From assembly GCA_017621815.1 (NCBI GenBank), contig JAGASK010000018.1:1-64000 (forward strand): a stretch of 64,000 nt of DNA, read 5' to 3'. A program made the translations under genes and the position numbers. The first letter of the stretch is position 1. Each line of letters opens with the position of its first letter. Below, one piece after another: positions 1 through 64,000 of this stretch. The notes beneath the pieces were generated by a model that did no database searches, was not told the origin of the DNA, and worked only from the letters and a program-made list of their open reading frames with translations. Source of the DNA: Lachnospiraceae bacterium (GTDB taxonomy: Bacteria; Bacillota; Clostridia; Lachnospirales; Lachnospiraceae).

Positions 1-10
1 AAGGAAAAAT

Positions 11-72
11 AAAAACAAGTGAAAGGATAAAAGAAAAGATATCCACAATTCTTTATTTTCACTTGTTTTTTT
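11..72. terminator. Bidirectional terminator-like hairpin
   Basis: Arms at 11-24 and 57-70 (core ACAAGTGAAA against TTTCACTTGT) pair over a loop of about 32 bases. There is a T run on the plus strand after the right arm, and an A run before the left arm gives T's on the minus strand. It lies just past the 3' end of the minus-strand M56 gene and probably ends that operon. Confidence 0.6.
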
Positions 73-140
73 GTGTATAAAAATTTTTTAAAATTCAGCA
101 TATTTACTAATAGCAGTTTAGGTTATGGTCTGAACAGTAA

Positions 141-1508
141 CTAAATTTCCATGCCTCTGCTTAGCTGATAGGTATTCTGAAAAACAAGTTCTTCTTCTCC
201 GGTTCCGTCTTTCACCCTGTATATTCCGTCTTCCCTGTCCAGATAAACATCATTTTCATAACAGCGGAGCATTTGATTGTATTCATGATTATAATCAAAG
301 GAAGCTGATACTGCTTCTGCATCCTCTGTATCAAAATCCTCCTGTTCGGTTTCAGGCTCCCTCTGCATGGAAGCATCAGATAATATTTCTTTTTCAGCTG
401 CATCTTCGGGTTTATATCCGCAGGAAACAAGGATACTCATGGTTAAAATAATTCCTACAGTTATTATAATGCTGAAAATTCCCTTTTTCTTTGTATCCAT
501 CACATGGTCTATACGCTTCTTCATTTGCTTTTTGCTCTCTCCAAAGCCTGTGGAAAAAGAGGTAACTCCCCTTTTTCTTCCTGCAAACGAAAGCATGATA
601 CGCGCATATGCCTCCCTTTCCTCTTTATTCCTGTGCATCAGCACTTTTTCATCGCATGCAAGCTCAATATCATAGAAAAACTGTCTTTTCATCAAATAAA
701 CAGCCGGATTAAACCAGTTCATACAGCATACGATTGTCATAAAAGCTTTAAAAAGAATATCCTTCGATTTATAATAATAAAATTCATGCATGATAATCAA
801 TTCAAATTCTTCTTCACTCCACTGTTTTGCCGAAGTTGGAATTATCAGTTTCGGGCAAAATATCCCAATCAACGCAGGGCTTGCAATGCTTCCGCTCTGA
901 TAAACAGGAACCGGAAATTTTCTTTTTAAGCTGATATTTTTAACAGGCTTCAGATTTTTTCCGAATCTTTTGCGGAAAAGCAAATAGCCTGATATAAAAT
1001 ATATCAAACCGGCAGCTATTCCAAAAATCCAGATTTTTACCAGAATATCTGTATAAGAAAATTCATTTCTGCCAGCCACAATTTCTTCGTCCTGACCGCC
1101 TGTTTCTTTTATATTATCTGTGGGCATCACGTTATTCACAGGAATCTTTCCATCACTCTGCCCGCTGTTTTCCGTTAAGCTTTGTACCGTACTTTGGGCA
1201 TCGATGCTTTGAGTGGGAACCGGATTTGTATCTCCTTTACCTGTTTCTGAATTTTTCTGTACCCGATTCATATCCTCCGTAACATTTCTCTCCTGTTCGA
1301 AGCCAGGCATGTTCAGTAAACTTATTTCTTTAACAGGCAGCGAATAGTTATAAGGAATCATCAGCCTTACCGCCACAAGAATCCATGCTGTCCTCATCCA
1401 TGCTGCCCCATATCTTTTTCTTAATTTCCCCGATAACAGACATAACATCAGAATAATAACAGATACCCCAATATTTACTTCGAGAACATCGTAAAACAGC
1501 CCTGCCAT
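141..1508 (-). CDS. BlaR1/MecR1-like M56 membrane protein with altered zinc motif
   Basis: A 455-residue membrane protein of the M56 family, which senses cell-wall stress and inactivates a partner BlaI repressor by proteolysis. Hydrophobic segments lie near residues 10-30, 40-55, 155-180 and 340-360. The metalloprotease core is recognisable from the downstream motifs WFNPAVYLM and ELACDE, but the zinc motif expected as HExxH reads HEFYY (residues 241-245), so the second histidine is tyrosine. The C-terminal part after the last membrane segment ends in what looks like the first strands of a longer extracellular domain (ENDVYLDREDGIYRV), so the protein may be truncated. It follows the BlaI gene by 32 bases and shares its promoter. 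Family assignment is firm; proteolytic activity is doubtful. Confidence 0.85.
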   Translation of the reverse strand: MAGLFYDVLEVNIGVSVIILMLCLLSGKLRKRYGAAWMRTAWILVAVRLMIPYNYSLPVKEISLLNMPGFEQERNVTEDMNRVQKNSETGKGDTNPVPTQSIDAQSTVQSLTENSGQSDGKIPVNNVMPTDNIKETGGQDEEIVAGRNEFSYTDILVKIWIFGIAAGLIYFISGYLLFRKRFGKNLKPVKNISLKRKFPVPVYQSGSIASPALIGIFCPKLIIPTSAKQWSEEEFELIIMHEFYYYKSKDILFKAFMTIVCCMNWFNPAVYLMKRQFFYDIELACDEKVLMHRNKEEREAYARIMLSFAGRKRGVTSFSTGFGESKKQMKKRIDHVMDTKKKGIFSIIITVGIILTMSILVSCGYKPEDAAEKEILSDASMQREPETEQEDFDTEDAEAVSASFDYNHEYNQMLRCYENDVYLDREDGIYRVKDGTGEEELVFQNTYQLSRGMEI

Positions 1509-1540
1509 ACTAATCCCCCATTTCTGAACGATTTTTCAAT

Positions 1541-1915
1541 CTATACTTCTTTTCTCTTCTCGCTGATATAATCTGCCAGTTCCTTGAGCTCTTCCTGAGA
1601 CAAACTGTCGCCATCATACAACGCTGCAAGAAAATTTTTCGCAGAATTTTTATACAGACGCTTTAAAATATTCCTGCTTTCTGTCTGCATGTAGCTTTCT
1701 TTATCAATAAGCGCTATATAAACATTGTTTTTTCCTGATTTTCGCACTTCGAGAAAGCCCTTTTCCTGTAATCTGGAAAGGAAAGAAAGAATAGTGGTGG
1801 GCGACAGTTTTCTCTCTTCTTCCATTTGTTCTTCAATCTCAAATCTTGTCACGGGCTTATCCAGTTCCCAGACAATCATCATAATTTCTAACTCCGAATC
1901 CGGCAATCGTTTCAT
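1541..1915 (-). CDS. BlaI/MecI family transcriptional repressor
   Basis: A 124-residue winged-helix repressor of the BlaI/MecI/CopY family, which binds DNA as a dimer and is removed by its M56 partner. It has the typical N-terminus (LPDSELEIMMIVWELDKPVTR), the recognition helix region (SPTTILSFLSRLQEKGFLEVRKSG) and a C-terminal dimerisation helix. The ATG is preceded by GGGAAGG at good distance. It is the first gene of a two-gene operon with the M56 protein, and a perfect inverted repeat covers its promoter, so autorepression is likely. No beta-lactamase gene is nearby; the regulated target is unknown. Confidence 0.92.
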   Translation of the reverse strand: MKRLPDSELEIMMIVWELDKPVTRFEIEEQMEEERKLSPTTILSFLSRLQEKGFLEVRKSGKNNVYIALIDKESYMQTESRNILKRLYKNSAKNFLAALYDGDSLSQEELKELADYISEKRKEV

Positions 1916-1944
1916 TCTTCTCTTCCTTCCCTTTTATTAAAAAA

Positions 1945-2001
1945 ATATTCGGCAAATGTAGAATATAATTTCATTCTACATTTGCCGAATATATATGTCA
2001 A
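1945..2001 (-). promoter_or_regulatory. blaI promoter with perfect 20-bp inverted repeat operator
   Basis: On the minus strand a -35 TTGACA (1996-2001) and a -10 TAGAAT (1973-1978) are separated by exactly 17 bases. A perfect inverted repeat, arms 1945-1964 and 1973-1992 with an 8-base loop, covers the -10 box and start site. Each arm holds a TACA/TGTA element as in BlaI-type operators. Repressor bound here would block transcription of its own operon. Confidence 0.8.
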
Positions 2002-2021
2002 CATAATTTTATCAAATATAT

Positions 2022-2040
2022 AGAAAATTGCGTACTTTCC
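2022..2040 (-). repeat. Partial copy of the dispersed palindromic element
   Basis: The minus strand reads GGAAAGTACGCAATTTTCTA directly after the stop codon of the nuclease gene. This matches the inner half of the dispersed element described at 3405-3448. It is short, so the match is only suggestive. Confidence 0.35.
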
Positions 2041-2997
2041 TCAACAGTTCAATTTTTCCTCCTGAAAAATACCATTTTCTTTTGCCTTATTATATTGGTC
2101 AACAGTAACACCTAAAATTTCACATGCCTTCTCTACAGGTATCTGAAGATTTTTCATTACATTTTCTATACCGGCTGCAACTTGGAATGCAATTCCCTGA
2201 TTGATTCCCTTACTAATTCCTGCTTCATAAATTCCCTCTGCAAAATTGCACATCGTATCCAACTCCTTTCCTGCGTTCAGAATCCCTTCCATCTCAAATT
2301 CATTCCCTAATATATCTATTTTCTCTTTTGCGGATATTTCAGGAGAAAATATTACATTCAGAAGCCTTGTCAGGCTTCCTTTCCTGTCAGGAACAACACG
2401 GTTCAGATTTATTAAAACAACCGTCATTTTATCATAACTTTCCGGGAAATCCGGAATTTTTCCTTTTATATCCTGTTTCTTTATCTCATACTTTGAAATG
2501 GCATTCCCAATATACTCCGGCCCGTTCAAGCACAACCAAATGGAATATACCTTCTTAAGGCTGTCAAAATCTTTTCCGGTAAATTCAGTGCCTCCCTGTC
2601 CTGAGAGCATCCTCCCGCCATAAAAAATACCTCTTGTCACAATTTGATATCCGGGATAATAATCCTTTTGCGCTTCGATATCAAGAAGCACTTTCCGTCT
2701 CTTTTCCTGTTCAGATATATGAGGTGCATAAGCATGCGTCCTGACATCAAAAATATATGCTCCTTCTTTAGGAATACTGCTTACTGAATCGTCCCCCGTA
2801 ATCTTTTCTGAATTATCCTGTTGTTCCCCGAGATACTCTGACGCTATCTGTCTGACTGAAAACTCTTTAAATTCTTCTGTCACCTCTTTCAGTATCCATG
2901 CCAAAATAAGCTTATTGCTCAATATACTTTTGGCAAACTCATTATACTGCGCCATCGCTCCTGCGTTTAACAGTTCTGCTGCCAAGGCTTTCTCCAT
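2041..2997 (-). CDS. PD-(D/E)XK nuclease family protein (Rpn/transposase-like)
   Basis: A 318-residue protein of the Rpn/PD-(D/E)XK family often annotated as a putative transposase and found in many copies in Lachnospiraceae. The nuclease core is at about residues 80-125: an aspartate in IFDVRTHA, then LLDIEAQKDY (the D-x-E-x-Q signature), followed by the YYPGYQIVTRGIFYGGRML segment. The C-terminal third is helical and variable, ending in a motif like a small DNA-binding helix pair (VEKACEILGVTVDQYNKAK). It stands alone, with GGAGG just upstream of the ATG and no terminal repeats seen. These proteins promote RecA-independent recombination in the characterised relatives; the role here is not known. 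Confidence 0.8.
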   Translation of the reverse strand: MEKALAAELLNAGAMAQYNEFAKSILSNKLILAWILKEVTEEFKEFSVRQIASEYLGEQQDNSEKITGDDSVSSIPKEGAYIFDVRTHAYAPHISEQEKRRKVLLDIEAQKDYYPGYQIVTRGIFYGGRMLSGQGGTEFTGKDFDSLKKVYSIWLCLNGPEYIGNAISKYEIKKQDIKGKIPDFPESYDKMTVVLINLNRVVPDRKGSLTRLLNVIFSPEISAKEKIDILGNEFEMEGILNAGKELDTMCNFAEGIYEAGISKGINQGIAFQVAAGIENVMKNLQIPVEKACEILGVTVDQYNKAKENGIFQEEKLNC

Positions 2998-3404
2998 TTT
3001 CCCTCCTGTTTCCGCAGAAGTGTATCAGTACTCCTGCTTATTTCATTCTTTGAAAAATAAGCATAGATTCCTGATATAGCAATAGCCTGCACATTTGGAA
3101 GGAAACCTATTGCTGCAACTTGTGACGGCAAAAACTGCTTCAGCAGCTTTTACCCATGACGGAATAATTCCGAAAGAAAACAGATTAAAATATGCTTATA
3201 AATTACTTAATAATATACTACTCTTAATGGTTTAAAGCAATTCTTTTTCTCATATATCAAATATTCGCCAGCATTTTGCACAATACAATATACTGTACTG
3301 AATTTAAAAATCTTTCTATATATGGTAGTTTTCCCGTCTAAAGGAACGAAATCCCTACAATTAAGCGCATTTTTTTCTACCTATTGACGATTGTATTAAT
3401 ATCG
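2998..3404. other. Intergenic stretch with possible decayed reading frame
   Basis: No intact gene lies here. On the minus strand between about 3000 and 3180 two overlapping frames read like one broken protein: first GIIPSWVKAAEAVFAVTSCS, then in another frame IGFLPNVQAIAISGIYAYFS. The pieces flow together if one frameshift is allowed, which suggests a pseudogene remnant, but I do not recognise the family. The stretch 3190-3400 is AT-rich with no clear signal. Confidence 0.25.
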
Positions 3405-3448
3405 GAAACTTTCACGCTCACGCTTTGCGAACTTTCTATTGTCATGAA
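3405..3448 (-). repeat. Dispersed palindromic element, copy A
   Basis: The minus strand starts TTCATGACAATAGAAAGTTC, then GCAAAGCGT and a degenerate return arm (GAGCGTGAAAGTTTC). It follows directly on the T run of the terminator at 3447-3479. Clear relatives are at 7808-7858, 53202-53243, 57531-57575 and 63681-63721. Confidence 0.7.
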
Positions 3449-3479
3449 AAAAGACATTTCGTTTATCATTCGAAATGTC
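3447..3479 (-). terminator. Terminator of the rel-MBL-DUF3048 operon
   Basis: A 9-bp perfect stem (GACATTTCG at 3453-3461, CGAAATGTC at 3471-3479) is followed on the minus strand by six T's. It lies 38 bases past the stop codon of the DUF3048 gene. Confidence 0.85.
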
Positions 3480-3517
3480 CTTTTCGTTCAGAAAAACCTG
3501 CCTGTTATCAATGCAGC

Positions 3518-4702
3518 TTATTCATAGCTTACATACTCACTGTATTCCTCCCAGATATTACATATCCAGGTCTTACCCTGATTAAAAATAATTTCATCAC
3601 CGTTTTCATCATAGAATTTGGCGGGAGTTGCATCACCGTCATATCTCTTCCAAGTTCCTTTGATTACTTTACCGCCGGTAAACACAATGGCTCTGCCCTC
3701 TCCGTGTACGCCAAAGGCAAGATAATCATGGTCATCCCTTACTTCCCCGTGGCAATACTGAAATACCACGTTGGATACCGCAAGCTGCGAACTGTCGATT
3801 TCATCAATCTGCTTCTTTCCGTTTTGATAGCGGTAATACAGCCCGTCGTCCTCATGATATTCAAAATATGGGTTGTAAGCGCCGTATCCGCCCTGATTAC
3901 CGCCCTGTCCGCCGGGATAAACCATAGTAGCGCCTTCGGCATCTCCGTAATTGTCCTGTGCCTTTGCTCCCTCTGCCGCAAAGGTAAAAGGCGGCACATA
4001 AGCATCATCATATTCCCAGTCATATCCTAATCTGTCTGCAGCTTTTAACATACCGTCTATAAACAAATAGCCTGTGAATTCCGTAGCATACCCGGGACGG
4101 CTCACTCTGTCATAAGCTTCATTTGCAGGCTTGTAAATTCCTTCCACGGCTGCACTGATGTTCTGCACTGTATCACGGTTAATCAGCTCTTCCACATAAG
4201 GTCTTGCAAGTCCCCAGTTACAGTAAATTGCTTCATAACCCATGGCAACATATACAAAATAGTCACGGCTGCTCCGGATAGGCCCTATTCTGTCAAGGTC
4301 GTCAAAGTCCTCAAAAACAGCCATCAGTCTTGTAATACGTCCCTCAACAGGCGCTTCATAAATAATGCTTGCACGGGAAATTCCATACTGAGGCATGGCA
4401 GGAGAATTGTTTGGAATCATAACGGCAATGGGACGTCTTGTTACCACACTTTCATCCTTCCACTCTCCTGTTAAGTAGCTTTGCCTTTTACCATCCACTG
4501 TTTCTCTTTCCTTAATAACAGGAAATCCTTCCGGCTCTGCGGCAAGCTCCGGTGTTGTCTCTTCCTCCGTAACCGGCGAAGGTACAGGCTGCTGCTGGAT
4601 AATCTCCGGCTCACTTTTCTCCGGTTCCTCTGCTTTTCCGCATCCAGACAGCATATTCATCATTAAAAGTACTGTTAACCCCAAACATAAACTTTTCTTC
4701 AT
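3518..4702 (-). CDS. DUF3048 (YerB-like) lipoprotein
   Basis: A 394-residue secreted lipoprotein. The N-terminus has a signal peptide ending in the lipobox LSGC (cysteine near residue 21), then a Glu/Pro-rich linker. The DUF3048 region runs from about residue 85 (RRPIAVMIPNNSPAMPQYGI, then IGPIRSSRDYFVYVA) and a C-terminal DUF3048 subdomain ends with GKTWICNI. A Gly/Tyr-rich insertion (GGQGGNQGGYGAYNP) sits near residue 270. The family includes B. subtilis YerB; its biochemical role is unknown. It is the last gene of an operon with rel and an MBL hydrolase, separated from the latter by 19 bases. Confidence 0.9.
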   Translation of the reverse strand: MKKSLCLGLTVLLMMNMLSGCGKAEEPEKSEPEIIQQQPVPSPVTEEETTPELAAEPEGFPVIKERETVDGKRQSYLTGEWKDESVVTRRPIAVMIPNNSPAMPQYGISRASIIYEAPVEGRITRLMAVFEDFDDLDRIGPIRSSRDYFVYVAMGYEAIYCNWGLARPYVEELINRDTVQNISAAVEGIYKPANEAYDRVSRPGYATEFTGYLFIDGMLKAADRLGYDWEYDDAYVPPFTFAAEGAKAQDNYGDAEGATMVYPGGQGGNQGGYGAYNPYFEYHEDDGLYYRYQNGKKQIDEIDSSQLAVSNVVFQYCHGEVRDDHDYLAFGVHGEGRAIVFTGGKVIKGTWKRYDGDATPAKFYDENGDEIIFNQGKTWICNIWEEYSEYVSYE

Positions 4703-4721
4703 TTGCAGCCCCTTTCTCTCT

Positions 4722-5351
4722 TTATAAGAAACTGTTGTTTACTTTCTCGTACCCTATTGTTGTAGAAGGACCGTGTCCCGGATATACCTTCACATCCTCC
4801 GGCAGTATCATGAGTTTTTCATTGATGGAACGAATCAATGTGCTCATACTGCCTGTGGGGAAATCAGTTCTTCCCACAGACTCCTGAAATAAAGTATCCC
4901 CACTGATTAAAATCTTATCCTCTTCAAAATAATAACAGCAGCTTCCTCCTGTATGACCCGGTGTTGCAATCACCTTGCCGGCAACTCCAGACAGATTAAA
5001 CTCCTCTCCATCCTTAAAAAGCACATCCGGCTCCACGCTGCAGGCTCTGCCCGCCTGGGCGGACACATTTAAAGTGGAATCCTTACACAATTCCGCTTCT
5101 CCTTCATAAGCATAAAGCTTTGCCCCGGACAGCTCCTTCAGCTTCTGAACACCCCAGATATGGTCAAAGTGTCCATGGGTCAGCAATATTGCTCCCACAT
5201 GAAAGCCTTTGCTTTTCAGGGCTTCATAAATATAATCGCCCTTATCTGCCGGGTCAAAAAACAAAACCTCGCTTTGCCCCTCTTCGTATACAAAATAGCT
5301 GTTTGTCTGACACACTCCAAGTGTAATCTTCCCAATCTTTAAGCTTCCCAT
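4722..5351 (-). CDS. MBL-fold metallo-hydrolase (glyoxalase II-like)
   Basis: A 209-residue metallo-beta-lactamase fold hydrolase of the GloB-like group. It shows the metal motif THGHFDH (near residue 60), the second metal histidine in TPGHTGGS (near residue 132), the bridging aspartate in ISGDTLF and the final histidine in YPGHGPST. Members hydrolyse thioesters such as S-lactoylglutathione analogues, but the substrate cannot be read from sequence. The ATG has GGAGAGGG just upstream. It is the middle gene between rel and the DUF3048 lipoprotein, an order often seen in Clostridia. Confidence 0.9.
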   Translation of the reverse strand: MGSLKIGKITLGVCQTNSYFVYEEGQSEVLFFDPADKGDYIYEALKSKGFHVGAILLTHGHFDHIWGVQKLKELSGAKLYAYEGEAELCKDSTLNVSAQAGRACSVEPDVLFKDGEEFNLSGVAGKVIATPGHTGGSCCYYFEEDKILISGDTLFQESVGRTDFPTGSMSTLIRSINEKLMILPEDVKVYPGHGPSTTIGYEKVNNSFL

Positions 5352-5398
5352 TTTCCCTCTCCCTTACATAATTTTTATTGACAAATATATATCCGGAA

Positions 5399-7717
5399 TC
5401 AGCCTGTGGTTCTTTCAATATCAATAACACTGTCTATGGTTTTGATTTTATCGATAATGCGAATCAGTTCTTCCCTGCTGCTGATTTCAAAGGAAGTTGC
5501 CATGGTTGCCAGACCCTGTTTGCTTGTTCTGGTATTCATGGAAAGAATATCAATATTCTTTTCCGTCAGAGCTTTGGAAATATCCGCAAGCAGGCCGTTT
5601 CTGTTATTGGCGTAAATCTTGATTTCCGCAAGATATTTACCGCCGTTTCCTTCCTCAGGTGAATCCTCCCATTCAGCATCAATCAGACGCTCCCTTTCGA
5701 TTTCAGGCAGATTCAGTATATTGATGCAGTCAGTCCTGTGAATGGAAACCCCTCGTCCCCTTGTAACAAAGCCTACGATTTCATCTCCCGGCACAGGGGA
5801 ACAGCACTTGGAAAAACGCACCGCCAAATCATGAATTCCCTTTACCACAATGCCGCTTTTGGACCTCATTTTCGCCGCCTGCGCCGCATTCTGCGCGTTT
5901 TCAGCCACCTCTGCCAGCACCTGCTCATTGGTCACTACTGCTTTATGATCCTTCTCATAAAGCTCCAGCATCTTATTGATAATCTGACCTTCCTTTAAGC
6001 CGCCGTGTCCCACCGCTGCCAGTACGGATTCCCAGTCGCGGAAGCCATACTTTCGCATAATCGGTTCCATATAATCCGTTTTCATTAATTCCTGGATATT
6101 GATGCTTCTGGCCCGACAGTAATTATTTAAAAGCTCTTTTCCTTTAACAATATTTTCTTCCTTAAACTCATTTTTAAACCACTGATTGATCTTATTCCTT
6201 GCCTGTGTGCTTTTCACCACGTTCAGCCAGTCCCGGCTGGGTCCCTTTGAATTCTGTGAAGTCAATATTTCAATTCTGTCGCCGTTTTTAATTTCATAAT
6301 CAATGGTAACCAGCTTGCCGTTCACTCTGGCGCCAATCATTTTATTTCCCACTGCACTGTGAATGCTGTAGGCAAAGTCAATGGGTGTGGAGCCAGCGGG
6401 CAGATTCTTCACTTCTCCTGTGGGGGTAAAACAGTAAACGCTGTCCGAGAATAAATCCAAATCACTCTTCAGCAGATTCATAAATTCTCTGTTGTCAGAA
6501 GTATCCCTCTGCCATTCCAGCACCTGACGGAGCCAGACAAGCTTTGCCTCTTCCGAATTGTCAGCTTTTTTCCCGTCGGAGGCTTCTTTATACTTCCAAT
6601 GGGCGGCAATACCGTATTCCGCCGCCTTATGCATTTCAAAAGTCCTTATCTGTATTTCAAAGGGCTGTCCGTTAGTACCGATAAGAGTGGTATGCAGGGA
6701 CTGATACATATTTTCCTTAGGCATGGCAATATAATCCTTAAAACGCCCGGGAATAGGTTTGTACATCTCATGAATAACGCCCAGGGCCGCATAACAGTCC
6801 TTTACCGTATCCACAATAATGCGGACTGCAAACAGATCGTAAATCTGGTCGATTGTTTTGTTCTGGTTTTTCATTTTCTTGTAAATGCTGAAAAAATGCT
6901 TTACTCTGCCGTCAATCTGGGCTTTAATGCCTGCATTTTTAATGTGCTCGCTGACCTCATCCACAATGCTCTGTATATATTTTTCACGTACGCTTTTGCG
7001 AACCGCTATTTTATCCACTAAATCATAATAAGCTTCCGGCTCCAGATATTTCAGGGATAAATCATCCAGCTCCACCTTAATTTTGGAAATACCAAGTCTC
7101 TGGGCTATGGGGGCATAAATTTCCATGGTTTCCCTTGCAATCCGCTGCTGGCTTTCCGGCTTTTGATATTTCAGGGTACGCATATTATGAAGCCTGTCTG
7201 CCAGTTTAATCAGAATCACACGGATATCCTTTGCCATTGCCAGGAACATTTTACGAAGATTTTCCGCCTGCATTTCCAGTCTGTCCGGCTTATCTCCGTT
7301 CCCCATAAACTGAAGCTTCTGCAGCTTGGTAACGCCGTCAACAAGAAGCGCCACCTCTTCACCGAACTGGGCTTTGATTTCTTCTTCTGTCATAATGGTA
7401 TCTTCCACCACATCATGCAAAAGTCCGGCAGCAATGGTTTCTTTGTCCATTTCCAAATCTGCCAGAATAATCGCCACATACAGCGGATGAATGATATAAG
7501 GCTCTCCCGACTTGCGCATCTGGTCCTTATGTGCCTCGGATGCCACGCGATATGCTTTTTCAATCAGTGAAATATCATCGGAAGGGTGATATTTCCGCAC
7601 ACGGAGAATCAAATCCTCATAAAGCTGCTCGGGGCTTTGAAATTCCTGTATGGCTTCAATTCTTCCATCATCAATTACCACTTCGTTTTTAACTGTCTGT
7701 TTTCCTTCTTCTGTCAT
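5399..7717 (-). CDS. relA: Bifunctional (p)ppGpp synthetase/hydrolase Rel
   Basis: A full-length 772-residue RSH enzyme that makes and degrades (p)ppGpp in the stringent response. The HD hydrolase domain is intact (IIHPLYVA with H77, then LLHDVVEDT with H101-D102). The synthetase domain carries GRFKDYIAMPK; its RxKD form marks the bifunctional type. A TGS domain (VYCFTPTGEVKNLPAGSTP), a zinc-finger-like region with the CCSPVPGD motif and a C-terminal ACT domain follow. The ATG has AAAGGTG upstream and a near-consensus promoter lies 55 bases further. It leads the operon with the MBL hydrolase and the DUF3048 lipoprotein. Confidence 0.97.
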   Translation of the reverse strand: MTEEGKQTVKNEVVIDDGRIEAIQEFQSPEQLYEDLILRVRKYHPSDDISLIEKAYRVASEAHKDQMRKSGEPYIIHPLYVAIILADLEMDKETIAAGLLHDVVEDTIMTEEEIKAQFGEEVALLVDGVTKLQKLQFMGNGDKPDRLEMQAENLRKMFLAMAKDIRVILIKLADRLHNMRTLKYQKPESQQRIARETMEIYAPIAQRLGISKIKVELDDLSLKYLEPEAYYDLVDKIAVRKSVREKYIQSIVDEVSEHIKNAGIKAQIDGRVKHFFSIYKKMKNQNKTIDQIYDLFAVRIIVDTVKDCYAALGVIHEMYKPIPGRFKDYIAMPKENMYQSLHTTLIGTNGQPFEIQIRTFEMHKAAEYGIAAHWKYKEASDGKKADNSEEAKLVWLRQVLEWQRDTSDNREFMNLLKSDLDLFSDSVYCFTPTGEVKNLPAGSTPIDFAYSIHSAVGNKMIGARVNGKLVTIDYEIKNGDRIEILTSQNSKGPSRDWLNVVKSTQARNKINQWFKNEFKEENIVKGKELLNNYCRARSINIQELMKTDYMEPIMRKYGFRDWESVLAAVGHGGLKEGQIINKMLELYEKDHKAVVTNEQVLAEVAENAQNAAQAAKMRSKSGIVVKGIHDLAVRFSKCCSPVPGDEIVGFVTRGRGVSIHRTDCINILNLPEIERERLIDAEWEDSPEEGNGGKYLAEIKIYANNRNGLLADISKALTEKNIDILSMNTRTSKQGLATMATSFEISSREELIRIIDKIKTIDSVIDIERTTG

Positions 7718-7771
7718 ATGATCACACCTTTAAACTGATATCCTGTTCTAATGTTATGGCATATTGAAATA

Positions 7772-7800
7772 ATTATATATTTTTTTCATAATATAGTCAA
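7772..7800 (-). promoter_or_regulatory. rel operon promoter
   Basis: On the minus strand a -35 TTGACT (7795-7800) and a perfect -10 TATAAT (7772-7777) are separated by 17 bases. The start site would fall about 48 bases before the rel start codon. Confidence 0.8.
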
Positions 7801-7807
7801 TGTTCCG

Positions 7808-7858
7808 CAATAGAAAGCAGGCTTTACGAACTTTCTATGAATTTTCTATTGTCATGAA
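7808..7858 (-). repeat. Dispersed palindromic element, copy B, overlapping a stop codon
   Basis: The minus strand reads TTCATGACAATAGAAAATTC, then ATAGAAAGTTCG and the return arm CTTTCTATTG. The first part lies inside the exporter gene and encodes its last residues (FMTIENS) and stop codon. The inner core seems partly duplicated (GAAAATTCATAGAAAGTTC). Confidence 0.75.
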
Positions 7859-9595
7859 CTGGGCAGCATACAGTTTTTGATAAAACCCTTCCATGGCAAG
7901 AAGCTGCTCATGAGTACCCCTTTCCACAACAGTGCCGTCCTTCACCACCAGAATCATATCCGCATTCCGGATAGTGGAAAGCCTGTGAGCAATGACAAAG
8001 CAGGTTTTATCCTCCATCAGGCTCCGCATAGCCTTTTGAATCTGCATCTCTGTCCTGGTATCCACATTGGAGGTGGCTTCATCTAAAATCAGCATCCTGG
8101 AATCGGAAAGCATAGCCCTTGCAATCGTCAGAAGCTGCCTTTGTCCTTTGGAAATATGAACGCCGTTATCGCTGAGAATCGTATCATACCCTTCAGGAAG
8201 ACTCATAATATAAGAATGGATTCCCGCCGCTTTTGCCGCCCTCTCCACTTCTTCTCTGGTAATGTTTTCATTTCCATAGGTCAGATTTTCAAAAATAGTG
8301 CCGTGAAACAGCCATGTATCCTGAAGCACCATGGAGTATGCCTTTCGCAGGCTGTCTCTCCTGATTCCGTAGATATCCTGCCCATCCAAAAGTATGGCTC
8401 CTGAATCAATATCATAAAAGCGCATCAAAAGATTGATTACCGTGGTCTTCCCCGCACCGGTAGGCCCCACAATGGCAATCTGCTGTCCCGCCAAAGCCTC
8501 CAGATTAAAATCATACAAAATGGGCTGTCCCTCCTGATAGGAAAAGGCAACATCCTTAAGAAGTACATTCCCATATACCTCTTCCAGCACCCCGGCACTT
8601 TCCCTGTCAGGCTTTTCAGGCAGTTCATCTATCAGCCGGAATACCCTTTCCGCTGCCGCAAAGGCTGACTGCAGTTCTCCGATAATATTGGCAGTCTCGT
8701 TAATGGGTCCTGAAAATTTTCTGGAATACTGCACAAAAGAAGAAACGTCTCCCAATCCGATTTTCCCATTCAAATATAAAAGGGAGCCAAAGACACTGAT
8801 TAACGCCAGCGAAATATTATTCATAAAATTTACAGAAGGTCCTGACAACGTTCCGTAATACTCAGCTTTTGTGTTGGCATCCACCGCTTCCACGTTCTTC
8901 TTTTCAAAAGCTTCTATCACATCCTCTTCCCGCCCATAGGCTCTCGTGGTTTTCTGCCCGTTTAACATTTCCTCTGAGAAACCGTTTAATTCCCCAAGCT
9001 TTTTGGAGCGCACCCTGTACAGCGGCCTGGAACGGCCGGTTACAAATTTAGTCATCATAACAGAAACGGGAATGGTCACTACAAAAATAAGTACCATAGG
9101 CGGTGCAATGGTAAGCATCATGACAAAGGAAAATAAAACGGTAATCACACTCTGCAGAATCTGGAGAAAATCCCCTGCCAGCGACTGATTCACAGTATCA
9201 ATATCATATGATACCACGCTGATAATATCCCCTGTCTGATACCTGTCAAAAAAGGATACCGGCAATTTTGACAGACTTTCAAATACATCCTTCCGCATCT
9301 GGTAAATGACATTCCTTGTAAGGCGGATTGTCAACAAAGACAATGCGTAAGAAAATACAGCGGAAAGCACATAGAAAACTGCCATTAACCCCGCATAATA
9401 AAATACTGTTTTAAAATCCACACTGCCCTTTTTCGTACCAATGGCATCAATAGCTTTTCCGGAAAGCCTGGGACCAAGAAGGGACAGGAAATTGGACAAC
9501 AGCATAAACGCCGCTCCTAAAAAGAGCAAAAACCTGTAACGGGAAAGGTATTCCCATAATCTTACTATTAAGTATTTTTTTGATAGTTTTCTCAT
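7835..9595 (-). CDS. ABC exporter subunit (heterodimer partner 1)
   Basis: A 586-residue type IV ABC exporter half: six membrane segments in residues 20-310, then an ATPase domain. Walker A is GPTGAGKTT, the Q-loop LQDTWLF, Walker B MLILDEATSNVD with the catalytic glutamate, and the switch histidine IAHRLS. The signature motif is degenerate (ISKGQ instead of LSGGQ). Together with the preceding gene (2 bases away) it should form an asymmetric LmrCD/TmrAB-type exporter with one consensus and one degenerate ATP site. Substrate is unknown. The last seven codons lie inside a dispersed repeat, so the natural C-terminus may have been altered. Confidence 0.92.
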   Translation of the reverse strand: MRKLSKKYLIVRLWEYLSRYRFLLFLGAAFMLLSNFLSLLGPRLSGKAIDAIGTKKGSVDFKTVFYYAGLMAVFYVLSAVFSYALSLLTIRLTRNVIYQMRKDVFESLSKLPVSFFDRYQTGDIISVVSYDIDTVNQSLAGDFLQILQSVITVLFSFVMMLTIAPPMVLIFVVTIPVSVMMTKFVTGRSRPLYRVRSKKLGELNGFSEEMLNGQKTTRAYGREEDVIEAFEKKNVEAVDANTKAEYYGTLSGPSVNFMNNISLALISVFGSLLYLNGKIGLGDVSSFVQYSRKFSGPINETANIIGELQSAFAAAERVFRLIDELPEKPDRESAGVLEEVYGNVLLKDVAFSYQEGQPILYDFNLEALAGQQIAIVGPTGAGKTTVINLLMRFYDIDSGAILLDGQDIYGIRRDSLRKAYSMVLQDTWLFHGTIFENLTYGNENITREEVERAAKAAGIHSYIMSLPEGYDTILSDNGVHISKGQRQLLTIARAMLSDSRMLILDEATSNVDTRTEMQIQKAMRSLMEDKTCFVIAHRLSTIRNADMILVVKDGTVVERGTHEQLLAMEGFYQKLYAAQFMTIENS

Positions 9596-9597
9596 GG

Positions 9598-11343
9598 TTA
9601 CCTCCCTCCTTCCGCTTGGAGGAAAGACTCCGCCTCCCTGCCGGTCTGCAGTTCATAAATCTGCCGGTAGGACTGACAGCTTAAAAGAAGCTCCCTGTGG
9701 GTTCCGTACCCGATACAGTTGCCGTCTTCCAGTACCAGAATATGGTCTGCACCCTGAATGGAACTGATACGCTGTGCAATCATGATTGTGGTAGTATCCG
9801 CAAAGTGCTCACCAAGAGCCTTTCGCAAAGACGCGTCCGTCTGATAATCAAGAGCTGAGGAAGCATCATCCAGTATGAGAATTTCCGGTTTTGCCGCCAG
9901 CGCCCTGGCTATCATAATGCGCTGTTTCTGTCCGCCGCTTAAATTATTGCCCCGAATGGCCACATCAGCATCCATATCCCCTCTTTTTTCCAGAATAAAG
10001 TCCTTTGCCTGGGCATAATCTGCCGCTTTCTCAATTTCAGTTTTGGAAAGTCCCCTGAAATAATCAATATTTTTTTCTATGGATTCCGCCATCAGATAAT
10101 CATTCTGAAACACCACACCGAATCTTCTTCGCAGTTCCGGTAAAGGAAAGGTCCTGATATCCCTGCCCTCAAGGAGAATCTCTCCTCCATCCACATCATA
10201 AAACCGCAGAAGCAGATTAATGAGTGTGCTCTTGCCGCTTCCGGTAGGCCCGATAATTCCAAGAGTCTCCCCTTTCTTCAGAGTAAAGCTTATATCCGTC
10301 AGGTTATTTCTCTTATGCAGATAGGAAAAAGTAACCTTTTTAAATTCCACATGGTATTCACTTTCCTTTTCCTCCCCGTTATAAGGAAGCACAGGCATAT
10401 CCTCCGGCGCTTCCAGCACCTGGGAAATGCGCTTTGCGCAGGCCAGCCCTTTGGAAAACATCATAAAAATTTTAGTAATCCCCAGCATGGCATTTAAAAT
10501 AATCGTAAAGTAGCTTAAAAAGGCAATAATAGCTCCCGGTCCTGTTTCTCCCTTCTGCACCAGAAAAGCTCCGGTAACAATAACAAGTGTAAGTCCAAGA
10601 TTCAAAACCAGGGTGGTGGCAGGATTGCTGGCAGCGGAAATACTGCCTGCCTTCTGCTCTGTTTCCGCCAGTTTCCTGTTCACCTTGTCAAAACGTTCTT
10701 TCTCATACTCTGTCTTAGATAAAGCACGTATCACCCGGACTCCCGTAATATTCTCACGGAGCACACGCACCATATCATCCAGAACCGTCTGCTGCGTTCC
10801 GTAAACCGATACGCTTTTACCCGTAATCACCGCTACAATCAGAATTATGAAGGGAAGGGAAGCTACAAGTACCATGGTAAGCTTTGGCTCCATTGTCATG
10901 GTAATCAGTATTCCCCCTATCAGCAGAATGGGACCTCTTACCCCGATTCGCTGCATTTTTGCCAGCATTCTGTTTACATTATAAGTATCGGAAGAAAGCC
11001 TGGATACCACCGAAGGAACTGTAAAATCATCCATTTGCTTTGCACTTAAATACGTAATTCTGGAAAAAAGGTCATATCTGATTTTCCTTGTCATGCCCCC
11101 TGCCGAAATCTCTGCCATACGGTTTGCCGTCACATTGGTGGTAACAGAAACCACAGCACATAAAATCATGACTCCGCCCCACATAAAAATCAGCTTTATA
11201 TTTTGGAGCGGCACAATATCATCAATGATTTTGGCAAGTAAAGACGGAATCAGCAAATCCATCATTGCCGCTGTAAACTTCAAGAATAAAGTTAAGAGCA
11301 TATATGGTCCGTAAGGTTTGATATACTTGAATAATCCCCGCAT
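9598..11343 (-). CDS. ABC exporter subunit (heterodimer partner 2, degenerate ATP site)
   Basis: An exporter half of about 581 residues with membrane domain and ATPase. Walker A (GPTGSGKST) and signature LSGGQ are canonical, but Walker B ends LILDDASS (Asp for catalytic Glu) and the switch histidine is Gln (MIAQRIS). These losses complement the weak signature of its partner, the expected pattern of a heterodimeric exporter. A GTG 15 bases upstream (11358) is possible, but it sits right on the purine run; the ATG at 11343 (MRGLFKYIKPYG) has GGGTGAG about 10 bases upstream and is preferred. The two genes are translationally coupled. Confidence 0.92.
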   Translation of the reverse strand: MRGLFKYIKPYGPYMLLTLFLKFTAAMMDLLIPSLLAKIIDDIVPLQNIKLIFMWGGVMILCAVVSVTTNVTANRMAEISAGGMTRKIRYDLFSRITYLSAKQMDDFTVPSVVSRLSSDTYNVNRMLAKMQRIGVRGPILLIGGILITMTMEPKLTMVLVASLPFIILIVAVITGKSVSVYGTQQTVLDDMVRVLRENITGVRVIRALSKTEYEKERFDKVNRKLAETEQKAGSISAASNPATTLVLNLGLTLVIVTGAFLVQKGETGPGAIIAFLSYFTIILNAMLGITKIFMMFSKGLACAKRISQVLEAPEDMPVLPYNGEEKESEYHVEFKKVTFSYLHKRNNLTDISFTLKKGETLGIIGPTGSGKSTLINLLLRFYDVDGGEILLEGRDIRTFPLPELRRRFGVVFQNDYLMAESIEKNIDYFRGLSKTEIEKAADYAQAKDFILEKRGDMDADVAIRGNNLSGGQKQRIMIARALAAKPEILILDDASSALDYQTDASLRKALGEHFADTTTIMIAQRISSIQGADHILVLEDGNCIGYGTHRELLLSCQSYRQIYELQTGREAESFLQAEGGR

Positions 11344-11393
11344 AAGCTTTTCTCTCACCCTTCAATGCAATAAAGTATTTTTATCATAAAAAT

Positions 11394-11442
11394 GGCAGAT
11401 ATGTTATACTCATTAAACATGAATCATTATAACATACCTGCC
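11394..11442 (-). promoter_or_regulatory. Long inverted repeat with TATAAT, candidate operator of the exporter pair
   Basis: Arms GGCAGATATGTTATA (11394-11408) and TATAACATACCTGCC (11428-11442) pair with one mismatch over 19 bases. On the minus strand the arm contains a TATAAT, upstream of the exporter genes. It has no T run and probably is a regulator site rather than the dxs terminator. Confidence 0.5.
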
Positions 11443-11467
11443 AATCTTTTTACTATTTATTTATACT

Positions 11468-13237
11468 TCAGATTCCCAGCGCATTCAAAATATCAGAAAC
11501 AATTTGAGTAGCTGTAAGATGATATCTATTATATTGTTCTTCCACTGTTACATGGTTGACAAATTCCTTTTTGGCTCCGAAATTCAGCACTTTCATGGAT
11601 GAGCTTCCATAAAACCGCGCAATTTTTTCACCAAATCCTCCGTCTGTCACACCATCCTCCAGGGTAACGACCAGCCTGTGCCCATGCCCTGGCAGCGCCT
11701 GCAGCATTTCTTCATCCACAGCAGAAATATAACGTGGATTGATGAGTGTTGCATGGATTCCGTACTCTTCTTTCAGCTTTTCGTAAACACCTTCACCCAA
11801 CGCGAAAAAATTTCCTAATGCCAAAATTGCCACTATTGTTCCCTGCTTTACAATTTCGTATCTCGCAGGATAAGCATATTCAGACAACAGCGCCGCATCC
11901 CTGCTTGATGTTTCAACTCCCGGCACACGAATCATCACCGGATGCTTTTTCTGATTAAGCCCCCAGTCCAGCATACTGAAATATTCTTCCTTACAGCTCG
12001 GAGCCAGATAAATGAGATTAGGAATATTCATTGCAAGGGAAATGTCAAAAACCCCCATATGTGTCTGGCTTCCCTGGGCTATGCCCGCAAAAAATACAAG
12101 GATTACCGCCGGACTGTGATTCAGCGCCAAATCCTGTGAAAGCTGGTCATAAGCTCTTTGAAGAAATGAACTGCTGAGCCCAAATACCGGCTTCCCTCCG
12201 CTTTTCGCAATGCCGGACGCCATAGCTACCGCATGTCCTTCCGCAATTCCCACATCTACAAACTGTTCCGGAAATTGCTCTCTAAGCTCTTTTCCAAAGC
12301 CCAATACCTTAGGCGTTCCGGCTGTGATTGCCGTAATAGCCGGGTCCTTTTTCATCCTGTCCGACAGAAACAAGGCAGTCAGGGCTTCATAGGTTTCAAC
12401 AGGCGGTTTTTCATGGAGCGGCTTTCCCGTATCAACATCAAACGGACCCATGTAATGCCAGTTTTCTCTGTCCGCTTCTGCAAACCGGTATCCCTTTCCC
12501 TTTACCGTGCACATATGAATGACTGCCGGATGTGCTGCTCCTTTCACATTTTTCAGGGCATCCATAATATTGTATAAATCATTACCGTCACGTACAAAAG
12601 AATAATCAAACCCCAGCGCCCGGAATAAATTGCAGTCGGCTTTTCCTTCCGTTTCCCGCAGCAGCCTGAGATTTTGATATATACCTCCGTGATTTTCCGC
12701 AATGCTCATATCATTATCATTAATTACAATAATAATATTGCTTCCAAGTGCAGCAGCATTATTCAGTCCCTCAAAAGCCTCACCGCCGCTTAATGCGCCG
12801 TCGCCGACCACTGCGATCACATTATTCTTTCCACCCTTCAGGTCACGCCCCTTTGCCAGCCCGCAGGCAAGACTGATTGCTGTAGATGTATGCCCCACAG
12901 AAAAAATATCATGTTCGCTCTCATCAGGATTGGTAAACCCGCTGACAGAAAAAAATTTATCAGGATCAGTATAGGCTGCTTTTCGTCCTGTCAACAGCTT
13001 ATGAGCATAGCATTGATGAGACACATCAAAAATAATCTTGTCTGCCGGAGAATCAAAAACATAATGCAATGCAACAGCAGCCTCAATCATTCCTAAATTA
13101 GAACCAACGTGACCGCCTGTTGCCCCAAGCCGCACAATCATCTGCTCTCTGATTTCCCCGCATAATTTCACAAGCTCATTTTCCGATAAAGTTTTCAAAT
13201 CTTTAGGCGTATTGATTTTATCTAAAATTTTGCACAT
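11468..13237 (-). CDS. dxs: 1-deoxy-D-xylulose-5-phosphate synthase
   Basis: A 589-residue thiamine-diphosphate enzyme that joins pyruvate and glyceraldehyde 3-phosphate in the first step of the MEP isoprenoid pathway. It shows the histidine motif GGHVGSNLG, the ThDP motif VGDGALSGGEAFEGLNNA, the central acid region (VGIAEGHAVAMASG) and a transketolase C-domain. The frame is open for 30 codons further upstream, but the ATG at 13237 (MCKILDKINTPKDL) has an AGGAAA ribosome site and matches the family start. It is slightly shorter than typical Dxs. It is the last gene of a cell-surface operon; isoprenoid supply for lipid carriers would fit, but that link is inference. Confidence 0.92.
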   Translation of the reverse strand: MCKILDKINTPKDLKTLSENELVKLCGEIREQMIVRLGATGGHVGSNLGMIEAAVALHYVFDSPADKIIFDVSHQCYAHKLLTGRKAAYTDPDKFFSVSGFTNPDESEHDIFSVGHTSTAISLACGLAKGRDLKGGKNNVIAVVGDGALSGGEAFEGLNNAAALGSNIIIVINDNDMSIAENHGGIYQNLRLLRETEGKADCNLFRALGFDYSFVRDGNDLYNIMDALKNVKGAAHPAVIHMCTVKGKGYRFAEADRENWHYMGPFDVDTGKPLHEKPPVETYEALTALFLSDRMKKDPAITAITAGTPKVLGFGKELREQFPEQFVDVGIAEGHAVAMASGIAKSGGKPVFGLSSSFLQRAYDQLSQDLALNHSPAVILVFFAGIAQGSQTHMGVFDISLAMNIPNLIYLAPSCKEEYFSMLDWGLNQKKHPVMIRVPGVETSSRDAALLSEYAYPARYEIVKQGTIVAILALGNFFALGEGVYEKLKEEYGIHATLINPRYISAVDEEMLQALPGHGHRLVVTLEDGVTDGGFGEKIARFYGSSSMKVLNFGAKKEFVNHVTVEEQYNRYHLTATQIVSDILNALGI

Positions 13238-13274
13238 TACTCTGTTTTCCTTTCTTAAAAACCGATGACAGCCA

Positions 13275-14378
13275 TTACTTGCTGTAAGCATAAACCGTGG
13301 ATGTTGCTTCCGGCACCGAAGTCTCATCCCAATGATGGATACTGCCCTTTCGCAGATAGTCGCTTGTCACATTAAAATAATTGTGACCGGGGCTTCCTCC
13401 GATGGGGTCATCCCATGCCGCATCCACACAGTACCATTCTCCGTCCAGCTTTACCATATTCCAGGAATGTTCCACTCCGTTATTTCCGGGGATACCGAAC
13501 ACCGTAATGCACTCAATATCCAGCATATCCATAAATAACTGAAATGTAGAAGAATAGCCGTGACACATGGCTGACTGTGCAATCAGAACGCCGTAAGGTG
13601 TATCACTTCCCGGTGCAAATCCCTCTTGTGAAGAACGTCCGAAAACGCTGTAATCAAAACTTGACCAGCCGGTTATCCAGTCGTGAATAGCAAGCTCTTT
13701 TTCATAATCACTCATATCGTCTCTGATTTCCTGCTCAATCACACTTCTGGCAGCATTCAGTATACTGAGGTTCATTTCCGACAAAGATGAGTCATCCCCT
13801 GACTTCCATGCCTGTAAAACCGCTTCAGAATCATAGATATCTTCTGCTCCTTCGTTTTGCTTTTCGCTGCTTTCCCCGCTTTCCTCACTTTCGCCAAAAC
13901 ACCCCAAAAATGCAGTTCTCGCCGCTGTTGTATCCTGACAAATCAATAAAGCTATATATCTGCCGTTTACAACTGTGATTCCTTCTCTGGCCAGCGCCGC
14001 CTGCTGCGGCGCATATCCCTCAAAAACTCCTGCCCTGTTTTTAATATATTCGTCTAACGCTTCTTCCGCTGCCTTGCAGTCTTTCTCATCCTCCATCAGC
14101 AATACGGCAATTTCGGCAGCCTCCACCCCATCGGCATAACAAATTACTCCATCCGACACCTGTTCGCTCAAAATGTAATAATAATCGGATACCCATAATA
14201 TAAAATCTTCATCTTCCGGGGTAATCTGCTTAAATGACGGAAGCGCCGGCTGGCTCTCCATGATGGCTGTCACAATATCATAAGGCACCATATCCGTTTC
14301 CGGTATTTGCTTTTGCGAACAGCCTGTAAGAAAAAATATCATCAACAAGGTTACAATATAATACTGCATTACTTTCAT
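13275..14378 (-). CDS. Lipoprotein with DUF4358 and transglutaminase-like domains
   Basis: A secreted lipoprotein of about 367 residues. The signal peptide ends in the lipobox LTGC. Residues 25-160 resemble DUF4358 (MVPYDIVTAIMES ... FILWVSDYYYILSEQV). The C-terminal half is a transglutaminase-like fold with the cysteine in SAMCHGYSSTF, the histidine in VEHSWNMVK and the aspartate in YCVDAAWDDP, so the Cys-His-Asp triad is complete. An Asp/Ser/Glu-rich linker joins the two. A TTG start at 14384 with AAAGGAA nearer to it is also possible. It sits between DHHW and dxs genes and probably acts outside the membrane on wall peptides or proteins. Confidence 0.85.
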   Translation of the reverse strand: MKVMQYYIVTLLMIFFLTGCSQKQIPETDMVPYDIVTAIMESQPALPSFKQITPEDEDFILWVSDYYYILSEQVSDGVICYADGVEAAEIAVLLMEDEKDCKAAEEALDEYIKNRAGVFEGYAPQQAALAREGITVVNGRYIALLICQDTTAARTAFLGCFGESEESGESSEKQNEGAEDIYDSEAVLQAWKSGDDSSLSEMNLSILNAARSVIEQEIRDDMSDYEKELAIHDWITGWSSFDYSVFGRSSQEGFAPGSDTPYGVLIAQSAMCHGYSSTFQLFMDMLDIECITVFGIPGNNGVEHSWNMVKLDGEWYCVDAAWDDPIGGSPGHNYFNVTSDYLRKGSIHHWDETSVPEATSTVYAYSK

Positions 14379-14400
14379 TTCCAACAGTTCCTTTCCCTAT

Positions 14401-15555
14401 TCATAATTTCCTTTGTGTAAGCTTTGTAATGCTCATATCCTGTGCAAAACCGGAAGCATTATATAGAATCAGCAAATCTGTATATTTACCTTCTTCAATC
14501 AGTTCACTTACTCTTTGGTTGGAATATCTTAAATCAAGAATATCAATCTCCTGAAATTCTTCCAGCATAAACGGAATAAAACAATTAGCATAAGAATCCT
14601 TAATCACCAGAATTTTACGCCCGGTATCCGCTTCTGTACAGATTTGCAGAAACGGTTCATTCCCGCCGAAATAAACTGCATATTTATCTTTTGCATTCAG
14701 GAAATCATAATCATAAATACAATTATCTGAGGAGTTATTTTTCTTCACCACATAAGAAAACTCATTTTCAGGGAAAAATAATTCAATCGTATCGCCTTTT
14801 GTTCTTATGCCCAGCTTAGACTGTATCGTTCCTTCAAAGCTGTCCGTTACCGTCTTTATCTCATAATCCTCAAGCTCCGGCACCGCATATCCCTGCCTGC
14901 CGGCCCAGGCCTGATATACATAAAATGCGGCAAGTGTTTTCCAATGGTGGTCTGTTCGATAATACAGTTCCTCATTCTTATGCATCTGAAGAATTTGTGA
15001 CGCATCAAACCAGGTTTCCTCAGGCAGGGTCTCTGAAATCTGTTTCAAATAAGCATTCCCGCTTCCGGCACAGGCAAACGGCGGAAGCTTATCCTCCAGA
15101 ATATCCACTGCATTCGGTATAATCAGAACAGATACATGACCTGCTCCTAATTGTTCCGCATACAACTGCGTAAACTCTGCAAGCTTTGTAATATTGCGCC
15201 GGGCCATCTGCGTCGTAAATACACCGGTATGCTTTTCAATAAGGTAATCGTCATCGGCAAAATAAATGTCCCTGCTTTCTCTTTTCAGAAGCAGCCGTTC
15301 CATGGCAGTTTTTATCCCGATCCAATGATTTCTCAGAATAAATTGATCCGTCAGATACTCCTCATATTTTTCTTCAAATTCACCGCTTAGTACAGTCTCC
15401 GGTTTTGCCTCAGGCTTTTGTGCCAGCACCCTGTTCTCCGTTTCTGAAAACTCTGTGGAAGGCTTTATCAGCGTTGCCACAGTAAATCCGAAAATCAATA
15501 TGCAAAATACGGCAGCAGTAACGCATGACTGCCATTTCCTTTTTTCCAAACCCAT
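14401..15555 (-). CDS. DHHW family protein (AlgJ/AlgX-like partner of MBOAT)
   Basis: A 384-residue protein with one N-terminal membrane anchor (residues 10-30). The SGNH-like signature is YRTDHHWKTLAAFY, giving the DHHW name, with a catalytic-type serine in VIKDSYANCFIPFM. Such proteins pair with MBOAT membrane acyltransferases and carry out O-acetylation of extracellular polysaccharides. The open frame starts earlier, but ATG 15555 (MGLEKRKWQS) has AAGGATGG at good distance while the ATG at 15567 touches the same purine run. It begins 18 bases after the MBOAT stop codon. Confidence 0.88.
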   Translation of the reverse strand: MGLEKRKWQSCVTAAVFCILIFGFTVATLIKPSTEFSETENRVLAQKPEAKPETVLSGEFEEKYEEYLTDQFILRNHWIGIKTAMERLLLKRESRDIYFADDDYLIEKHTGVFTTQMARRNITKLAEFTQLYAEQLGAGHVSVLIIPNAVDILEDKLPPFACAGSGNAYLKQISETLPEETWFDASQILQMHKNEELYYRTDHHWKTLAAFYVYQAWAGRQGYAVPELEDYEIKTVTDSFEGTIQSKLGIRTKGDTIELFFPENEFSYVVKKNNSSDNCIYDYDFLNAKDKYAVYFGGNEPFLQICTEADTGRKILVIKDSYANCFIPFMLEEFQEIDILDLRYSNQRVSELIEEGKYTDLLILYNASGFAQDMSITKLTQRKL

Positions 15556-15572
15556 TTTTATCACCATCCTTA

Positions 15573-16994
15573 TCAGAATCTGAAATACAGGAACGGGTTG
15601 AAAGCTGCATCCACAAGCCATGCTATTGATAATAGGAAAATGCTTATATAAAATGCATTTTCAACTACTGACTGCATAATTTCCCTTCCTGACAGCTTTT
15701 CGCAGAACCATTTTCCCATATGCTGCGGTATCCCTGTACTTCCAAGAATACATAAAGCAAACAGAACCACATTGTTGTACAGAAGATAAATTGTCTCTCT
15801 GTTCAAAAAACTCTGTCTGTAAATTCCGAATAAGGATTTCATGAATTCTATTCCGCCTTTCATATCATCAAACACAAACAGATTCCATCCAAGCATGACA
15901 AAGAAAATACAATAAATATGCTGAAATATGGCGGGCAGCTTCTTTAAATACTTACCCAGAATATATTTTTCTGCAATCAGCAAAATTCCGTAATAGCTTC
16001 CCCATACTATAAAATTCCAGCTTGCCCCATGCCAGATGCCGGTCAACAGCCAGACAATCAGAATATTCCGAACATGCCGCCATGGACTGACCCGGTTTCC
16101 TCCCAAAGGAATATAAACATATTCCCGAAACCATGTGCCCAGGGATATATGCCACCTGCGCCAAAACTCTGTAATACTTTTTGAGGTATAAGGATAATTA
16201 AAATTTTCCGGAAATTGAAAACCAAACATATTACCCAGCCCGATTGCCATATCCGAATAAGCTGAAAAGTCAAAATATATTTGAAATGTATAAGCAGCAA
16301 GCCCCATCCATGCTGTCAACACAGGCATTTCTGAACGGTTGAACGCCTGTATGGTGTTCCAAAGTTCCCCTGCATTATTGGCAATCAAAACCTTTTTTCC
16401 GAGTCCTGCCATAAACCTTCTGGCACCCCTGGCAAACTGTTCCCGGTTTTCCCTGCGCATATAAAGCTGAGAATCAATTGTCTCATACCGGACAATCGGT
16501 CCTGCAACGAGCTGTGGAAACATGGTTACATACGTTCCGAAAGAAATCGGATTTTTCTGCACCTTTGCCTTCCCGCTGTATACATCAAAAATATAGGACA
16601 TTGTTTGAAATGTATAAAAGGAAATGCCAACCGGCAAGGCAACATTCAGTGCGATAATATCTGTTTTTAAAAATCTGTTCACGGTTCCGATTACAAAATC
16701 CGCATACTTAAAAAAAGCCAGTAATGACAAACCGACAACAGATGAAATAATCATTACCGCTTTAGCCGCTTTTATTTTTCCCTTCTGCCTGAACCCGGAA
16801 ATAAGAATGCCGCCTGTATAAAAAACGAGAATGGATACCAGCATCAGAATAATATAAACAGGTTCGCTCCATGCATAGAAAACAAGGCTGAAGAACAATA
16901 ATACAAAATTCCGTAACGGCTTCGGTACAATATAATAAATTAACAATACTGCCGGCAAAAAACGGAACAGAAAAAGCAAACTGCTAAAAACCAT
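15573..16994 (-). CDS. MBOAT family O-acyltransferase (AlgI-like)
   Basis: A 473-residue polytopic membrane protein of the MBOAT family. It has about 10-12 hydrophobic segments and the conserved motifs FPQLVAGPIVR, TEFWRRWHISLGTWFREYVYIPLGG and LLTGIWHGASWNF, where the final histidine is the presumed catalytic residue. Relatives move acetyl groups across the membrane for alginate, cellulose or teichoic acid modification. The start at 16994 (MVFSSLLFLFRFLPA) is set by a strong GGAGG seven bases upstream; the frame remains open further upstream without such a site. It forms one operon with the DHHW protein. Confidence 0.93.
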   Translation of the reverse strand: MVFSSLLFLFRFLPAVLLIYYIVPKPLRNFVLLFFSLVFYAWSEPVYIILMLVSILVFYTGGILISGFRQKGKIKAAKAVMIISSVVGLSLLAFFKYADFVIGTVNRFLKTDIIALNVALPVGISFYTFQTMSYIFDVYSGKAKVQKNPISFGTYVTMFPQLVAGPIVRYETIDSQLYMRRENREQFARGARRFMAGLGKKVLIANNAGELWNTIQAFNRSEMPVLTAWMGLAAYTFQIYFDFSAYSDMAIGLGNMFGFQFPENFNYPYTSKSITEFWRRWHISLGTWFREYVYIPLGGNRVSPWRHVRNILIVWLLTGIWHGASWNFIVWGSYYGILLIAEKYILGKYLKKLPAIFQHIYCIFFVMLGWNLFVFDDMKGGIEFMKSLFGIYRQSFLNRETIYLLYNNVVLFALCILGSTGIPQHMGKWFCEKLSGREIMQSVVENAFYISIFLLSIAWLVDAAFNPFLYFRF

Positions 16995-17005
16995 ATGCTT
17001 CCTCC

Positions 17006-17374
17006 CTAAAGTATTCTGACAGCCAGCACATGAAGATTTGTAAAATTCTTGGGGCAATCACAGGAATAACCATTTAAGAAATGTATAAACCACGCATAAT
17101 CATCATCATTATCAGACTGGGTGGACGCCCAATACCAATTGGTTTCCAAACCATCCATAGCTGCCTTGTCGTCAAATCCATGTATCTTCCGCAGGGCTGC
17201 ATTTATGTCCCTGCAGTTTTCATATATAGCAGACAGTTCCGTTATATCCGGCATATACCTTACAGATACCGTGGTTTCCCCGCCGGATGGAAGCGGCATC
17301 GGAGAGTTACCGCTGCAGGCAGCTAAATAGAATGTCAGAAACACCAGCAAAATAGATGTCATTATTTTTTTCAT
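17006..17374 (-). CDS. Small lipoprotein with DUF1566-like C-terminus
   Basis: A 122-residue lipoprotein with signal peptide and lipobox LAAC (cysteine near residue 20). The C-terminal half (NWYWASTQSDNDDDYAWFIH, then VLAVRIL) matches the end of DUF1566/Fib_succ_major-type domains, where a W-ST-...-A-W pattern precedes an R-R/V-R finish. The protein is much shorter than usual members. It is the first gene of the MBOAT operon, ending 12 bases before it, with GGAGGAG ahead of its ATG. A surface role alongside the acyltransferase is likely, but unproven. Confidence 0.7.
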   Translation of the reverse strand: MKKIMTSILLVFLTFYLAACSGNSPMPLPSGGETTVSVRYMPDITELSAIYENCRDINAALRKIHGFDDKAAMDGLETNWYWASTQSDNDDDYAWFIHFLNGYSCDCPKNFTNLHVLAVRIL

Positions 17375-17395
17375 CAGTTATCTCCTCCTTCTGCG

Positions 17396-17434
17396 TTGAC
17401 AATATCGTAAACCTTAGAGTATACTATCAGTCAA
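17396..17434. promoter_or_regulatory. Overlapping divergent promoters with MerR-type spacing
   Basis: Plus strand: TTGACA (17396-17401), 18-base spacer, TATACT (17420-17425), reading toward the MerR gene. Minus strand: TTGACT (17429-17434), 19-base spacer, TACGAT (17404-17409), reading toward the lipoprotein-MBOAT operon. Both spacers overlap around the palindrome AGTATACT. A 19-base spacer with a dyad inside is the mark of MerR-activated promoters. Confidence 0.6.
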
Positions 17435-17485
17435 GAGAGTAACTCATATATTATCATGCAACTTACAGAAACAGGAGAAAATTGT

Positions 17486-17974
17486 ATGTATTATACTGTC
17501 TGCGAAGTAGCCAGGCGGCTGAATCTTTCACCTCACACTATTCGTTTTTACGGTAAGGAAGGCTTATTGGATTTTGTTGACCGGGATCAAAACGGTAACC
17601 GGATTTTTAAGGAATCTGATTTTGAAAAATTATTCATCATCGCCTCACTGAAACGCTCCGGAATGACCATTAAACAAATTAAAGAATTTACTGTCCTTTG
17701 TGACAAGGGAGATTCCACGATTTTGCAACGCTTGAATATTATAAAAAAACAAAGAGAAATTGTGGATGAAGAAATAACTAAGCTACAGGATGCACTGGAT
17801 GTATTAAAATATAAAACCTGGCTTTATGAAGTGGCGCTGGAAGCCGGAACTACTGCTGTGCACGAGCATATGCCCCCGGAAGAAATGCCTCCTAATATCA
17901 GAAAAATTAAAGAGCGCATCCGACTGCTTACCGATGATATGGAAGCCCGGTATAAAAAAGCTGCCATACCATGA
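17486..17974 (+). CDS. MerR family transcriptional regulator
   Basis: A 162-residue MerR regulator. The N-terminal winged helix reads YTVCEVARRLNLSPHTIRFYGKEGLL, followed by the second HTH part (FEKLFIIASLKRSGMTIKQI) and a long coiled dimerisation helix. There is no cysteine metal-binding pattern, so it probably senses an organic ligand or none. ATG 17486 is preferred over 17456 because AGGAGA lies eight bases upstream and MYYTV is a standard family start. It is divergent from the MBOAT-DHHW operon and shares its promoter region, so control of that operon is likely. Confidence 0.9.
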   Translation: MYYTVCEVARRLNLSPHTIRFYGKEGLLDFVDRDQNGNRIFKESDFEKLFIIASLKRSGMTIKQIKEFTVLCDKGDSTILQRLNIIKKQREIVDEEITKLQDALDVLKYKTWLYEVALEAGTTAVHEHMPPEEMPPNIRKIKERIRLLTDDMEARYKKAAIP

Positions 17975-18019
17975 ATCAGAATTGAAAGAATATACTGACT
18001 ATAAACAATAACAAACAAA

Positions 18020-18053
18020 ACGCTATGCGATGATATAATTGCATAGCGTTTTT
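18020..18053 (+). terminator. Terminator of the MerR gene
   Basis: Stem ACGCTATGC (18020-18028) with GCATAGCGT (18041-18049), followed by five T's on the plus strand. Confidence 0.85.
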
Positions 18054-18064
18054 AATCTTGTATG

Positions 18065-18281
18065 TTCGCGCTCATTTGCTGCTTCGCTTACGGTTGCTCG
18101 TTAATATGCTTCCCACTACGCTGTGAGACTCGCATACGCGCGCTTCGCGCTCACTTGCTGCTTCGCAGCGGTATGCTCGTTAATACGGAAAACTCTAAGC
18201 ACTTCGTGCTTATCGTTAACCCATCGGGTAAAATCAAATGCGGTCCCTTAAGGGGACCGCGCTTGATTTTCTTCCGATGGG

Positions 18282-18283
<2 letters not shown>
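18065..18283. repeat. Hairpin-rich intergenic region downstream of groEL
   Basis: This 220-base stretch has no gene. It holds a direct repeat of about 44 bases at roughly 80 percent identity (18065-18108 and 18144-18187) and a series of small stems closed by TTC loops: GCGC-TTC-GCGC, GCTGC-TTC-GCAGC and AAGCAC-TTC-GTGCTT (18197-18211). At 18218-18283 a long stem (AACCCATCGG with CCGATGGGTT, inner CGGTCCC with GGGACCG) overlaps the groEL stop codon and probably acts as its terminator or RNA 3' stabiliser. Confidence 0.7.
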
Positions 18284-19940
<1,657 letters not shown>

Positions 19941-19988
19941 TTAATTTCAAAAGCTTCAGCTTTCTGAATCGCTGTTGCCAAAATGTTA

Positions 19989-20273
19989 TTACTGAATGAC
20001 AGCAAGAATATCATTCTGTTTTACTATAATGTATTCTTCCTCTTCAATCTTTACTTCTGTTCCGGCATACTTGGAATAAATAACCTGGTCGCCGACTTTA
20101 ACTTCCATCTTCACTTCCTTGCCGTCTACCACACCGCCGGGTCCTACAGCAATAACTTCTGCCTGCTGTGGCTTTTCTTTGTTCTGTCCCGGTAATACAA
20201 TACCTGACTTGGTAGTTTCTTCTGCAACTAACTGTTTTAATACAACTCTGTCTCCTAAGGGTACTAACTTCAT
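19989..20273 (-). CDS. groES: Co-chaperonin GroES
   Basis: A 94-residue Hsp10 co-chaperonin: start [13 protein letters not shown], mobile loop region [11 protein letters not shown] that contacts GroEL, then [16 protein letters not shown] and the C-terminal ILAVIQ. It caps the GroEL ring. First gene of the groESL operon, preceded by AAAGGAGG and the HrcA-binding CIRCE element. Confidence 0.98.
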
Positions 20274-20323
20274 GATAATTGCCTCCTTTTATATTATCTT
20301 AAATTTATCACTTCTGTTTTTTG

Positions 20324-20391
20324 TTAGCACTCAATCTCTTCGAGTGCTAATCACTAGAACATATATTAATTTTATATGCATCTGTTTGCAA
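20324..20391 (-). promoter_or_regulatory. groESL promoter and CIRCE operator
   Basis: A perfect CIRCE inverted repeat, TTAGCACTC (20324-20332), nine bases, GAGTGCTAA (20342-20350), the HrcA repressor site. Just upstream on the minus strand are TTGCAA (20386-20391) and TAATAT (20363-20368) 17 bases apart, so the operator covers the early transcribed region. This implies heat-shock control by HrcA, whose gene is not in the window. Confidence 0.95.
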
Positions 20392-20539
20392 ACGGTATCA
20401 CAGGTGATTTTATATATATTTTCTTTATTTTTCTCATTTTTTCTTTTATTTTCTCTTATTATCTCACTTTTATCTCGGAAAGGAGATTTAATAAATAGTT
20501 TATTTTTTGAAGAATTTCTTTATTGAAGTTTAATTTCAG

Positions 20540-21412
20540 CTAAATATTTTCTTCCTGCTGCGGATATGCTGCAAGCAGTTTTTCCCCTGCAATCTCAATT
20601 AACTGCTGATATTTGGCATATGCCGGACTCAATTTTTTCATGGCAGGAATAAAAACATCATAATATCCCGTAGACTGATTAAATTCTTTAAGCAAAAGAC
20701 GAAACTTATAAGCCGGAGATGCCTTATATTCTTCCGACTGCATATACCGGTAAAAGAATTCCAAAGTTTCCTTGTTTTCTTCTAAAAATTTTTCAGGTTC
20801 TTCTACGGATTTCTTTTGCTTCTCCACGATACTGTTTATTTGTTCCACCGTAATCCCGCTTGTATTTTCCTCTAAATACTCCTGTATTTCCTCCGGAAAT
20901 TGTAATTCAGGAACATTATCAAGAAAGTCTATTATTTCCTGATACGCTTCTTTTTGATTTTCTGACGAAACAGGTTCATCAAGAAAGCTTGCAAAATGCA
21001 GACAAATAAATTTTCCATAATACCCCGGGAAAGAATTAAGCAGCCGTTCCTCTATTGTTGCATTCTGCTCCAAAGCATCCAATTCCCTGCTTATTTCCTG
21101 ATAATCCCTGCCGCAGCTGAGTTCTTCCAATATAGCCGCTTTCTTCAGAGCTTTCCGGCTCAGTAATTCTTTCCTTACAGACAGTTTTTGCAAAACCGCA
21201 TTGGAAGAATCGGAAAGAACAGCTTTAATATCTTCTATTCCAAGCCCCAATTTACGGAGAACAGAAATTTTCGATAAACGCTCAGCATCTTCTTTTCTGA
21301 AATTCCGATATCCGTTTTTCGATACTTCCGGAGAAAGCAATCCCTGTAACACATAATACTCAACTGCCTTTTTTGTCAGCTTTGTCTTTTTGCATACTTC
21401 ATTAATTAACAT
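20540..21412 (-). CDS. MerR-family regulator with long C-terminal domain
   Basis: A 290-residue protein. The N-terminal HTH is MerR-like (MLINEVCKKTKLTKKAVEYY, then GYRNFRKEDAERLSKISVLRKLGLGIEDIKAVL). The rest (residues 110-290) is helical and acidic with no metal-binding cysteines; it may be a ligand-binding domain but I do not recognise it. ATG 21412 is chosen because GAGGTG lies six bases upstream; the frame opens six codons earlier without such a site. It reads alone, separated from groESL by a 190-base gap and from the GGDEF gene by a terminator. Confidence 0.8.
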   Translation of the reverse strand: MLINEVCKKTKLTKKAVEYYVLQGLLSPEVSKNGYRNFRKEDAERLSKISVLRKLGLGIEDIKAVLSDSSNAVLQKLSVRKELLSRKALKKAAILEELSCGRDYQEISRELDALEQNATIEERLLNSFPGYYGKFICLHFASFLDEPVSSENQKEAYQEIIDFLDNVPELQFPEEIQEYLEENTSGITVEQINSIVEKQKKSVEEPEKFLEENKETLEFFYRYMQSEEYKASPAYKFRLLLKEFNQSTGYYDVFIPAMKKLSPAYAKYQQLIEIAGEKLLAAYPQQEENI

Positions 21413-21493
21413 ACTTTTCACCTCAGGCACATTGTAAGGCAGCCCCCAGGGGAACAGTCAATACTTTGCTTAACAAATAATACCTATTGTCAT

Positions 21494-21520
21494 AAAAAAA
21501 AGAGGATTGTTTCCAATCCC
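21494..21520 (-). terminator. Terminator of the GGDEF gene
   Basis: Stem GGATTG (21504-21509) with CAATCC (21514-21519), followed on the minus strand by eight T's and then ATGACAATAG, the first bases of the dispersed element. Confidence 0.8.
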
Positions 21521-21535
21521 CTTAAATTCCGGATT

Positions 21536-22462
21536 TTAAATTCCTTTTGAAAGCCTCTCCTTATAACCCGGCGCATTTTTTACTTCAAATTTATTATTGA
21601 ACATTTCATATTCCGCATCGGAGAGTCTGTCTTCCAGCTTTTCCTCTATATTAGTCTTATAAACCATGCCTACCGCCACAGACGGTGCCAAAATAGAATC
21701 CTCATAAGTATTACAGCTGTTTTGAACCTGCTGCATATAGTCCTCTGCCTCTCCCTCTGTAGCCATGGGAATCAGCACGCCAAAAGCATCTCCGTCAATT
21801 CTTCCTATAATAAAATCCGATTTTGCTTCTCTTTTCAATATGTCTGCAACTATCTTAATCAGCCTGTCGCTTTCCTCATCTCCGAAATGGTCATTGGCAA
21901 ATTTCCAGTCATTAATATTCACATTCAGCACTGCTACCGGCACTACCTCTGTATTATCAATGGCTTCCATTCTGGAGTTAAAATATGTTTTATTATATAC
22001 ACCGGTCAGCGCATCATCCGTTTCATTCTGAATCAGCTGGCGGCGCTTCTCCTTCAGCATAACCTCAAGCTCCTCCAGATAAATACAGCTCTCGTGGCGA
22101 AGGTATGCTTCCTCCCCCAAATGCTCCAAAAGCTTCACTGTGCTGTCCACCATTTCATTCATCAGACGGCTGTCCCTGTGGGTATCAATTTCTTTTATGT
22201 ACAAATGCCCGATAGTACGGTTCTGCACACGCACCTTTCTTCCCGGTTCATTCACCACATCAGGATAAAATCCAAGAAAACTGTCGCCTATTACGATTTC
22301 CTTCTCACCGTGCCTGTCGGTAAGCAGAATATTAATTTCAAGCATTTCCGCCAGATTTCCCAGATACCCTTTTATGACTTCCATATTATATAAATTGGAA
22401 AAAGAATAATTTCTGATATTTTCCTTTATTCTTTTTTCATAAGGTATTGACTGATAACCCAT
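21536..22462 (-). CDS. GGDEF-domain protein with degenerate active site
   Basis: A 308-residue protein. Residues 1-120 look like a small sensory domain (LLTDRHGEKEIVIGDSFLGF, VQNRTIGHLYIKEID), then a coiled helix and a GGDEF domain from about residue 150 (DDALTGVYNKTYFNSRM). The signature GG(D/E)EF is replaced by DGDAF (residues 223-227), so diguanylate cyclase activity is improbable; it may bind nucleotide or act as a scaffold. It has no membrane segment. It is a single gene ended by a strong terminator. Confidence 0.85.
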   Translation of the reverse strand: MGYQSIPYEKRIKENIRNYSFSNLYNMEVIKGYLGNLAEMLEINILLTDRHGEKEIVIGDSFLGFYPDVVNEPGRKVRVQNRTIGHLYIKEIDTHRDSRLMNEMVDSTVKLLEHLGEEAYLRHESCIYLEELEVMLKEKRRQLIQNETDDALTGVYNKTYFNSRMEAIDNTEVVPVAVLNVNINDWKFANDHFGDEESDRLIKIVADILKREAKSDFIIGRIDGDAFGVLIPMATEGEAEDYMQQVQNSCNTYEDSILAPSVAVGMVYKTNIEEKLEDRLSDAEYEMFNNKFEVKNAPGYKERLSKGI

Positions 22463-22768
22463 ATGATAACCTCTCCCATAATCTCATTCTGCTTTTGCAG
22501 CATAACAACAAAATTCCCTGCCTATAAGTATACCGTTTTTACCCTGTTTAGTCAACAACCACCCCGCCCGCAGTTCAGGCAATTTGCAACCGTTCAGCCA
22601 TGCCATTCATAAGTTGTCGGATTGCATATGATTGACAAAAATATTTGTTATTTCCGACAACTTATTTCATGTCGGGCGTCCGCCCTATAGAAACGATTGT
22701 ACAAACTGCCCTTAGTGAGCAAGCTCCCACGGTCATTTTGCACAATCATTTCTGCATGGCTGAACTGT
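22463..22768. other. Intergenic region with inverted and direct repeats
   Basis: No gene was found. Direct repeats GTTCAGGCAATTT occur at 22573-22585 and 22767-22779, the second covering the stop codon of the MBL gene. Just inside them TTCAGCCATGC and GCATGGCTGAA form an inverted pair, and further in ATAAGTTGTCGGA pairs with TCCGACAACTTAT (about 22610-22665). The nested order suggests a small mobile or duplicated unit. A TGAGCAAGCTCCCA block near 22716 recurs after ppdK. Confidence 0.45.
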
Positions 22769-23587
22769 TCAGGCAATTTCTATCACTTCAAGGTCATCCG
22801 GCACATATACTTTTCCCTCAAAATTCTGCTTTGCCTCCCTGCTGTAGGCTGCTTTCCTTTCTGCAAGATCAGAATCCTCCGTATGATAAAGTAAAAGCGT
22901 TTTTACTGAAAGCTCCTGTGCCAGGCGGCCTGCATCAAGAGCCGTGCTGTGATGCTTTTCATAGGGCTTAAATATTTCTTTATCCGCATCAAGGCAAAAC
23001 GCTTCGCAAAGCAAATAGTCACTGCCTTTTACATAAGCTTCTGTCTTCCCATGAAAGGGTTCATCTCCAAGACAGGTTAATTTCTTTCCTTCAATTTCCA
23101 TCTGAAAACCAAACTGTTTCATTTTGGTTGAGCCGATATCAAAGAAGCAGACGGGCATGGAAAGAACCTCCGCCTTATCCCCGTCTTCCACCTCCTGGAT
23201 CAGGATTCTCTCCCCAATCCACTTCAGGAACTTTTCTGCCAGCGTCAGCCTGCATATGGAAACAAGCGCCTCTCCCGCTTCCTTATGACAGTAAATGGTA
23301 CAGCTTCCCTGATATTTTCCGCTGATAATAAGGGCTGCTATCTTCCTTACCATCCATACCATTCCCAGAATATGGTCCGTGTGGGCATGGGTTATGAACA
23401 TCTCATGAATCGCTTCAACCGGAATCCGGGCCTCCTTAAGCTGCCTGAAAATTCCGTTTCCTCCGCCTGCATCCACAAGAAAATATTCTTTTCCCTTCCT
23501 TACCGCAAAACAGGTATTATAACACTTCACCGCCATGGCATTGCCTGTTCCCAGCATAATTAATTCAATATTCTCCTTTTCTGTCAT
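22769..23587 (-). CDS. MBL-fold hydrolase, RNase Z-like
   Basis: A 272-residue metallo-beta-lactamase fold protein of the RNase Z/arylsulfatase-like branch: LIMLGTGNAMAVKCYNTCFA at the N-terminus, metal motif ITHAHTDHILGM, a later histidine in EPFHGK and an HHSTALDAG motif typical of RNase Z relatives. It lacks the extended exosite arm of tRNase Z and so is more likely a ribonuclease Z-like phosphodiesterase of unknown substrate. The gene ends in a sequence (GTTCAGGCAATT) repeated about 190 bases further on. Confidence 0.85.
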   Translation of the reverse strand: MTEKENIELIMLGTGNAMAVKCYNTCFAVRKGKEYFLVDAGGGNGIFRQLKEARIPVEAIHEMFITHAHTDHILGMVWMVRKIAALIISGKYQGSCTIYCHKEAGEALVSICRLTLAEKFLKWIGERILIQEVEDGDKAEVLSMPVCFFDIGSTKMKQFGFQMEIEGKKLTCLGDEPFHGKTEAYVKGSDYLLCEAFCLDADKEIFKPYEKHHSTALDAGRLAQELSVKTLLLYHTEDSDLAERKAAYSREAKQNFEGKVYVPDDLEVIEIA

Positions 23588-23626
23588 ATCAGTAACCTTT
23601 TCTTTCTATTAATAATGTATTGCGGA

Positions 23627-24331
23627 TTATTCCTCTTTTTTCTTTTTTGTCTTGTTCCCCGGCTTCTGATAAGTCAGGTTATCATTCAGCTGGCAATATT
23701 CCCCGCACTTACTGTAGGAATCCATCAAATGACTGTGAACCAGCACCTTCATGGGAATATTCTCATCTTTCTTTTGCGCAGTTACCTGTCCGTTTCTGTT
23801 CTTTTCCTTCGTATCGGATTTTCCCCTTCGGGAGGGAGTCTGTCCGTCTGTTAAAGCTGCAAATGTGTCCTTATCTTTTCCGAATCTTTTTAAGGCGTTA
23901 CCTGCATTAATTTTTATTTTTAACCGTACAGTCTGAACCCTGTCCAGAATTTGATGCTGAAAGGCAGTTTTTATATTTGATGCTGCGCCATGAATACCGG
24001 ACAGCAGATTTACCTTTAAAACAGACATTACACCGGGGCTGTCCTCCGTTTCTTCATCTCCAAGTGCATCCCAAAGCCCCTTAACCAGACTCATGCCTTT
24101 TTTGCCCGTATTGGTTTTTTCTGCCCCGTAATAAGCGCTCATTTGATAAATATCCCCATCCCTGGAATACTTTACAGACCTATCTCCGGCATTCTGATTG
24201 CCGGGAGCCGTACCTCCTCCGCCTTCAGGCTTTTTTACCTGTTCCTTATGAAGGCATTTCGTAATATGGTGGGTGTGTGATTCGTGATAGTCTTTGTTTT
24301 GAAAAGAAGTATAATCATTCCTAATCTGCAT
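23627..24331 (-). CDS. Hypothetical basic hydrophilic protein
   Basis: A 234-residue protein that I do not recognise. It is hydrophilic, without signal peptide or membrane segment. It starts with a His-rich part (DYHESHTHHITKCLH), then a Gly/Pro-rich segment (KKPEGGGGTAPGNQ), a middle helical region (VLKVNLLSGIHGAASNIKTA) and a very Lys-rich end (NKTKKKKEE). Two short PxxK-type stretches suggest nucleic acid or wall contact, but this is a guess. GAGAGG precedes the ATG. It lies 40 bases upstream of the MBL gene in the same direction and is divergent from the KdpD-like kinase. Confidence 0.6.
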   Translation of the reverse strand: MQIRNDYTSFQNKDYHESHTHHITKCLHKEQVKKPEGGGGTAPGNQNAGDRSVKYSRDGDIYQMSAYYGAEKTNTGKKGMSLVKGLWDALGDEETEDSPGVMSVLKVNLLSGIHGAASNIKTAFQHQILDRVQTVRLKIKINAGNALKRFGKDKDTFAALTDGQTPSRRGKSDTKEKNRNGQVTAQKKDENIPMKVLVHSHLMDSYSKCGEYCQLNDNLTYQKPGNKTKKKKEE

Positions 24332-24382
24332 ACTGCCTCTCTATTCCTCCGCAAATCTTTACATTTTCTTAACATCAATTAA

Positions 24383-24411
24383 TTGCCCTGCCCGACGCAA
24401 AACGTTATAAT
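24383..24411 (+). promoter_or_regulatory. Promoter implying a leaderless mRNA
   Basis: TTGCCC (24383-24388), 17 bases, perfect TATAAT (24406-24411). The start codon ATG begins at 24418, six bases after the -10 box, which is where transcription normally begins. No ribosome binding site precedes the ATG. Confidence 0.6.
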
Positions 24412-24417
24412 TGTCCT

Positions 24418-25521
24418 ATGAAAAAAACAGACATACAAACACCATTCTTTGCCACGCATTTAGGCAGCATAATAAAGAATATACTGATTACTTTGATACT
24501 GACCGTTGCCGCTACCATTGCCGCTTTCTGGTTTTTCCGCCATGTTCCGGAAAATCCTGCCAATATTGCCCTGGTTTACATTACGGCTCTGGTTCTTACC
24601 GCACGTTTTACCACAGGCTATGTATACGGCATTTTTGCTTCCCTGGTAGGCGTTATCTGTGTAAATTACCTGTTTACCTACCCCTATTTTGCTTTGAATT
24701 TCACACTTACAGGCTACCCCATTACTTTTCTTTTCATGCTCATCATTTCCCTGTCTATCAGCACCATGACTTCCCAGATTAAGACCCAGGGAAAGGTGCT
24801 TGTAGAACGTGAGAAGCTGCTGATGGAAGCAGAAAAAGAAAAAATGCGTGCCAATCTTCTGCGCTCCGTATCCCACGATTTACGTACGCCCCTTACAGGT
24901 ATTATCGGAAACAGCTCCACATATATTGATAACTGTAATACCCTGAGTGAAAAGGAAAAGCTTGACATCGTAAGCCATATCAATGATGATTCCAACTGGC
25001 TTCTTTGCATGGTGGAAAATCTGCTTTCCGTTACAAGAATCGATGAACGTTCCATGGGCATTGCCACTTCACTGGAATCCGTAGAAGAAGTTGCCGCCGA
25101 GGCAATTCAAAGGCTGCAAAAACGCCTTCCCAATGCGGAAATCCATGTACAGGTTCCCGAGGAATATCTGCTGATTCCCATGGATGCCATGCTGATAGAG
25201 CAGGTTATTATCAATCTCCTTGAAAATGCTTTAATCCATTCAAAAAGCACTCTTCCGGTAGAATTAACAGTAACCGATGACTCAGAATATGTTACCTTCA
25301 AAGTGAAAGACTATGGCATAGGTATTTCTCCTGAGCGTCTTAAAACAATTTTTGACGGCTCTCCCTATACCCCGGACAACTCCAATGACGTCCACAAAGG
25401 CATGGGCATAGGACTTTCCATATGCAAAACTATCATAACCGCACACAACGGTAAAATCAATGCATTCAACCATGAACATGGCTGCTTATTTATTTTTACA
25501 CTGCCAAAGGAGAAGAAATAA
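24418..25521 (+). CDS. KdpD-like sensor histidine kinase (short form)
   Basis: A 367-residue kinase with a DUF4118 membrane part (segments near residues 20-37, 45-80, 97-115) followed by a cytoplasmic kinase. The phospho-acceptor box is SVSHDLRTPLTG, the N box INLLENALIHS, then VKDYGIGIS and GMGIGLSIC ATP-lid motifs. It lacks the N-terminal KdpD and USP domains of full KdpD (about 900 residues). It is coupled to the response regulator one base downstream. No kdpFABC potassium pump genes are present, so the signal and targets are unknown. It appears to be translated from a leaderless message. Confidence 0.9.
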   Translation: MKKTDIQTPFFATHLGSIIKNILITLILTVAATIAAFWFFRHVPENPANIALVYITALVLTARFTTGYVYGIFASLVGVICVNYLFTYPYFALNFTLTGYPITFLFMLIISLSISTMTSQIKTQGKVLVEREKLLMEAEKEKMRANLLRSVSHDLRTPLTGIIGNSSTYIDNCNTLSEKEKLDIVSHINDDSNWLLCMVENLLSVTRIDERSMGIATSLESVEEVAAEAIQRLQKRLPNAEIHVQVPEEYLLIPMDAMLIEQVIINLLENALIHSKSTLPVELTVTDDSEYVTFKVKDYGIGISPERLKTIFDGSPYTPDNSNDVHKGMGIGLSICKTIITAHNGKINAFNHEHGCLFIFTLPKEKK

Positions 25522-25522
25522 T

Positions 25523-26233
25523 ATGATTCCGAAATCATCTATATTGCTGATTGAAGATGAAGAAAATATTCGTTCCTTCATCGCAACTACACTGAAAAAT
25601 CAAAATTATAAAATTACCACTGCCGCTTCCGGAACAGAAGGGCTCCATTTGTGCGCTTCTCTCTGTCCCGATGTAGTGCTCCTGGACCTTGGACTTCCCG
25701 ACATGGACGGCATAGAGGTAATCAAAAAACTCAGAACCTGGACTTCTACTCCTATTATCGTCATTTCTGCAAGAAGTCATGAGCAGGAAAAAGCAAAAGC
25801 CCTGGACTACGGAGCAGATGACTACATCACCAAGCCTTTCGGCACGGTGGAACTGCTTGCCCGAATCCGCACCTCCCTGCGCCACAGCAGCCAGATGAAT
25901 GCCGGCAGCCTGCAGCAGGTTCCCGTTTACCGCCACAAAGAGCTTGTTGTGGATTATGAAAAACACCTTGTTACCCTGTCAGGAGAAATGATTCATCTGA
26001 CCCAGATTGAGTTTAAACTTTTAAGCCTGCTTGCCCAAAACAGCGGTAAGGTACTGACCTACTCCTTTATTATGGAGAAAATCTGGGGTCCCTATGTGGA
26101 CAATAACAACCAGATTCTTCGTGTAAACATGGCAAATATCCGCCGCAAAATCGAAAAAAATCCTGCTGCTCCGGAGCATGTTTTCACAGAAATCGGTATC
26201 GGATACCGCATGGCTGAAGCCGATCAATCCTGA
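25523..26233 (+). CDS. KdpE-like OmpR-family response regulator
   Basis: A 236-residue regulator. The receiver domain has [10 protein letters not shown], the phospho-acceptor aspartate in [13 protein letters not shown], the threonine/serine VISARSH and lysine YITKPFG. The C-terminal winged helix ([21 protein letters not shown], then [18 protein letters not shown]) is OmpR type. ATG 25523 follows AAGGAG and begins one base after the kinase stop codon. The 3' end overlaps the convergent nfo gene by 10 bases. Confidence 0.93.
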
Positions 26234-27057
26234 TATAATCCCTTAAGCAGCTCTATTTCCTGCTGATAACCCGGAAGTTCATTAGGTGTTTCCAGATAAA
26301 AAGGAAGATTTTTCAGCCGTTCATCATTAATGACGGCTGTCAGAGCCGCAAGACCAATACCTCCCTCTCCGATTCTGGCATGCCTGTCCTTGTGACATCC
26401 AAGCGTATTTAAGCTGTCATTTAAATGCACAGCTTTCAGTCTCTTAAGCCCGATTACGCTGTCGAATTCCTTAAGCACTTCATCCAGCCGGTTTACAATA
26501 TCATAACCGCCGTCAAATACATGGCAGGTATCAAAGCAGACTCCCAGCCTGTCACTGCGCTCAACTTTATCTATAATGCTTCTCAGCTCTTCAAAGCTTC
26601 TGCCCACCTCAGAACCTTTTCCTGCCATGGTTTCCAGTAAAACTGTGGTGGAAAACTCTTCTTCAAATAAACGGTTCAGATGATTCGCTATTAAATCAAT
26701 TCCTCTCTCCGCTCCCTGGCTTACATGGCTTCCGGGATGGAAATTATACATAGCATCCGGTATATGCTCAAGCCTCCTTAAATCATCCAGCATGGTTTCA
26801 TAGGCAAATTCCCGTAAGCTTTCATCTTTTGCCGCTGCGTTTAAGGTATAAGGCGCATGCGCCAATATCTTTCCGATGCCGTTTTCCTGCGCAAATTGAA
26901 GGTAATTTTTCACATCCTCAAGGTCAAGGGGCTTTGCTTTGCCGCCTCTTGGGTTCCTTGTAAAAAACTGAAATGTATTTGCGCCTATTTTAACTGCATC
27001 CTTCCCCATCGCCAGAAAACCTTTTGATGAAGACAAATGACATCCTATCCGTAACAT
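26224..27057 (-). CDS. nfo: Endonuclease IV (AP endonuclease)
   Basis: A 277-residue AP endonuclease of the Nfo family that cuts abasic sites in base-excision repair. The TIM-barrel metal ligands are visible: [70 protein letters not shown] and YLETPNE. Length is normal. It is monocistronic on the minus strand and its last codons overlap the convergent response regulator gene. Confidence 0.96.
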
Positions 27058-27148
27058 ACTGCTGTTTCCTTTCTTATCATAGTATTATTATCAAGTATAT
27101 CATATCGCTTTTCAAAGGCAAAGACTTGTCACTTATAAAATATTTTCC

Positions 27149-27208
27149 TTGACAGATACATCTGCGGCATTTAGTATACAAAGTGAACTTTTCATTTTGT
27201 GAACTTTT
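27149..27208 (+). promoter_or_regulatory. marR-degV promoter with direct-repeat operator
   Basis: TTGACA (27149-27154), 17 bases, TAGTAT (27172-27177). The expected start site is followed by two direct repeats GTGAACTTTT at 27183-27192 and 27199-27208. The repeats lie where a MarR dimer would block the polymerase. Confidence 0.65.
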
Positions 27209-27269
27209 TTATATTGATATTTTATAGTTTAAAAGCAAAAGCCGTAAATGCGGCAGAATAAGAGGCCTC

Positions 27270-27707
27270 ATGAAAAATATTAATGAAGAGGTTCTGGAAG
27301 CATGGTTAAAGCTTACCACTGTCATCAGCAACACGAAAATTGTTTCAGACATGCCGTACAATGAAGCGCTAATCTGTAATTTTCTTTATAATAACCAGCT
27401 TCAGTCCCCTGAACATCCCCTTACTGCTACTGATTTGTGCAGGCAGACAAAAATGCTGAAATCCCAAATGAACAGAACGCTTCAATCCATGGAAAATAAA
27501 CAGTTGATTACAAGAAGGCGCTCTGATTCTGATAAACGTCAGGTTTTCATATTTCTGAATACCAAGGCCGGCGCTTTTAAAAAGCAACACGAAAAGAGCC
27601 TGCAGATAATTAACTCTCTGACGGATAAAATAGGGCCGGAAAAAACAAAGGATATTGCAAATCTTTTTAATACAATAGCTGATTTAGCACAGGAGACCAT
27701 CAAATGA
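27270..27707 (+). CDS. MarR family transcriptional regulator
   Basis: A 145-residue MarR regulator. The winged helix is TATDLCRQTKMLKSQMNRTLQSMENKQLITRRRSDSDKRQ with the usual D-x-R wing, between two helical dimerisation regions. Its stop overlaps the start of the DegV gene (ATGA), so the two are co-translated. The leader holds direct repeats that may be its own operator. Pairing with a fatty-acid-binding DegV protein recalls FabT, a MarR regulator of fatty acid synthesis, but this is inference. Confidence 0.88.
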   Translation: MKNINEEVLEAWLKLTTVISNTKIVSDMPYNEALICNFLYNNQLQSPEHPLTATDLCRQTKMLKSQMNRTLQSMENKQLITRRRSDSDKRQVFIFLNTKAGAFKKQHEKSLQIINSLTDKIGPEKTKDIANLFNTIADLAQETIK

Positions 27708-28543
27708 TAAAAATATTAGTAGATTCATCTTCCGATTATGAAATAAAAGAGATAAAAGAAAAAGGGTTGGAATTTATTCCCATCAGCATTACCATGGACG
27801 AAAAAAACTATTCCGACGGCGTGGACTTTGAAAAAAATGAATTTTATGAGCTGCTAAAAAACAGCAGTGATTTCCCCAAAACCTCACAGCCCTCTCCTGA
27901 AGCCTTTCTCAAAGTTTTCAGAAATGCCAAAGAAAGCGGGGATTCCGTTATTTGTATTTTACTTTCTTCTGCCTTAAGCGGAACCTGTCAGAGTGCTGTC
28001 CTTGCCAAAAACATTGTGGAATATGATAATATTTATATCATTGATTCCCTGTCAGCTACTTATCCAATTAAAATTATGGCTGATTACGCTCTGATGCTTG
28101 CGGGAAAAGGACTTTCCGCAGAAGAAATCGTTCAGAAAACAGAAGAATTGAAGCCCAGAATAACGCTTCTTGCAGGACTTGACACATTGGAATACCTGGC
28201 AAAAGGCGGACGCCTTTCAAAATCTGCGGCGGCAATCGGGGAGCTTGCCAATATCAAACCGGTAATTACCCTGACTAAAGAAGGTACCGTAGGAGTCCTT
28301 GGCAAGTGCATCGGAAGAAATAAGGCTATCTCCCAGGTAATAAAACATATGCAGGAATTGAAAATAAACCCTGAGTTTCCCATATATCCCATTTACACCT
28401 ACGGTACGGATAACTGTATGCGCTTTGAAGAAAAGCTTACTGAACTGGGTTATCATTTAAACGGCAGACTGCAGGTAGGCGCTACTATCGGCGCCCATAT
28501 CGGCCCTGACGCCTTTGGCATAGTCTTCGCAGCCGCTGAATAA
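27704..28543 (+). CDS. DegV family fatty-acid-binding protein (FakB-like)
   Basis: A 279-residue DegV protein, the family whose members (FakB) hold a fatty acid for phosphorylation by FakA kinase. It starts with ILVDSSSDYE, contains SDGVDFEKNEFYELL, the TSQPSPEAFLKVF fatty-acid contact loop, ILLSSALSGTCQSA, a GGRLSKSAA motif and a C-terminal AHIGPDAFGIVF. No fakA gene is in the window. It ends just before a partial dispersed element and a strong terminator. Confidence 0.93.
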   Translation: MIKILVDSSSDYEIKEIKEKGLEFIPISITMDEKNYSDGVDFEKNEFYELLKNSSDFPKTSQPSPEAFLKVFRNAKESGDSVICILLSSALSGTCQSAVLAKNIVEYDNIYIIDSLSATYPIKIMADYALMLAGKGLSAEEIVQKTEELKPRITLLAGLDTLEYLAKGGRLSKSAAAIGELANIKPVITLTKEGTVGVLGKCIGRNKAISQVIKHMQELKINPEFPIYPIYTYGTDNCMRFEEKLTELGYHLNGRLQVGATIGAHIGPDAFGIVFAAAE

Positions 28544-28550
28544 TGACTTT

Positions 28551-28574
28551 GTATGAATTTTCCATTGTCATGAA
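28551..28574 (-). repeat. Partial copy of the dispersed palindromic element
   Basis: The minus strand reads TTCATGACAATGGAAAATTC then ATAC, the same variant as copy B at 7808-7858. It lies between the DegV stop codon and the terminator at 28578-28608. Confidence 0.55.
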
Positions 28575-28577
28575 AGA

Positions 28578-28608
28578 GACGGGCAGCCATAAAAACTGCC
28601 CGTCTTTT
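28578..28608. terminator. Bidirectional terminator between degV and uxuB
   Basis: Nine-base perfect stem GACGGGCAG (28578-28586) with CTGCCCGTC (28596-28604), then TTTT on the plus strand. It serves the convergent DegV and uxuB genes. Confidence 0.85.
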
Positions 28609-28627
28609 CCTGTTCTTAATCCGCTTT

Positions 28628-30241
28628 TTATTTTACATACTTTTCCAGAGTGCTGCGTACTGCTCCCACTCCTTTTATCATTTCTTCAAAATAACTGCAT
28701 ACAAGCTCTGCAAGTCCTGTCTCATATAAGTTAACACCGAAAATTTTGCTGTTTGACAAAACAGGCTTTAAAAGCTCCTTTACATCCGCCTTTTCTCCCA
28801 GCCTTACTCCGGCTACATAAGGGCATACTTCATTTAAAAGAGGATCCGGACTTAAGGTAAATTCCCTGCCCTCATCATCCACAGCCATAAGATAGCGGAG
28901 CCAGCCGGCAAATACAAGGGGAATCAGCTTCAGTTCCTCCACCCTAAGGCTCTCAGAAGCAGCATATGCCTTAATGGTTTCTCCATAACGGATTGCCAGC
29001 TTCTGTGAAGTATCTGTGGCAATTCTCTGAGGCGTATCAGGCATAAAAGGATTGGGAATACGTACATTTACTACTGTGTCGATAAACTCCCTGGGGTCCA
29101 GAATACCCGGATTAATCACAACCGGAAGCCCTTCCCTGTAACCGATTCCTTCTACCAGTTTCTTTAAGGTCTCATCCTTCATTTCTTTGGAAATCAAATC
29201 ATAGCCAAGAAGACAACCGAACACTGCAAGCGCCGTATGCAGAGGATTTAAGCAGGTGCAAACCTTCATTTTTTCCACCTTATCCACTGTTTCACGCTGT
29301 GTAAACATAATGCCGCCTTTTTCCAGCTCCGGCCTGCCATTAGGGAAAGCATCCTCAATTACAAGATACTCACACTCCTCTGCATTCACAAAAGGAGCCA
29401 CATAAGTGTTTTTGGAAGTCACCACAGGGTCAAGCTCTTCCACGCCGTCCTTCCTTAAAATTTCTTCCACAGAAGCATCAGGACGGGGCGTAATCTTGTC
29501 AATCATTGACCAGGGGAAAGATACCTTGCTCTTATCATTTACATAAGCTGTAAAATCTGCATCCGCAAGGCCATTCTCCACCCATTTTTCAGCAAAGGCA
29601 TTAATTGCCCCATAAAGCTTATCACCATTGTGGGAACAGTTGTCCATGCTGACCATGGCAATGGGCTTTTTGCCTGAAAGGAAACGGGTATATAAAAGTG
29701 AAGCCACCTTTCCGATATAGCTCTCCGGCTTTGCAGGTCCTTTCTTAAAATCCTCTTCCACTGCCGGAAGCACCTCGCCTTTTCCGTTTACAAGGCTGTA
29801 TCCCTTTTCTGTAATAGTAAAAGAAGCCATCTGCAGCGAGTCCTGCTCAAAGATTTCTTTCAACCTGCCGTAATTTTCCTCATTATCCGAATCAAGCACC
29901 AGAGATTCCACCACACTGCCGATAACAGTCTTTTCCACATTGCCGTCCGCCTTTAAGGTTGCCAGAATGGAATAGCTGTCATGGGGAAGATACATTTTTT
30001 CAATGATTTCATAATCATAACCTTCCGCAACCACAAGCCCCCTGTCAAGCTGACCGGCATTTAACATATTCTGTACCACATTCGCCTGGAAAGCCCGGAA
30101 AATATTGCCCGCTCCGAAGTGAATCCAGAAAGGCGCTTCCTTTGTAGCCCTCATAACTGCTGCCCTGTCATACTCAGGAAGCCGGAACCCCGCTTCTTTC
30201 CACTGCTGCCTGTTTTTTAAACCTTCTTCATTTAATTTCAT
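28628..30241 (-). CDS. uxuB: Fructuronate reductase / mannitol dehydrogenase family
   Basis: A 537-residue polyol dehydrogenase that interconverts fructuronate and mannonate with NAD(H). The nucleotide region reads FWIHFGAGNIFRAFQ, with VSMDNCSHNG and the KMKVCTCLNPLHTALAVFGCLLGY motif of the family. ATG 30241 (MKLNEEGLKNRQQW) is preferred; the frame opens 25 codons earlier inside the uxuA end. Location directly after uxuA in the same direction makes the hexuronate role likely rather than mannitol oxidation. Confidence 0.9.
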   Translation of the reverse strand: MKLNEEGLKNRQQWKEAGFRLPEYDRAAVMRATKEAPFWIHFGAGNIFRAFQANVVQNMLNAGQLDRGLVVAEGYDYEIIEKMYLPHDSYSILATLKADGNVEKTVIGSVVESLVLDSDNEENYGRLKEIFEQDSLQMASFTITEKGYSLVNGKGEVLPAVEEDFKKGPAKPESYIGKVASLLYTRFLSGKKPIAMVSMDNCSHNGDKLYGAINAFAEKWVENGLADADFTAYVNDKSKVSFPWSMIDKITPRPDASVEEILRKDGVEELDPVVTSKNTYVAPFVNAEECEYLVIEDAFPNGRPELEKGGIMFTQRETVDKVEKMKVCTCLNPLHTALAVFGCLLGYDLISKEMKDETLKKLVEGIGYREGLPVVINPGILDPREFIDTVVNVRIPNPFMPDTPQRIATDTSQKLAIRYGETIKAYAASESLRVEELKLIPLVFAGWLRYLMAVDDEGREFTLSPDPLLNEVCPYVAGVRLGEKADVKELLKPVLSNSKIFGVNLYETGLAELVCSYFEEMIKGVGAVRSTLEKYVK

Positions 30242-30288
30242 GTTTTTCTTTCCCTCTCTCTGCTTCATTTCCATATAGACTGCACGCT

Positions 30289-31353
30289 TTACGCATTTTT
30301 CTGAATTGCTTCCCACAAGCCGTTTAAATAAGCTGCACCCAGCGCCCTGTCATACAGTCCGTAGCCGGGCATAGCCACTTCATCCCAAATCATACGTCCA
30401 TGGTCGGGGCGAATCGGTCCTGTAAAACCGATATCATAAAGTGCTTTCATGATTTCATACATATCAAAGCTTCCGTCCGAAGATAAATGTGCCGCTTCCT
30501 CAAAATCATCAGGTGAATTAAATTTCAGGTTTCTTACGTGTGCAAAATGAATTCTGCCCTTTAAGGAACGAATCATATCAGGCAAATCATTTTCAAGGTT
30601 AGTTCCGTAAGAACCGGAGCAGAAGGTTACACCGTTATGTGGATTATCCACCATGCTCATCATACGGAGAATATTCTTTTTATTAATAATGATTCTGGGA
30701 AGGCCGAACACACTCCACGCAGGGTCATCGGGATGAATTGCCATATTAATGTCATATTTATCGCAGACCGGCATAATTCTATTAAGGAAATATTTCAGAT
30801 TTTCAAACAGCTTTTCATCATCAATATCCTTGTACATTTCAAATAATTCTTTTACATGTGCCATGCGCTCGGGCTCCCAGCCTGGCATTACGGCTCCGTT
30901 TGAATCGCCTGCTATGGATTCAAACATTTTTTCAGGGTCCAGGGCATCAATGGCTTTCTGGCTGTAGGCAAGCACCGTAGAGCCGTCAGGACGCATCCTT
31001 GCAAGCTCTGTTCTTGTCCAGTCAAATACCGGCATGAAATTATAGCATACAAGGTGAATATCTTCTTTTCCCAGATTTTCAAGGGTTTCTATGTAATTAT
31101 CAATATATTGTTCCCTTTCCGGAACTCCGGTCTTAATGGCATCGTGCACATTCACACTTTCAATTCCTGCCACATGAAGCCCTGCTGCTTCCACTTCATC
31201 TTTCATAGCCCTGATTCTTTCACGACTCCATACTTCTCCGGGCGCCGTATCATACAGCGTAGTGATAACCCCCGTTACACCGGGCACCTGGCGTATCTGC
31301 TTTAACGTAACAGTGTCAAATTCGGAGCCATACCATCTCATTGTCATTTCCAT
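30289..31353 (-). CDS. uxuA: Mannonate dehydratase
   Basis: A 354-residue TIM-barrel enzyme converting D-mannonate to 2-keto-3-deoxygluconate in hexuronate breakdown. Family motifs include MRWYGSEFDTVTLKQIRQVPGV at the start (split here by start choice), CYNFMPVFDWTR, NMAIHPDDPAW, TFCSGSYGT, HFAHVRN and RPDHGRM. The ATG at 31353 has GGAAGG about 10 bases upstream; an internal ATG four codons in is possible. It leads the uxuAB pair and faces a divergent AraC regulator. Confidence 0.95.
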   Translation of the reverse strand: MEMTMRWYGSEFDTVTLKQIRQVPGVTGVITTLYDTAPGEVWSRERIRAMKDEVEAAGLHVAGIESVNVHDAIKTGVPEREQYIDNYIETLENLGKEDIHLVCYNFMPVFDWTRTELARMRPDGSTVLAYSQKAIDALDPEKMFESIAGDSNGAVMPGWEPERMAHVKELFEMYKDIDDEKLFENLKYFLNRIMPVCDKYDINMAIHPDDPAWSVFGLPRIIINKKNILRMMSMVDNPHNGVTFCSGSYGTNLENDLPDMIRSLKGRIHFAHVRNLKFNSPDDFEEAAHLSSDGSFDMYEIMKALYDIGFTGPIRPDHGRMIWDEVAMPGYGLYDRALGAAYLNGLWEAIQKNA

Positions 31354-31454
31354 AAAAAATTACCTTCCCTTCCATATATAGTAGCAATTTCATATTGTAT
31401 TTTTATTATAAAAAACAAACATTTTAAAAGCTATTGACTGATTTGTTGTATACA

Positions 31455-31483
31455 TTGCAAAAGTTGCGATTTTCATATATTAT
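31455..31483 (+). promoter_or_regulatory. Promoter of the AraC regulator
   Basis: TTGCAA (31455-31460), 17 bases, TATTAT (31478-31483). A TATAAT lies on the other strand near 31408 and may serve uxuA, but its -35 is poor, as expected for an activator-dependent promoter. Confidence 0.6.
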
Positions 31484-31515
31484 TATCATAAAGGATCAAA
31501 AAGGATGGAATAATT

Positions 31516-32394
31516 ATGAGAAAAACTCTTCAGACACAGTTCAGCACCAGACAATACATGCTTTCAAAGGATTTTGAGCTTTATTATTATAACGATTCCA
31601 CAAAGCCCAAAATGACGCTCCATACCCATGACTATTATGAATTTTACTTCTTCCTGGAGGGAGATGTGAGCATTCAGATCGGACAGGAAACTTTTCCGCT
31701 GACAGTTGGAGATATTATCGTTATTCCTCCCCGTCTTTCCCATATGGCAGTTATACACAGCATGAACCTTCCCTACCGCCGTTTCGTATTCTGGATTAGT
31801 CAAGAATTTGGCAGCTATCTTTTAAACCAGTCGCCGGACTACGGCTATCTCATGCAGCTTGTGCAGACCAGAAAAAATTATATTTTTCATAATGATAAAA
31901 TTACTTTTAATTCCATCCAGTCAAAAATCATCCGCCTTCTTCAGGAAATGCAGGAAAACCGCTTCTGCCGCGAACCTCAGATTACTCTTTATGTCAGCGA
32001 TTTGATTCTTCACATGAACCGCCTGGTATATGAAAAAAAACATCCGGAAAGAGCTGCAGAAACGGAAACTTTATATCAGAATATCTGCAGCTTTATCGAA
32101 GGGCATATTGATGAGGATTTATCTTTGGATCGCCTTGCCCGGGAGTTTTTTGTAAGCAAATATCACATTGCGCATATTTTTAAGGACAATCTGGGATTGT
32201 CCATTCATCAGTATATTACCAAAAAAAGACTTGCCCTGTGCAGGCAAGCCATTCTCAGCGATATGAGTATTACCGAGGTTTATCAATCCTTTGGCTTCGG
32301 AGATTATTCCAGTTTCTTCCGTGCCTTCAAAAAGGAATACGGGATTTCTCCAAAGGATTTTAAGGATAACTGCACCCCGGCTATACTCCCTTAG
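31516..32394 (+). CDS. AraC family transcriptional regulator
   Basis: A 292-residue regulator. The N-terminal cupin (HTHDYYEFYFFLEGDVSIQIG, GDIIVIPPRLSH) binds a sugar ligand; the C-terminal double HTH is LSLDRLAREFFVSKYHIAHIF and ITEVYQSFGFGDYSSFFRAFKKEYGISP. It is divergent from uxuAB over a 162-base gap and likely controls it in response to a hexuronate. Its 3' end overlaps the convergent HD-GYP gene by 14 bases. Confidence 0.92.
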   Translation: MRKTLQTQFSTRQYMLSKDFELYYYNDSTKPKMTLHTHDYYEFYFFLEGDVSIQIGQETFPLTVGDIIVIPPRLSHMAVIHSMNLPYRRFVFWISQEFGSYLLNQSPDYGYLMQLVQTRKNYIFHNDKITFNSIQSKIIRLLQEMQENRFCREPQITLYVSDLILHMNRLVYEKKHPERAAETETLYQNICSFIEGHIDEDLSLDRLAREFFVSKYHIAHIFKDNLGLSIHQYITKKRLALCRQAILSDMSITEVYQSFGFGDYSSFFRAFKKEYGISPKDFKDNCTPAILP

Positions 32395-33478
32395 TATCAA
32401 ATGAAAAAAAATTCTGTTGTATCAGTACTTCTTCCTTATTCAACAGGCATTCTTTTATTTTATTTCCGATATTAACAAATTCCGTAACCAGTTCGGGATC
32501 AAAATCGGTACCGCTTTTGGATACAATAATTGCCATGGATTTTTCGTGTGAAAAAGGCTTTTTATAGGGACGTTCAGAGGTGAGGGCGTCATAAACATCC
32601 ACTATGCTCATAATGCGTGCCACAAGAGGTATATCGGTTCCTTCCAAACCCTCCGGATATCCTTTCCCATTCCATTTTTCATGATGATATCTGGCAATCC
32701 GCTCTGCAACCTCCCCGAATTCTTTGTCGGGAATCCTTTTCTTAATAAACCGGAAAATATCTCCGCCTATCACAGAATGCAGCTTCATCTTTTCAAATTC
32801 CTCTTCGCTCAGGGAACCGGCCTTGCGAAGCACCGCATCCTCAATGGCTATTTTCCCCACATCATGCAAAGGCGCACTCCGGCACGCTTTTTTTACAATC
32901 TGGGGTGTCAGCTGCTCTTTATATTTGTCCAGCATCTGCAGATGGCTGATAAAAGCTGAGAAATAAATGGCCGTATTTTTCAGATGTCCCCCTGTGACAC
33001 CGTCCCTTGATTCCACCAGCCCCGCAAAGCTGGTTGTAATCAGATCATACATGCTTTCAATCTCTTCTACCTTTTCCGTCACCTTTTCTTCCAGACTCCG
33101 CTCATATTCCGCCAGCGCAATCTGGGTTTCTATTCTCTTCTTCATAACAATGGGAACAAAGGGCTTCGTGATATAATCCACAATACCGCCGTTAAAACCT
33201 TCTACCTCTGTTTCCGGTCTTGTATCTGCGGTAAGGAAAATAACGGGAATATTTTTAAATTTTGAACTTTTTTTCAAAAGCCTTAACATTTCATAGCCGT
33301 CTATTTCAGGCATTACGATATCCAGCAAAATCAAATCGGGCATTATCTTTTTCAGAATATCAAAAGCCGCTTTTGCTGACAGCGCTTCATATAATTCATA
33401 AGTATCTTCCAAAACCGCTCTTGCTGCCTCATGATTCAGTTGCACATCATCAATCATCAGAATTATTTTTTTATTCAT
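32381..33478 (-). CDS. HD-GYP response regulator
   Basis: A 365-residue protein with an N-terminal receiver (LMIDDVQ, LILLDIVMPEIDGYEML, VIFLTAD, YITKPF) and a C-terminal HD-GYP domain of the cyclic-di-GMP phosphodiesterase type. The metal motif is HDVGKIAIEDAVLRK and the name motif is present in full as HHEKWNGKGYPEGL. ATG 33478 (MNKKIILMIDD) with GAAGGGAA is preferred; the frame extends 38 codons upstream without support. The partner kinase is not adjacent. Confidence 0.92.
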   Translation of the reverse strand: MNKKIILMIDDVQLNHEAARAVLEDTYELYEALSAKAAFDILKKIMPDLILLDIVMPEIDGYEMLRLLKKSSKFKNIPVIFLTADTRPETEVEGFNGGIVDYITKPFVPIVMKKRIETQIALAEYERSLEEKVTEKVEEIESMYDLITTSFAGLVESRDGVTGGHLKNTAIYFSAFISHLQMLDKYKEQLTPQIVKKACRSAPLHDVGKIAIEDAVLRKAGSLSEEEFEKMKLHSVIGGDIFRFIKKRIPDKEFGEVAERIARYHHEKWNGKGYPEGLEGTDIPLVARIMSIVDVYDALTSERPYKKPFSHEKSMAIIVSKSGTDFDPELVTEFVNIGNKIKECLLNKEEVLIQQNFFSFDTKGV

Positions 33479-33612
33479 AAAATTCCCTTCAAACCCGTGT
33501 ATGTCTATCATAACCCGTTTTTTTATTATACTTCTTATAGTTAATATCATATCAAATATGGCTTCTTCCCGCAATGACAAACTGTACCCCAATTCCTTAA
33601 AAAAAGAAATTT

Positions 33613-33641
33613 TTGAAAAATACAGGGATATATGTTAACAT
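33613..33641 (+). promoter_or_regulatory. Promoter of the ACT-domain gene
   Basis: TTGAAA (33613-33618), 17 bases, TAACAT (33636-33641), 41 bases before the start codon. Confidence 0.5.
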
Positions 33642-33682
33642 GAAAAAAGAATGCTTTATTAAAATACAAGAGGTGACAAACT

Positions 33683-34087
33683 ATGTTAAAACAAGTCTCA
33701 ATCTTTGCGGAAAATCAAAAAGGGGCTTTTCAGGCAATCACCGGAATCCTTCAGGAAGAAGGCATTAACATATTGGGCTCCGTAACCAATGACAGCGCTG
33801 AATACGGCATTGTCAGGATGATAGTTTCCGATACGGAAAAGACCTTAAAAGCTCTCACTGCCAGGGGTTATCTTTGCCGCTCTAACGATATTCTCGGCGT
33901 TGAAATGGAAGATAAAATCGGAAGTCTTAATAATCTGCTTATCAGTTTATCGGAAGGAAACATCAGTGTGGATTATATTTATCTGTGCTTCAACAGAGAA
34001 ACCGGCAAGCCGGTTTTGATTCTGCATACGGACGAAATCTTTGAAGTGGAAGAATATTTGAAAGCAAAAGGGTTCTCTGTTCAATAG
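33683..34087 (+). CDS. ACT domain protein (tandem)
   Basis: A 134-residue protein made of two ACT-like repeats: VSIFAENQKGAFQAITGIL at the start and EMEDKIGSLNNLLISLSEG from about residue 72. ACT domains bind amino acids. The double-ACT layout occurs in many Clostridia as a stand-alone regulatory protein; its ligand is unknown. Ribosome site GAGGTG is nine bases before the ATG. The stop codon sits inside a hairpin. Confidence 0.85.
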   Translation: MLKQVSIFAENQKGAFQAITGILQEEGINILGSVTNDSAEYGIVRMIVSDTEKTLKALTARGYLCRSNDILGVEMEDKIGSLNNLLISLSEGNISVDYIYLCFNRETGKPVLILHTDEIFEVEEYLKAKGFSVQ

Positions 34088-34096
34088 AGAACCCTT
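34070..34096 (+). terminator. Hairpin over the stop codon of the ACT gene
   Basis: GGGTTCTCT (34070-34078) pairs with AGAGAACCC (34086-34094). The following T run is short (TT then CCC), so it is a weak terminator. Confidence 0.55.
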
Positions 34097-34146
34097 CCCA
34101 TTACTCATGACAACAGAAAATGCGCTGTGCGGATTTTATCCGGTAT

Positions 34147-35622
34147 TTACTTCTTTTTCATATTTGAAAGTTCCAACATGGAAGCCGAAAGTTCATGCAC
34201 ATGGCGGGTATCATCAATTACCTGATTCATGTTTTCCTTATATACTCCCATTGCTTCAGAAATTGCCTCTACAGATGCCTGATTCTCTTCGGAATGTGCA
34301 CTCATATCCGTTACTTTGTCTTTTAGTTCTTCGAAAATAGATTCCACCCTGCTTACATTACCGTTTTGCTCCTCGATATTGCTGTATAAGGAATCAAACT
34401 GATGAGTCAAGTGATCAAAACCACTCTGAAGCTCCTCCAAAGCTCCCAAAGAAACATTGATGGCTTCCGTGCTTTCTCCCAGCTGCAAGGTAGTTTTCTG
34501 TATTTGATTCTGCATAGAATTTACCACATCCACCACCTGCACTGAGCATTTATTGCTATCTACTGCCAACTCCTGCACTTTAGATGCTACTACTGCAAAC
34601 CCGGCGCCTGCCTGTCCTGCTCTGGCCGCCTCTATAGAAGCATTTAATGCCAACATGGTAGTGCTGGCAGAAATACTGTTCAGTTTCTCTGTAACTTTAT
34701 AAATCTCCTGCATTTGATTCTCCAATAAGCAGAATACTTCATTTGTTTCATGCATAGTCCGTTTTACAGCTTCCATCTGCCTGTTCATCTCTTCCATATT
34801 TTTGCAATTGGCAGCCAAAGCTGTTTCACAGGTTCTGACATCGTCATTTAAAGCGTCTATCTGGCGCTCTGTCACCTGTATCCTGTCCTGTACATTTTCA
34901 CAAACAAACTCTACTTCTCTTGCCCCTTGGGAAATGCTGTCCGAGCTCTGCTTTAAATCATTTGTATTTCCATTCAGACGGGCATCAGCTTCCTGCAGAT
35001 TCTCAATCCTTTTCGCTGAATTTTCAAAATTATGCTGCAGTTCTCCGCCAATAGTCAATAATGATTTCAGAAGTCCTTCTGCTTCTTCGGCTCTTGCCTG
35101 GCTCATCAGAATAAACGCACGCCCTCTTTGTATTGCCAGATAAAACATAGCGCTTGCCAGTATAAACATTCCCAGACACAGGAAAAATTGTCCGGAACTT
35201 TCCGTTTTTTCCGGATGAATCACATATTGCACAATCAGCAAAAGTGCTGCCAGTATTCCCTGAATTCTTGTATATTTCGGTCTTAAATACATTCCGGTCA
35301 GGCCAATTACTGCCAGATACAGAGGGAAATCATCACTATAATATTCTCCGCTGTTAAGTGAAATAATAAACACGAGGAATACAAGACCTACAGAAACTAC
35401 AAACTGCTGCTTCTCTTCTTTGGCATGTCTGCTTTTCATAATAAGCAATATCGCTGTAAATACTGCCAGACTGGCACCGATAACGCCCGCTCCCACAAGA
35501 CTCTTTCCTAAAATGTTTTTAATAAGAAATAATGCTGCTACAATATATGTTACATATAACATCGTTTTGAAAATTCTATCTTTCGACACAGGTTCTTTGA
35601 CTGCCTTTTGTTTTTCCCTCAT
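34147..35622 (-). CDS. Methyl-accepting chemotaxis protein with multi-span membrane domain
   Basis: A 491-residue receptor. About six hydrophobic segments fill residues 25-175 (FILLIMKSRH region, VGLVFLVFIISL, LAVIGLTGMYL, FLCLGMFILASAMFYLA). There is no periplasmic sensor and no HAMP domain. The signalling domain in the C-terminal half has the hairpin tip region with STTMLALNASIEAARAGQAG, AGFAVVASKVQELA and coiled-coil flanks. It may sense membrane state or an intracellular signal. Monocistronic. Confidence 0.9.
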   Translation of the reverse strand: MREKQKAVKEPVSKDRIFKTMLYVTYIVAALFLIKNILGKSLVGAGVIGASLAVFTAILLIMKSRHAKEEKQQFVVSVGLVFLVFIISLNSGEYYSDDFPLYLAVIGLTGMYLRPKYTRIQGILAALLLIVQYVIHPEKTESSGQFFLCLGMFILASAMFYLAIQRGRAFILMSQARAEEAEGLLKSLLTIGGELQHNFENSAKRIENLQEADARLNGNTNDLKQSSDSISQGAREVEFVCENVQDRIQVTERQIDALNDDVRTCETALAANCKNMEEMNRQMEAVKRTMHETNEVFCLLENQMQEIYKVTEKLNSISASTTMLALNASIEAARAGQAGAGFAVVASKVQELAVDSNKCSVQVVDVVNSMQNQIQKTTLQLGESTEAINVSLGALEELQSGFDHLTHQFDSLYSNIEEQNGNVSRVESIFEELKDKVTDMSAHSEENQASVEAISEAMGVYKENMNQVIDDTRHVHELSASMLELSNMKKK

Positions 35623-35832
35623 AAGCGTTTCCTCTCTTTTCGCGTTTTCTGATATTCTGTCGTATTAACAATAGACATCTATGTATTCATCATAACCAGT
35701 ATGCCGTTATGCGGCAAGTATTTTTTTCCTGTTTTCAGGAAAAAGAGTTGTTTTGTTCCCAATAGGAAAAATAGAAGAAAGATATATCTCCGGCACGGTC
35801 AGTCAGATTCTCCTTAAAATATTCTCCTAACT

Positions 35833-36214
35833 GTGACACCTCCTGTTGGCACAATTCTTAAAATGTGTGCTGCCTATGGATGTTCCCTAGGAGGCAGTTT
35901 TGTCGCACTGCTTATTGCCAGACAAAATATCATTATGGAGCATGGGATTATCGGCAGTTCTGATTTTGATCAGTCCGGAATCATATCAGCCAGACTGAAA
36001 GCCGCATTAATGGGGAAGGTACTGTATCCATATATTCATACGGGCAAATACAGCATTTCCTTTATGCAAAAAAACGGGGGAAAAATATCTTACCCGATAT
36101 AAACAGCATTTTCAAAATCCGGTCATCCATGAACACAATATGAGACATGAAGAACTTTTAGGTGTATACCCGGAACAATGGGCAAAGCTGGTAAAGGAAA
36201 TATGCCTGTCCTAA
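35833..36214 (+). pseudogene. Truncated, frameshifted alpha/beta hydrolase
   Basis: The first frame (35833-36102) contains the nucleophile elbow GCSLGGSFVALLIA and HGIIGSSDFDQSG of an alpha/beta hydrolase, but lacks the N-terminal third. After the homopolymer stretch near 36065-36085 the protein continues in another frame (KYLTRYKQHFQNPV, then HEELLGVYPEQWAKLVKEIC) up to TAA at 36212-36214, which looks like the true C-terminus including the catalytic histidine. One frameshift and a missing N-terminus make it a pseudogene. Confidence 0.65.
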
Positions 36215-36250
36215 GCCCTTCAAAACAAAAACCTTATTTGATAAGCGCAG

Positions 36251-36282
36251 AAAGAGGGTGCCTTCCCGGGGACACCCTCTTT
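36251..36282. terminator. Bidirectional terminator
   Basis: AGAGGGTG (36253-36260) pairs with CACCCTCT (36273-36280), flanked by A's and T's on both sides. It separates the broken hydrolase from the convergent membrane protein gene. Confidence 0.8.
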
Positions 36283-36327
36283 CGCCGTTTCCGGCAATAA
36301 AATATCTACAAAACATACTTCCGTTGT

Positions 36328-37119
36328 CTATTTCGTAAAAATATTCAATAAATAATAAATATGTCTCATAAACTGAACGCCCACAAATCCATAGACTGCC
36401 CATCTTATGAAATTCAATGTTTTTTCCGTTTTTCTTTTTTTTCCGGCAGCTTCATAGCGATATATTTCATGTTCATATTCCTGCATCAGGCACCGTATCA
36501 AATATTCTCTGTTTTTTCTTTTTCCGGAAATTATATGTATCTTTTCAGCCAGGCACAAATCATATAACTCTTTCGTTGAATAATCCTCATATTTCAATTT
36601 TGAGGGCGGAATTCTGTCTCTTTGCTGCTTTTCCTTTTTCTTTAACTCCTGTTCACTCGTTTCCGTAAAAATAAAGCATAGAGCGGGAGCAAAAATCAGC
36701 ACCTGCATAAACAATCCGAGAATTCCCTGCCACAACTGATAATTCCGGCAATCTCCAACCCTTGTTCCTTTTCTTTCATATCTGAAATAAGGGTAGCTGT
36801 CTCCTTCTCCAAACAAAAAGCAGTCCTTATCAGACACTTGTACCGGTATTCCGTCAATAACAAAATAATTCTTCTGATATTGGGCTGACCTGTGTCTTAA
36901 TGGTATTTTTATGTCTATAACATCCTTTTTTACTTCCTCTATAATTCCGGATGTCTGCTGTTTTTCAAAAAAGACCGGATATGCAAGAGATTTTGCAATA
37001 AAAGGAGTGAATGCACCTGCTGTAAGCATCAGCAAAATACTTCCCAGATAACATACCGTATAAATTTTTTCATGACTGCTGCACAAGCTTCTGATGTGCT
37101 CCTGTATTTTTCTTTTCAT
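36328..37119 (-). CDS. Hypothetical membrane protein with SAP-like motif
   Basis: A 263-residue protein with hydrophobic segments near residues 22-45, 130-150 and 238-258. Between the second and third is a cytoplasmic stretch YSTKELYDLCLAEKIHIIS followed by GKRKNREYLIRCL, which resembles the helix-extended loop-helix pattern of SAP/HeH DNA-binding domains. No named family is recognised. ATG with GGGAGTG upstream. It stands alone between a terminator and the ABC operon. Confidence 0.65.
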   Translation of the reverse strand: MKRKIQEHIRSLCSSHEKIYTVCYLGSILLMLTAGAFTPFIAKSLAYPVFFEKQQTSGIIEEVKKDVIDIKIPLRHRSAQYQKNYFVIDGIPVQVSDKDCFLFGEGDSYPYFRYERKGTRVGDCRNYQLWQGILGLFMQVLIFAPALCFIFTETSEQELKKKEKQQRDRIPPSKLKYEDYSTKELYDLCLAEKIHIISGKRKNREYLIRCLMQEYEHEIYRYEAAGKKRKTEKTLNFIRWAVYGFVGVQFMRHIYYLLNIFTK

Positions 37120-37206
37120 TTCACTCCCTGGGTTTTTACTGCAATGAACCGGACCAAGCGTATTATATTATAGAATTCCAAACGGCACAAGTATTCCAAA
37201 GGAGAA

Positions 37207-38940
37207 TTATACTTTCCAGCTGGCAGCCTGTCTGCGCTCCACTACAAAACGGCGGTATATCCCGTCCTGACTGACCAGCTCATCATGAGTTCCCTGCTGG
37301 ACAATTCTACCGCCGTCAACTACAAAAATGCAGTCGGCGCCTCGCACTGTTTTCAGACGGTGTGCAATCATGATGACAGTCTTGTCATGAGTCAGCTCAC
37401 TGATTGCCGCCATCAGTTCCTTTTCATTTTCAGGATCCACGTTGGCAGTGGCCTCGTCCAGAATGATAATCGGCGCATCCTTCATGATGGCGCGGGCAAT
37501 GGCAATTCGCTGGCGTTCACCGCCGGAAACAGATGCCCCGCCCTCTCCAATCACTGTATCATATCCTTCCGGCAGTGCCATAATGAACTCATGGCAGTGA
37601 GCCTTTTGGGCAGCGGAAATTATTTCATCCATGGAAGCGCCCGGTTTGCCAAATCTGATATTATTGGCAATTGTATCCGAAAACAGATAAGTGCGCTGAA
37701 ACACAAAAGAAAAGTTCCGTATCAGGCTGTCATAGCTGTACTCTTTCACATCCCTGCCTCCCAGCATAACCCTGCCTCCCTGAACATCCCAGAAACGGGC
37801 CATCAGATTACATAACGTTGTCTTGCCGCCGCCGCTGGGACCGACAATAGCCACTGTGGTTTTTTCCGGAATGGTCAAAGATACATCATTTAAAATTTTC
37901 TTCTGCTCATAAGAAAAATCCACATGCGAAAGTTCAATACCGCAACCCTCCGGAACAATTTCCTTACCGTCAATGTCCATGGGTTCCACCTTCAGAATTG
38001 CATTGGCCTTTTCCACTCCGATATCAATGGAACGGAACAGCGTGGAAAAGCTGCCTGCACTGTCCAGCTGCTCAAACAGAATGAAAGAGCAAATCAGCAT
38101 TAACAAACAGTTTGCCAGGGGCATTGTGCCGTTAAACCAGAAGCTTACCGCAGCAGCACACACCGCTACACCGGTGAGCTTGTTGGCAATAAACTGTAAA
38201 AAGATAAATGCCACTGAAGGAAGCTCCATGCCGAAAGCAGCCTTTCTGCACTCTTCCACCGCTTCATGGACCTGAGTAGTGGAATCCCTGGTCAAATCAA
38301 AGTTTTTAACCTCTGCGATACCCTGCACATACTCCAGAACCCTGGCAACCAAATGCTCATCCGCATTCATTTTGCGCTGGGATACCGCCTGTTCTTTTTG
38401 CTGCATCAGCGCATTGATTCCCATGAATACCAGCAGACCTGCCAGCGTAATCAGCCCAACCCGCCAGTCATACACAAACATCATAACGGCAATAATCCCT
38501 GCTGTCAGAAAACCGCGGGTTGTAATCATGACAACACGTGTCGCCACGTTTGCCATATTTTCCATGGTATTGGTGGTGACGGAAGCCACTTCTCCCAAAC
38601 TGTTTAAATTGAACCACCCCATTGGCAGATAACGCAGATGCTCCGCTATTTCGATACGCTTGTTGGCACAGGCACGGTAGCCGCCCCTGGTCTGCAGCAT
38701 AGTGGATTTCATATTGATGAGAATAGTCATAATAACAGAACCCACGATAATAGCAAGGCTGCTCCAAAGCGTTGTCATAGTCACATTATTTTCCAGCAGC
38801 GCCTGAATAACAATATAAGATGCCGGGATGCGCATGGCCGAGCATATGGCGCTTAAAACTCCCAGCCAGATGGATGTAATAAACATTCTGCGGTTTTCCT
38901 CTCCGCAGAAATCAAAGAATTTTTTCAGAGTCTGAATCAT
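37207..38940 (-). CDS. ABC exporter subunit (TetR-linked pair, second gene)
   Basis: A 577-residue ABC exporter half with six membrane segments and a full ATPase domain: Walker A GPSGGGKTT, Q-loop VFQRTYLF, signature VSGGERQR, Walker B IIILDEATANVD and switch histidine IAHRLK. It starts directly after the stop codon of the preceding half (TAAATG), so the two are coupled. Both members have intact catalytic residues. Relatives include siderophore and multidrug transporters (IrtAB, YbtPQ-like); substrate not determined. Confidence 0.92.
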   Translation of the reverse strand: MIQTLKKFFDFCGEENRRMFITSIWLGVLSAICSAMRIPASYIVIQALLENNVTMTTLWSSLAIIVGSVIMTILINMKSTMLQTRGGYRACANKRIEIAEHLRYLPMGWFNLNSLGEVASVTTNTMENMANVATRVVMITTRGFLTAGIIAVMMFVYDWRVGLITLAGLLVFMGINALMQQKEQAVSQRKMNADEHLVARVLEYVQGIAEVKNFDLTRDSTTQVHEAVEECRKAAFGMELPSVAFIFLQFIANKLTGVAVCAAAVSFWFNGTMPLANCLLMLICSFILFEQLDSAGSFSTLFRSIDIGVEKANAILKVEPMDIDGKEIVPEGCGIELSHVDFSYEQKKILNDVSLTIPEKTTVAIVGPSGGGKTTLCNLMARFWDVQGGRVMLGGRDVKEYSYDSLIRNFSFVFQRTYLFSDTIANNIRFGKPGASMDEIISAAQKAHCHEFIMALPEGYDTVIGEGGASVSGGERQRIAIARAIMKDAPIIILDEATANVDPENEKELMAAISELTHDKTVIMIAHRLKTVRGADCIFVVDGGRIVQQGTHDELVSQDGIYRRFVVERRQAASWKV

Positions 38941-40704
38941 TTATGCCACCTCCTCATCATTGTCCTTAACACTCATGTGCGCCTCCCACATCTCCTTATA
39001 AAGCGGACAGTTTTCCAGAAGCTCCGCCTGGGTACCCTGTGCGGCAATGCTTCCATCCTTCACCACAAAGATACAGTCTGCATCCGCCACTGTGGACAAA
39101 CGGTGGGCGATTACCAGCAGAGTTTTGCCCTGAATCAGCCGTGCCAGCGCAGATTGAATAATAGCTTCATTCTCCGGGTCGGTATAAGAAGTGGCCTCAT
39201 CCAGAATAATCACCGGCGCATCCTTCAGCATAGCGCGGGCAATGGAGATACGCTGTCTTTCGCCGCCTGACAAATGCCCGCCGGAAGAACCGCAGACAGT
39301 CTGATAGCCATTTTCCAGGCTCATAATAAAATCATGACAGCCGCACGCTTTTGCTGCCGCCATTACATCCGCATCTGTTGCTCCTTTGCGCCCCATACGA
39401 ATGTTTTCCATAACGGAAAGGTCAAACAGGTAGTTGTCCTGGGACACATACGCAATACGGCCGGTACATTCTTTGAGGGGAAGATTCCGAATATCCACAC
39501 CGCCTAATGTAATACTTCCGCTTTCCACATCCCACAATGAAGCAATCAGCCTGGCAATGGTAGATTTACCGCTGCCTGAAGGACCAACCAGGGCATTCAC
39601 CGTGCCCGGCTCTATGCGCAGGCTGACTCCGTGCAGCACTTCCTTCTCATGATAAGAAAAACGGACATCTTTCAGCTCAATGGAATTGTCCTCCGGCAAC
39701 GTCTGCGCATTGTCAGGACGCTTCAAATCTTTGCCCGAAAGAACCCCGGCTACCTCACCGACAATCGTTCCCACCTGGGCAATGTCATCTGTATAGGAAA
39801 ATGCCGTAATCAGCGGCTGCATAATGCCAAAAGACAGGATAATAACAGTGAGGAAGGTTTCTGCTGTCAGAGTTCCCTGCATAAACAGCAGACATCCCAC
39901 AGGAAGAATTCCGATAAGTGTGGATGGAAAGACTGCCATACCGGCAACCTGACCAAACAGGCAGCTTCGCATCCATTCAATAAAGCAGTCCGCCCCTTCC
40001 TTCGCCGCCGAAACAAACCTGGCATAGCTGGTTTTGGACTGGCCGAAAGCTTTAATAACCTCTATTCCGTTAATGTATTCCACTGCCGTGTTGTTTAAAG
40101 TCTTTGTAGCAGTCACTGCACGCTGGAATTTAGCTTCATATCCGTTGAACATAGACAGGAAACACAGGATTCCCAACGGCAAAACGATAAGTGTTGCCAG
40201 CCCCATGCGCCAGTCTATCCCAAACAGCAATATTAACACAGCTGCCGCACCGATGATATTGGAGGTCATTTCCGGCACCAGATGGGCAAGCGTTGTTTCA
40301 ATGGAATCCACCCTCTCCACAATAATGTTCTTATAGGAACCGGATGATTTCTCCAGCACTGTGCCCAGGGGCAGAGTTGCCAGTTTATCCATCAGGCGTA
40401 TTCTCACAGCAGCCAGCACATGAAAAGTAGCATGATGAGACAGCGTAGTGGAAATCGTATGCAGTATGTAGCGCAGCACCCACCACAATCCCATAATAAG
40501 GCAGCATTTCAGGCACCATGCCTTGTCTGCCCTGCCGCTGACAAGGCCGCTAATCAATTCAATCATAATAAAATACGGCACCAGCGAACATGCCACACCT
40601 GCCAGCGCTGCCAGCACGCTGAGCAGATATTCCCCTGTGCGTGGACCTGCCAGTTCCAGCAGCCAGGATGCTGCACTGCGCTTTTTTTCTGTTTTGTTGC
40701 TCAT
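38941..40704 (-). CDS. ABC exporter subunit (TetR-linked pair, first gene)
   Basis: A 587-residue ABC exporter half: membrane domain, Walker A GPSGSGKST, signature LSGGERQR, Walker B VIILDEATSYTD, switch histidine IAHRLS. The ATG at 40704 (MSNKTEKKRS) is preferred because AAAGGAG lies nine bases upstream; an ATG three codons earlier touches that site. It begins just downstream of a 16-bp palindrome that matches the operator of the neighbouring TetR gene, so it is probably repressed by that regulator. Confidence 0.92.
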   Translation of the reverse strand: MSNKTEKKRSAASWLLELAGPRTGEYLLSVLAALAGVACSLVPYFIMIELISGLVSGRADKAWCLKCCLIMGLWWVLRYILHTISTTLSHHATFHVLAAVRIRLMDKLATLPLGTVLEKSSGSYKNIIVERVDSIETTLAHLVPEMTSNIIGAAAVLILLFGIDWRMGLATLIVLPLGILCFLSMFNGYEAKFQRAVTATKTLNNTAVEYINGIEVIKAFGQSKTSYARFVSAAKEGADCFIEWMRSCLFGQVAGMAVFPSTLIGILPVGCLLFMQGTLTAETFLTVIILSFGIMQPLITAFSYTDDIAQVGTIVGEVAGVLSGKDLKRPDNAQTLPEDNSIELKDVRFSYHEKEVLHGVSLRIEPGTVNALVGPSGSGKSTIARLIASLWDVESGSITLGGVDIRNLPLKECTGRIAYVSQDNYLFDLSVMENIRMGRKGATDADVMAAAKACGCHDFIMSLENGYQTVCGSSGGHLSGGERQRISIARAMLKDAPVIILDEATSYTDPENEAIIQSALARLIQGKTLLVIAHRLSTVADADCIFVVKDGSIAAQGTQAELLENCPLYKEMWEAHMSVKDNDEEVA

Positions 40705-40726
40705 TTGTTCCATCTCCTTTACTATA

Positions 40727-40742
40727 GTTAGCTTTAGCTAAC
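40727..40742 (-). promoter_or_regulatory. Palindromic operator upstream of the ABC pair
   Basis: GTTAGCT (40727-40733), two bases, AGCTAAC (40736-40742): a perfect palindrome sharing the GTTAGC/GCTAAC half-site with the operator upstream of tetR (41428-41454). Confidence 0.7.
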
Positions 40743-40750
40743 CCACATCT

Positions 40751-40780
40751 TTAAAAACAGGGGAACACTTTTCCCCTGTT
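40751..40780 (-). terminator. Terminator of the tetR gene
   Basis: AACAGGGGAA (40756-40765) pairs with TTCCCCTGTT (40771-40780), followed on the minus strand by five T's. It separates tetR from the exporter genes, which therefore need their own promoter. Confidence 0.8.
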
Positions 40781-41404
40781 CTAAAGTCCTGTAATCATCC
40801 GCCAGCCCGGCGTAAAGAAATCCAGCATTGTTTTCAGATAACGCTCTGCATCCGCTTTGTGATACCCATGCACGATTGGTTCAAGCAATGCGGTATTATA
40901 GGCGCTGATCAGCATATGCATCTCGTCCCGCTGTATTTCCCTTACGGGAATTCCCCGCTCCTTGCTGCTTTGCAGGAACCGCATCATTTCATCTACACTC
41001 TGCTCGGTAAGATCATGAACATAATTTTCGTAAGGCGTGCCTGCTGAACAGCAAATCAACAGCCGGAAAGCTTCAGGCCGACGGTACATCACATCTAACA
41101 CCATACGGACATCATTGAGTTCATTTTCAAAATCCCACATACTTTCAGGTGTTTCCTGATACAGGGCATCATAGCTGGAAGCAACATGCCTTTCTTTCCA
41201 TGCATTTAACTCATCAACGGCAGGCTGCACCAGAGCGGCAAACATATCCTGCTTACTGGTAAAATGGCGGTATAGAGCCGCCGAAGTCATCCCGACTGCA
41301 TCGGCAACAGCTTTCATGGAAGCCTGCTCAAAGCCTTTTTCCTGAAACTCCTGCATGGCTGCTTTAACGATTTTCTCATGACTGAAGGTTTTATCACGCG
41401 GCAT
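40781..41404 (-). CDS. TetR/AcrR family transcriptional repressor
   Basis: A 207-residue TetR regulator. The HTH is FSHEKIVKAAMQEFQEKGFEQAS then MKAVADAVGMTSAALYRHFTSKQDMF, standard for the family, followed by a helical ligand-binding domain. It lies upstream of and in line with the ABC exporter pair. Palindromes with the same half-site stand in front of both transcription units, which supports autorepression and control of the exporter. Confidence 0.93.
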   Translation of the reverse strand: MPRDKTFSHEKIVKAAMQEFQEKGFEQASMKAVADAVGMTSAALYRHFTSKQDMFAALVQPAVDELNAWKERHVASSYDALYQETPESMWDFENELNDVRMVLDVMYRRPEAFRLLICCSAGTPYENYVHDLTEQSVDEMMRFLQSSKERGIPVREIQRDEMHMLISAYNTALLEPIVHGYHKADAERYLKTMLDFFTPGWRMITGL

Positions 41405-41427
41405 AAAAACCCACTCCTTTCCCTCAG

Positions 41428-41454
41428 ACGTTAGTTAATCAGATTAGCTAACGT
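41428..41454 (-). promoter_or_regulatory. Palindromic operator upstream of tetR
   Basis: ACGTTAGTTAATC, central A, GATTAGCTAACGT: a 27-bp palindrome centred on 41441 with one mismatch pair. It lies 24 bases before the tetR start codon. Confidence 0.75.
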
Positions 41455-41617
41455 AATTAACTTACACTATTCTTCAGAGATTGTCAATCCCCGAATCACC
41501 GTTACAACAATATTTTTCATAATCCGACCTCAATTCAGCACAATTCCTGTTCGGATTCTCATAAAAATGAAATAACTTATTCTCTTATCAGGCCCTATTT
41601 TATATTGCTCCAATTTT

Positions 41618-42454
41618 CTATTTTAAGGCTTCCTCATACAATACTTTATCAACATCTTTAAATACATTAAAAATAATCCTGTCAAAATCCGATGCATATT
41701 TTTTCAAAAAAGCTGTCACTGTTTCTACCGCAATCCCGGCAGCCTCAGCATTCGGAAAATGAAATTCCCCCGTGCTGATGCAGCAAAACGCAACAGAACG
41801 GATTTCATGCTCCACACAGCATTTCAGTACATTTCCATAGCAATTCCGTAAATCCTGCCTGAGTGCATCGTTCAGGCTCCTTCCCACAATAGGGCCTACG
41901 GTATGTATAACATATTGTGCCGGCAGATTATATCCTTTCGTCAGCACAGCCTGCCCTGTAGGTTCTTCATATTGTGAACCATACTGCATTTTCCTGCGGT
42001 TCATGTAATGACTGCACTCCTCCCTGAGCTGAACACCTGCCGCGCTGTGAATAGCGTTGTCAATACAGCGGTGACAGGGTACAAAGCATCCGAGCATCCG
42101 GGAATTAGCCGCATTTACAACGGCGCCCGCCTGAAGCCTTGTTATATCCCCCTGCCAGACAGAGATTTTATCCCCAAAAGGATGTCTGCTTCCATACTGC
42201 TCTGCCACAGTCGGCACGTCCTCCGGAAAGACAATTCCCTTTTCTTTCGCTTCTTCAGTCAGAAATTCATTCTGTATTTTTATCACATTTTCCTGCATGT
42301 GCCCGGGCATTCGGATATTCATAAGGGAGCGGAAGGCCATTCTTTTTTCTTCATAGCCTTTCCCCACTTCCAAATCCTTATATTGCACAGAATCTTCCTT
42401 AAATTCTTTCAACAGAAAATCAAGTCTTTCTTCCTGCTTTTTGTTCCGCGTCAT
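41618..42454 (-). CDS. Zinc-type macrodomain protein (ADP-ribosyl hydrolase, MacroD-like)
   Basis: A 278-residue macrodomain enzyme of the type found beside class M sirtuins (SpyMacroD/SauMacro). An N-terminal helical part (AFRSLMNIRMPGHM) precedes the macrodomain: SVWQGDITRLQAGAVVNAAN, the zinc-binding loop GCFVPCHRCIDNAIHSAAG and VIHTVGPIVG, then FCCISTGEFHFPN. In characterised relatives it removes ADP-ribose from a lipoylated GcvH-like carrier protein. Its usual partner SirTM is present as a pseudogene 1.6 kb away, separated by an ATPase gene; no GcvH-L or lipoate ligase gene is seen. It overlaps the preceding small ORF by 4 bases. Confidence 0.92.
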   Translation of the reverse strand: MTRNKKQEERLDFLLKEFKEDSVQYKDLEVGKGYEEKRMAFRSLMNIRMPGHMQENVIKIQNEFLTEEAKEKGIVFPEDVPTVAEQYGSRHPFGDKISVWQGDITRLQAGAVVNAANSRMLGCFVPCHRCIDNAIHSAAGVQLREECSHYMNRRKMQYGSQYEEPTGQAVLTKGYNLPAQYVIHTVGPIVGRSLNDALRQDLRNCYGNVLKCCVEHEIRSVAFCCISTGEFHFPNAEAAGIAVETVTAFLKKYASDFDRIIFNVFKDVDKVLYEEALK

Positions 42455-42669
42455 TTTTTCATCCTTTCCGCTATATCTTCTATGCTCTTAGCAATATCTT
42501 CATTGATGCCCACAGCCCTTTTTCCCATGCTTTCCGGCACAACAGCCTCTTCCAGATTCAGGCGCACTAAAGACCAGTCTGCATTATCATACAGCATTTG
42601 TTCAAATGGAAAACGAATGATCGTCGGGGTGTTACGTTTATTGCGCACCATTTTTATGATGAACTCCAT
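42451..42669 (-). CDS. Small hypothetical protein
   Basis: A 72-residue frame (or 66 from ATG 42651, which has GGAG 11 bases upstream). It contains RNKRNTPTIIRFPFEQML and ends in an acidic/basic helix KSIEDIAERMKK. It overlaps the macrodomain start (ATGA) and begins one base after the ATPase stop codon, so it is probably translated with its neighbours. No family recognised; it could be a remnant of a larger gene. Confidence 0.5.
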   Translation of the reverse strand: MEFIIKMVRNKRNTPTIIRFPFEQMLYDNADWSLVRLNLEEAVVPESMGKRAVGINEDIAKSIEDIAERMKK

Positions 42670-42670
42670 A

Positions 42671-43924
42671 TCAAAATTCTAAACTGTCTGAATTCAGAAG
42701 GAAATATTTCATTCCCATAATAACAAAGCCATCATCATTTCTCCACGGTTTTGCCGTTCCGTTTACAATTATTATTTTTTTAAAGGAATCCGGAATACTG
42801 CGTAATGAATAAAATTCCTGTATCTGCTTTTCCTTTGATGTTATATTATAGGCGACCTGAATATAATACCTTTGGTTTCCCTGATTGACTACAAAATCAA
42901 CCTCAAGATGCTTCCGAACACGCTTTCCCGCTTTATCTTTTCCATACACATCTATAATACCCGTGTCTACATTATATCCGCGAATAAGCAATTCATTGTA
43001 AACAATATTTTCAATTATATGGGGTGCTTCCTGTTGTCGGAAATTTAGTCTTGCGTTTCTAAGCCCCATATCTGTGAAATAGTATTTCAGATTAGCACCA
43101 ATATATTTTCTACCTTTAATATCATAGCGATTGGATTTTGAAATCAAAAATGCTTCCTCAAGATAATCAATATGTCTGGATATCGTTTTATTGGTATATC
43201 CAGTCCTGCGTTCACTTAAGAAAGTATTTGAAATCTTTGTAGGATTCGTTGGTGCTCCAATGGCAGAAGCAAGAATGTCAACCAATGTACTTAACTCATC
43301 TGTATTTTGGATGTGATTTCTTTCAATTACATCTTTCAAATATACATTTGTAAAAATATTTTTTAAATATTCTGTTTTTTGGCGTTCTGTCTGAAAACCA
43401 GCAACTTGCGGCAAACCTCCATAAATCATATAATCATTCCAGGCGTTATCATACTCTCCCTCATAAACAGAAAAATATTCTGCAAAAGAGAGAGGATACA
43501 TTCTGACTTCGTCTCCTCTTCCCCGAAATTCTGTTACAATATCACTGGACAAAAATCTGGAGTTACTTCCGGTTACATATACATCAATTTGGCTCATGCG
43601 AAGCAAACTATTCAGCACTTCCTCAAACCGAGGCATGAATTGTACCTCATCCAGAAGTAGATAGTAGCGTTTATCATCCTTTATGAAATCTTTGATATAC
43701 TGATAACATATTCGGGGATTTCTTAATTCTTCATTTTCAATACCATCCAAAGCGATTTCAATGATATGATCCTCGTTTATACCATTTTCCATTAGATACT
43801 TTTTAAATATACGGAAAAGTAAAAAAGACTTCCCGCATCTTCGCACACCCGTAACAATCTTTATCATTCCATTGTCTTTTTTCAGGATTAGCTGCTGAAG
43901 ATAAGTATTTCTTTTTATTTCCAT
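42671..43924 (-). CDS. AAA ATPase of the DUF4143 family
   Basis: A 417-residue AAA_14/DUF4143 ATPase. Walker A is VTGVRRCGKSFLL, Walker B YYLLLDEVQFM, sensor region VTGSNSRFLSSDIVTEFRGR. The C-terminal DUF4143 part is a restriction-like fold (LEVDFVVNQGNQRYYIQVAY). Such proteins are common, patchily distributed and of unknown function. It lies between the macrodomain and the sirtuin remnant and probably was inserted there, because these two are adjacent in most genomes that carry them. Its 5' region is AT-rich. Confidence 0.88.
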   Translation of the reverse strand: MEIKRNTYLQQLILKKDNGMIKIVTGVRRCGKSFLLFRIFKKYLMENGINEDHIIEIALDGIENEELRNPRICYQYIKDFIKDDKRYYLLLDEVQFMPRFEEVLNSLLRMSQIDVYVTGSNSRFLSSDIVTEFRGRGDEVRMYPLSFAEYFSVYEGEYDNAWNDYMIYGGLPQVAGFQTERQKTEYLKNIFTNVYLKDVIERNHIQNTDELSTLVDILASAIGAPTNPTKISNTFLSERRTGYTNKTISRHIDYLEEAFLISKSNRYDIKGRKYIGANLKYYFTDMGLRNARLNFRQQEAPHIIENIVYNELLIRGYNVDTGIIDVYGKDKAGKRVRKHLEVDFVVNQGNQRYYIQVAYNITSKEKQIQEFYSLRSIPDSFKKIIIVNGTAKPWRNDDGFVIMGMKYFLLNSDSLEF

Positions 43925-44067
43925 TTAATCACTCCTTGAATTCGTGCAATACACAATTTTTAGTAATTCAATTATACTATAAAAACAACCCTTCTTCAAC
44001 CAGATATTCCTATTTTATGTGCATTTGCACATTTTTATGTAATCAAATTTGGCAAAATCTGAATCTG

Positions 44068-44734
44068 TTATTTTTTTAAACAAATTTGTTGTAATATCTC
44101 GCCAAGATCTCCGTTAATACAGATGGAACGTTCCGCAATTTCTTTTGGAGCGTAAGCTTCGCCAAGATTGATGCAGACATAGACGGTCTTTGAATTTTGA
44201 TAGGCCTGCTGCCAAAAATTATACTTTATAATACCGGGGGTGTTAAATCCCACGCCCAATTCCAGTAATACTACCTTGTCTTTTTTATGTTCTTTTAAGA
44301 AAGCAGTGTAACGGCATGCCGCTTCATTCCAGTGTTCATCTTCTACAAAATACTGGTCGCACCGAAGGTGCATTGCCATATCTTTACCGCAGACAGGACA
44401 TTTCGGAACCATATAAGAGGGAATCAGGCAATCCTTTATCCACGTTGGTTGTTAAAACAAAATGCGGCTTTTCATTGACCAATGCATACAATTCACGGTA
44501 AAGTAAAAGTGCATCCGGTTCAATCCCGTTTAACCATACATGCTTCGACCAATATCCCCATTTTGCTTCTTCTGTGGGAAAAGGATAAAACCCGGCGCTA
44601 TACATATCACTCATGTACGCAGAACCGTATTTTTCAATAAATTCTCCGAAATTATCCGTAAATCGCTTTCCGCCGTAAGTCAACCCTGCTGCCGCAGATA
44701 ATCCTGCCCCTGCTCCTATCACAACAATTACCAT
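44068..44734 (-). pseudogene. Class M sirtuin (SirTM), internally deleted
   Basis: The N-terminal piece (from ATG 44734) has the NAD-binding motif VIVVIGAGAGLSAAAGLTYGG then GFYPFPTEEAKWGYWSK and FVLTTNVD, as in SirTM protein ADP-ribosyltransferases. It ends in a stop 13 codons later. The C-terminal piece, in another frame, starts CLIPSYMVPKCPVCGKDM (second zinc pair) and runs through YFVEDEHW, LLELGVGFNTPGIIKY to 44068. The segment between TTNVD and the second cysteine pair, about 60 residues including the catalytic histidine (TTNVDH) and first zinc pair, is missing. Activity is impossible. Confidence 0.85.
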
Positions 44735-44755
44735 TTTTTCGCCTCTTTTTTTTAA

Positions 44756-45514
44756 TTTACCGTTATCATTCTGCCAGTAAAAGGTATCTCCCTTACAGAA
44801 GAAGGGAAATACCTTTATGAGCATTTTAACCCGCTGGTAACGGAATTCCATAATACGATGAGTCAGACTGTCTCCTATTTTGAGAACAAGCCGAGGAAAT
44901 TATCATTTGCCTGTGCACCGTTGATTTTTTGGGTTTTGAATCCGGAACTTCTCTTATCTTTTCAGGACGCCAATCCCTGGATTTCACTGGATATGATAGA
45001 ATTAGCAGATGCTGACTGTGATTCTTATGTCCTTGCAGACGAAAAACATTTTGGATTACTTGCCATTCCCAAAAACAGACATGGGGAACGTCTTGATTAT
45101 ATACCTGTCAAAACACTCCCCCTATATTTATATGTCCACAAAGATAATCCTTTGGCAAAACAGAAGTCCGTGAATTTTGGTATGTTAAAAAATGAAAATT
45201 TTTTAATGATGGATAAAAAATCCTATTACAGAAAGGTAATCTACTCCCATTCCAAACCATATGGCTATAAACCTGCACCTGCATATGAATCATCAGATGT
45301 AAATCAGATTTGCAGTTTAGTAAATTCAGGAAAGGGCATTTTTCTTGCAGTCAAAAATCCGGCGGCAAACGCTTTGTTTAAAAATGTGGTTATGGTTCCC
45401 TTTGATGAATCCACATTGACTTACAGCATTGCTTTCATTTTTCAGGATTATGATAAACTGGAGCCGCCTGCAAAGAAATTCATGGAATATATTCTAAAAA
45501 ATTCGAATTCATAA
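44756..45514 (+). pseudogene. LysR regulator lacking its DNA-binding domain
   Basis: From 44756 the plus strand encodes the end of a LysR N-terminal domain (GISLTEEGKYLYEHFNPLV) and a complete effector-binding domain (RKLSFACAPLIFWVLNPELL, LPLYLYVHKDNPLA, VNSGKGIFLAVKNP). About 55 residues with the winged helix are absent, and an in-frame stop at 44753 closes the frame. An ATG at 44858 (MSQTVSYF) could start a truncated protein without DNA binding. The break lies 20 bases from the sirtuin start, so one deletion may have damaged both. Confidence 0.75.
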
Positions 45515-45781
45515 CAGCTCTCCTTTTCCTGAAATGTAAATTTCCAGCATTCATGTGGGTCTTAAGCCACATAAAATCATCAATTGTCAGACCATTCATG
45601 AGATCATATTCACTGTGCAGATATTCCCTGAAAAACTCAAAAAACTCATGGACTGACATTGCTTCCCTTGGCAATTCCGCAGGCAGATGTCAGTCTGGAA
45701 ACCGTCATCCGCTGAATGCCAAGCGTCCTGCTTAAACGGATTCCTGCCTTTTCCCGAATCACCTCTGCAGTTTTATCTATT
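45515..45781 (-). other. Stretch with unrecognised gene fragments
   Basis: Two overlapping short frames on the minus strand read like parts of proteins: EIDKTAEVIREKAGIRLSRT (within 45646-45828) and MSVHEFFEFFREYLHSEYDL followed by TIDDFMWLKTHMNAGN (within 45480-45674). They are in different frames and neither is complete. I do not recognise either. The region looks like decayed coding sequence. Confidence 0.35.
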
Positions 45782-45886
45782 TCATAAATCTGCTGCCAGT
45801 ATATGAGCCGCCGTGTGGCGCAAAACATTCAATTCTTCCTCTTTGGGGCATTCCTCTACTGCTCCGTTATTGTAAATTACCTTCAT
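45782..45886 (-). pseudogene. Threonyl-tRNA synthetase N-terminal fragment (34 codons)
   Basis: From ATG 45886, with GGAGG in front, the frame reads MKVIYNNGAVEEC then ELNVLRHTAAHILA and stops. The LRHTAAHILA block is the start of the conserved editing-domain region of ThrRS (usually LRHSxAHLLAQAV). The rest of a thrS gene is absent. It may be a thrS scrap or a peptide-coding leader; no T-box motif was found upstream. Confidence 0.6.
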
Positions 45887-46151
45887 TTTTATCCTCCACA
45901 CTGCAGCTTCATTCCGGGATTACCGCCTGCGCCGACCCAGGAACACCATAATTATTCTAAATCACGATTTACTTTATTGTGATAGCAAGCGAATCAATTG
46001 ACAGTCTTGACTTTTTTACGCTTTTATGGTAATGTAAATACGAAAAGAGGGAAATACTTCCCTCTCTTTTTATTATCCATTAAAAATTAAAATTCAAAAC
46101 ATTGCTACCCTGGTCATGCAAATTCGATTTAATATTCATATTAAAAATAAA
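45887..46151. other. Intergenic region between the thrS fragment and the hybrid kinase
   Basis: No gene is visible. The only strong signal is the hairpin terminator at 46043-46072. The segment 45950-46040 is AT-rich, with TTGACA on the plus strand near 45999 but no good -10 at the right distance. Confidence 0.4.
46043..46072. terminator. Bidirectional terminator
   Basis: AGAGGGAA (46046-46053) with TTCCCTCT (46058-46065), followed by CTTTTT on the plus strand and preceded by AAAA. It probably ends the hybrid kinase transcript on the minus strand. Confidence 0.75.
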
Positions 46152-49085
46152 TCATTTTATCCACTTTTCTATCGCTGCTGACAATTTTGACAGTTCAATC
46201 GGTTTTGCAACATGGTCATTCATTCCCACTGATAAGGCTCTTTGAATATCATCCGAAAATGCATCCGCACTCATAGCGACAATCGGTATTATTTTTAAAT
46301 CCTCTCTGGCGGAAGCCCTGATTTCCTTTGCTGCCTCATAACCATTCTTGTTAGGCATTTGAATATCCATAAAGACCAAATCAAAGTAATTTTCCGGCTT
46401 TTCCGACAGAATATCCACTGCCTGCTGTCCATCCCTTGCCGTTTCTACTGCAATGCCGATAAACTCCAGCAGCGTCTCGGCAATTTCCAGATTCAGATCA
46501 TTATCTTCTACTAAAAGAACTCTTTTTCCACTGTAATCTGCTTGTCCCAGCTTATCAATGTCTGACGTTTCTTCTCCCTCCTGCTTCTCAATCAGGGATT
46601 TCAATACATAGACTAAGCGTGACTTAAATAATGGTTTAGCGATAAAGGCATTGACGCCTGCTTCTCTTGCTTCCTGTTCAATCGAAGACCAGTCATAAGC
46701 AGAAAGAATAATAATCGGAATATCATCTCCCAACTTTTTCCGTATCTCCCTTGTTGTTTCAACACCACATTTTCCAGGCATCTTCCAGTCCAGAATCACT
46801 ACAGCATAATCCTCCGCATTTTCATGCGCTTCTGTTAATTTTCGGATGGCCTCATCTCCACTTAATACACCATCTGAAACCATGCCAATACTGTTCAAAA
46901 CCTCACAGGCATTTTCACAGGCCTCCGGTTCGTCATCTGCCACCAGCACCCTTAAATCCTTAAGACATTCTACTACTTCCGTTTTCACGTTTTGCAATTT
47001 CAGATATACCTGCACAGTAAACTTAGAACCCACACCCAGGGTACTCTCAACCTGAATATTTCCATTCATCATCTCAACAATATTATTTGCAATGGACATT
47101 CCAAGCCCTGTTCCTTCGATATTCCGGTGGCTGGCACTATTCTCACGCGCAAAGGGTTCAAAGATTGTTTTTATAAACTCCTCCTTCATCCCAATACCGG
47201 TATCTTCAAAAATAAATTCATAGCACCCGCTTCCCTGTATGCGGGATGGTTTTTCACAAATACTGAAGGAAATCGTACCTCCCTCCGGTGTAAACTTCAC
47301 AGCGTTGCCCATAATGTTCACAAACACCTGCTGTAAATGCAATGAATCTCCAATCACATCTTCATGAGTAATATTGGAAATATTTACCTTGAGCTGCTGA
47401 TTCTTTTCCTGAATCTGCGGCTGGATAATTGCCAGAAGATTTTCCACCAGCTTTGCCATATCAAATTCTTCTTCGAACAATGTTACCTTGCCGCTCTCAA
47501 TTTTAGACATATCAAGCACGTCATTGATCAGTGCCAGCAGATGACGGCTTGAAAGGGTAATCTTATTCAGACAGTCTTTAAGTCTTTCCTTATCATCAAT
47601 ATTCATAGCCGCTACGGTAGTCATACCCATAATTGCATTCATAGGGGTACGGATATCATGGGACATTCTCGAAAGGAAATCACTCTTGGCATGATTCGCT
47701 GCCTCTGCTGCCTGAAATGCCTCTTTTAAGGCTGTCCGGTTTCTAAGCTCCTCCCGCTTCAATTCCGTTACATCCTGAATAGCATGTAAGATCATGGTCG
47801 GAACACCATTTTCCCGTTTCAGACTTAAAATCGATATATGCTCCCACCGCTCTGTCTCCCGCTGAACACGGTATTCGAATTGCAGATACGGAGTATTCCT
47901 ATCCATATGCATCTGAATATAGTCCTTTGTTATGACCGTTGGCATATCCTCCATACCGTCATCTTCAATATATTGTGGCAAAGAATAAGTTAATAAATCT
48001 GAATATTTTCCTTTTGCCGGATGCTTCTTCTCCCCGCCCTTAAGATATTCATAGGTATCATTCTTCAGATCCACAACAACAAACCGGGTAAACAAATTTG
48101 TCACTCCGTCAACAATACAGGACATTTCCTGCTTTTGAGACATCAACAGTTTCCTTTGTTTCCAATTTAAAAGAATTAAACTAAGAATATATATACTGAA
48201 TGCAAAAATCAGACAGATTTCCAGCTGTATTCCGGCAGCATTGGCATTGCCTATCATATTATTGGTAACCCCAGACGGAAATGTCTGCATGAGCATCCAG
48301 TCATTCTGGGAAATTCCCGTAAGATATGCATTTCCTGTTCCCTGTACACCGCCATACCTGAAGCCGCAGGATTCATGTTTTTCAAATGCCTGCCGGATGT
48401 CTTTAAGAGATTCCTCGGATACCTTTATAGTTCCCGGCAATGCCTCAAGCATATTTTCAGGGGCATTATCATCACCGAAGCTGGAAATAACCGTTCCATT
48501 TCCCGTACAGAGATATGTTTTTGCCTGTATACCAAAAAATTCAGCAGAAAGAATCCTCTGCATTCCCTCTTCCCGGTATATTCCGATTAGTACTCCGATA
48601 ATTTCCCCCTTATAACGCAAAGGTGTATAGAAACTCACCAGTGTTTCATTCGTAATTCTGGAGTTAAGGGTCATAAATATACCAGAATTTCCTTTCATTC
48701 CTTCTATATAATATTCACGGTCTGAAACATCTGCTTTCTTACCCTCAAATGTAAGATTTATCCCGTTCTTATCCACAAATTCCACATACTCAAAAATGGA
48801 ATTCTCAGCCATGTCCTTCAATGCTTTTGCATCCACCTCTGGTGATTCCAAAGAATTTCCATACATATACGCCATGGTATTAATACTATTCTGCGCACCT
48901 GTCAAAGTATCTTCAATCCGTTCTGCCACCTGAATCGTGGCATCCTCCACATAACTTTCATTCTGTCGGATAATACGCTCATTATTTTCCTTTGTAAAAA
49001 TAACAAAAATAATGACAATAAATACTAACAGAATACAGGCAAACAGAATCTGCATCCATATTTTGCGGTTATTATCAGACTTCAT
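46152..49085 (-). CDS. Hybrid sensor histidine kinase with two receiver domains
   Basis: A 977-residue membrane kinase. Two membrane segments (about residues 10-30 and 285-305) flank a large extracellular Cache-like sensor (SIFEYVEFVDKNGINLTFEGK, DREYYIEGMKG). A PAS-like domain follows, then HisKA with FLSRMSHDIRTPMNAIMGM, the ATPase (VNIMGNAVKFTPEGG, EDTGIGM, GTGLGMSI), a first receiver (LVADDEPEA, VVILDWKMPGKCG) and a second receiver (LLVEDNDLNL, LVFMDIQMPNKNG, HVAKPI). No Hpt domain is present, so an external phosphotransfer partner or direct output is needed. Monocistronic. Confidence 0.93.
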   Translation of the reverse strand: MKSDNNRKIWMQILFACILLVFIVIIFVIFTKENNERIIRQNESYVEDATIQVAERIEDTLTGAQNSINTMAYMYGNSLESPEVDAKALKDMAENSIFEYVEFVDKNGINLTFEGKKADVSDREYYIEGMKGNSGIFMTLNSRITNETLVSFYTPLRYKGEIIGVLIGIYREEGMQRILSAEFFGIQAKTYLCTGNGTVISSFGDDNAPENMLEALPGTIKVSEESLKDIRQAFEKHESCGFRYGGVQGTGNAYLTGISQNDWMLMQTFPSGVTNNMIGNANAAGIQLEICLIFAFSIYILSLILLNWKQRKLLMSQKQEMSCIVDGVTNLFTRFVVVDLKNDTYEYLKGGEKKHPAKGKYSDLLTYSLPQYIEDDGMEDMPTVITKDYIQMHMDRNTPYLQFEYRVQRETERWEHISILSLKRENGVPTMILHAIQDVTELKREELRNRTALKEAFQAAEAANHAKSDFLSRMSHDIRTPMNAIMGMTTVAAMNIDDKERLKDCLNKITLSSRHLLALINDVLDMSKIESGKVTLFEEEFDMAKLVENLLAIIQPQIQEKNQQLKVNISNITHEDVIGDSLHLQQVFVNIMGNAVKFTPEGGTISFSICEKPSRIQGSGCYEFIFEDTGIGMKEEFIKTIFEPFARENSASHRNIEGTGLGMSIANNIVEMMNGNIQVESTLGVGSKFTVQVYLKLQNVKTEVVECLKDLRVLVADDEPEACENACEVLNSIGMVSDGVLSGDEAIRKLTEAHENAEDYAVVILDWKMPGKCGVETTREIRKKLGDDIPIIILSAYDWSSIEQEAREAGVNAFIAKPLFKSRLVYVLKSLIEKQEGEETSDIDKLGQADYSGKRVLLVEDNDLNLEIAETLLEFIGIAVETARDGQQAVDILSEKPENYFDLVFMDIQMPNKNGYEAAKEIRASAREDLKIIPIVAMSADAFSDDIQRALSVGMNDHVAKPIELSKLSAAIEKWIK

Positions 49086-49100
49086 TTTTCACACCTCTTA

Positions 49101-49361
49101 TCACTTTTTATCTTCTAAATTATATATTAATTCATAGCAATTTTCCACTCTTCTTTCCTGGATTCCCACCATTTTATTTGCTGTGTAAACAGCATAATTA
49201 TCTAAAACCGGAGATTCCACCCATACGGATTGATGATAGTTAAAAAAAACAAGACTTTGCATTGGTTTTACAAGGTCTTGTTTTTCTATGTCCCGGGCTG
49301 ATTTAGTTTTTCTTAGTGCTGCCATAATACGGCAGTTTTGGATACGATTGCATTGAGACAA
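49101..49361 (-). CDS. Doubtful short ORF
   Basis: An 86-codon frame just upstream of the hybrid kinase. It has mixed composition (FFNYHQSVWVESPVLDNYAV, then KMVGIQERRVENCYELIYNL) and no ribosome site ahead of its ATGs. It might be the tail of a lost gene. No family recognised. Confidence 0.25.
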   Translation of the reverse strand: MSQCNRIQNCRIMAALRKTKSARDIEKQDLVKPMQSLVFFNYHQSVWVESPVLDNYAVYTANKMVGIQERRVENCYELIYNLEDKK

Positions 49362-49389
49362 TCTATGTCATCAATTCCCCTGTTGTAAA

Positions 49390-50253
49390 TTATATGCTAT
49401 AGTCTAATCTGCTGCCTGTATCCTCCTTGTCTTCTTTTGTTTTCTCTTTTCTGGCGGCTTCCTTTTTCTCCTCTGCCCGCTTTTCCCGCATCTGCTCAAT
49501 ACGTTCTTTTTGCTTTTGAGAAGATTTTTCAAGTTCAGCAAAATAAGAAACTGAACCGTCATCATTAAAGCAGATACCAAACTTAGTCATTTTGACGCCT
49601 TCTGTATTCTTTCCGAAAGCACTCTCAAAGCCAAACTGTTCATTGATCTGCAGAGACATTCTGACTGCACTTTGAACAGCATTCATTTTTTCTTCCGCAT
49701 ATTTCTCATCCACAGCCATCCTTTCAAGCTCTTCCATTGAAAAGACAACCGAAAACTCTTTACTGCTGTTTTTCACAAGGGAACGTAAATCATCCCCTGA
49801 ATTTCCTACAATAAAATCAAAATCTCCATAAGTTTTCCTGAGATTTTCCAGAAAAGCTGCCGCCTTATCCGATAATTTAAACTTACCGCTCTTTACCTCT
49901 TCTGCTTCTGCCTTCTGGGCTGCCTTATATTCCTTCAGATATTCCACCGGTATAGGCTCTCTATCTGCCGCAGTTTCTCCCAAAAGTCCCTTTCCATATT
50001 GTTCTAATGCCGTGAGTGCATCACCTGAAAATTCCACGATAACATTATCTCCATACTGGGAAGATATTTCATTCATTGTACGAAAAGTTTCTTCTTTGGT
50101 CATTTTATCCATGACCTTGTTTCCTTTTTCGTCAATAGTATTAAACTCATAACGAACTATCGTATCTTTCTTTCCTGCGCCGGAACCATAACTTGCTATC
50201 TGTTCTGTTCCCCTATAAAACTGTCCGTAATTATTGCTGATATTTGCTGCCAC
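49390..50253 (-). CDS. DUF6033 family protein
   Basis: A 287-residue protein of the DUF6033 family, known from Clostridia, function unknown. It starts AANISNNYGQFYRGTEQIAS, contains YEFNTIDEKGNKVMDKMTKEETF, the DFDFIVGNSGDDLRSLVKNS region and KFGICFNDDGSVSYFAELEK, and ends in a Lys/Glu-rich coiled tail (QMREKRAEEKKEAARKEK). The start is a GTG set by a perfect AAAGGAGG eight bases upstream; the frame stays open for 51 more codons but without a start codon. It follows a smaller protein often found with it. Confidence 0.8.
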   Translation of the reverse strand: MAANISNNYGQFYRGTEQIASYGSGAGKKDTIVRYEFNTIDEKGNKVMDKMTKEETFRTMNEISSQYGDNVIVEFSGDALTALEQYGKGLLGETAADREPIPVEYLKEYKAAQKAEAEEVKSGKFKLSDKAAAFLENLRKTYGDFDFIVGNSGDDLRSLVKNSSKEFSVVFSMEELERMAVDEKYAEEKMNAVQSAVRMSLQINEQFGFESAFGKNTEGVKMTKFGICFNDDGSVSYFAELEKSSQKQKERIEQMREKRAEEKKEAARKEKTKEDKEDTGSRLDYSI

Positions 50254-50408
50254 TTTATCATCCTCCTTTAATAGTTTGGGATTTCCACTTTCATCCTGTC
50301 CTAATCGATACAGCCCGCTCGGCTTGCTGCCGGACTTTTCACTGCTGATATACTCGTCCTTTGGAACAGGAATACCTTCACTCTTATTTCCTGCACCTGC
50401 AACACAGG
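50254..50408 (-). pseudogene. Remnant of a paralogous gene fused in frame upstream of the DUF6033 start
   Basis: The minus strand encodes, with no start codon, GNKSEGIPVPKDEYISSEKS then GSKPSGLYRLGQDESGNPKL up to the GTG of the DUF6033 gene in the same frame. This tail is like the C-terminus of a secreted or repeated Lachnospiraceae protein. A stop precedes it at about 50409. It looks like the end of a deleted paralogue whose own stop codon was lost by a small frameshift. Confidence 0.5.
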
Positions 50409-50462
50409 CTCACTATGAGTCCAAGCATTTATAAATTTCTTGCACCATACTAAATATACTGT

Positions 50463-51014
50463 TTATCTTTTCCCCCAATTCATATAGATGTCCATGTTCC
50501 TCATATAAAATGACATTAAATCAAATCTGCCAAGCAGTTTCATATCTCTTATTACTTCTTCAAACATTGCAATAAAGTTGCCTCTGTCATTAAGCCCCAT
50601 TTCTCCATATCCACCGGTAGCCGTAAGTGGTAAAGACCCCAAACCGCCGCCTTTGTCCACATTAAGATATGACTCTAAAGCTCTCATTTCCACCACTGTC
50701 GCACAGGAAGGATTCACTTTGTTGATATGTATCGTCTGTTCAAATTCGTTTCCATTCTCATCAACGCCCTTTGCAACTACAGTCGGATCTTCCTCTGTTG
50801 AACCTTCTGCATATTTGATATAAAAGGATAATCCCGTACCATTTCCTCCTGAATAAAGCATATCGTCAGTCTTCAAATAAACTTTATAAGTTTTTTGTGT
50901 GTTCGCCACATTGTTCATCTGGTTATTAAATCCATTATGAGAAGTTGTTTTCTGTGTTCTTCTTGTTTCATATCCTACTGGATATCCTGTTGTTCCGATT
51001 CCACTAATCGCCAT
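50463..51014 (-). CDS. Hypothetical protein linked to DUF6033
   Basis: A 183-residue hydrophilic protein starting AISGIGTTGYPVGYETRRTQ, with a Gly-rich middle (SGGNGTGLSFYIKYAEGS, GGGLGSLPLTATGGYGEMGL) and a C-terminal helix (MKLLGRFDLMSFYMRNMDIY). No signal peptide, no membrane segment. ATG 51014 has AAAGGAGG seven bases upstream; the longer frame to 51059 is not supported. Proteins with this start occur upstream of DUF6033 genes in related bacteria; function is unknown. Confidence 0.7.
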   Translation of the reverse strand: MAISGIGTTGYPVGYETRRTQKTTSHNGFNNQMNNVANTQKTYKVYLKTDDMLYSGGNGTGLSFYIKYAEGSTEEDPTVVAKGVDENGNEFEQTIHINKVNPSCATVVEMRALESYLNVDKGGGLGSLPLTATGGYGEMGLNDRGNFIAMFEEVIRDMKLLGRFDLMSFYMRNMDIYMNWGKR

Positions 51015-51226
51015 TTTTGTATTCCTCCTTTCAAACTTATTGCTCTTCCCCAAGGCCACACCTTGTTATAGTTCCCAAATTAAAGAAAATAAGGGATTTT
51101 GCATCATATCAGGATTGCTGATACCATTTAATCATACAGGTTATTATATACAGAGTACAAATTCATTTGGGATGGCATCAGAGCCGCCTGCTGCATCAAA
51201 TGCTTTTGGTACAAAAGATAGGCACT

Positions 51227-51301
51227 TTAAACGAATTGATCAATCAGACCTTTTAGCTGCTCCCGGATTATCTTTTCATCATCAACGACTGCTATATTCA
51301 A
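51227..51301 (-). pseudogene. N-terminal stub of a LytTR-type response regulator
   Basis: From a TTG at 51301 the minus strand reads MNIAVVDDEKIIREQLKGLI then DQFV and stop. This is the first beta strand, acidic pair and helix of a receiver domain as in AgrA/LytR-type regulators. The rest of the gene is not present. Confidence 0.6.
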
Positions 51302-51551
51302 TGAACTTTACCTTCATTTCTTTACAAAGATTTTTATAGCTTTTATTTTGTATATCGGCAGAATTTTTTTATTTTTCTTCTAAATGTAACGAAACCCCTT
51401 TGAAATGAAACGAAACAGAAAGAAGCCGAAAATTAAGGACTAAAGTTATTCCCTTTAACTTCCCCGGTTTCCAAGTCAATTCCGCTATCATGCCAGAGGA
51501 TATGCGGACATCCGTCCTGCCTATGAAAATAGCATACCGCCGCATATGCCA

Positions 51552-51586
51552 CAAAAAGAGAGGCTCACCGACCACTCCGGTGAACC
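51552..51586 (-). terminator. Terminator-like hairpin
   Basis: GGCTCACCG (51562-51570) pairs with CGGTGAACC (51578-51586) with one mismatch; the minus strand then reads TCTCTTTTTG. It has no clear gene upstream, so it may end an unannotated short RNA. Confidence 0.55.
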
Positions 51587-51799
51587 CCTTCAAGCTCCCC
51601 AAAAAATAATTGTGCCAAATTATACACATACCATATATATAGACTGGTGTGTATTACACATACCCTATACATATATTTTATATATAAAATAATAAGCATC
51701 CAAATGAAAAAGCCCTTTTTATTACACACAGACAACTGGAAGTTATGAAAGCAGCGCTGTTTTATACACAATTCCCTTTTTATCAAGGAAACTGTATCT

Positions 51800-52339
51800 C
51801 TAATTAAAAAATTTATTGTATTTTCCCTTATTTTTAAATGGTTTTTTCTGAATACTTTTCATATATAACGTATAATCACTTGGATCAAATTCATCTCCAT
51901 AACCTCTATCAATTGCTTCTGTAAATCCGAATTTAAAATAAATATGTTTTGCTCTTTTATTATCATCTTCAACACCAATAGTAAATTCAGTATAACCCTG
52001 CTGCTCTAAATCAGATAAAGCAAATTGAATTAACTTTTGCCCAAGACCTAATCCTTGACATTTTTTATCTATTCTAAAAGCTTGAAGATAAACTCTTTGA
52101 TTAGGTATTGTTTCAGAAGTCAGATCATGACTTACATAATTAATTGATAATTCCCCTATAAAAGTATTATTTAGTTCAATAACATAAACATCAATTTCTT
52201 TATTATCAAATTCTTTCAATCTCATATCTCGATACTTTAACCACATTTGTTCATTATCCGGAAATAAGTCATGTAATCTATCAAATTCATTTTTCATGAT
52301 TTTTCTATATATATAATTCACTGTATCTTCTATATCCAT
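51800..52339 (-). CDS. GNAT family N-acetyltransferase
   Basis: A 179-residue acetyltransferase. The acetyl-CoA motif is RIDKKCQGLGLGQKLIQFAL, followed by EFTIGVEDDNKRAKHIYFKFGFTEA, typical of the family. Substrate unknown. Codon use is more AT-rich than the core genes nearby, which suits acquired DNA. Monocistronic, with no clear promoter recognised. Confidence 0.88.
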   Translation of the reverse strand: MDIEDTVNYIYRKIMKNEFDRLHDLFPDNEQMWLKYRDMRLKEFDNKEIDVYVIELNNTFIGELSINYVSHDLTSETIPNQRVYLQAFRIDKKCQGLGLGQKLIQFALSDLEQQGYTEFTIGVEDDNKRAKHIYFKFGFTEAIDRGYGDEFDPSDYTLYMKSIQKKPFKNKGKYNKFFN

Positions 52340-52540
52340 TTTTTACCTCACTCTATAAATCCTGATTGTGCTTTGTTGCTGTTTAAGGGAACTATTAGCT
52401 GTTATATTTGTTTATTAAAATCTCTTCTAACCCTTGAAAACACTATAACACAAAACATATGGGAATGGTAAACTGATTGAAATGCTTTCAAAAAATCGAT
52501 GAAAAGAGGCCATATAAAAGATGAACTGCGGAGAAGGTAA

Positions 52541-53035
52541 TCAATCAACAATTACTTGTTGGAAATCTTTCGTCCAATCAATAATTATCCGCTTATCGTA
52601 TTTATTAATATTATCAGGTAGATTTGTTTTATCAAAAAACCTGTGTTCCAGTGCTTCTTCTGTATTATTTTGAATTTCCCCGCTATACACAGTTGTCTTA
52701 AAAATGATACCTGTCCCATAACAAATATCTCCATTTGGATAAGTGATAATTCCATCCTCCCCCGAATAAATACCAAACAATGTCAGTTCTTCTATCTCAA
52801 TTCCGGCTTCTTCAAATGCTTCTCTTTTTACCACTTCTATAAATTTCTCACCAATCTCCATAGAACCTCCAAGAAGTGCCCAAGAGCTATTATCACGTCG
52901 CTTTTGGAGCAATATTTCCCCTTTGTCGTTTTCGATGATAACTCCGCAGCTTATTACCATAAGAGGCGCATGCCCTACATCTTTACGCATCTCCACTATA
53001 TAATTTCCTCTATACTTTGCTATAATATCTTTCAT
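52541..53035 (-). CDS. NUDIX hydrolase
   Basis: A 164-residue NUDIX protein. The box is GGSMEIGEKFIEVVKREAFE followed by EAGIEI, a complete GX5EX7REUXEEXGU motif. It hydrolyses nucleoside diphosphate derivatives; the substrate is not predictable. ATG 53035 (MKDIIAKYRGNY) with GGGAGTGG at good distance is preferred to the GTG at 53047. Confidence 0.9.
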   Translation of the reverse strand: MKDIIAKYRGNYIVEMRKDVGHAPLMVISCGVIIENDKGEILLQKRRDNSSWALLGGSMEIGEKFIEVVKREAFEEAGIEIEELTLFGIYSGEDGIITYPNGDICYGTGIIFKTTVYSGEIQNNTEEALEHRFFDKTNLPDNINKYDKRIIIDWTKDFQQVIVD

Positions 53036-53201
53036 ATCAGCAACCACTCCCTTATGTTATTTGAAAATCTCACACTATAATTTCACTTGTAACTCTCAAA
53101 GGTATGTCAGTTGTTCTTGTACCTTTTTGTCGATATTCCAATCAGTCTCACCATGCCTTGCCGGTAAAATGCTCATTACCAGCCTTTGTCTCCCAGGTCA
53201 A

Positions 53202-53243
53202 ATAATAGAAGGTACGCTTTGCGAACTTTTTATTATCATGAAT
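53202..53243 (-). repeat. Dispersed palindromic element, copy C
   Basis: The minus strand reads ATTCATGATAATAAAAAGTT then CGCAAAGCGTACCTTCTATTAT. Both arms are present. It lies between the HD-domain gene and the NUDIX gene. Confidence 0.7.
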
Positions 53244-53268
53244 AAGAATTTCAGTTCTAGCCGAAATA

Positions 53269-53901
53269 TCAATTCTCTTGTCTTGGTGGTGTCCATGGTT
53301 TAGAATTCAACAAGGTAGTCTTTCCTATATCCGGAAGAACATCGTATATAGAACACCCCATCTTATTTTCAAAATCTTCCTTTATTTCAAATATCACATT
53401 CCATCCCTTAATGTAATCCTCCATAATCCCATATCTTCTGGTTACATCAACAAATCTCTTTTCTAAAATCACAAAACCATAATCGGTTGCAAGAGCATCA
53501 CACATCTGAATTAGCTTATCATATTCATCAGCTGCTCCACAACTGATTATGTATTGTTTAATCTCTTTTTCTTCTAATGTTTCAGGGTCATAGTTAAATT
53601 CATCTTTCATGAACACATATGAATGGGTCATACAAATTCTTGCTGCTTCATCCCTACCCCTGTCCGTACAGTATTTATACCCTTCATATACATGTTTAGG
53701 AATATTTACAATTCCTACTCGTCTGCCAATATCATGTAATAATCCAATTATGTATGCCTTATCTTCATCTAATGCTGGAACAAGATGTGCAATATTCCTT
53801 GCTGCAATACCAACATTTTCTGAATGTTTTACCCATGGACCTGGGTTCAATTCACCTGCAATATGCAATTCTTTTAACGCCTCTTCAATAGTGGGTAACA
53901 T
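53269..53901 (-). CDS. HD-domain phosphohydrolase
   Basis: A 210-residue HD protein. The metal-binding motif is seen as VKHSENVGIAARNIA, then GLLHDIGRRVGI (His-Asp pair) and a later HSYVFMKDEF. It resembles stand-alone HD phosphohydrolases acting on nucleotides or phosphorylated metabolites. Its start overlaps the end of a GNAT fragment by 17 bases. Confidence 0.88.
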   Translation of the reverse strand: MLPTIEEALKELHIAGELNPGPWVKHSENVGIAARNIAHLVPALDEDKAYIIGLLHDIGRRVGIVNIPKHVYEGYKYCTDRGRDEAARICMTHSYVFMKDEFNYDPETLEEKEIKQYIISCGAADEYDKLIQMCDALATDYGFVILEKRFVDVTRRYGIMEDYIKGWNVIFEIKEDFENKMGCSIYDVLPDIGKTTLLNSKPWTPPRQEN

Positions 53902-54217
53902 ACTTATCTCTCCCTATTATTTTTTTCATATATGTACCATATTCCATTTGCCTCAAATATTGATAACCACTCTTCTGCAGCTCCTTATTAGAACTGATAT
54001 TTCTAACCTCAGCATTACCTTGTAATCTATCCATTGATGTTTCTGAAAATATGAACTCTACAACACGCCGCATTGCCTCTGTACATATTCCGTTATTCCA
54101 CAACCAAGGTGCGATACGATAACCGACCATTCCGACACCTCCAAGACGCTGCACTATATCTGAAAATGTCTTACAGTAAGAATCTACAAGACTGTCGGCT
54201 AAACCAGGAACGAGCAT
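53885..54217 (-). pseudogene. GNAT acetyltransferase fragment
   Basis: A 110-codon frame with the middle of a RimJ-type acetyltransferase: GMVGYRIAPWLWNNGICTEA, then FIFSETSMDRLQGNAEVRNI and SSNKELQKSGYQYL. The N-terminal half of the domain is missing and residues before GGVGMVG do not look like the family. The promoter of the antitoxin RNA begins just upstream, so this end was probably cut when that locus arrived. Confidence 0.6.
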
Positions 54218-54227
54218 CCGGCGATAT

Positions 54228-54256
54228 TTGACATCCTCATGGGAATCTGCTAAAAT
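54228..54256 (+). promoter_or_regulatory. Promoter of the antitoxin RNA
   Basis: TTGACA (54228-54233), exactly 17 bases, TAAAAT (54251-54256). Strong constitutive form, reading toward the toxin gene from its 3' side. Confidence 0.8.
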
Positions 54257-54262
54257 AAAGAT

Positions 54263-54355
54263 ATAAAAAAGGGTGCTACCGATAGACGGTTAGCCTAAGA
54301 TTAATTCACTTTAATAAAAAGTAACCGTATCCTTGGCCAAGGCGGTTACTTTTTT
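54263..54355 (+). ncRNA. Antisense antitoxin RNA of a type I toxin-antitoxin locus
   Basis: A transcript of about 93 bases is predicted from the promoter at 54228-54256 to the T run at 54350-54355. It starts near GGGTGCTACCGATAGACGGT (a small hairpin) and runs into the terminator stem, overlapping the 3' end of the toxin gene on the other strand. The 5' end of the toxin message carries a related block (GGGTGCTACC, then CGGTAGGCGGTTAG). Arrangement and motifs match RNA-regulated holin-like toxins (Fst/TxpA-type). Not experimentally shown. Confidence 0.7.
54316..54355. terminator. Bidirectional terminator of the toxin-antitoxin locus
   Basis: AAAAAGTAACCG (54316-54327) pairs with CGGTTACTTTTTT (54343-54355). 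T runs exist on both strands, so it can end both the antitoxin RNA and the toxin message. The toxin stop codon lies inside the right arm. Confidence 0.85.
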
Positions 54356-54438
54356 GTGTGGTCAATGTATGCAATCAAGATCGTCACAACAATTCCAAGA
54401 ATCATCAGTACGATGGAGAGCAGTTCAAAGTCACTCAT
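54346..54438 (-). CDS. Putative holin-like toxin (type I toxin, Fst/TxpA-like)
   Basis: A 30-residue membrane peptide: MSDFELLSIVLMILGIVVTI, then LIAYIDHTKK. One hydrophobic helix (residues 8-23) with a short acidic start and a basic end is the standard plan of these toxins, which insert in the membrane when their RNA antitoxin is lost. AAAGGAGGG lies eight bases before the ATG. The message starts about 130 bases upstream from the promoter at 54568-54596, giving a structured leader. It is too short for routine gene calling. Confidence 0.85.
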   Translation of the reverse strand: MSDFELLSIVLMILGIVVTILIAYIDHTKK

Positions 54439-54567
54439 AAAGCAAGCCCTCCTTTCCCAGATTTCCCTGTTTCTGAAAATCAGCCTGCAGGGATTTCTAT
54501 GTAATCAGAGGGTCCAGTCCCTCTGTTGAAGGACTAACCGCCTACCGTTATGGTAGCACCCATAAAT

Positions 54568-54596
54568 ATTTTATCAGAAAATGTCGGCAGCTACAA
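54568..54596 (-). promoter_or_regulatory. Promoter of the toxin gene
   Basis: On the minus strand TTGTAG (54591-54596), 17 bases, TAAAAT (54568-54573). The -10 box is identical to the antitoxin promoter, but the -35 is weaker, in line with antitoxin excess. Confidence 0.6.
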
Positions 54597-54829
54597 GCTA
54601 ATGCGGCTTTTTCCATATAAAAATTCTCATAAGTCTCTACCCCATACTTTTGGACATAACCATACTTTTTAGCAAAACCTCATCCCTTTTGCCATTTTGT
54701 GTGTTTCCAAGCCTTATTGCTACTCTCGCAGCAGTCCTAAAATTTCACACAACAAAAGGAGCTTTTTGTGAGCAAGCTCCCAAAAGCCCCTTTCGTTAGT
54801 CCACGCATGGCTCATTGCCACCGCGGAAG
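54597..54829. other. Intergenic region upstream of the toxin promoter and after ppdK
   Basis: No gene. The only clear feature is the ppdK terminator at 54752-54780 followed by a block (CAAGCTCCCA, then GCATGGCT near 54806) that also occurs at 22716-22763. Confidence 0.4.
54752..54780 (-). terminator. Terminator of ppdK
   Basis: GGAGCTT (54758-54764) pairs with AAGCTCC (54774-54780); the minus strand continues TTTTGT. It lies 50 bases beyond the ppdK stop codon. Confidence 0.75.
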
Positions 54830-57451
54830 TTATTTATTCTGAATTGCCGCCTGCGCCGCTGCCAGCCTTGCAATAGGCACTCTGTAAGGTGAGCAGGATA
54901 CATAGGTAAGTCCAACCTTGTGACAGAATTCTACGGAAGACGGGTCACCGCCGTGCTCACCGCAGATACCCAGCTTAATATTGGGTCTTGTCTTTCTGCC
55001 TTTTTCAGCCGCCATCTGTACCAGCTGGCCTACGCCCTTCTGGTCAAGTCTTGCAAACGGATCAGATTCATAAATCTTTTTCTTATAATAGTCGCCTAAG
55101 AACTTTCCGGCATCATCTCTGGAGAAACCAAAAGTCATCTGAGTCAGGTCGTTGGTTCCGAATGAGAAGAATTCTGCTTCTTCGGCAATTTCATCTGCAA
55201 GCAAAGCCGCTCTCGGAATTTCAATCATGGTTCCGATATGATACTGGATATCGGAATTCTTTTCCTTCTTAACCTGCTCTGCAGTTTCCACTACCACATC
55301 CTTAACATACTTAAGCTCTTTCTTTTCTCCTACTAAAGGAATCATGATTTCGGGAACAATATCATATCCCTTCTCATTCTTCACTTCAATGGCTGCTTCC
55401 ATAACCGCTCTTGTCTGCATTCTTGCAATTTCAGGATAAGTAACTGCAAGACGGCATCCGCGGTGTCCCATCATGGGATTAAACTCATGAAGAGAATCAC
55501 AGATTTCCTGTACCTGCTCAGCTGTCATCATCATTTTAACTGCCAAATCGTCGATGTCATCCTTTTCAGTAGGAACAAATTCATGTAACGGAGGATCCAG
55601 GAAACGAATGGTAACCGGTCTGCCCTCCATAGCTTCATAGAGACCTTTGAAATCTCCCTTCTGATAAGGAATCAAATCATTTAATGCCTTTTCTCTTTCC
55701 TGCTGGGTTCTTGACAGAATCATCTGACGAATCTTGGGAATTCTGTCAGCATCAAAGAACATATGCTCCGTACGGCAAAGACCGATACCTTCTGCACCAT
55801 ATTTCACAGCATTAGCTGCGTCAGCAGGAGTATCTGCATTGGTACGTACCTGCAGCTTACGGAAGGAATCTGCCCAGTTCATGATTCTTTCAAAATTGCC
55901 GCTGATTGCAGCCTCTCTTGTCTTAATATCACCGTCATAAATCTTACCTGTGGAACCGTCTAAAGAAATATAATCCCCTTCATGATAAACGTGTCCGCCA
56001 AGTTCAAATACCTTGTCTTCTTCATTAATGGAAATTTCACCGCAGCCTGATACACAGCAGGTTCCCATACCACGGGCAACAACCGCTGCATGGCTCGTCA
56101 TACCGCCTCTGACAGTAAGAATACCTTCTGCTGCATGCATTCCTTCAATATCCTCAGGAGATGTTTCCAAACGAACCAGTACAACTCTCTCTCCGCCTTC
56201 ATGAGCCTTTTTTGCTTCCTCAGCAGTAAAATAAACCTTACCTGCTGCAGCCCCGGGAGATGCGGGAAGAGCCTGTCCGATTACCACACCGGCCTTTAAA
56301 GCCTCTGCATCGAAAGTAGGATGAAGCAGCTGGTCTAAAGATTTTGCTTCGATACGAAGCACTGCTTCTTCCGGTGTAATCTTGCCTTCATCCACAAGGT
56401 CGCAGGCTATCTGAAGCGCTGCGGGAGCAGTTCTTTTACCGTTTCTTGTCTGCAGGAAGAAAAGCTTGCCGTTTTCAATAGTAAATTCCATATCCTGCAT
56501 ATCACGGTAATGGTCTTCCAGCTTGTTAGCAATATCAATAAACTGCTTATAGCATTCCGGCAAATCCTGTTCCAGCCTTGTGATAGGCTGGGGTGTTCTG
56601 ATTCCGGCAACAACGTCTTCGCCCTGGGCATTAATCAGATACTCTCCGTAAATACCCTTTTCACCGGTGGAAGGATTTCTGGTAAATGCAACACCTGTAC
56701 CGGATGTATTTCCCATGTTGCCGAATACCATGGCCTGTACGTTAACTGCTGTTCCCCAGTCACCGGGAATATCATTCATACGTCTGTAAACAATAGCTCT
56801 TTCATTATCCCAGGAACGGAATACCGCTTTCACAGCTTCCATCAGCTGTACCTTGGGATCCTGAGGGAAATCTTCTCCCATTTTATCCTTATATACTGCT
56901 TTAAAACGAACAATTACTTCTTTTAAATCCTCTGCTGTCAAATCGGTGTCATATTTTACACCTTTACCATCCTTGATTTCATCCAGAATCCTCTCAAAGA
57001 AGGATTTGGGAATCTCCATAACAACATCTGAGAACATCTGAATAAAACGACGATAGGAATCATATGCAAATCTGGGATTGCCTGTTTTAGCAGCAAAGCC
57101 TTCTACCGCCACATCCGTAAGACCCAGATTTAAGATAGTATCCATCATACCCGGCATGGACGCTCTCGCACCGGAACGAACCGATACCAGCAGCGGATTT
57201 TCCGTATCGCCAAACTTCTTACCCTGTTTAGCCTCCAGAGCACTGAGAGCATCAAAAATCTGCCCTTTGATTTCATCTGAAATCTGTCTGCCACTTGCAT
57301 AATAATTGGTACATGCTTCCGTGGTGACTGTGAACCCCTGAGGAATCGGCAGACCTAAATTGGTCATTTCTGCAAGATTTGCACCTTTTCCTCCAAGAAG
57401 GTTACGCATATCCGCATTTCCTTCTTCAAAAGAATAAACCCATTTTGCCAT
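54830..57451 (-). CDS. ppdK: Pyruvate, phosphate dikinase
   Basis: Full-length 873-residue enzyme that interconverts pyruvate, ATP and phosphate with PEP, AMP and pyrophosphate. Order of domains: ATP-grasp (LLGGKGANLAEMTNLGLPIP, VSVRSGARASMPGMMDTILN), the phospho-histidine swivelling domain (GILTVRGGMTSHAAVVARGM, catalytic histidine) and the TIM-barrel PEP domain (VTIRFLDPPLHEFVPT, GHRGCRLAVTYPE, EFFSFGTNDLTQMTFGFSRD, GICGEHGGDP). It is the standard glycolytic replacement or supplement of pyruvate kinase in anaerobes. Its long 5' leader contains two hairpins. Confidence 0.98.
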   Translation of the reverse strand: MAKWVYSFEEGNADMRNLLGGKGANLAEMTNLGLPIPQGFTVTTEACTNYYASGRQISDEIKGQIFDALSALEAKQGKKFGDTENPLLVSVRSGARASMPGMMDTILNLGLTDVAVEGFAAKTGNPRFAYDSYRRFIQMFSDVVMEIPKSFFERILDEIKDGKGVKYDTDLTAEDLKEVIVRFKAVYKDKMGEDFPQDPKVQLMEAVKAVFRSWDNERAIVYRRMNDIPGDWGTAVNVQAMVFGNMGNTSGTGVAFTRNPSTGEKGIYGEYLINAQGEDVVAGIRTPQPITRLEQDLPECYKQFIDIANKLEDHYRDMQDMEFTIENGKLFFLQTRNGKRTAPAALQIACDLVDEGKITPEEAVLRIEAKSLDQLLHPTFDAEALKAGVVIGQALPASPGAAAGKVYFTAEEAKKAHEGGERVVLVRLETSPEDIEGMHAAEGILTVRGGMTSHAAVVARGMGTCCVSGCGEISINEEDKVFELGGHVYHEGDYISLDGSTGKIYDGDIKTREAAISGNFERIMNWADSFRKLQVRTNADTPADAANAVKYGAEGIGLCRTEHMFFDADRIPKIRQMILSRTQQEREKALNDLIPYQKGDFKGLYEAMEGRPVTIRFLDPPLHEFVPTEKDDIDDLAVKMMMTAEQVQEICDSLHEFNPMMGHRGCRLAVTYPEIARMQTRAVMEAAIEVKNEKGYDIVPEIMIPLVGEKKELKYVKDVVVETAEQVKKEKNSDIQYHIGTMIEIPRAALLADEIAEEAEFFSFGTNDLTQMTFGFSRDDAGKFLGDYYKKKIYESDPFARLDQKGVGQLVQMAAEKGRKTRPNIKLGICGEHGGDPSSVEFCHKVGLTYVSCSPYRVPIARLAAAQAAIQNK

Positions 57452-57497
57452 TGTTTCTCTCCCTTTTAACCATATTTACAGAATATAAGTTAACCTA

Positions 57498-57527
57498 ATA
57501 TACCATGAACTATTGTCCATGGTATAT
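57498..57527. promoter_or_regulatory. Perfect hairpin in the ppdK leader
   Basis: ATATACCATG (57498-57507) and CATGGTATAT (57518-57527), 10-base loop. It lies 47 bases before the ppdK start codon, without a T run. Possible operator or mRNA-stability stem. Confidence 0.55.
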
Positions 57528-57530
57528 AAA

Positions 57531-57575
57531 ATTCATAACAATAGAAAGTTCGCAATGCGTACTTTCCATTGTTGT
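57531..57575 (+). repeat. Dispersed palindromic element, copy D
   Basis: ATTCATAACAATAGAAAGTT then CGCAATGCGTACTTTCCATTG. Both arms pair (ACAATAGAAAGT with ACTTTCCATTGT). It lies in the ppdK leader region, after the GDPD gene. Confidence 0.75.
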
Positions 57576-57687
57576 ACACTTTTGTACCTCATATCCTGCA
57601 TTTAGCATATCTCTTTATGCATTATAACATATTCTAATCGCATTTGCATCATTTTTTATGTAAAAATACACAATCTTAATAGAAAAT

Positions 57688-58518
57688 TTATTTCACCTTT
57701 CCGGGAATAAATGAATCAAATATAAACAAGTCAAAATTGTCCTTTGCCGCATCCAATTCCTGTTTGCTTTTAATTGTCCATGCCACTGCCAGATTCCTGT
57801 ACAGCTTTCTGCACAGTTTTCTTGAAAGGTTGTCCGCATACTTATGATTGTAAGCAATAAAATCCGGCTTTGTCATCCAGTTCAGCAGCAGGTTCTGCAG
57901 CAGAAAATAAAGCGCCCCTTTAAATTCTCCCGACTTCAGGAAGCCGTCGGAAAGCTGTCCCCGCAGCACATCATTGTGATATCTGCGGTACCAGACAAGC
58001 GCAAGGGGATTAAAGGATTCTATGCAGTAAAGCCCCTGATACTCCCCAAGAAGCCTGTCCGTAAGCGTGCACACTGTTAAATCCATCCATTCCAGCTTCA
58101 GTTCCACAATCAGCGGCACTCTGCCGTTTACAAGCTTTAAAACCTCCTCCAGCTTCGGAATTCTTTCTTCACTCTGAAAAAGCGGAAACTGCTGCAGTTC
58201 TTCATAAGTATATTCATAAACCTTTCCCTCTCTGCCGCATACCCTTTCCAGCGTAAAATCATGAAATACCACGGGAATCCTGTCTTTTGTCAGCTGCACA
58301 TCCAGTTCTATTCCGTATCCGGCCTTTACCGCCTTTTTAAAAGCAGCAAGGGAGTTTTCCGGTGCCTCTGAGCTGTTATCATGGAGTCCTCTGTGGGCAT
58401 AATGAACACCCTTAAAAGGTTCCCACTGTTTCTGCCTTCCAAGCCTTGGCTTAATGGAAAGCAGATAAAGAATGATAAGTACCACTACTACAATTAAGAT
58501 TACATACAATGCTGTCAT
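57688..58518 (-). CDS. Glycerophosphodiester phosphodiesterase
   Basis: A 276-residue GDPD protein with an N-terminal membrane helix (residues 4-22) facing the enzyme inward or outward. Catalytic motifs: HYAHRGLHDNSSEAPENSLA, GYGIELDVQLTKDRIPVVFH, then VELKLEW and CIESFNPLAL. It hydrolyses glycerophosphodiesters to glycerol 3-phosphate. It follows the MFS gene by 24 bases and is likely co-transcribed. Confidence 0.93.
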   Translation of the reverse strand: MTALYVILIVVVVLIILYLLSIKPRLGRQKQWEPFKGVHYAHRGLHDNSSEAPENSLAAFKKAVKAGYGIELDVQLTKDRIPVVFHDFTLERVCGREGKVYEYTYEELQQFPLFQSEERIPKLEEVLKLVNGRVPLIVELKLEWMDLTVCTLTDRLLGEYQGLYCIESFNPLALVWYRRYHNDVLRGQLSDGFLKSGEFKGALYFLLQNLLLNWMTKPDFIAYNHKYADNLSRKLCRKLYRNLAVAWTIKSKQELDAAKDNFDLFIFDSFIPGKVK

Positions 58519-58542
58519 TTTTCTTCACCTTCATTTTATCTA

Positions 58543-59880
58543 TTAGTCATCCACATCAAAATTTTCAAGCACACTCTTCTTTTTATCCGGCCTTGCATCT
58601 CCATGATGCACCTGAGTCATGGTAACAAATGCCAGTACAGAGAAAAGAAACGCATAAGGGAACAGCGTCCTGTAGGAAACATTTTCAAGCAGAAATCCCG
58701 ATAACACAGGCGTAAAAATCTGCGCTGTCATGGAAAATGTATAATAAGTTCCGGTAAACTTACCGATATCGCAGCCCTTACTCATTTCCACTATCATAGG
58801 ATAAGAATTCACATTAATGGCCGCCCAGCCTACCCCGATAGCAGCAAATGCCACATTAATAACGGGATGATAAGCCCCTGCGAAAATTGCCGCAAAATAG
58901 CATACGCTCATTAAAACAATGCCGCCCATAATCGTCTTCTTACGTCCCACTTTGCTTGCAATGTTACCGATAGGAATATAGCTTAAAATCGCGGCCACTG
59001 TAGCCACCATGAGGCAATCTGCAAAACCGCCGCCTTCCATCTTCCATACCATCTTGGTATAACGTGAAAAAGCGGTGGTTACCGCGTTATACGCCGTAAA
59101 CCACAGAAAAATGGATGCAAGCAGGAAAACCATGCTGCGCTTTACTTCTTTCGGCATGGCAGTTTTTATACCGGTGCCGCTTTCTGCTCCTTCCTGCAAA
59201 GCTTCTTTCTCGGCAGTATCCTCAGTTTCCACTATCAGCCCCGTACTGTCCTCATACGCCCTGATTTCCGCTTCTACTTTCGCCTTTACCTTCTTTTCCT
59301 GAATGGTAATAACAAGAATTCCCACCGCAATTATCATCAGTGCCGCAACACTTACAAACAGCGGCATATAATCCGGTCTGTCACCCTTTCCCACAAGCAG
59401 CTTGATCATGATTAAGGTATACACGCCGCCTACGGCACCCATCAGGTTAATCACCGCATTGCCTTTGCTGCGGAGCTTGTTGGGAGTTAAATCCGGCATC
59501 AGCGCCACCGCCGGTGAACGGTACAGTCCCATGGAAATTAAAAGTGCAAACAGTGCCCCTACGAACAGCACAAGATTTTCGCTTTTATCCGCTTTGGGAA
59601 GCAGCATAAGAAAGATAACCGCAAGCAATGTTCCGCCGGCAATAAAAGGAATCCTTTTCCCAAATTTCGTGTCCACCTTGTCAGATAAAGCCCCGAAAAT
59701 GGGAAGCAGAAAAAGAGCCAGTACGTTGTCCGCCGCCATAATGGCACCTGTAATGGTTTCCCCTATTCCAAAGGTATTCTGCAAAATCAATGGAATAATG
59801 TTGTCATACATCTGCCAGAATGCCGATATGGACAAAAATGCCAGTCCAATCAAAAAGGTTCTTTTGTAATTTAATTTCAT
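58543..59880 (-). CDS. MFS transporter (SLC45-like)
   Basis: A 445-residue transporter with 12 predicted membrane helices in two halves; the central loop is long and acidic (AEIRAYEDSTGLIVETEDTA). Motifs GALSDKVDTKFGKRIPFIAGG and GNIASKVGRKKTIMGG are the MFS A-like loops of both halves. It resembles the SLC45/sugar-proton symporter branch of Lachnospiraceae; substrate unknown. It heads a pair with the GDPD gene and is divergent from the ABC-F gene. Confidence 0.88.
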   Translation of the reverse strand: MKLNYKRTFLIGLAFLSISAFWQMYDNIIPLILQNTFGIGETITGAIMAADNVLALFLLPIFGALSDKVDTKFGKRIPFIAGGTLLAVIFLMLLPKADKSENLVLFVGALFALLISMGLYRSPAVALMPDLTPNKLRSKGNAVINLMGAVGGVYTLIMIKLLVGKGDRPDYMPLFVSVAALMIIAVGILVITIQEKKVKAKVEAEIRAYEDSTGLIVETEDTAEKEALQEGAESGTGIKTAMPKEVKRSMVFLLASIFLWFTAYNAVTTAFSRYTKMVWKMEGGGFADCLMVATVAAILSYIPIGNIASKVGRKKTIMGGIVLMSVCYFAAIFAGAYHPVINVAFAAIGVGWAAINVNSYPMIVEMSKGCDIGKFTGTYYTFSMTAQIFTPVLSGFLLENVSYRTLFPYAFLFSVLAFVTMTQVHHGDARPDKKKSVLENFDVDD

Positions 59881-59985
59881 GATTATATCCTTTCGGCTTT
59901 CTAAATTTTTTCTTCTATTTTAACATTGAAAATTACTAAAATCTATCCCTGTGCACTGAATTTACTATCTTTTTACTCAATTTGC

Positions 59986-60014
59986 TTGCAAAATCCGCGT
60001 ACTCCTTTTACAAT
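59986..60014 (+). promoter_or_regulatory. Promoter of the ABC-F gene
   Basis: TTGCAA (59986-59991), 17 bases, TACAAT (60009-60014), with an AAAAGGAG ribosome site before the ATG at 60062. Confidence 0.7.
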
Positions 60015-60061
60015 GATTTAGAATCTTAAAGAAAAAGAATGATGTAAAAGGAGCCACCAGA

Positions 60062-61705
60062 ATGATTAGTGCAAATAATGTAACGTACCGGGTAGGCAAA
60101 AAAGCCTTATTCGAGGACGTAAATATTAAATTTACCGAAGGAAACTGCTACGGACTTATCGGTGCAAACGGCGCCGGAAAATCTACCTTTTTAAAAATCC
60201 TTTCAGGACAGCTTGAAACCACAAACGGCGATATCACCATGACTCCCGGCCAGCGTCTGTCCGTCCTTGAACAGGATCATTTTAAATATGATGAATATCC
60301 TGTTATGGATGTGGTTATTATGGGAAATGAACGCCTTTATCAGATTATGAAGGAAAAAGATGCTATTTATGCCAAAGAGGATTTCACTGATGAAGACGGC
60401 ATCCGCGCCAGCGAACTGGAAGGAGAGTTTGCGGAAATGGACGGCTGGGAAGCGGAATCCAATGCTGCCATGCTGCTGAACGGTCTCGGCATTGATACGG
60501 AATACCACTATTCTATTATGAAAGATTTAAACGGTAACGAAAAGGTAAAGGTCCTGCTTGCAAAAGCCCTTTTCGGCAATCCTGATATCCTCCTCCTTGA
60601 CGAGCCTACCAACCACCTTGATTTAGATGCCATTGCATGGCTTGAGGAGTTTTTAATCAATTTTGAAAATACCGTTATTGTGGTTTCCCATGACCGTTAC
60701 TTCTTAAATAAAGTATGTACCCATACGGCTGACATCGACTACGGCAAGATTCAGCTTTATGCCGGAAATTATGATTTCTGGTATGAGTCCAGCCAGCTGC
60801 TTATCAAACAGATGAAGGAAGCCAATAAAAAGAAAGAAGAAAAAATTAAGGAATTGCAGGAGTTCATTTCACGTTTCTCCGCCAATGCTTCCAAATCCAA
60901 GCAGGCAACCAGCCGTAAGCGTGCCCTTGAAAAAATTGAACTGGATGAAATCAAACCCTCCAGCCGTAAATACCCCTACATTGATTTCCGTCCCGAGCGT
61001 GAAATCGGTAACGAAGTGCTTTCTGTAGAAGGCATTTCCAAAACCATTAACGGTGAGAAGGTGCTGAACAATATTTCCTTTATTGTGGGACATGATGACA
61101 AAATTGCCTTTGTGGGCGGCAACGAGCTTGCAAAAACCACCCTGTTTAAAATCCTGATGGGTGAAATGGAACCCGACGAAGGTACCTATAAATGGGGCGT
61201 TACCACTTCCCAGGCTTACTTCCCCAAGGACAACACCGAGGAATTCGACAATGATTATACCATTGTGGACTGGCTGACGGGCTACTCTCCCATCAAGGAT
61301 GTTACTTATGTCCGCGGCTTTTTGGGACGTATGCTTTTTGCCGGTGAAGACGGCGTAAAAAAAGTAAAAGTACTTTCCGGCGGTGAGAAGGTAAGATGCC
61401 TTCTTTCCAAAATGATGATAAGCGGTGCAAACTGTCTGATTCTGGATGAGCCCACCAACCATCTGGATATGGAATCTATCACCGCTTTAAACAACGGTCT
61501 TATAAAATTCCCCGGCGTGGCTCTCTTCTCCTGCCATGACCACCAGTTTGTACAGACTACCGCCAACCGCATTATGGAAATTCTTCCTGATGGTACTCTG
61601 ATTGACAAAATCACCACTTATGATGAGTATCTTGAAAATGATGAAATGGCAAGAAAACGTACTGTTTATACAAAACAGGATAATGAAGACGAAGAAGAAA
61701 ATTAG
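60062..61705 (+). CDS. ABC-F family ATPase (YbiT-like)
   Basis: A 547-residue twin-ATPase of the ABC-F group, which acts on the ribosome. The first domain has Walker A GANGAGKST, a non-standard signature (LNGNEKVKV) and Walker B ILLLDEPTNHLD; the second has an altered Walker A (GGNELAKTT), signature LSGGEKVRC and Walker B LILDEPTNHLD. These features point to the YbiT branch. The linker region between the domains (residues 240-300) is basic and helical. No membrane part. It is followed 57 bases later by the PHP-HAD gene. Confidence 0.93.
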   Translation: MISANNVTYRVGKKALFEDVNIKFTEGNCYGLIGANGAGKSTFLKILSGQLETTNGDITMTPGQRLSVLEQDHFKYDEYPVMDVVIMGNERLYQIMKEKDAIYAKEDFTDEDGIRASELEGEFAEMDGWEAESNAAMLLNGLGIDTEYHYSIMKDLNGNEKVKVLLAKALFGNPDILLLDEPTNHLDLDAIAWLEEFLINFENTVIVVSHDRYFLNKVCTHTADIDYGKIQLYAGNYDFWYESSQLLIKQMKEANKKKEEKIKELQEFISRFSANASKSKQATSRKRALEKIELDEIKPSSRKYPYIDFRPEREIGNEVLSVEGISKTINGEKVLNNISFIVGHDDKIAFVGGNELAKTTLFKILMGEMEPDEGTYKWGVTTSQAYFPKDNTEEFDNDYTIVDWLTGYSPIKDVTYVRGFLGRMLFAGEDGVKKVKVLSGGEKVRCLLSKMMISGANCLILDEPTNHLDMESITALNNGLIKFPGVALFSCHDHQFVQTTANRIMEILPDGTLIDKITTYDEYLENDEMARKRTVYTKQDNEDEEEN

Positions 61706-61713
61706 AATTTTAA

Positions 61714-61742
61714 GCGGGGGATTCGTTACAGGCGGATCCCCC
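61714..61742 (+). terminator. Weak hairpin after the ABC-F gene
   Basis: GGGGGAT (61716-61722) pairs with ATCCCCC (61736-61742), 13-base loop. No good T run follows, so read-through into the next gene is likely. Confidence 0.45.
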
Positions 61743-61762
61743 TGTTCATTCCGGAGGTTTTT

Positions 61763-63442
61763 ATGAACATCGTAGATTTGCATGTGCACTCCACCAAATC
61801 GGACGGAAGCTACACTCCTTCCGAGCTTGTGGATTATGCTATTGAAAAAGGGCTTACCGCCTTCGCCCTGACAGACCATGATACTACAGACGGTATAGAC
61901 GAAGCCAGGAAGGCTGCGGACGGAAAACCCATTGAGGTCATTCCGGGCATTGAGTTTTCCTCTGAATATGAAGGCCGTGATATTCATATTGTGGGACTTT
62001 ATATTGATTATCAAAGCGGCTTTTTTAAGCGGCGGCTTATCAATTTTGTAAACGGGCGCATCATCCGCAACAGAGAAATGTGCAGAAGGCTGACAGAACA
62101 CGACATGCCCGTTACCTATGAGGAACTGACTGCCGAATTTCCAGACAGTGTCATTACCCGGGCACATTATGCCAAATATCTTCTTAATCACGGCTATACA
62201 AAAAGCCTGAAGGAAGCCTTTGAGCGTTATATCGGAGATAACTGCCCCTGCTTTGTTCCCCGCAAAAAAATTACACCCATGCGGGCTGTGGAAATTATTT
62301 TAAAGGCCGGCGGCATTCCCATTTTAGCCCATCCTGTTCTGTATCATATGAGCGATGCCAGGCTGGACAAGCTGGTACGTGACCTGAAGGATGTGGGACT
62401 TGTGGGTATTGAAGCCGTTTACAGCACCTATTCCTCCGGCGAAGAGCGTGACATGCGCAGGCTTGCCGCCAAATATGATTTATGCATCAGCGGCGGCTCT
62501 GATTTCCATGGCAGCGCCAAACCGGGACTTGACCTTGCTACGGGCTATGGAAAGCTTTTTATCCCGGAAGAAATACTGACACATTTAAAGGAGAAGCATC
62601 AGGATATGAAAGAACATCCGCAGAAGTATAAAAAGACTAAAATTTTATTCACGGACCTGGACGGCACCTTACTGGATTCCCGAAAGCAAATCAGTCCCTA
62701 TACCAGGGAGGTACTGGATGCCTGGTCTGCCGCCGGGCACAAGCTGGTACTTTGCTCCGGCAGGGATATTAACAGCGTAAAAGATGTAAAGGATTACCTG
62801 AACTTAAATTACCCCGGCATGTATTTAATCGGTTATAACGGCGGACAGATTGTGGACTGTTCAACGGGTGAAACTATTTACCGCACAGCCCTTGCTCCCA
62901 AACAGATTGCTCATGTAATGGCTGAAGCGAAAAAACAGGGGCTTCACTGCCATACCTATACTGATACCCACATTATCACTCCTTTTGATGATGAAGAACT
63001 GCACTACTATCAGCGGGTTATCAAAACCCCCGTGATTTTCAGTGAGGATGCTAAGGAAGTCATGGATAAAGGCGCCTGCAAATGTATTGTCATCGAGCTG
63101 CATGATAAAGAGAAAATCGAAGCTTTCCGTAAATCCCTTATCCCATTCGCCGATGAAGAAGGAATTACCATGATTTATTCCAATCCTTATTATCTGGAAA
63201 TTTTCCCTTCTGCTTCAGGGAAGGGTGCTGCCGTAAAGAAATTGTGTGAAATTCTTTCCATCAATCCCGCTCTTTCCGTAGCTGCGGGAGATGCCCAGAA
63301 TGACATTTCCATGATTGAAGCCGCAGGAATGGGAATCGCCATGGTAAACGGCAGTGAGGACATTAAAATGGCAGCTACTACGATTACTGCCTATGACAAT
63401 GACCATGACGGCCTCGCCCATGCGCTGTATGATTTGATTTAA
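61763..63442 (+). CDS. PHP-HAD fusion phosphatase
   Basis: A 559-residue two-domain protein. Residues 1-280 are a PHP domain (DLHVHSTKSDGSYTPSELVD, ALTDHDTTDGI, PGIEFSSEYEGRDIHIVGLY, ISGGSDFHG), a metal-dependent phosphoesterase such as the YciV/RNase AM or 3',5'-nucleotidase type. Residues 293-559 are a Cof-type HAD-IIB phosphatase (ILFTDLDGTLLDSRKQISPY, VLCSGRDINS, GYNGGQ, SVAAGDAQNDISMIEAAGMG). Both sets of catalytic residues look complete, so it joins two phosphohydrolases in one chain. Terminated in an AT-rich region before tRNA-Glu. Confidence 0.9.
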   Translation: MNIVDLHVHSTKSDGSYTPSELVDYAIEKGLTAFALTDHDTTDGIDEARKAADGKPIEVIPGIEFSSEYEGRDIHIVGLYIDYQSGFFKRRLINFVNGRIIRNREMCRRLTEHDMPVTYEELTAEFPDSVITRAHYAKYLLNHGYTKSLKEAFERYIGDNCPCFVPRKKITPMRAVEIILKAGGIPILAHPVLYHMSDARLDKLVRDLKDVGLVGIEAVYSTYSSGEERDMRRLAAKYDLCISGGSDFHGSAKPGLDLATGYGKLFIPEEILTHLKEKHQDMKEHPQKYKKTKILFTDLDGTLLDSRKQISPYTREVLDAWSAAGHKLVLCSGRDINSVKDVKDYLNLNYPGMYLIGYNGGQIVDCSTGETIYRTALAPKQIAHVMAEAKKQGLHCHTYTDTHIITPFDDEELHYYQRVIKTPVIFSEDAKEVMDKGACKCIVIELHDKEKIEAFRKSLIPFADEEGITMIYSNPYYLEIFPSASGKGAAVKKLCEILSINPALSVAAGDAQNDISMIEAAGMGIAMVNGSEDIKMAATTITAYDNDHDGLAHALYDLI

Positions 63443-63477
63443 CTTGGCTGCAAAAATTTTTTTAATTTTTTGAAAAT

Positions 63478-63506
63478 TTTACTTGCATTTTGGAACAGCT
63501 TATAAT
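63478..63506 (+). promoter_or_regulatory. Promoter of tRNA-Glu
   Basis: A perfect TATAAT (63501-63506) with TTTACT (63478-63483) 17 bases upstream. Confidence 0.6.
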
Positions 63507-63541
63507 AGAATAAGCAAGTACGTTACGTTTAGTAATCGTGT

Positions 63542-63613
63542 GGCTCGTTGGTCAAGCGGTTAAGACGCCGCCCTCTCACGGCGGAAACAGGGGTTCGATT
63601 CCCCTACGAGCTG
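63542..63613 (+). tRNA. tRNA-Glu (anticodon CTC)
   Basis: A 72-base tRNA. The acceptor stem GGCTCGT pairs with ACGAGCT (first pair G-T), the D arm is GGTCAAGCGGTTAAGAC, the anticodon stem CCGCC/GGCGG encloses loop CTCTCAC with anticodon CTC, and the T arm is GGGG-TTCGATT-CCCC. The 3' CCA is not encoded. Confidence 0.95.
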
Positions 63614-63642
63614 CTAACTGTTTTATAACAGCCCAACCCGAA

Positions 63643-63677
63643 AAGCATTGAAAACTCAAGGTTTTCAATGCTTTTTT
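63643..63677 (+). terminator. Terminator of tRNA-Glu
   Basis: AAGCATTGAAAAC (63643-63655) pairs perfectly with GTTTTCAATGCTT (63661-63673), then TTTT. Confidence 0.9.
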
Positions 63678-63680
63678 ATT

Positions 63681-63721
63681 TTCATGACAATAGAAAGTGT
63701 GCAGAGCGTGCTTTCTATTGT
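63681..63721 (+). repeat. Dispersed palindromic element, copy E
   Basis: TTCATGACAATAGAAAGTGT then GCAGAGCGTGCTTTCTATTG. The arms ACAATAGAAAG and CTTTCTATTGT pair perfectly. It follows directly on the tRNA-Glu terminator. Confidence 0.8.
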
Positions 63722-63769
63722 TTTAAGAATTGTTACTGTTATGTTGACACAACCAATACTTCTTCTTTC

Positions 63770-63905
63770 TTGCACTCCCCGGTAATTCGTTATATAATGC
63801 TTACAGGCATCAGTTCCGGGAGGAGTGCGGTTTTCGTATTGCCAGTGTCTAGGTTCACACTTTTGATTATCCCGTAGAACACTTGGCAGCTGATGCTAAA
63901 ACTTC
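63770..63905 (+). ncRNA. Candidate structured RNA with own promoter
   Basis: A promoter TTGCAC (63770-63775), 17 bases, TATAAT (63793-63798) reads rightward into a stretch with nested complementary blocks: GCATCAG (63807-63813) with CTGATGC (63890-63896), and TGCCAGTGT (63840-63848) with ACACTTGGCA (63879-63888, one bulge). No plus-strand gene follows within the window. Could be a small RNA, or a terminator-like fold for the gene on the other strand. Confidence 0.35.
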
Positions 63906-64000
63906 CAAAAAGTACTGATTTTATCTTCCACCAGTCCCTCTCCGATAACAATCATAATCTCCTGTCCCTTCTCAATCCGCTCAATAGTAATAGTTTGATG
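63896..64000 (-). CDS. 3' end of a gene running off the window
   Basis: The minus strand from the window edge is open for 34 codons and ends in TAG at 63896-63898. The visible part reads TITIERIEKGQEIMIVIGEG then LVEDKISTFWKF. It looks like a real protein tail (alternating hydrophobic and charged residues), but the family cannot be told from so little. Confidence 0.5.
   Translation of the reverse strand, partial: HQTITIERIEKGQEIMIVIGEGLVEDKISTFWKF

Follow-up and report, generated by a model that had tools for sequence, protein, structure and literature searches.

A small integrative cassette with a specific target site appears to have docked in the class M sirtuin (SirTM) gene of a SirTM-macrodomain pair. 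We consider it very probable that cassette docking explains the locus described here, which lies within the window (the 64,000-nucleotide stretch of Lachnospiraceae DNA that was analyzed); the same arrangement recurs, mostly in Clostridia, with varied cargo. Sequence shows a unit made up of the 3' end of a SirTM gene, a single cargo gene (a DUF4143 ATPase in this case), and a right-end motif that is conserved. The unit lies at the codons for Asn-Thr-Pro, so that the host gene continues into the 3' end brought by the unit and the original SirTM 3' end is displaced downstream; units can also stack in series at one dock. The joining enzyme would be a DUF4368-type large serine recombinase, crossing over at the CC in the Pro codon with SirTM as attB; most cassettes would lack it and be moved in trans. 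In the window as assembled, the SirTM chimera is broken by a 140-nt loss, the macrodomain is kept, and a second SirTM in the genome is still open. The features of the locus are as follows.

41618..42454, minus strand: intact zinc-type macrodomain (protein-ADP-ribose hydrolase), the original partner gene of the invaded SirTM.
42451..42633, minus strand: displaced original (clade-A) SirTM 3' end, NTPTIIRFPFEQ... to the stop, against the macrodomain start.
42628..42650, minus strand: right-end motif of the insert, TGGTGCGCAATAAACGTAACACC, 23 bp.
42671..43924, minus strand: cargo gene, AAA_14/DUF4143 ATPase, 417 aa.
44068..44244, minus strand: insert-borne, clade-B-like SirTM 3' end, NTPGIIKYNFWQQ... 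to the stop, 58 codons.
42628..44238, minus strand: putative inserted unit, 1611 bp, from CC to CC of two Pro codons (probable extent and crossover position).
44245..44734, minus strand: host clade-A SirTM 5' part, with a net 140-nt deletion and a frameshift next to 44437.

The SirTM open reading frame (ORF) at 44068-44412(-) is a chimera that switches clade at Asn-Thr-Pro. When compared with sets of clade-A and clade-B sequences, the N part of the SirTM has mean identities of 70.6% and 52.1%, respectively, and the C part before Asn-Thr-Pro has 74.8% and 53.2%, while from Asn-Thr-Pro on the same ORF has 31.4% and 54.9%. The opposite preference is found in the 72-aa ORF at 42451-42669(-), with 58.7% to clade A (n=8) and 35.5% to clade B (n=16) from Asn-Thr-Pro on. 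The 3' end that this SirTM gene originally had lies displaced within this ORF as a third SirTM piece, where it abuts the macrodomain, and several clade-A relatives have SirTM and macrodomain side by side. The locus has a 3'-end replacement of the type made by integrative elements, in which the dock gene is completed by the 3' end that the unit brings, with the old end displaced downstream. The displaced end, the chimeric junction, and the end motif together show targeted insertion, and as an explanation of the whole, a unit of ~1.61 kb (foreign SirTM 3' end, ATPase, and 23-bp end motif) was in all probability inserted at the Asn-Thr-Pro codons. Judged from sequence, the ATPase is no chance neighbor: a site-specific insert carries it as cargo and has taken the place of the SirTM 3' end, a pattern that recurs in other genomes. 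The unit carries the ATPase alone, with no integrase gene of its own. Both the third SirTM piece and the chimera had been missed in the original prediction.

Much of that prediction, a decayed SirTM separated from an intact macrodomain by an ATPase gene, agrees with our analysis. The two out-of-frame SirTM pieces, 44384-44734(-) and 44068-44412(-), both match the solved SirTM chains 5a3a_A and 8rsn_A, and AAA_14 and DUF4143 domains are found at 42671-43924(-), between these pieces and the macrodomain. The predicted internal loss with a frameshift is real but smaller than the ~60 residues proposed: 16 nt in the window correspond to 156 nt in three other loci (L065, L067, and L070), a net loss of 140 nt or ~47 residues. 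The first Cys (zinc) pair is gone, as had been claimed, along with the QGDYG motif. A catalytic histidine was not lost, since SirTMs have Gln at the position of the catalytic His of other sirtuins (as described in PMC4518038). As assembled, the chimeric SirTM of the window is a pseudogene after the 140-nt loss, an order of events that we infer. The macrodomain ORF, 41618-42454(-), is intact as predicted, matching Pfam Macro (E=6.9e-36) and the NCBIfam protein-ADP-ribose hydrolase family NF003163 (289.2 bits versus a cut-off of 272). Relative to 33 homologous ORFs, of which some come from the same locus, its zinc-site residues are normal; outside the zinc site it departs at three columns with conservation of 90% or more (residues 5, 18, and 64). 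Decay of the macrodomain was considered and rejected, as its odd-looking PCHRCID is normal within its clade.

An exact scan for the motif across 84,980 species genomes returned 37 copies in 36 loci, nearly all in Clostridia and most in metagenome-assembled genomes, with no matches to reversed-pattern controls. Two carriers, Petralouisia muris NM01_1-7b and Dorea sp. 5-2, are not labeled as metagenome assemblies. A looser pattern gave 4 copies in the 37 genomes of the genus, again with none for the reversed control. A displaced SirTM 3' end lies behind 34 of the 37 copies. It begins exactly at +17 in 31 (E<=0.01, with 4 of these matches spanning just 18-32 residues) and slightly later in L162 and L184; for L182, where the locus sequence stops short, the SirTM 3' end can be seen on the contig that also bears L152. 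The remaining three copies are without a displaced end. The final six bases of the motif are themselves the Asn-Thr codons, and the pattern does not impose homology beyond them. No SirTM sequence was visible at the motif copies L172 and L187, and in L166, L174, and L184, with ~5 kb or more of upstream DNA, the displaced end is present with no SirTM upstream.

Units measure ~0.3-1.9 kb from Asn-Thr-Pro to the motif, and serial units are found at L093, L148/L191, and L189. Among 16 readable docks with the motif or a degenerate form of it downstream, 13 have a SirTM ORF that is open throughout, and it remains so because each unit supplies its own last ~54 codons; of the other three ORFs, one is incomplete near a contig end and two are broken. 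Inside a Uma2 gene, one unit still has a SirTM end along with its ATPase and motif, which indicates that the SirTM end travels with the unit. The Uma2 junctions fit CC, and no empty site was seen. Both junctions share CC at the SirTM docks, where the left Thr codon, counted by eye, is ACC in 12, ACT in 2, ACA in 1, and ACG in 1 of 16. ACC occurs at the left junction of 12/16 occupied versus 7/24 empty docks (Fisher p=0.009), a comparison that carries little weight, being made by eye on related and thus non-independent sequences.

The cargo of the 37 copies consists of DUF4143 ATPases (16), Schlafen/AlbA_2-type genes (11), AbiE (2), a MazE/ParE-like pair (1), and serine recombinase C-termini (2), with none identified in 5. 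By profile, the window's ATPase belongs to the PADLOC candidate defence family PDC-S01, and matches to PDC-S01 and AbiE mark the corresponding cargo as candidate anti-phage genes. The ATPase also occurs outside the cassette form, as the motif stands behind few of its close homologs and is absent from the four plasmid or phage records inspected. Eight loci in the genus (L104-L111) have an ATPase sharing 78% identity or more with that of the window, and only in the window (L104) and L109 does the motif stand behind it. When 31 DUF4143 loci were tested for duplicated flanks, a SirTM duplication was found only in the window; L127 paired two ATPases, the repeats in L110 and L130 were intergenic, matches were weak in L106, L109, and L125, and the remaining 24 gave nothing. 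The idea that DUF4143 ATPases at large are cassettes was rejected on this 1/31 result. The ATPase has relatives in 30 plasmid or phage records, of which four were inspected; these had no motif and no convincing SirTM end (one match of 31 residues, E=0.001). The motif is also absent from viral contigs, and carriage of the cassette by phage or plasmid was rejected on these two results and on the absence of close recombinase relatives among the viral, plasmid, and phage matches listed.

What might move these units is suggested by C-terminal pieces of serine recombinases in L179, L190, and L199. All end no more than ~40 bp from the motif, which is degenerate in L199, and behind the motif lies a displaced SirTM end. 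A complete recombinase gene was found in no cassette; two of the three pieces are cut by contig ends and one is decayed. Neither circular units nor their excision or transfer were seen. On this evidence, the enzyme is likely a large serine recombinase for which SirTM serves as attB. The window genome has no serine recombinase match at E<=1e-25. Across 392 genomes of the order, the same threshold gave 20 DUF4368 matches, spread over 14 genomes, and only that of G258 adjoins SirTM; the other 19 have at most 49% identity and no motif in their short flanks, with a sole weak SirTM-end match (L214, 35 residues, E=0.006). In the family, 1 of 397 genomes has the recombinase at E<=1e-30, and in viral contigs, plasmids, and phages no close relatives were found (at most 43.5% identity among the matches listed). 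The DUF4368 clade has been described as multi-targeting large serine recombinases in PMC10083194, the main text of which contains no occurrence of Sir2 or sirtuin. A recombinase of this clade's type is at the end of three units, but here 34 of 37 motif copies are at one gene.

Two alternatives would dispense with a serine recombinase. Homologous gene conversion from a SirTM locus with an ATPase downstream would need no site-specific enzyme, and it draws on the conserved DNA that SirTM genes share around ELGVGxNTPGII and on the ease with which repeated 3' ends in arrays recombine. We consider it very unlikely, as the start of the displaced end is fixed at one set of codons in 31 of 37 copies and not scattered along the gene, the right-end motif is conserved over different cargo and genera, and one unit sits in a Uma2 gene without SirTM homology. 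The units could also be integron-like or other tyrosine-recombinase cassettes with the motif as an attC-like or Xer-like site. Mostly single-gene units, a fixed 3'-end motif, and serial stacking at one dock would all fit, and the first bases of the motif appear to resemble the XerC arm of E. coli dif. This remains unlikely, though less so than gene conversion, given the serine recombinase ends next to the motif in three units and the long piece of the dock gene that the units carry, which integron cassettes are not known to do.

In a further reading, the SirTM simply decayed, an ATPase inserted by chance, and the freed macrodomain serves another ADP-ribosyltransferase. The broken SirTM beside an intact macrodomain agrees with this, as does the finding that, of 60 genomes searched, 14 have some macrodomain match and none to the N part of SirTM; two of these, G008 (given as 100% complete) and G004 (86%), have an open macrodomain more than 60% identical to that of the window. 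The marks of targeted insertion and the second intact SirTM in the genome make it the most improbable of the readings. It is nearly as doubtful that SirTM and ATPase, AlbA_2, or AbiE form one functional defence operon with the repeated 3' ends as by-products of duplication. The cargo is repeatedly defence- or toxin-antitoxin-like and mostly runs in the direction of SirTM, but it comes from several unrelated families, the pair in L161 runs the opposite way, and among 27 dock sites gathered without use of the motif, 24 show no motif within 6 kb (some on short contigs).

Cassette docking at SirTM shares parts of its plan with several known systems. The e14 prophage of E. coli K-12 enters icd near its 3' end, restores the frame with its own last 54 residues, and displaces the old end (PMC11148124). 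The SirTM units likewise replace a 3' end (~54-60 codons) and displace the old one, but e14 is a prophage with its own integrase, whereas the units here are ~0.3-1.9 kb, mostly carry one gene and usually no recombinase, can be stacked, and use SirTM as the host gene. SCC elements, which are tens of kb long, carry ccr genes for the Ccr large serine recombinases, dock in the 3' end of rlmH, and stack in tandem; docking in a 3' end and stacking are shared, but the SirTM units are small and replace ~54 codons. Integron cassettes have one gene per unit, a conserved 3'-end site, and serial insertion at a fixed dock. The plan is similar here, except that units dock within a functional protein-coding gene and each brings a copy of that gene's 3' end. 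No description of SirTM-docked cassettes was found in a search of open-licence PMC papers.

What looked like a decayed operon would become part of a general pattern, in which the SirTM gene of gut Clostridia captures small defence-like genes. We regard as evenly balanced the further proposition that the class M sirtuin gene is an integron-like docking platform driven by a serine recombinase, where single-gene defence or toxin-antitoxin cassettes enter at Asn-Thr-Pro, each bringing a spare C-terminus so that the SirTM survives, and older cassettes are pushed into arrays. If true, this would be a recombination system that builds arrays of mostly single-gene units while the host enzyme is kept whole. 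No more than a pattern search for the 23-bp tag is needed to locate such cassettes and, with them, candidate defence or toxin-antitoxin genes. Some SirTMs would end in ~54 residues of foreign origin, which bears on trees, structures, and co-evolution of the pair.

The SirTM-Zn-Macro pair without GcvH-L is a known minimal arrangement (described in PMC4518038 and PMC11490716), and the window's locus corresponds to this module as host, but with a SirTM copy that is chimeric and broken and with no GcvH of any kind. A search of the window genome (91.55% complete) for GcvH or GcvH-L found none, with the control positive in 13/14. This makes a lipoyl-carrier role in this genome unlikely. The original prediction of an eraser kept without its writer fails for the window genome because contig C40 carries a second, open SirTM of 288 aa with QGDYG and both Cys pairs (motifs read by eye). 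This SirTM is followed by an AlbA_2 cassette leader, 88% identical over 93 bp to that of L194, and the motif, with one mismatch, is also found 3' of it. As read from these remnants, an AlbA_2-type cassette behind the C40 SirTM is decayed, with its leader and end motif left.

The locus lies on the minus strand of the window and, downward from 44734, reads:

44384-44734 (-): 5' part of a class M sirtuin (SirTM) gene, followed by a break
44068-44412 (-): SirTM 3' part
42671-43924 (-): DUF4143 ATPase
next, (-): 72-aa ORF
41618-42454 (-): zinc-type macrodomain

The first and the second piece both match SirTM chains of known structure, and a net 140 nt is missing from this SirTM copy. The macrodomain had been described as intact in the original prediction, and this was borne out by its family score as a protein-ADP-ribose hydrolase and by retention of the zinc-site residues of its clade in an alignment of homologues; 3 residues outside the zinc site differ from columns that are at least 90% conserved. 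The DUF4143 ATPase does sit between the sirtuin pieces and the macrodomain, as had been stated, while the SirTM 3' end contained in the 72-aa ORF had been overlooked. Adjoining the broken SirTM start is an ORF (44858-45514, +) which seems to resemble a LysR-type substrate-binding domain that lacks the DNA-binding part; it was possibly truncated in the same rearrangement as the SirTM break.

We compared the SirTM pieces with 2 sets from this genus and order, clade A (found next to macrodomains of this type, n=8) and clade B (n=16). Mean identity to clades A and B was 70.6 and 52.1 for the N part and 74.8 and 53.2 for the C part upstream of Asn-Thr-Pro, but from Asn-Thr-Pro onward the same C-part ORF gave 31.4 and 54.9. 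This switch indicates that a clade-A gene was interrupted at Asn-Thr-Pro and now runs on into a clade-B-like end. From Asn-Thr-Pro onward the 72-aa ORF has mean identity of 58.7 to clade A and 35.5 to clade B, which indicates that it is the gene's own end, stranded 1.6 kb further down next to the macrodomain, the usual place for a clade-A SirTM gene to end.

The displaced end is directly preceded by a motif, TGGTGCGCAATAAACGTAACACC, that was found again behind other inserts. At G025:C50 (locus L155), the opening codons of a Uma2 gene are interrupted by a unit of SirTM 3' end, ATPase (sharing 82% identity with that of the window) and motif. Since this unit carries its own SirTM end into an unrelated kind of site, the SirTM end belongs to the unit and, as judged from sequence, is carried along as part of it. 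We infer the empty Uma2 site, having found no intact copy of this Uma2 gene at another place.

A looser exact pattern of the motif gave 4 matches in 3 of 37 genus genomes, and a pattern allowing one mismatch gave 9 in 7 of 397 family genomes, with none for the reversed control in either case. Exact scanning of 84,980 species genomes found 36 loci with 37 copies; the same scan of viral contigs gave no match. Behind 31 of the 37 copies a SirTM 3' end begins exactly at Asn-Thr-Pro, where the pattern, through its final six bases, dictates the first two codons but not the homology beyond them (L165, L170, L178 and L189 match over 18-32 residues only). In L162 and L184 it begins a few bases later, in L182 the locus stops short of it but it is visible in L152, and behind 3 copies there is none (L164, in the Uma2 gene; L172; L187, in an EamA gene). 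By hand count, an upstream SirTM gene or part is visible for 17 copies (fragments only in L162, L165, L167 and L170), while upstream DNA is too short to show one for 14. No upstream SirTM was found in L166, L174 and L184, each with about 5 kb or more of upstream DNA, or in L172 and L187; upstream of L164 (seen at greater length as L155) is the unit's own SirTM end. L162 has a tandem repeat of the core ACACCCCGGGGATTATT at the end of its motif (position 1602), as if it were the footprint of a second event. The SirTM 3' ends of L092, L093, L094, L155, L186 and L193/L194 start with GIVK(F/Y)SFW, encoded by nearly identical DNA (ATAGTGAAATTTTCTTTCTGG) across different genomes while codons elsewhere vary; this DNA may be a fixed half of the attachment site.

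Among the loci compared, 16 SirTM sites, most of them picked because of the motif, have a readable ELGxGxNTP and a downstream motif or degenerate form. The SirTM gene is open end to end in 13 of these (L080, L092, L093, L148, L150, L152, L158-L161, L189, L194 and L199), incomplete near a contig end in L173, and broken in L170 and L177. Among 27 sites gathered without reference to the motif (L063-L098), it occurs within 6 kb in 3 (L080, L092 and L093), and in L095, which lacks it, a fragment of a displaced end lies 1.7 kb downstream. A clean precedent is e14 in icd, where about 54 C-terminal residues of the host gene are replaced (PMC11148124). No description of SirTM as a dock was found in the open-licence literature searched (background: PMC4518038, PMC11490716, PMC10083194 and PMC11148124).

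The DUF4368 end of a large serine recombinase stops just short of the motif in both L179 and L190. L199 has a relative (70% identity), flanked on one side by a complete SirTM and on the other by a degenerate motif with a displaced end behind it. The sequences at both junctions are compatible with a crossover of two bases, the CC of the Pro codon; the Thr codon to its left is variable, and that of the right end is ACC, as set by the search pattern itself. A DUF4368-type recombinase would use SirTM as attB, and most cassettes would be moved in trans. No full-length recombinase was found among the cassettes examined, nor a close relative in the window's own genome. The order has 19 further DUF4368 matches, none of which adjoins the motif in the short flanks covered, and one has a weak SirTM-end match (L214, E=0.006). 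About 3.2 kb past the EamA-borne motif copy (L147, G244:C8), the contig end has 2 ORFs, one resembling a serine recombinase N-terminus and the other a sigma factor.

Of the 37 motif copies, 16 follow a DUF4143 ATPase as cargo (the calls for L168 and L192 use the 32-33 residues present where the contig stops) and 11 follow an AlbA_2/HATPase_c_4 protein (Pfam-confirmed in L167, at 25% identity; called from 37 residues in L180). AbiE components and serine recombinase C-termini precede 2 copies each, and a MazE-like/ParE-like pair on the opposite strand precedes 1. No cargo was identified in 5 (L162; L171, with zero upstream DNA; L172; L178; L187). PADLOC assigned all 4 ATPases tested to PDC-S01 and the AbiE genes to AbiE; L151, outside the named copies, has an AbiEi/AbiEii pair. 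Units are stacked in L093, L148/L191 and L189. L150, on the contig of L178, retains the leader of the ATPase gene (91% over 44 bp) and, on visual inspection, also its end, and looks like an internal deletion. A tight tie between ATPase and cassette is counted against by 2 results: among the 8 genus loci whose ATPase shares 78% identity or more with that of the window, the motif follows the gene in only 2 (the window and L109), and a flank-duplication test of 31 ATPase loci found SirTM duplication in the window only. Three cassette ATPases (window, L166 and L165) share a C-terminal nuclease-like signature, (E/D)(V/I)DF...IQ(V/S)(A/S). PD-(D/E)XK nucleases carry a Lys in the corresponding signature, and the difference suggests that the nuclease site of these 3 is dead.

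The window's genome (G000) has a second SirTM on contig C40, of 288 aa, with QGDYG and both Cys pairs by eye; no GcvH was found in this genome. Because a one-mismatch motif lies 214 bp behind the C40 gene and the intervening DNA resembles the leaders of AlbA_2 cassettes (that of L194 at 88% over 93 bp), this SirTM probably served as a dock and has since lost the cargo; behind its motif there was no sign of a displaced end. A parallel to the window is seen at G030:C4: an ATPase (53%), a motif in degenerate form and a short stub of SirTM directly precede the macrodomain, and nothing of the SirTM 5' part is left. Six other loci (L062, L066, L068, L071, L072 and L073, in G019, G004, G001:C6, G008, G029 and G028) have close macrodomains with no adjoining SirTM match and mostly unrelated upstream genes. 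G008 and G004 gave no SirTM match when their genomes were searched, so solitary zinc macrodomains exist in the genus.
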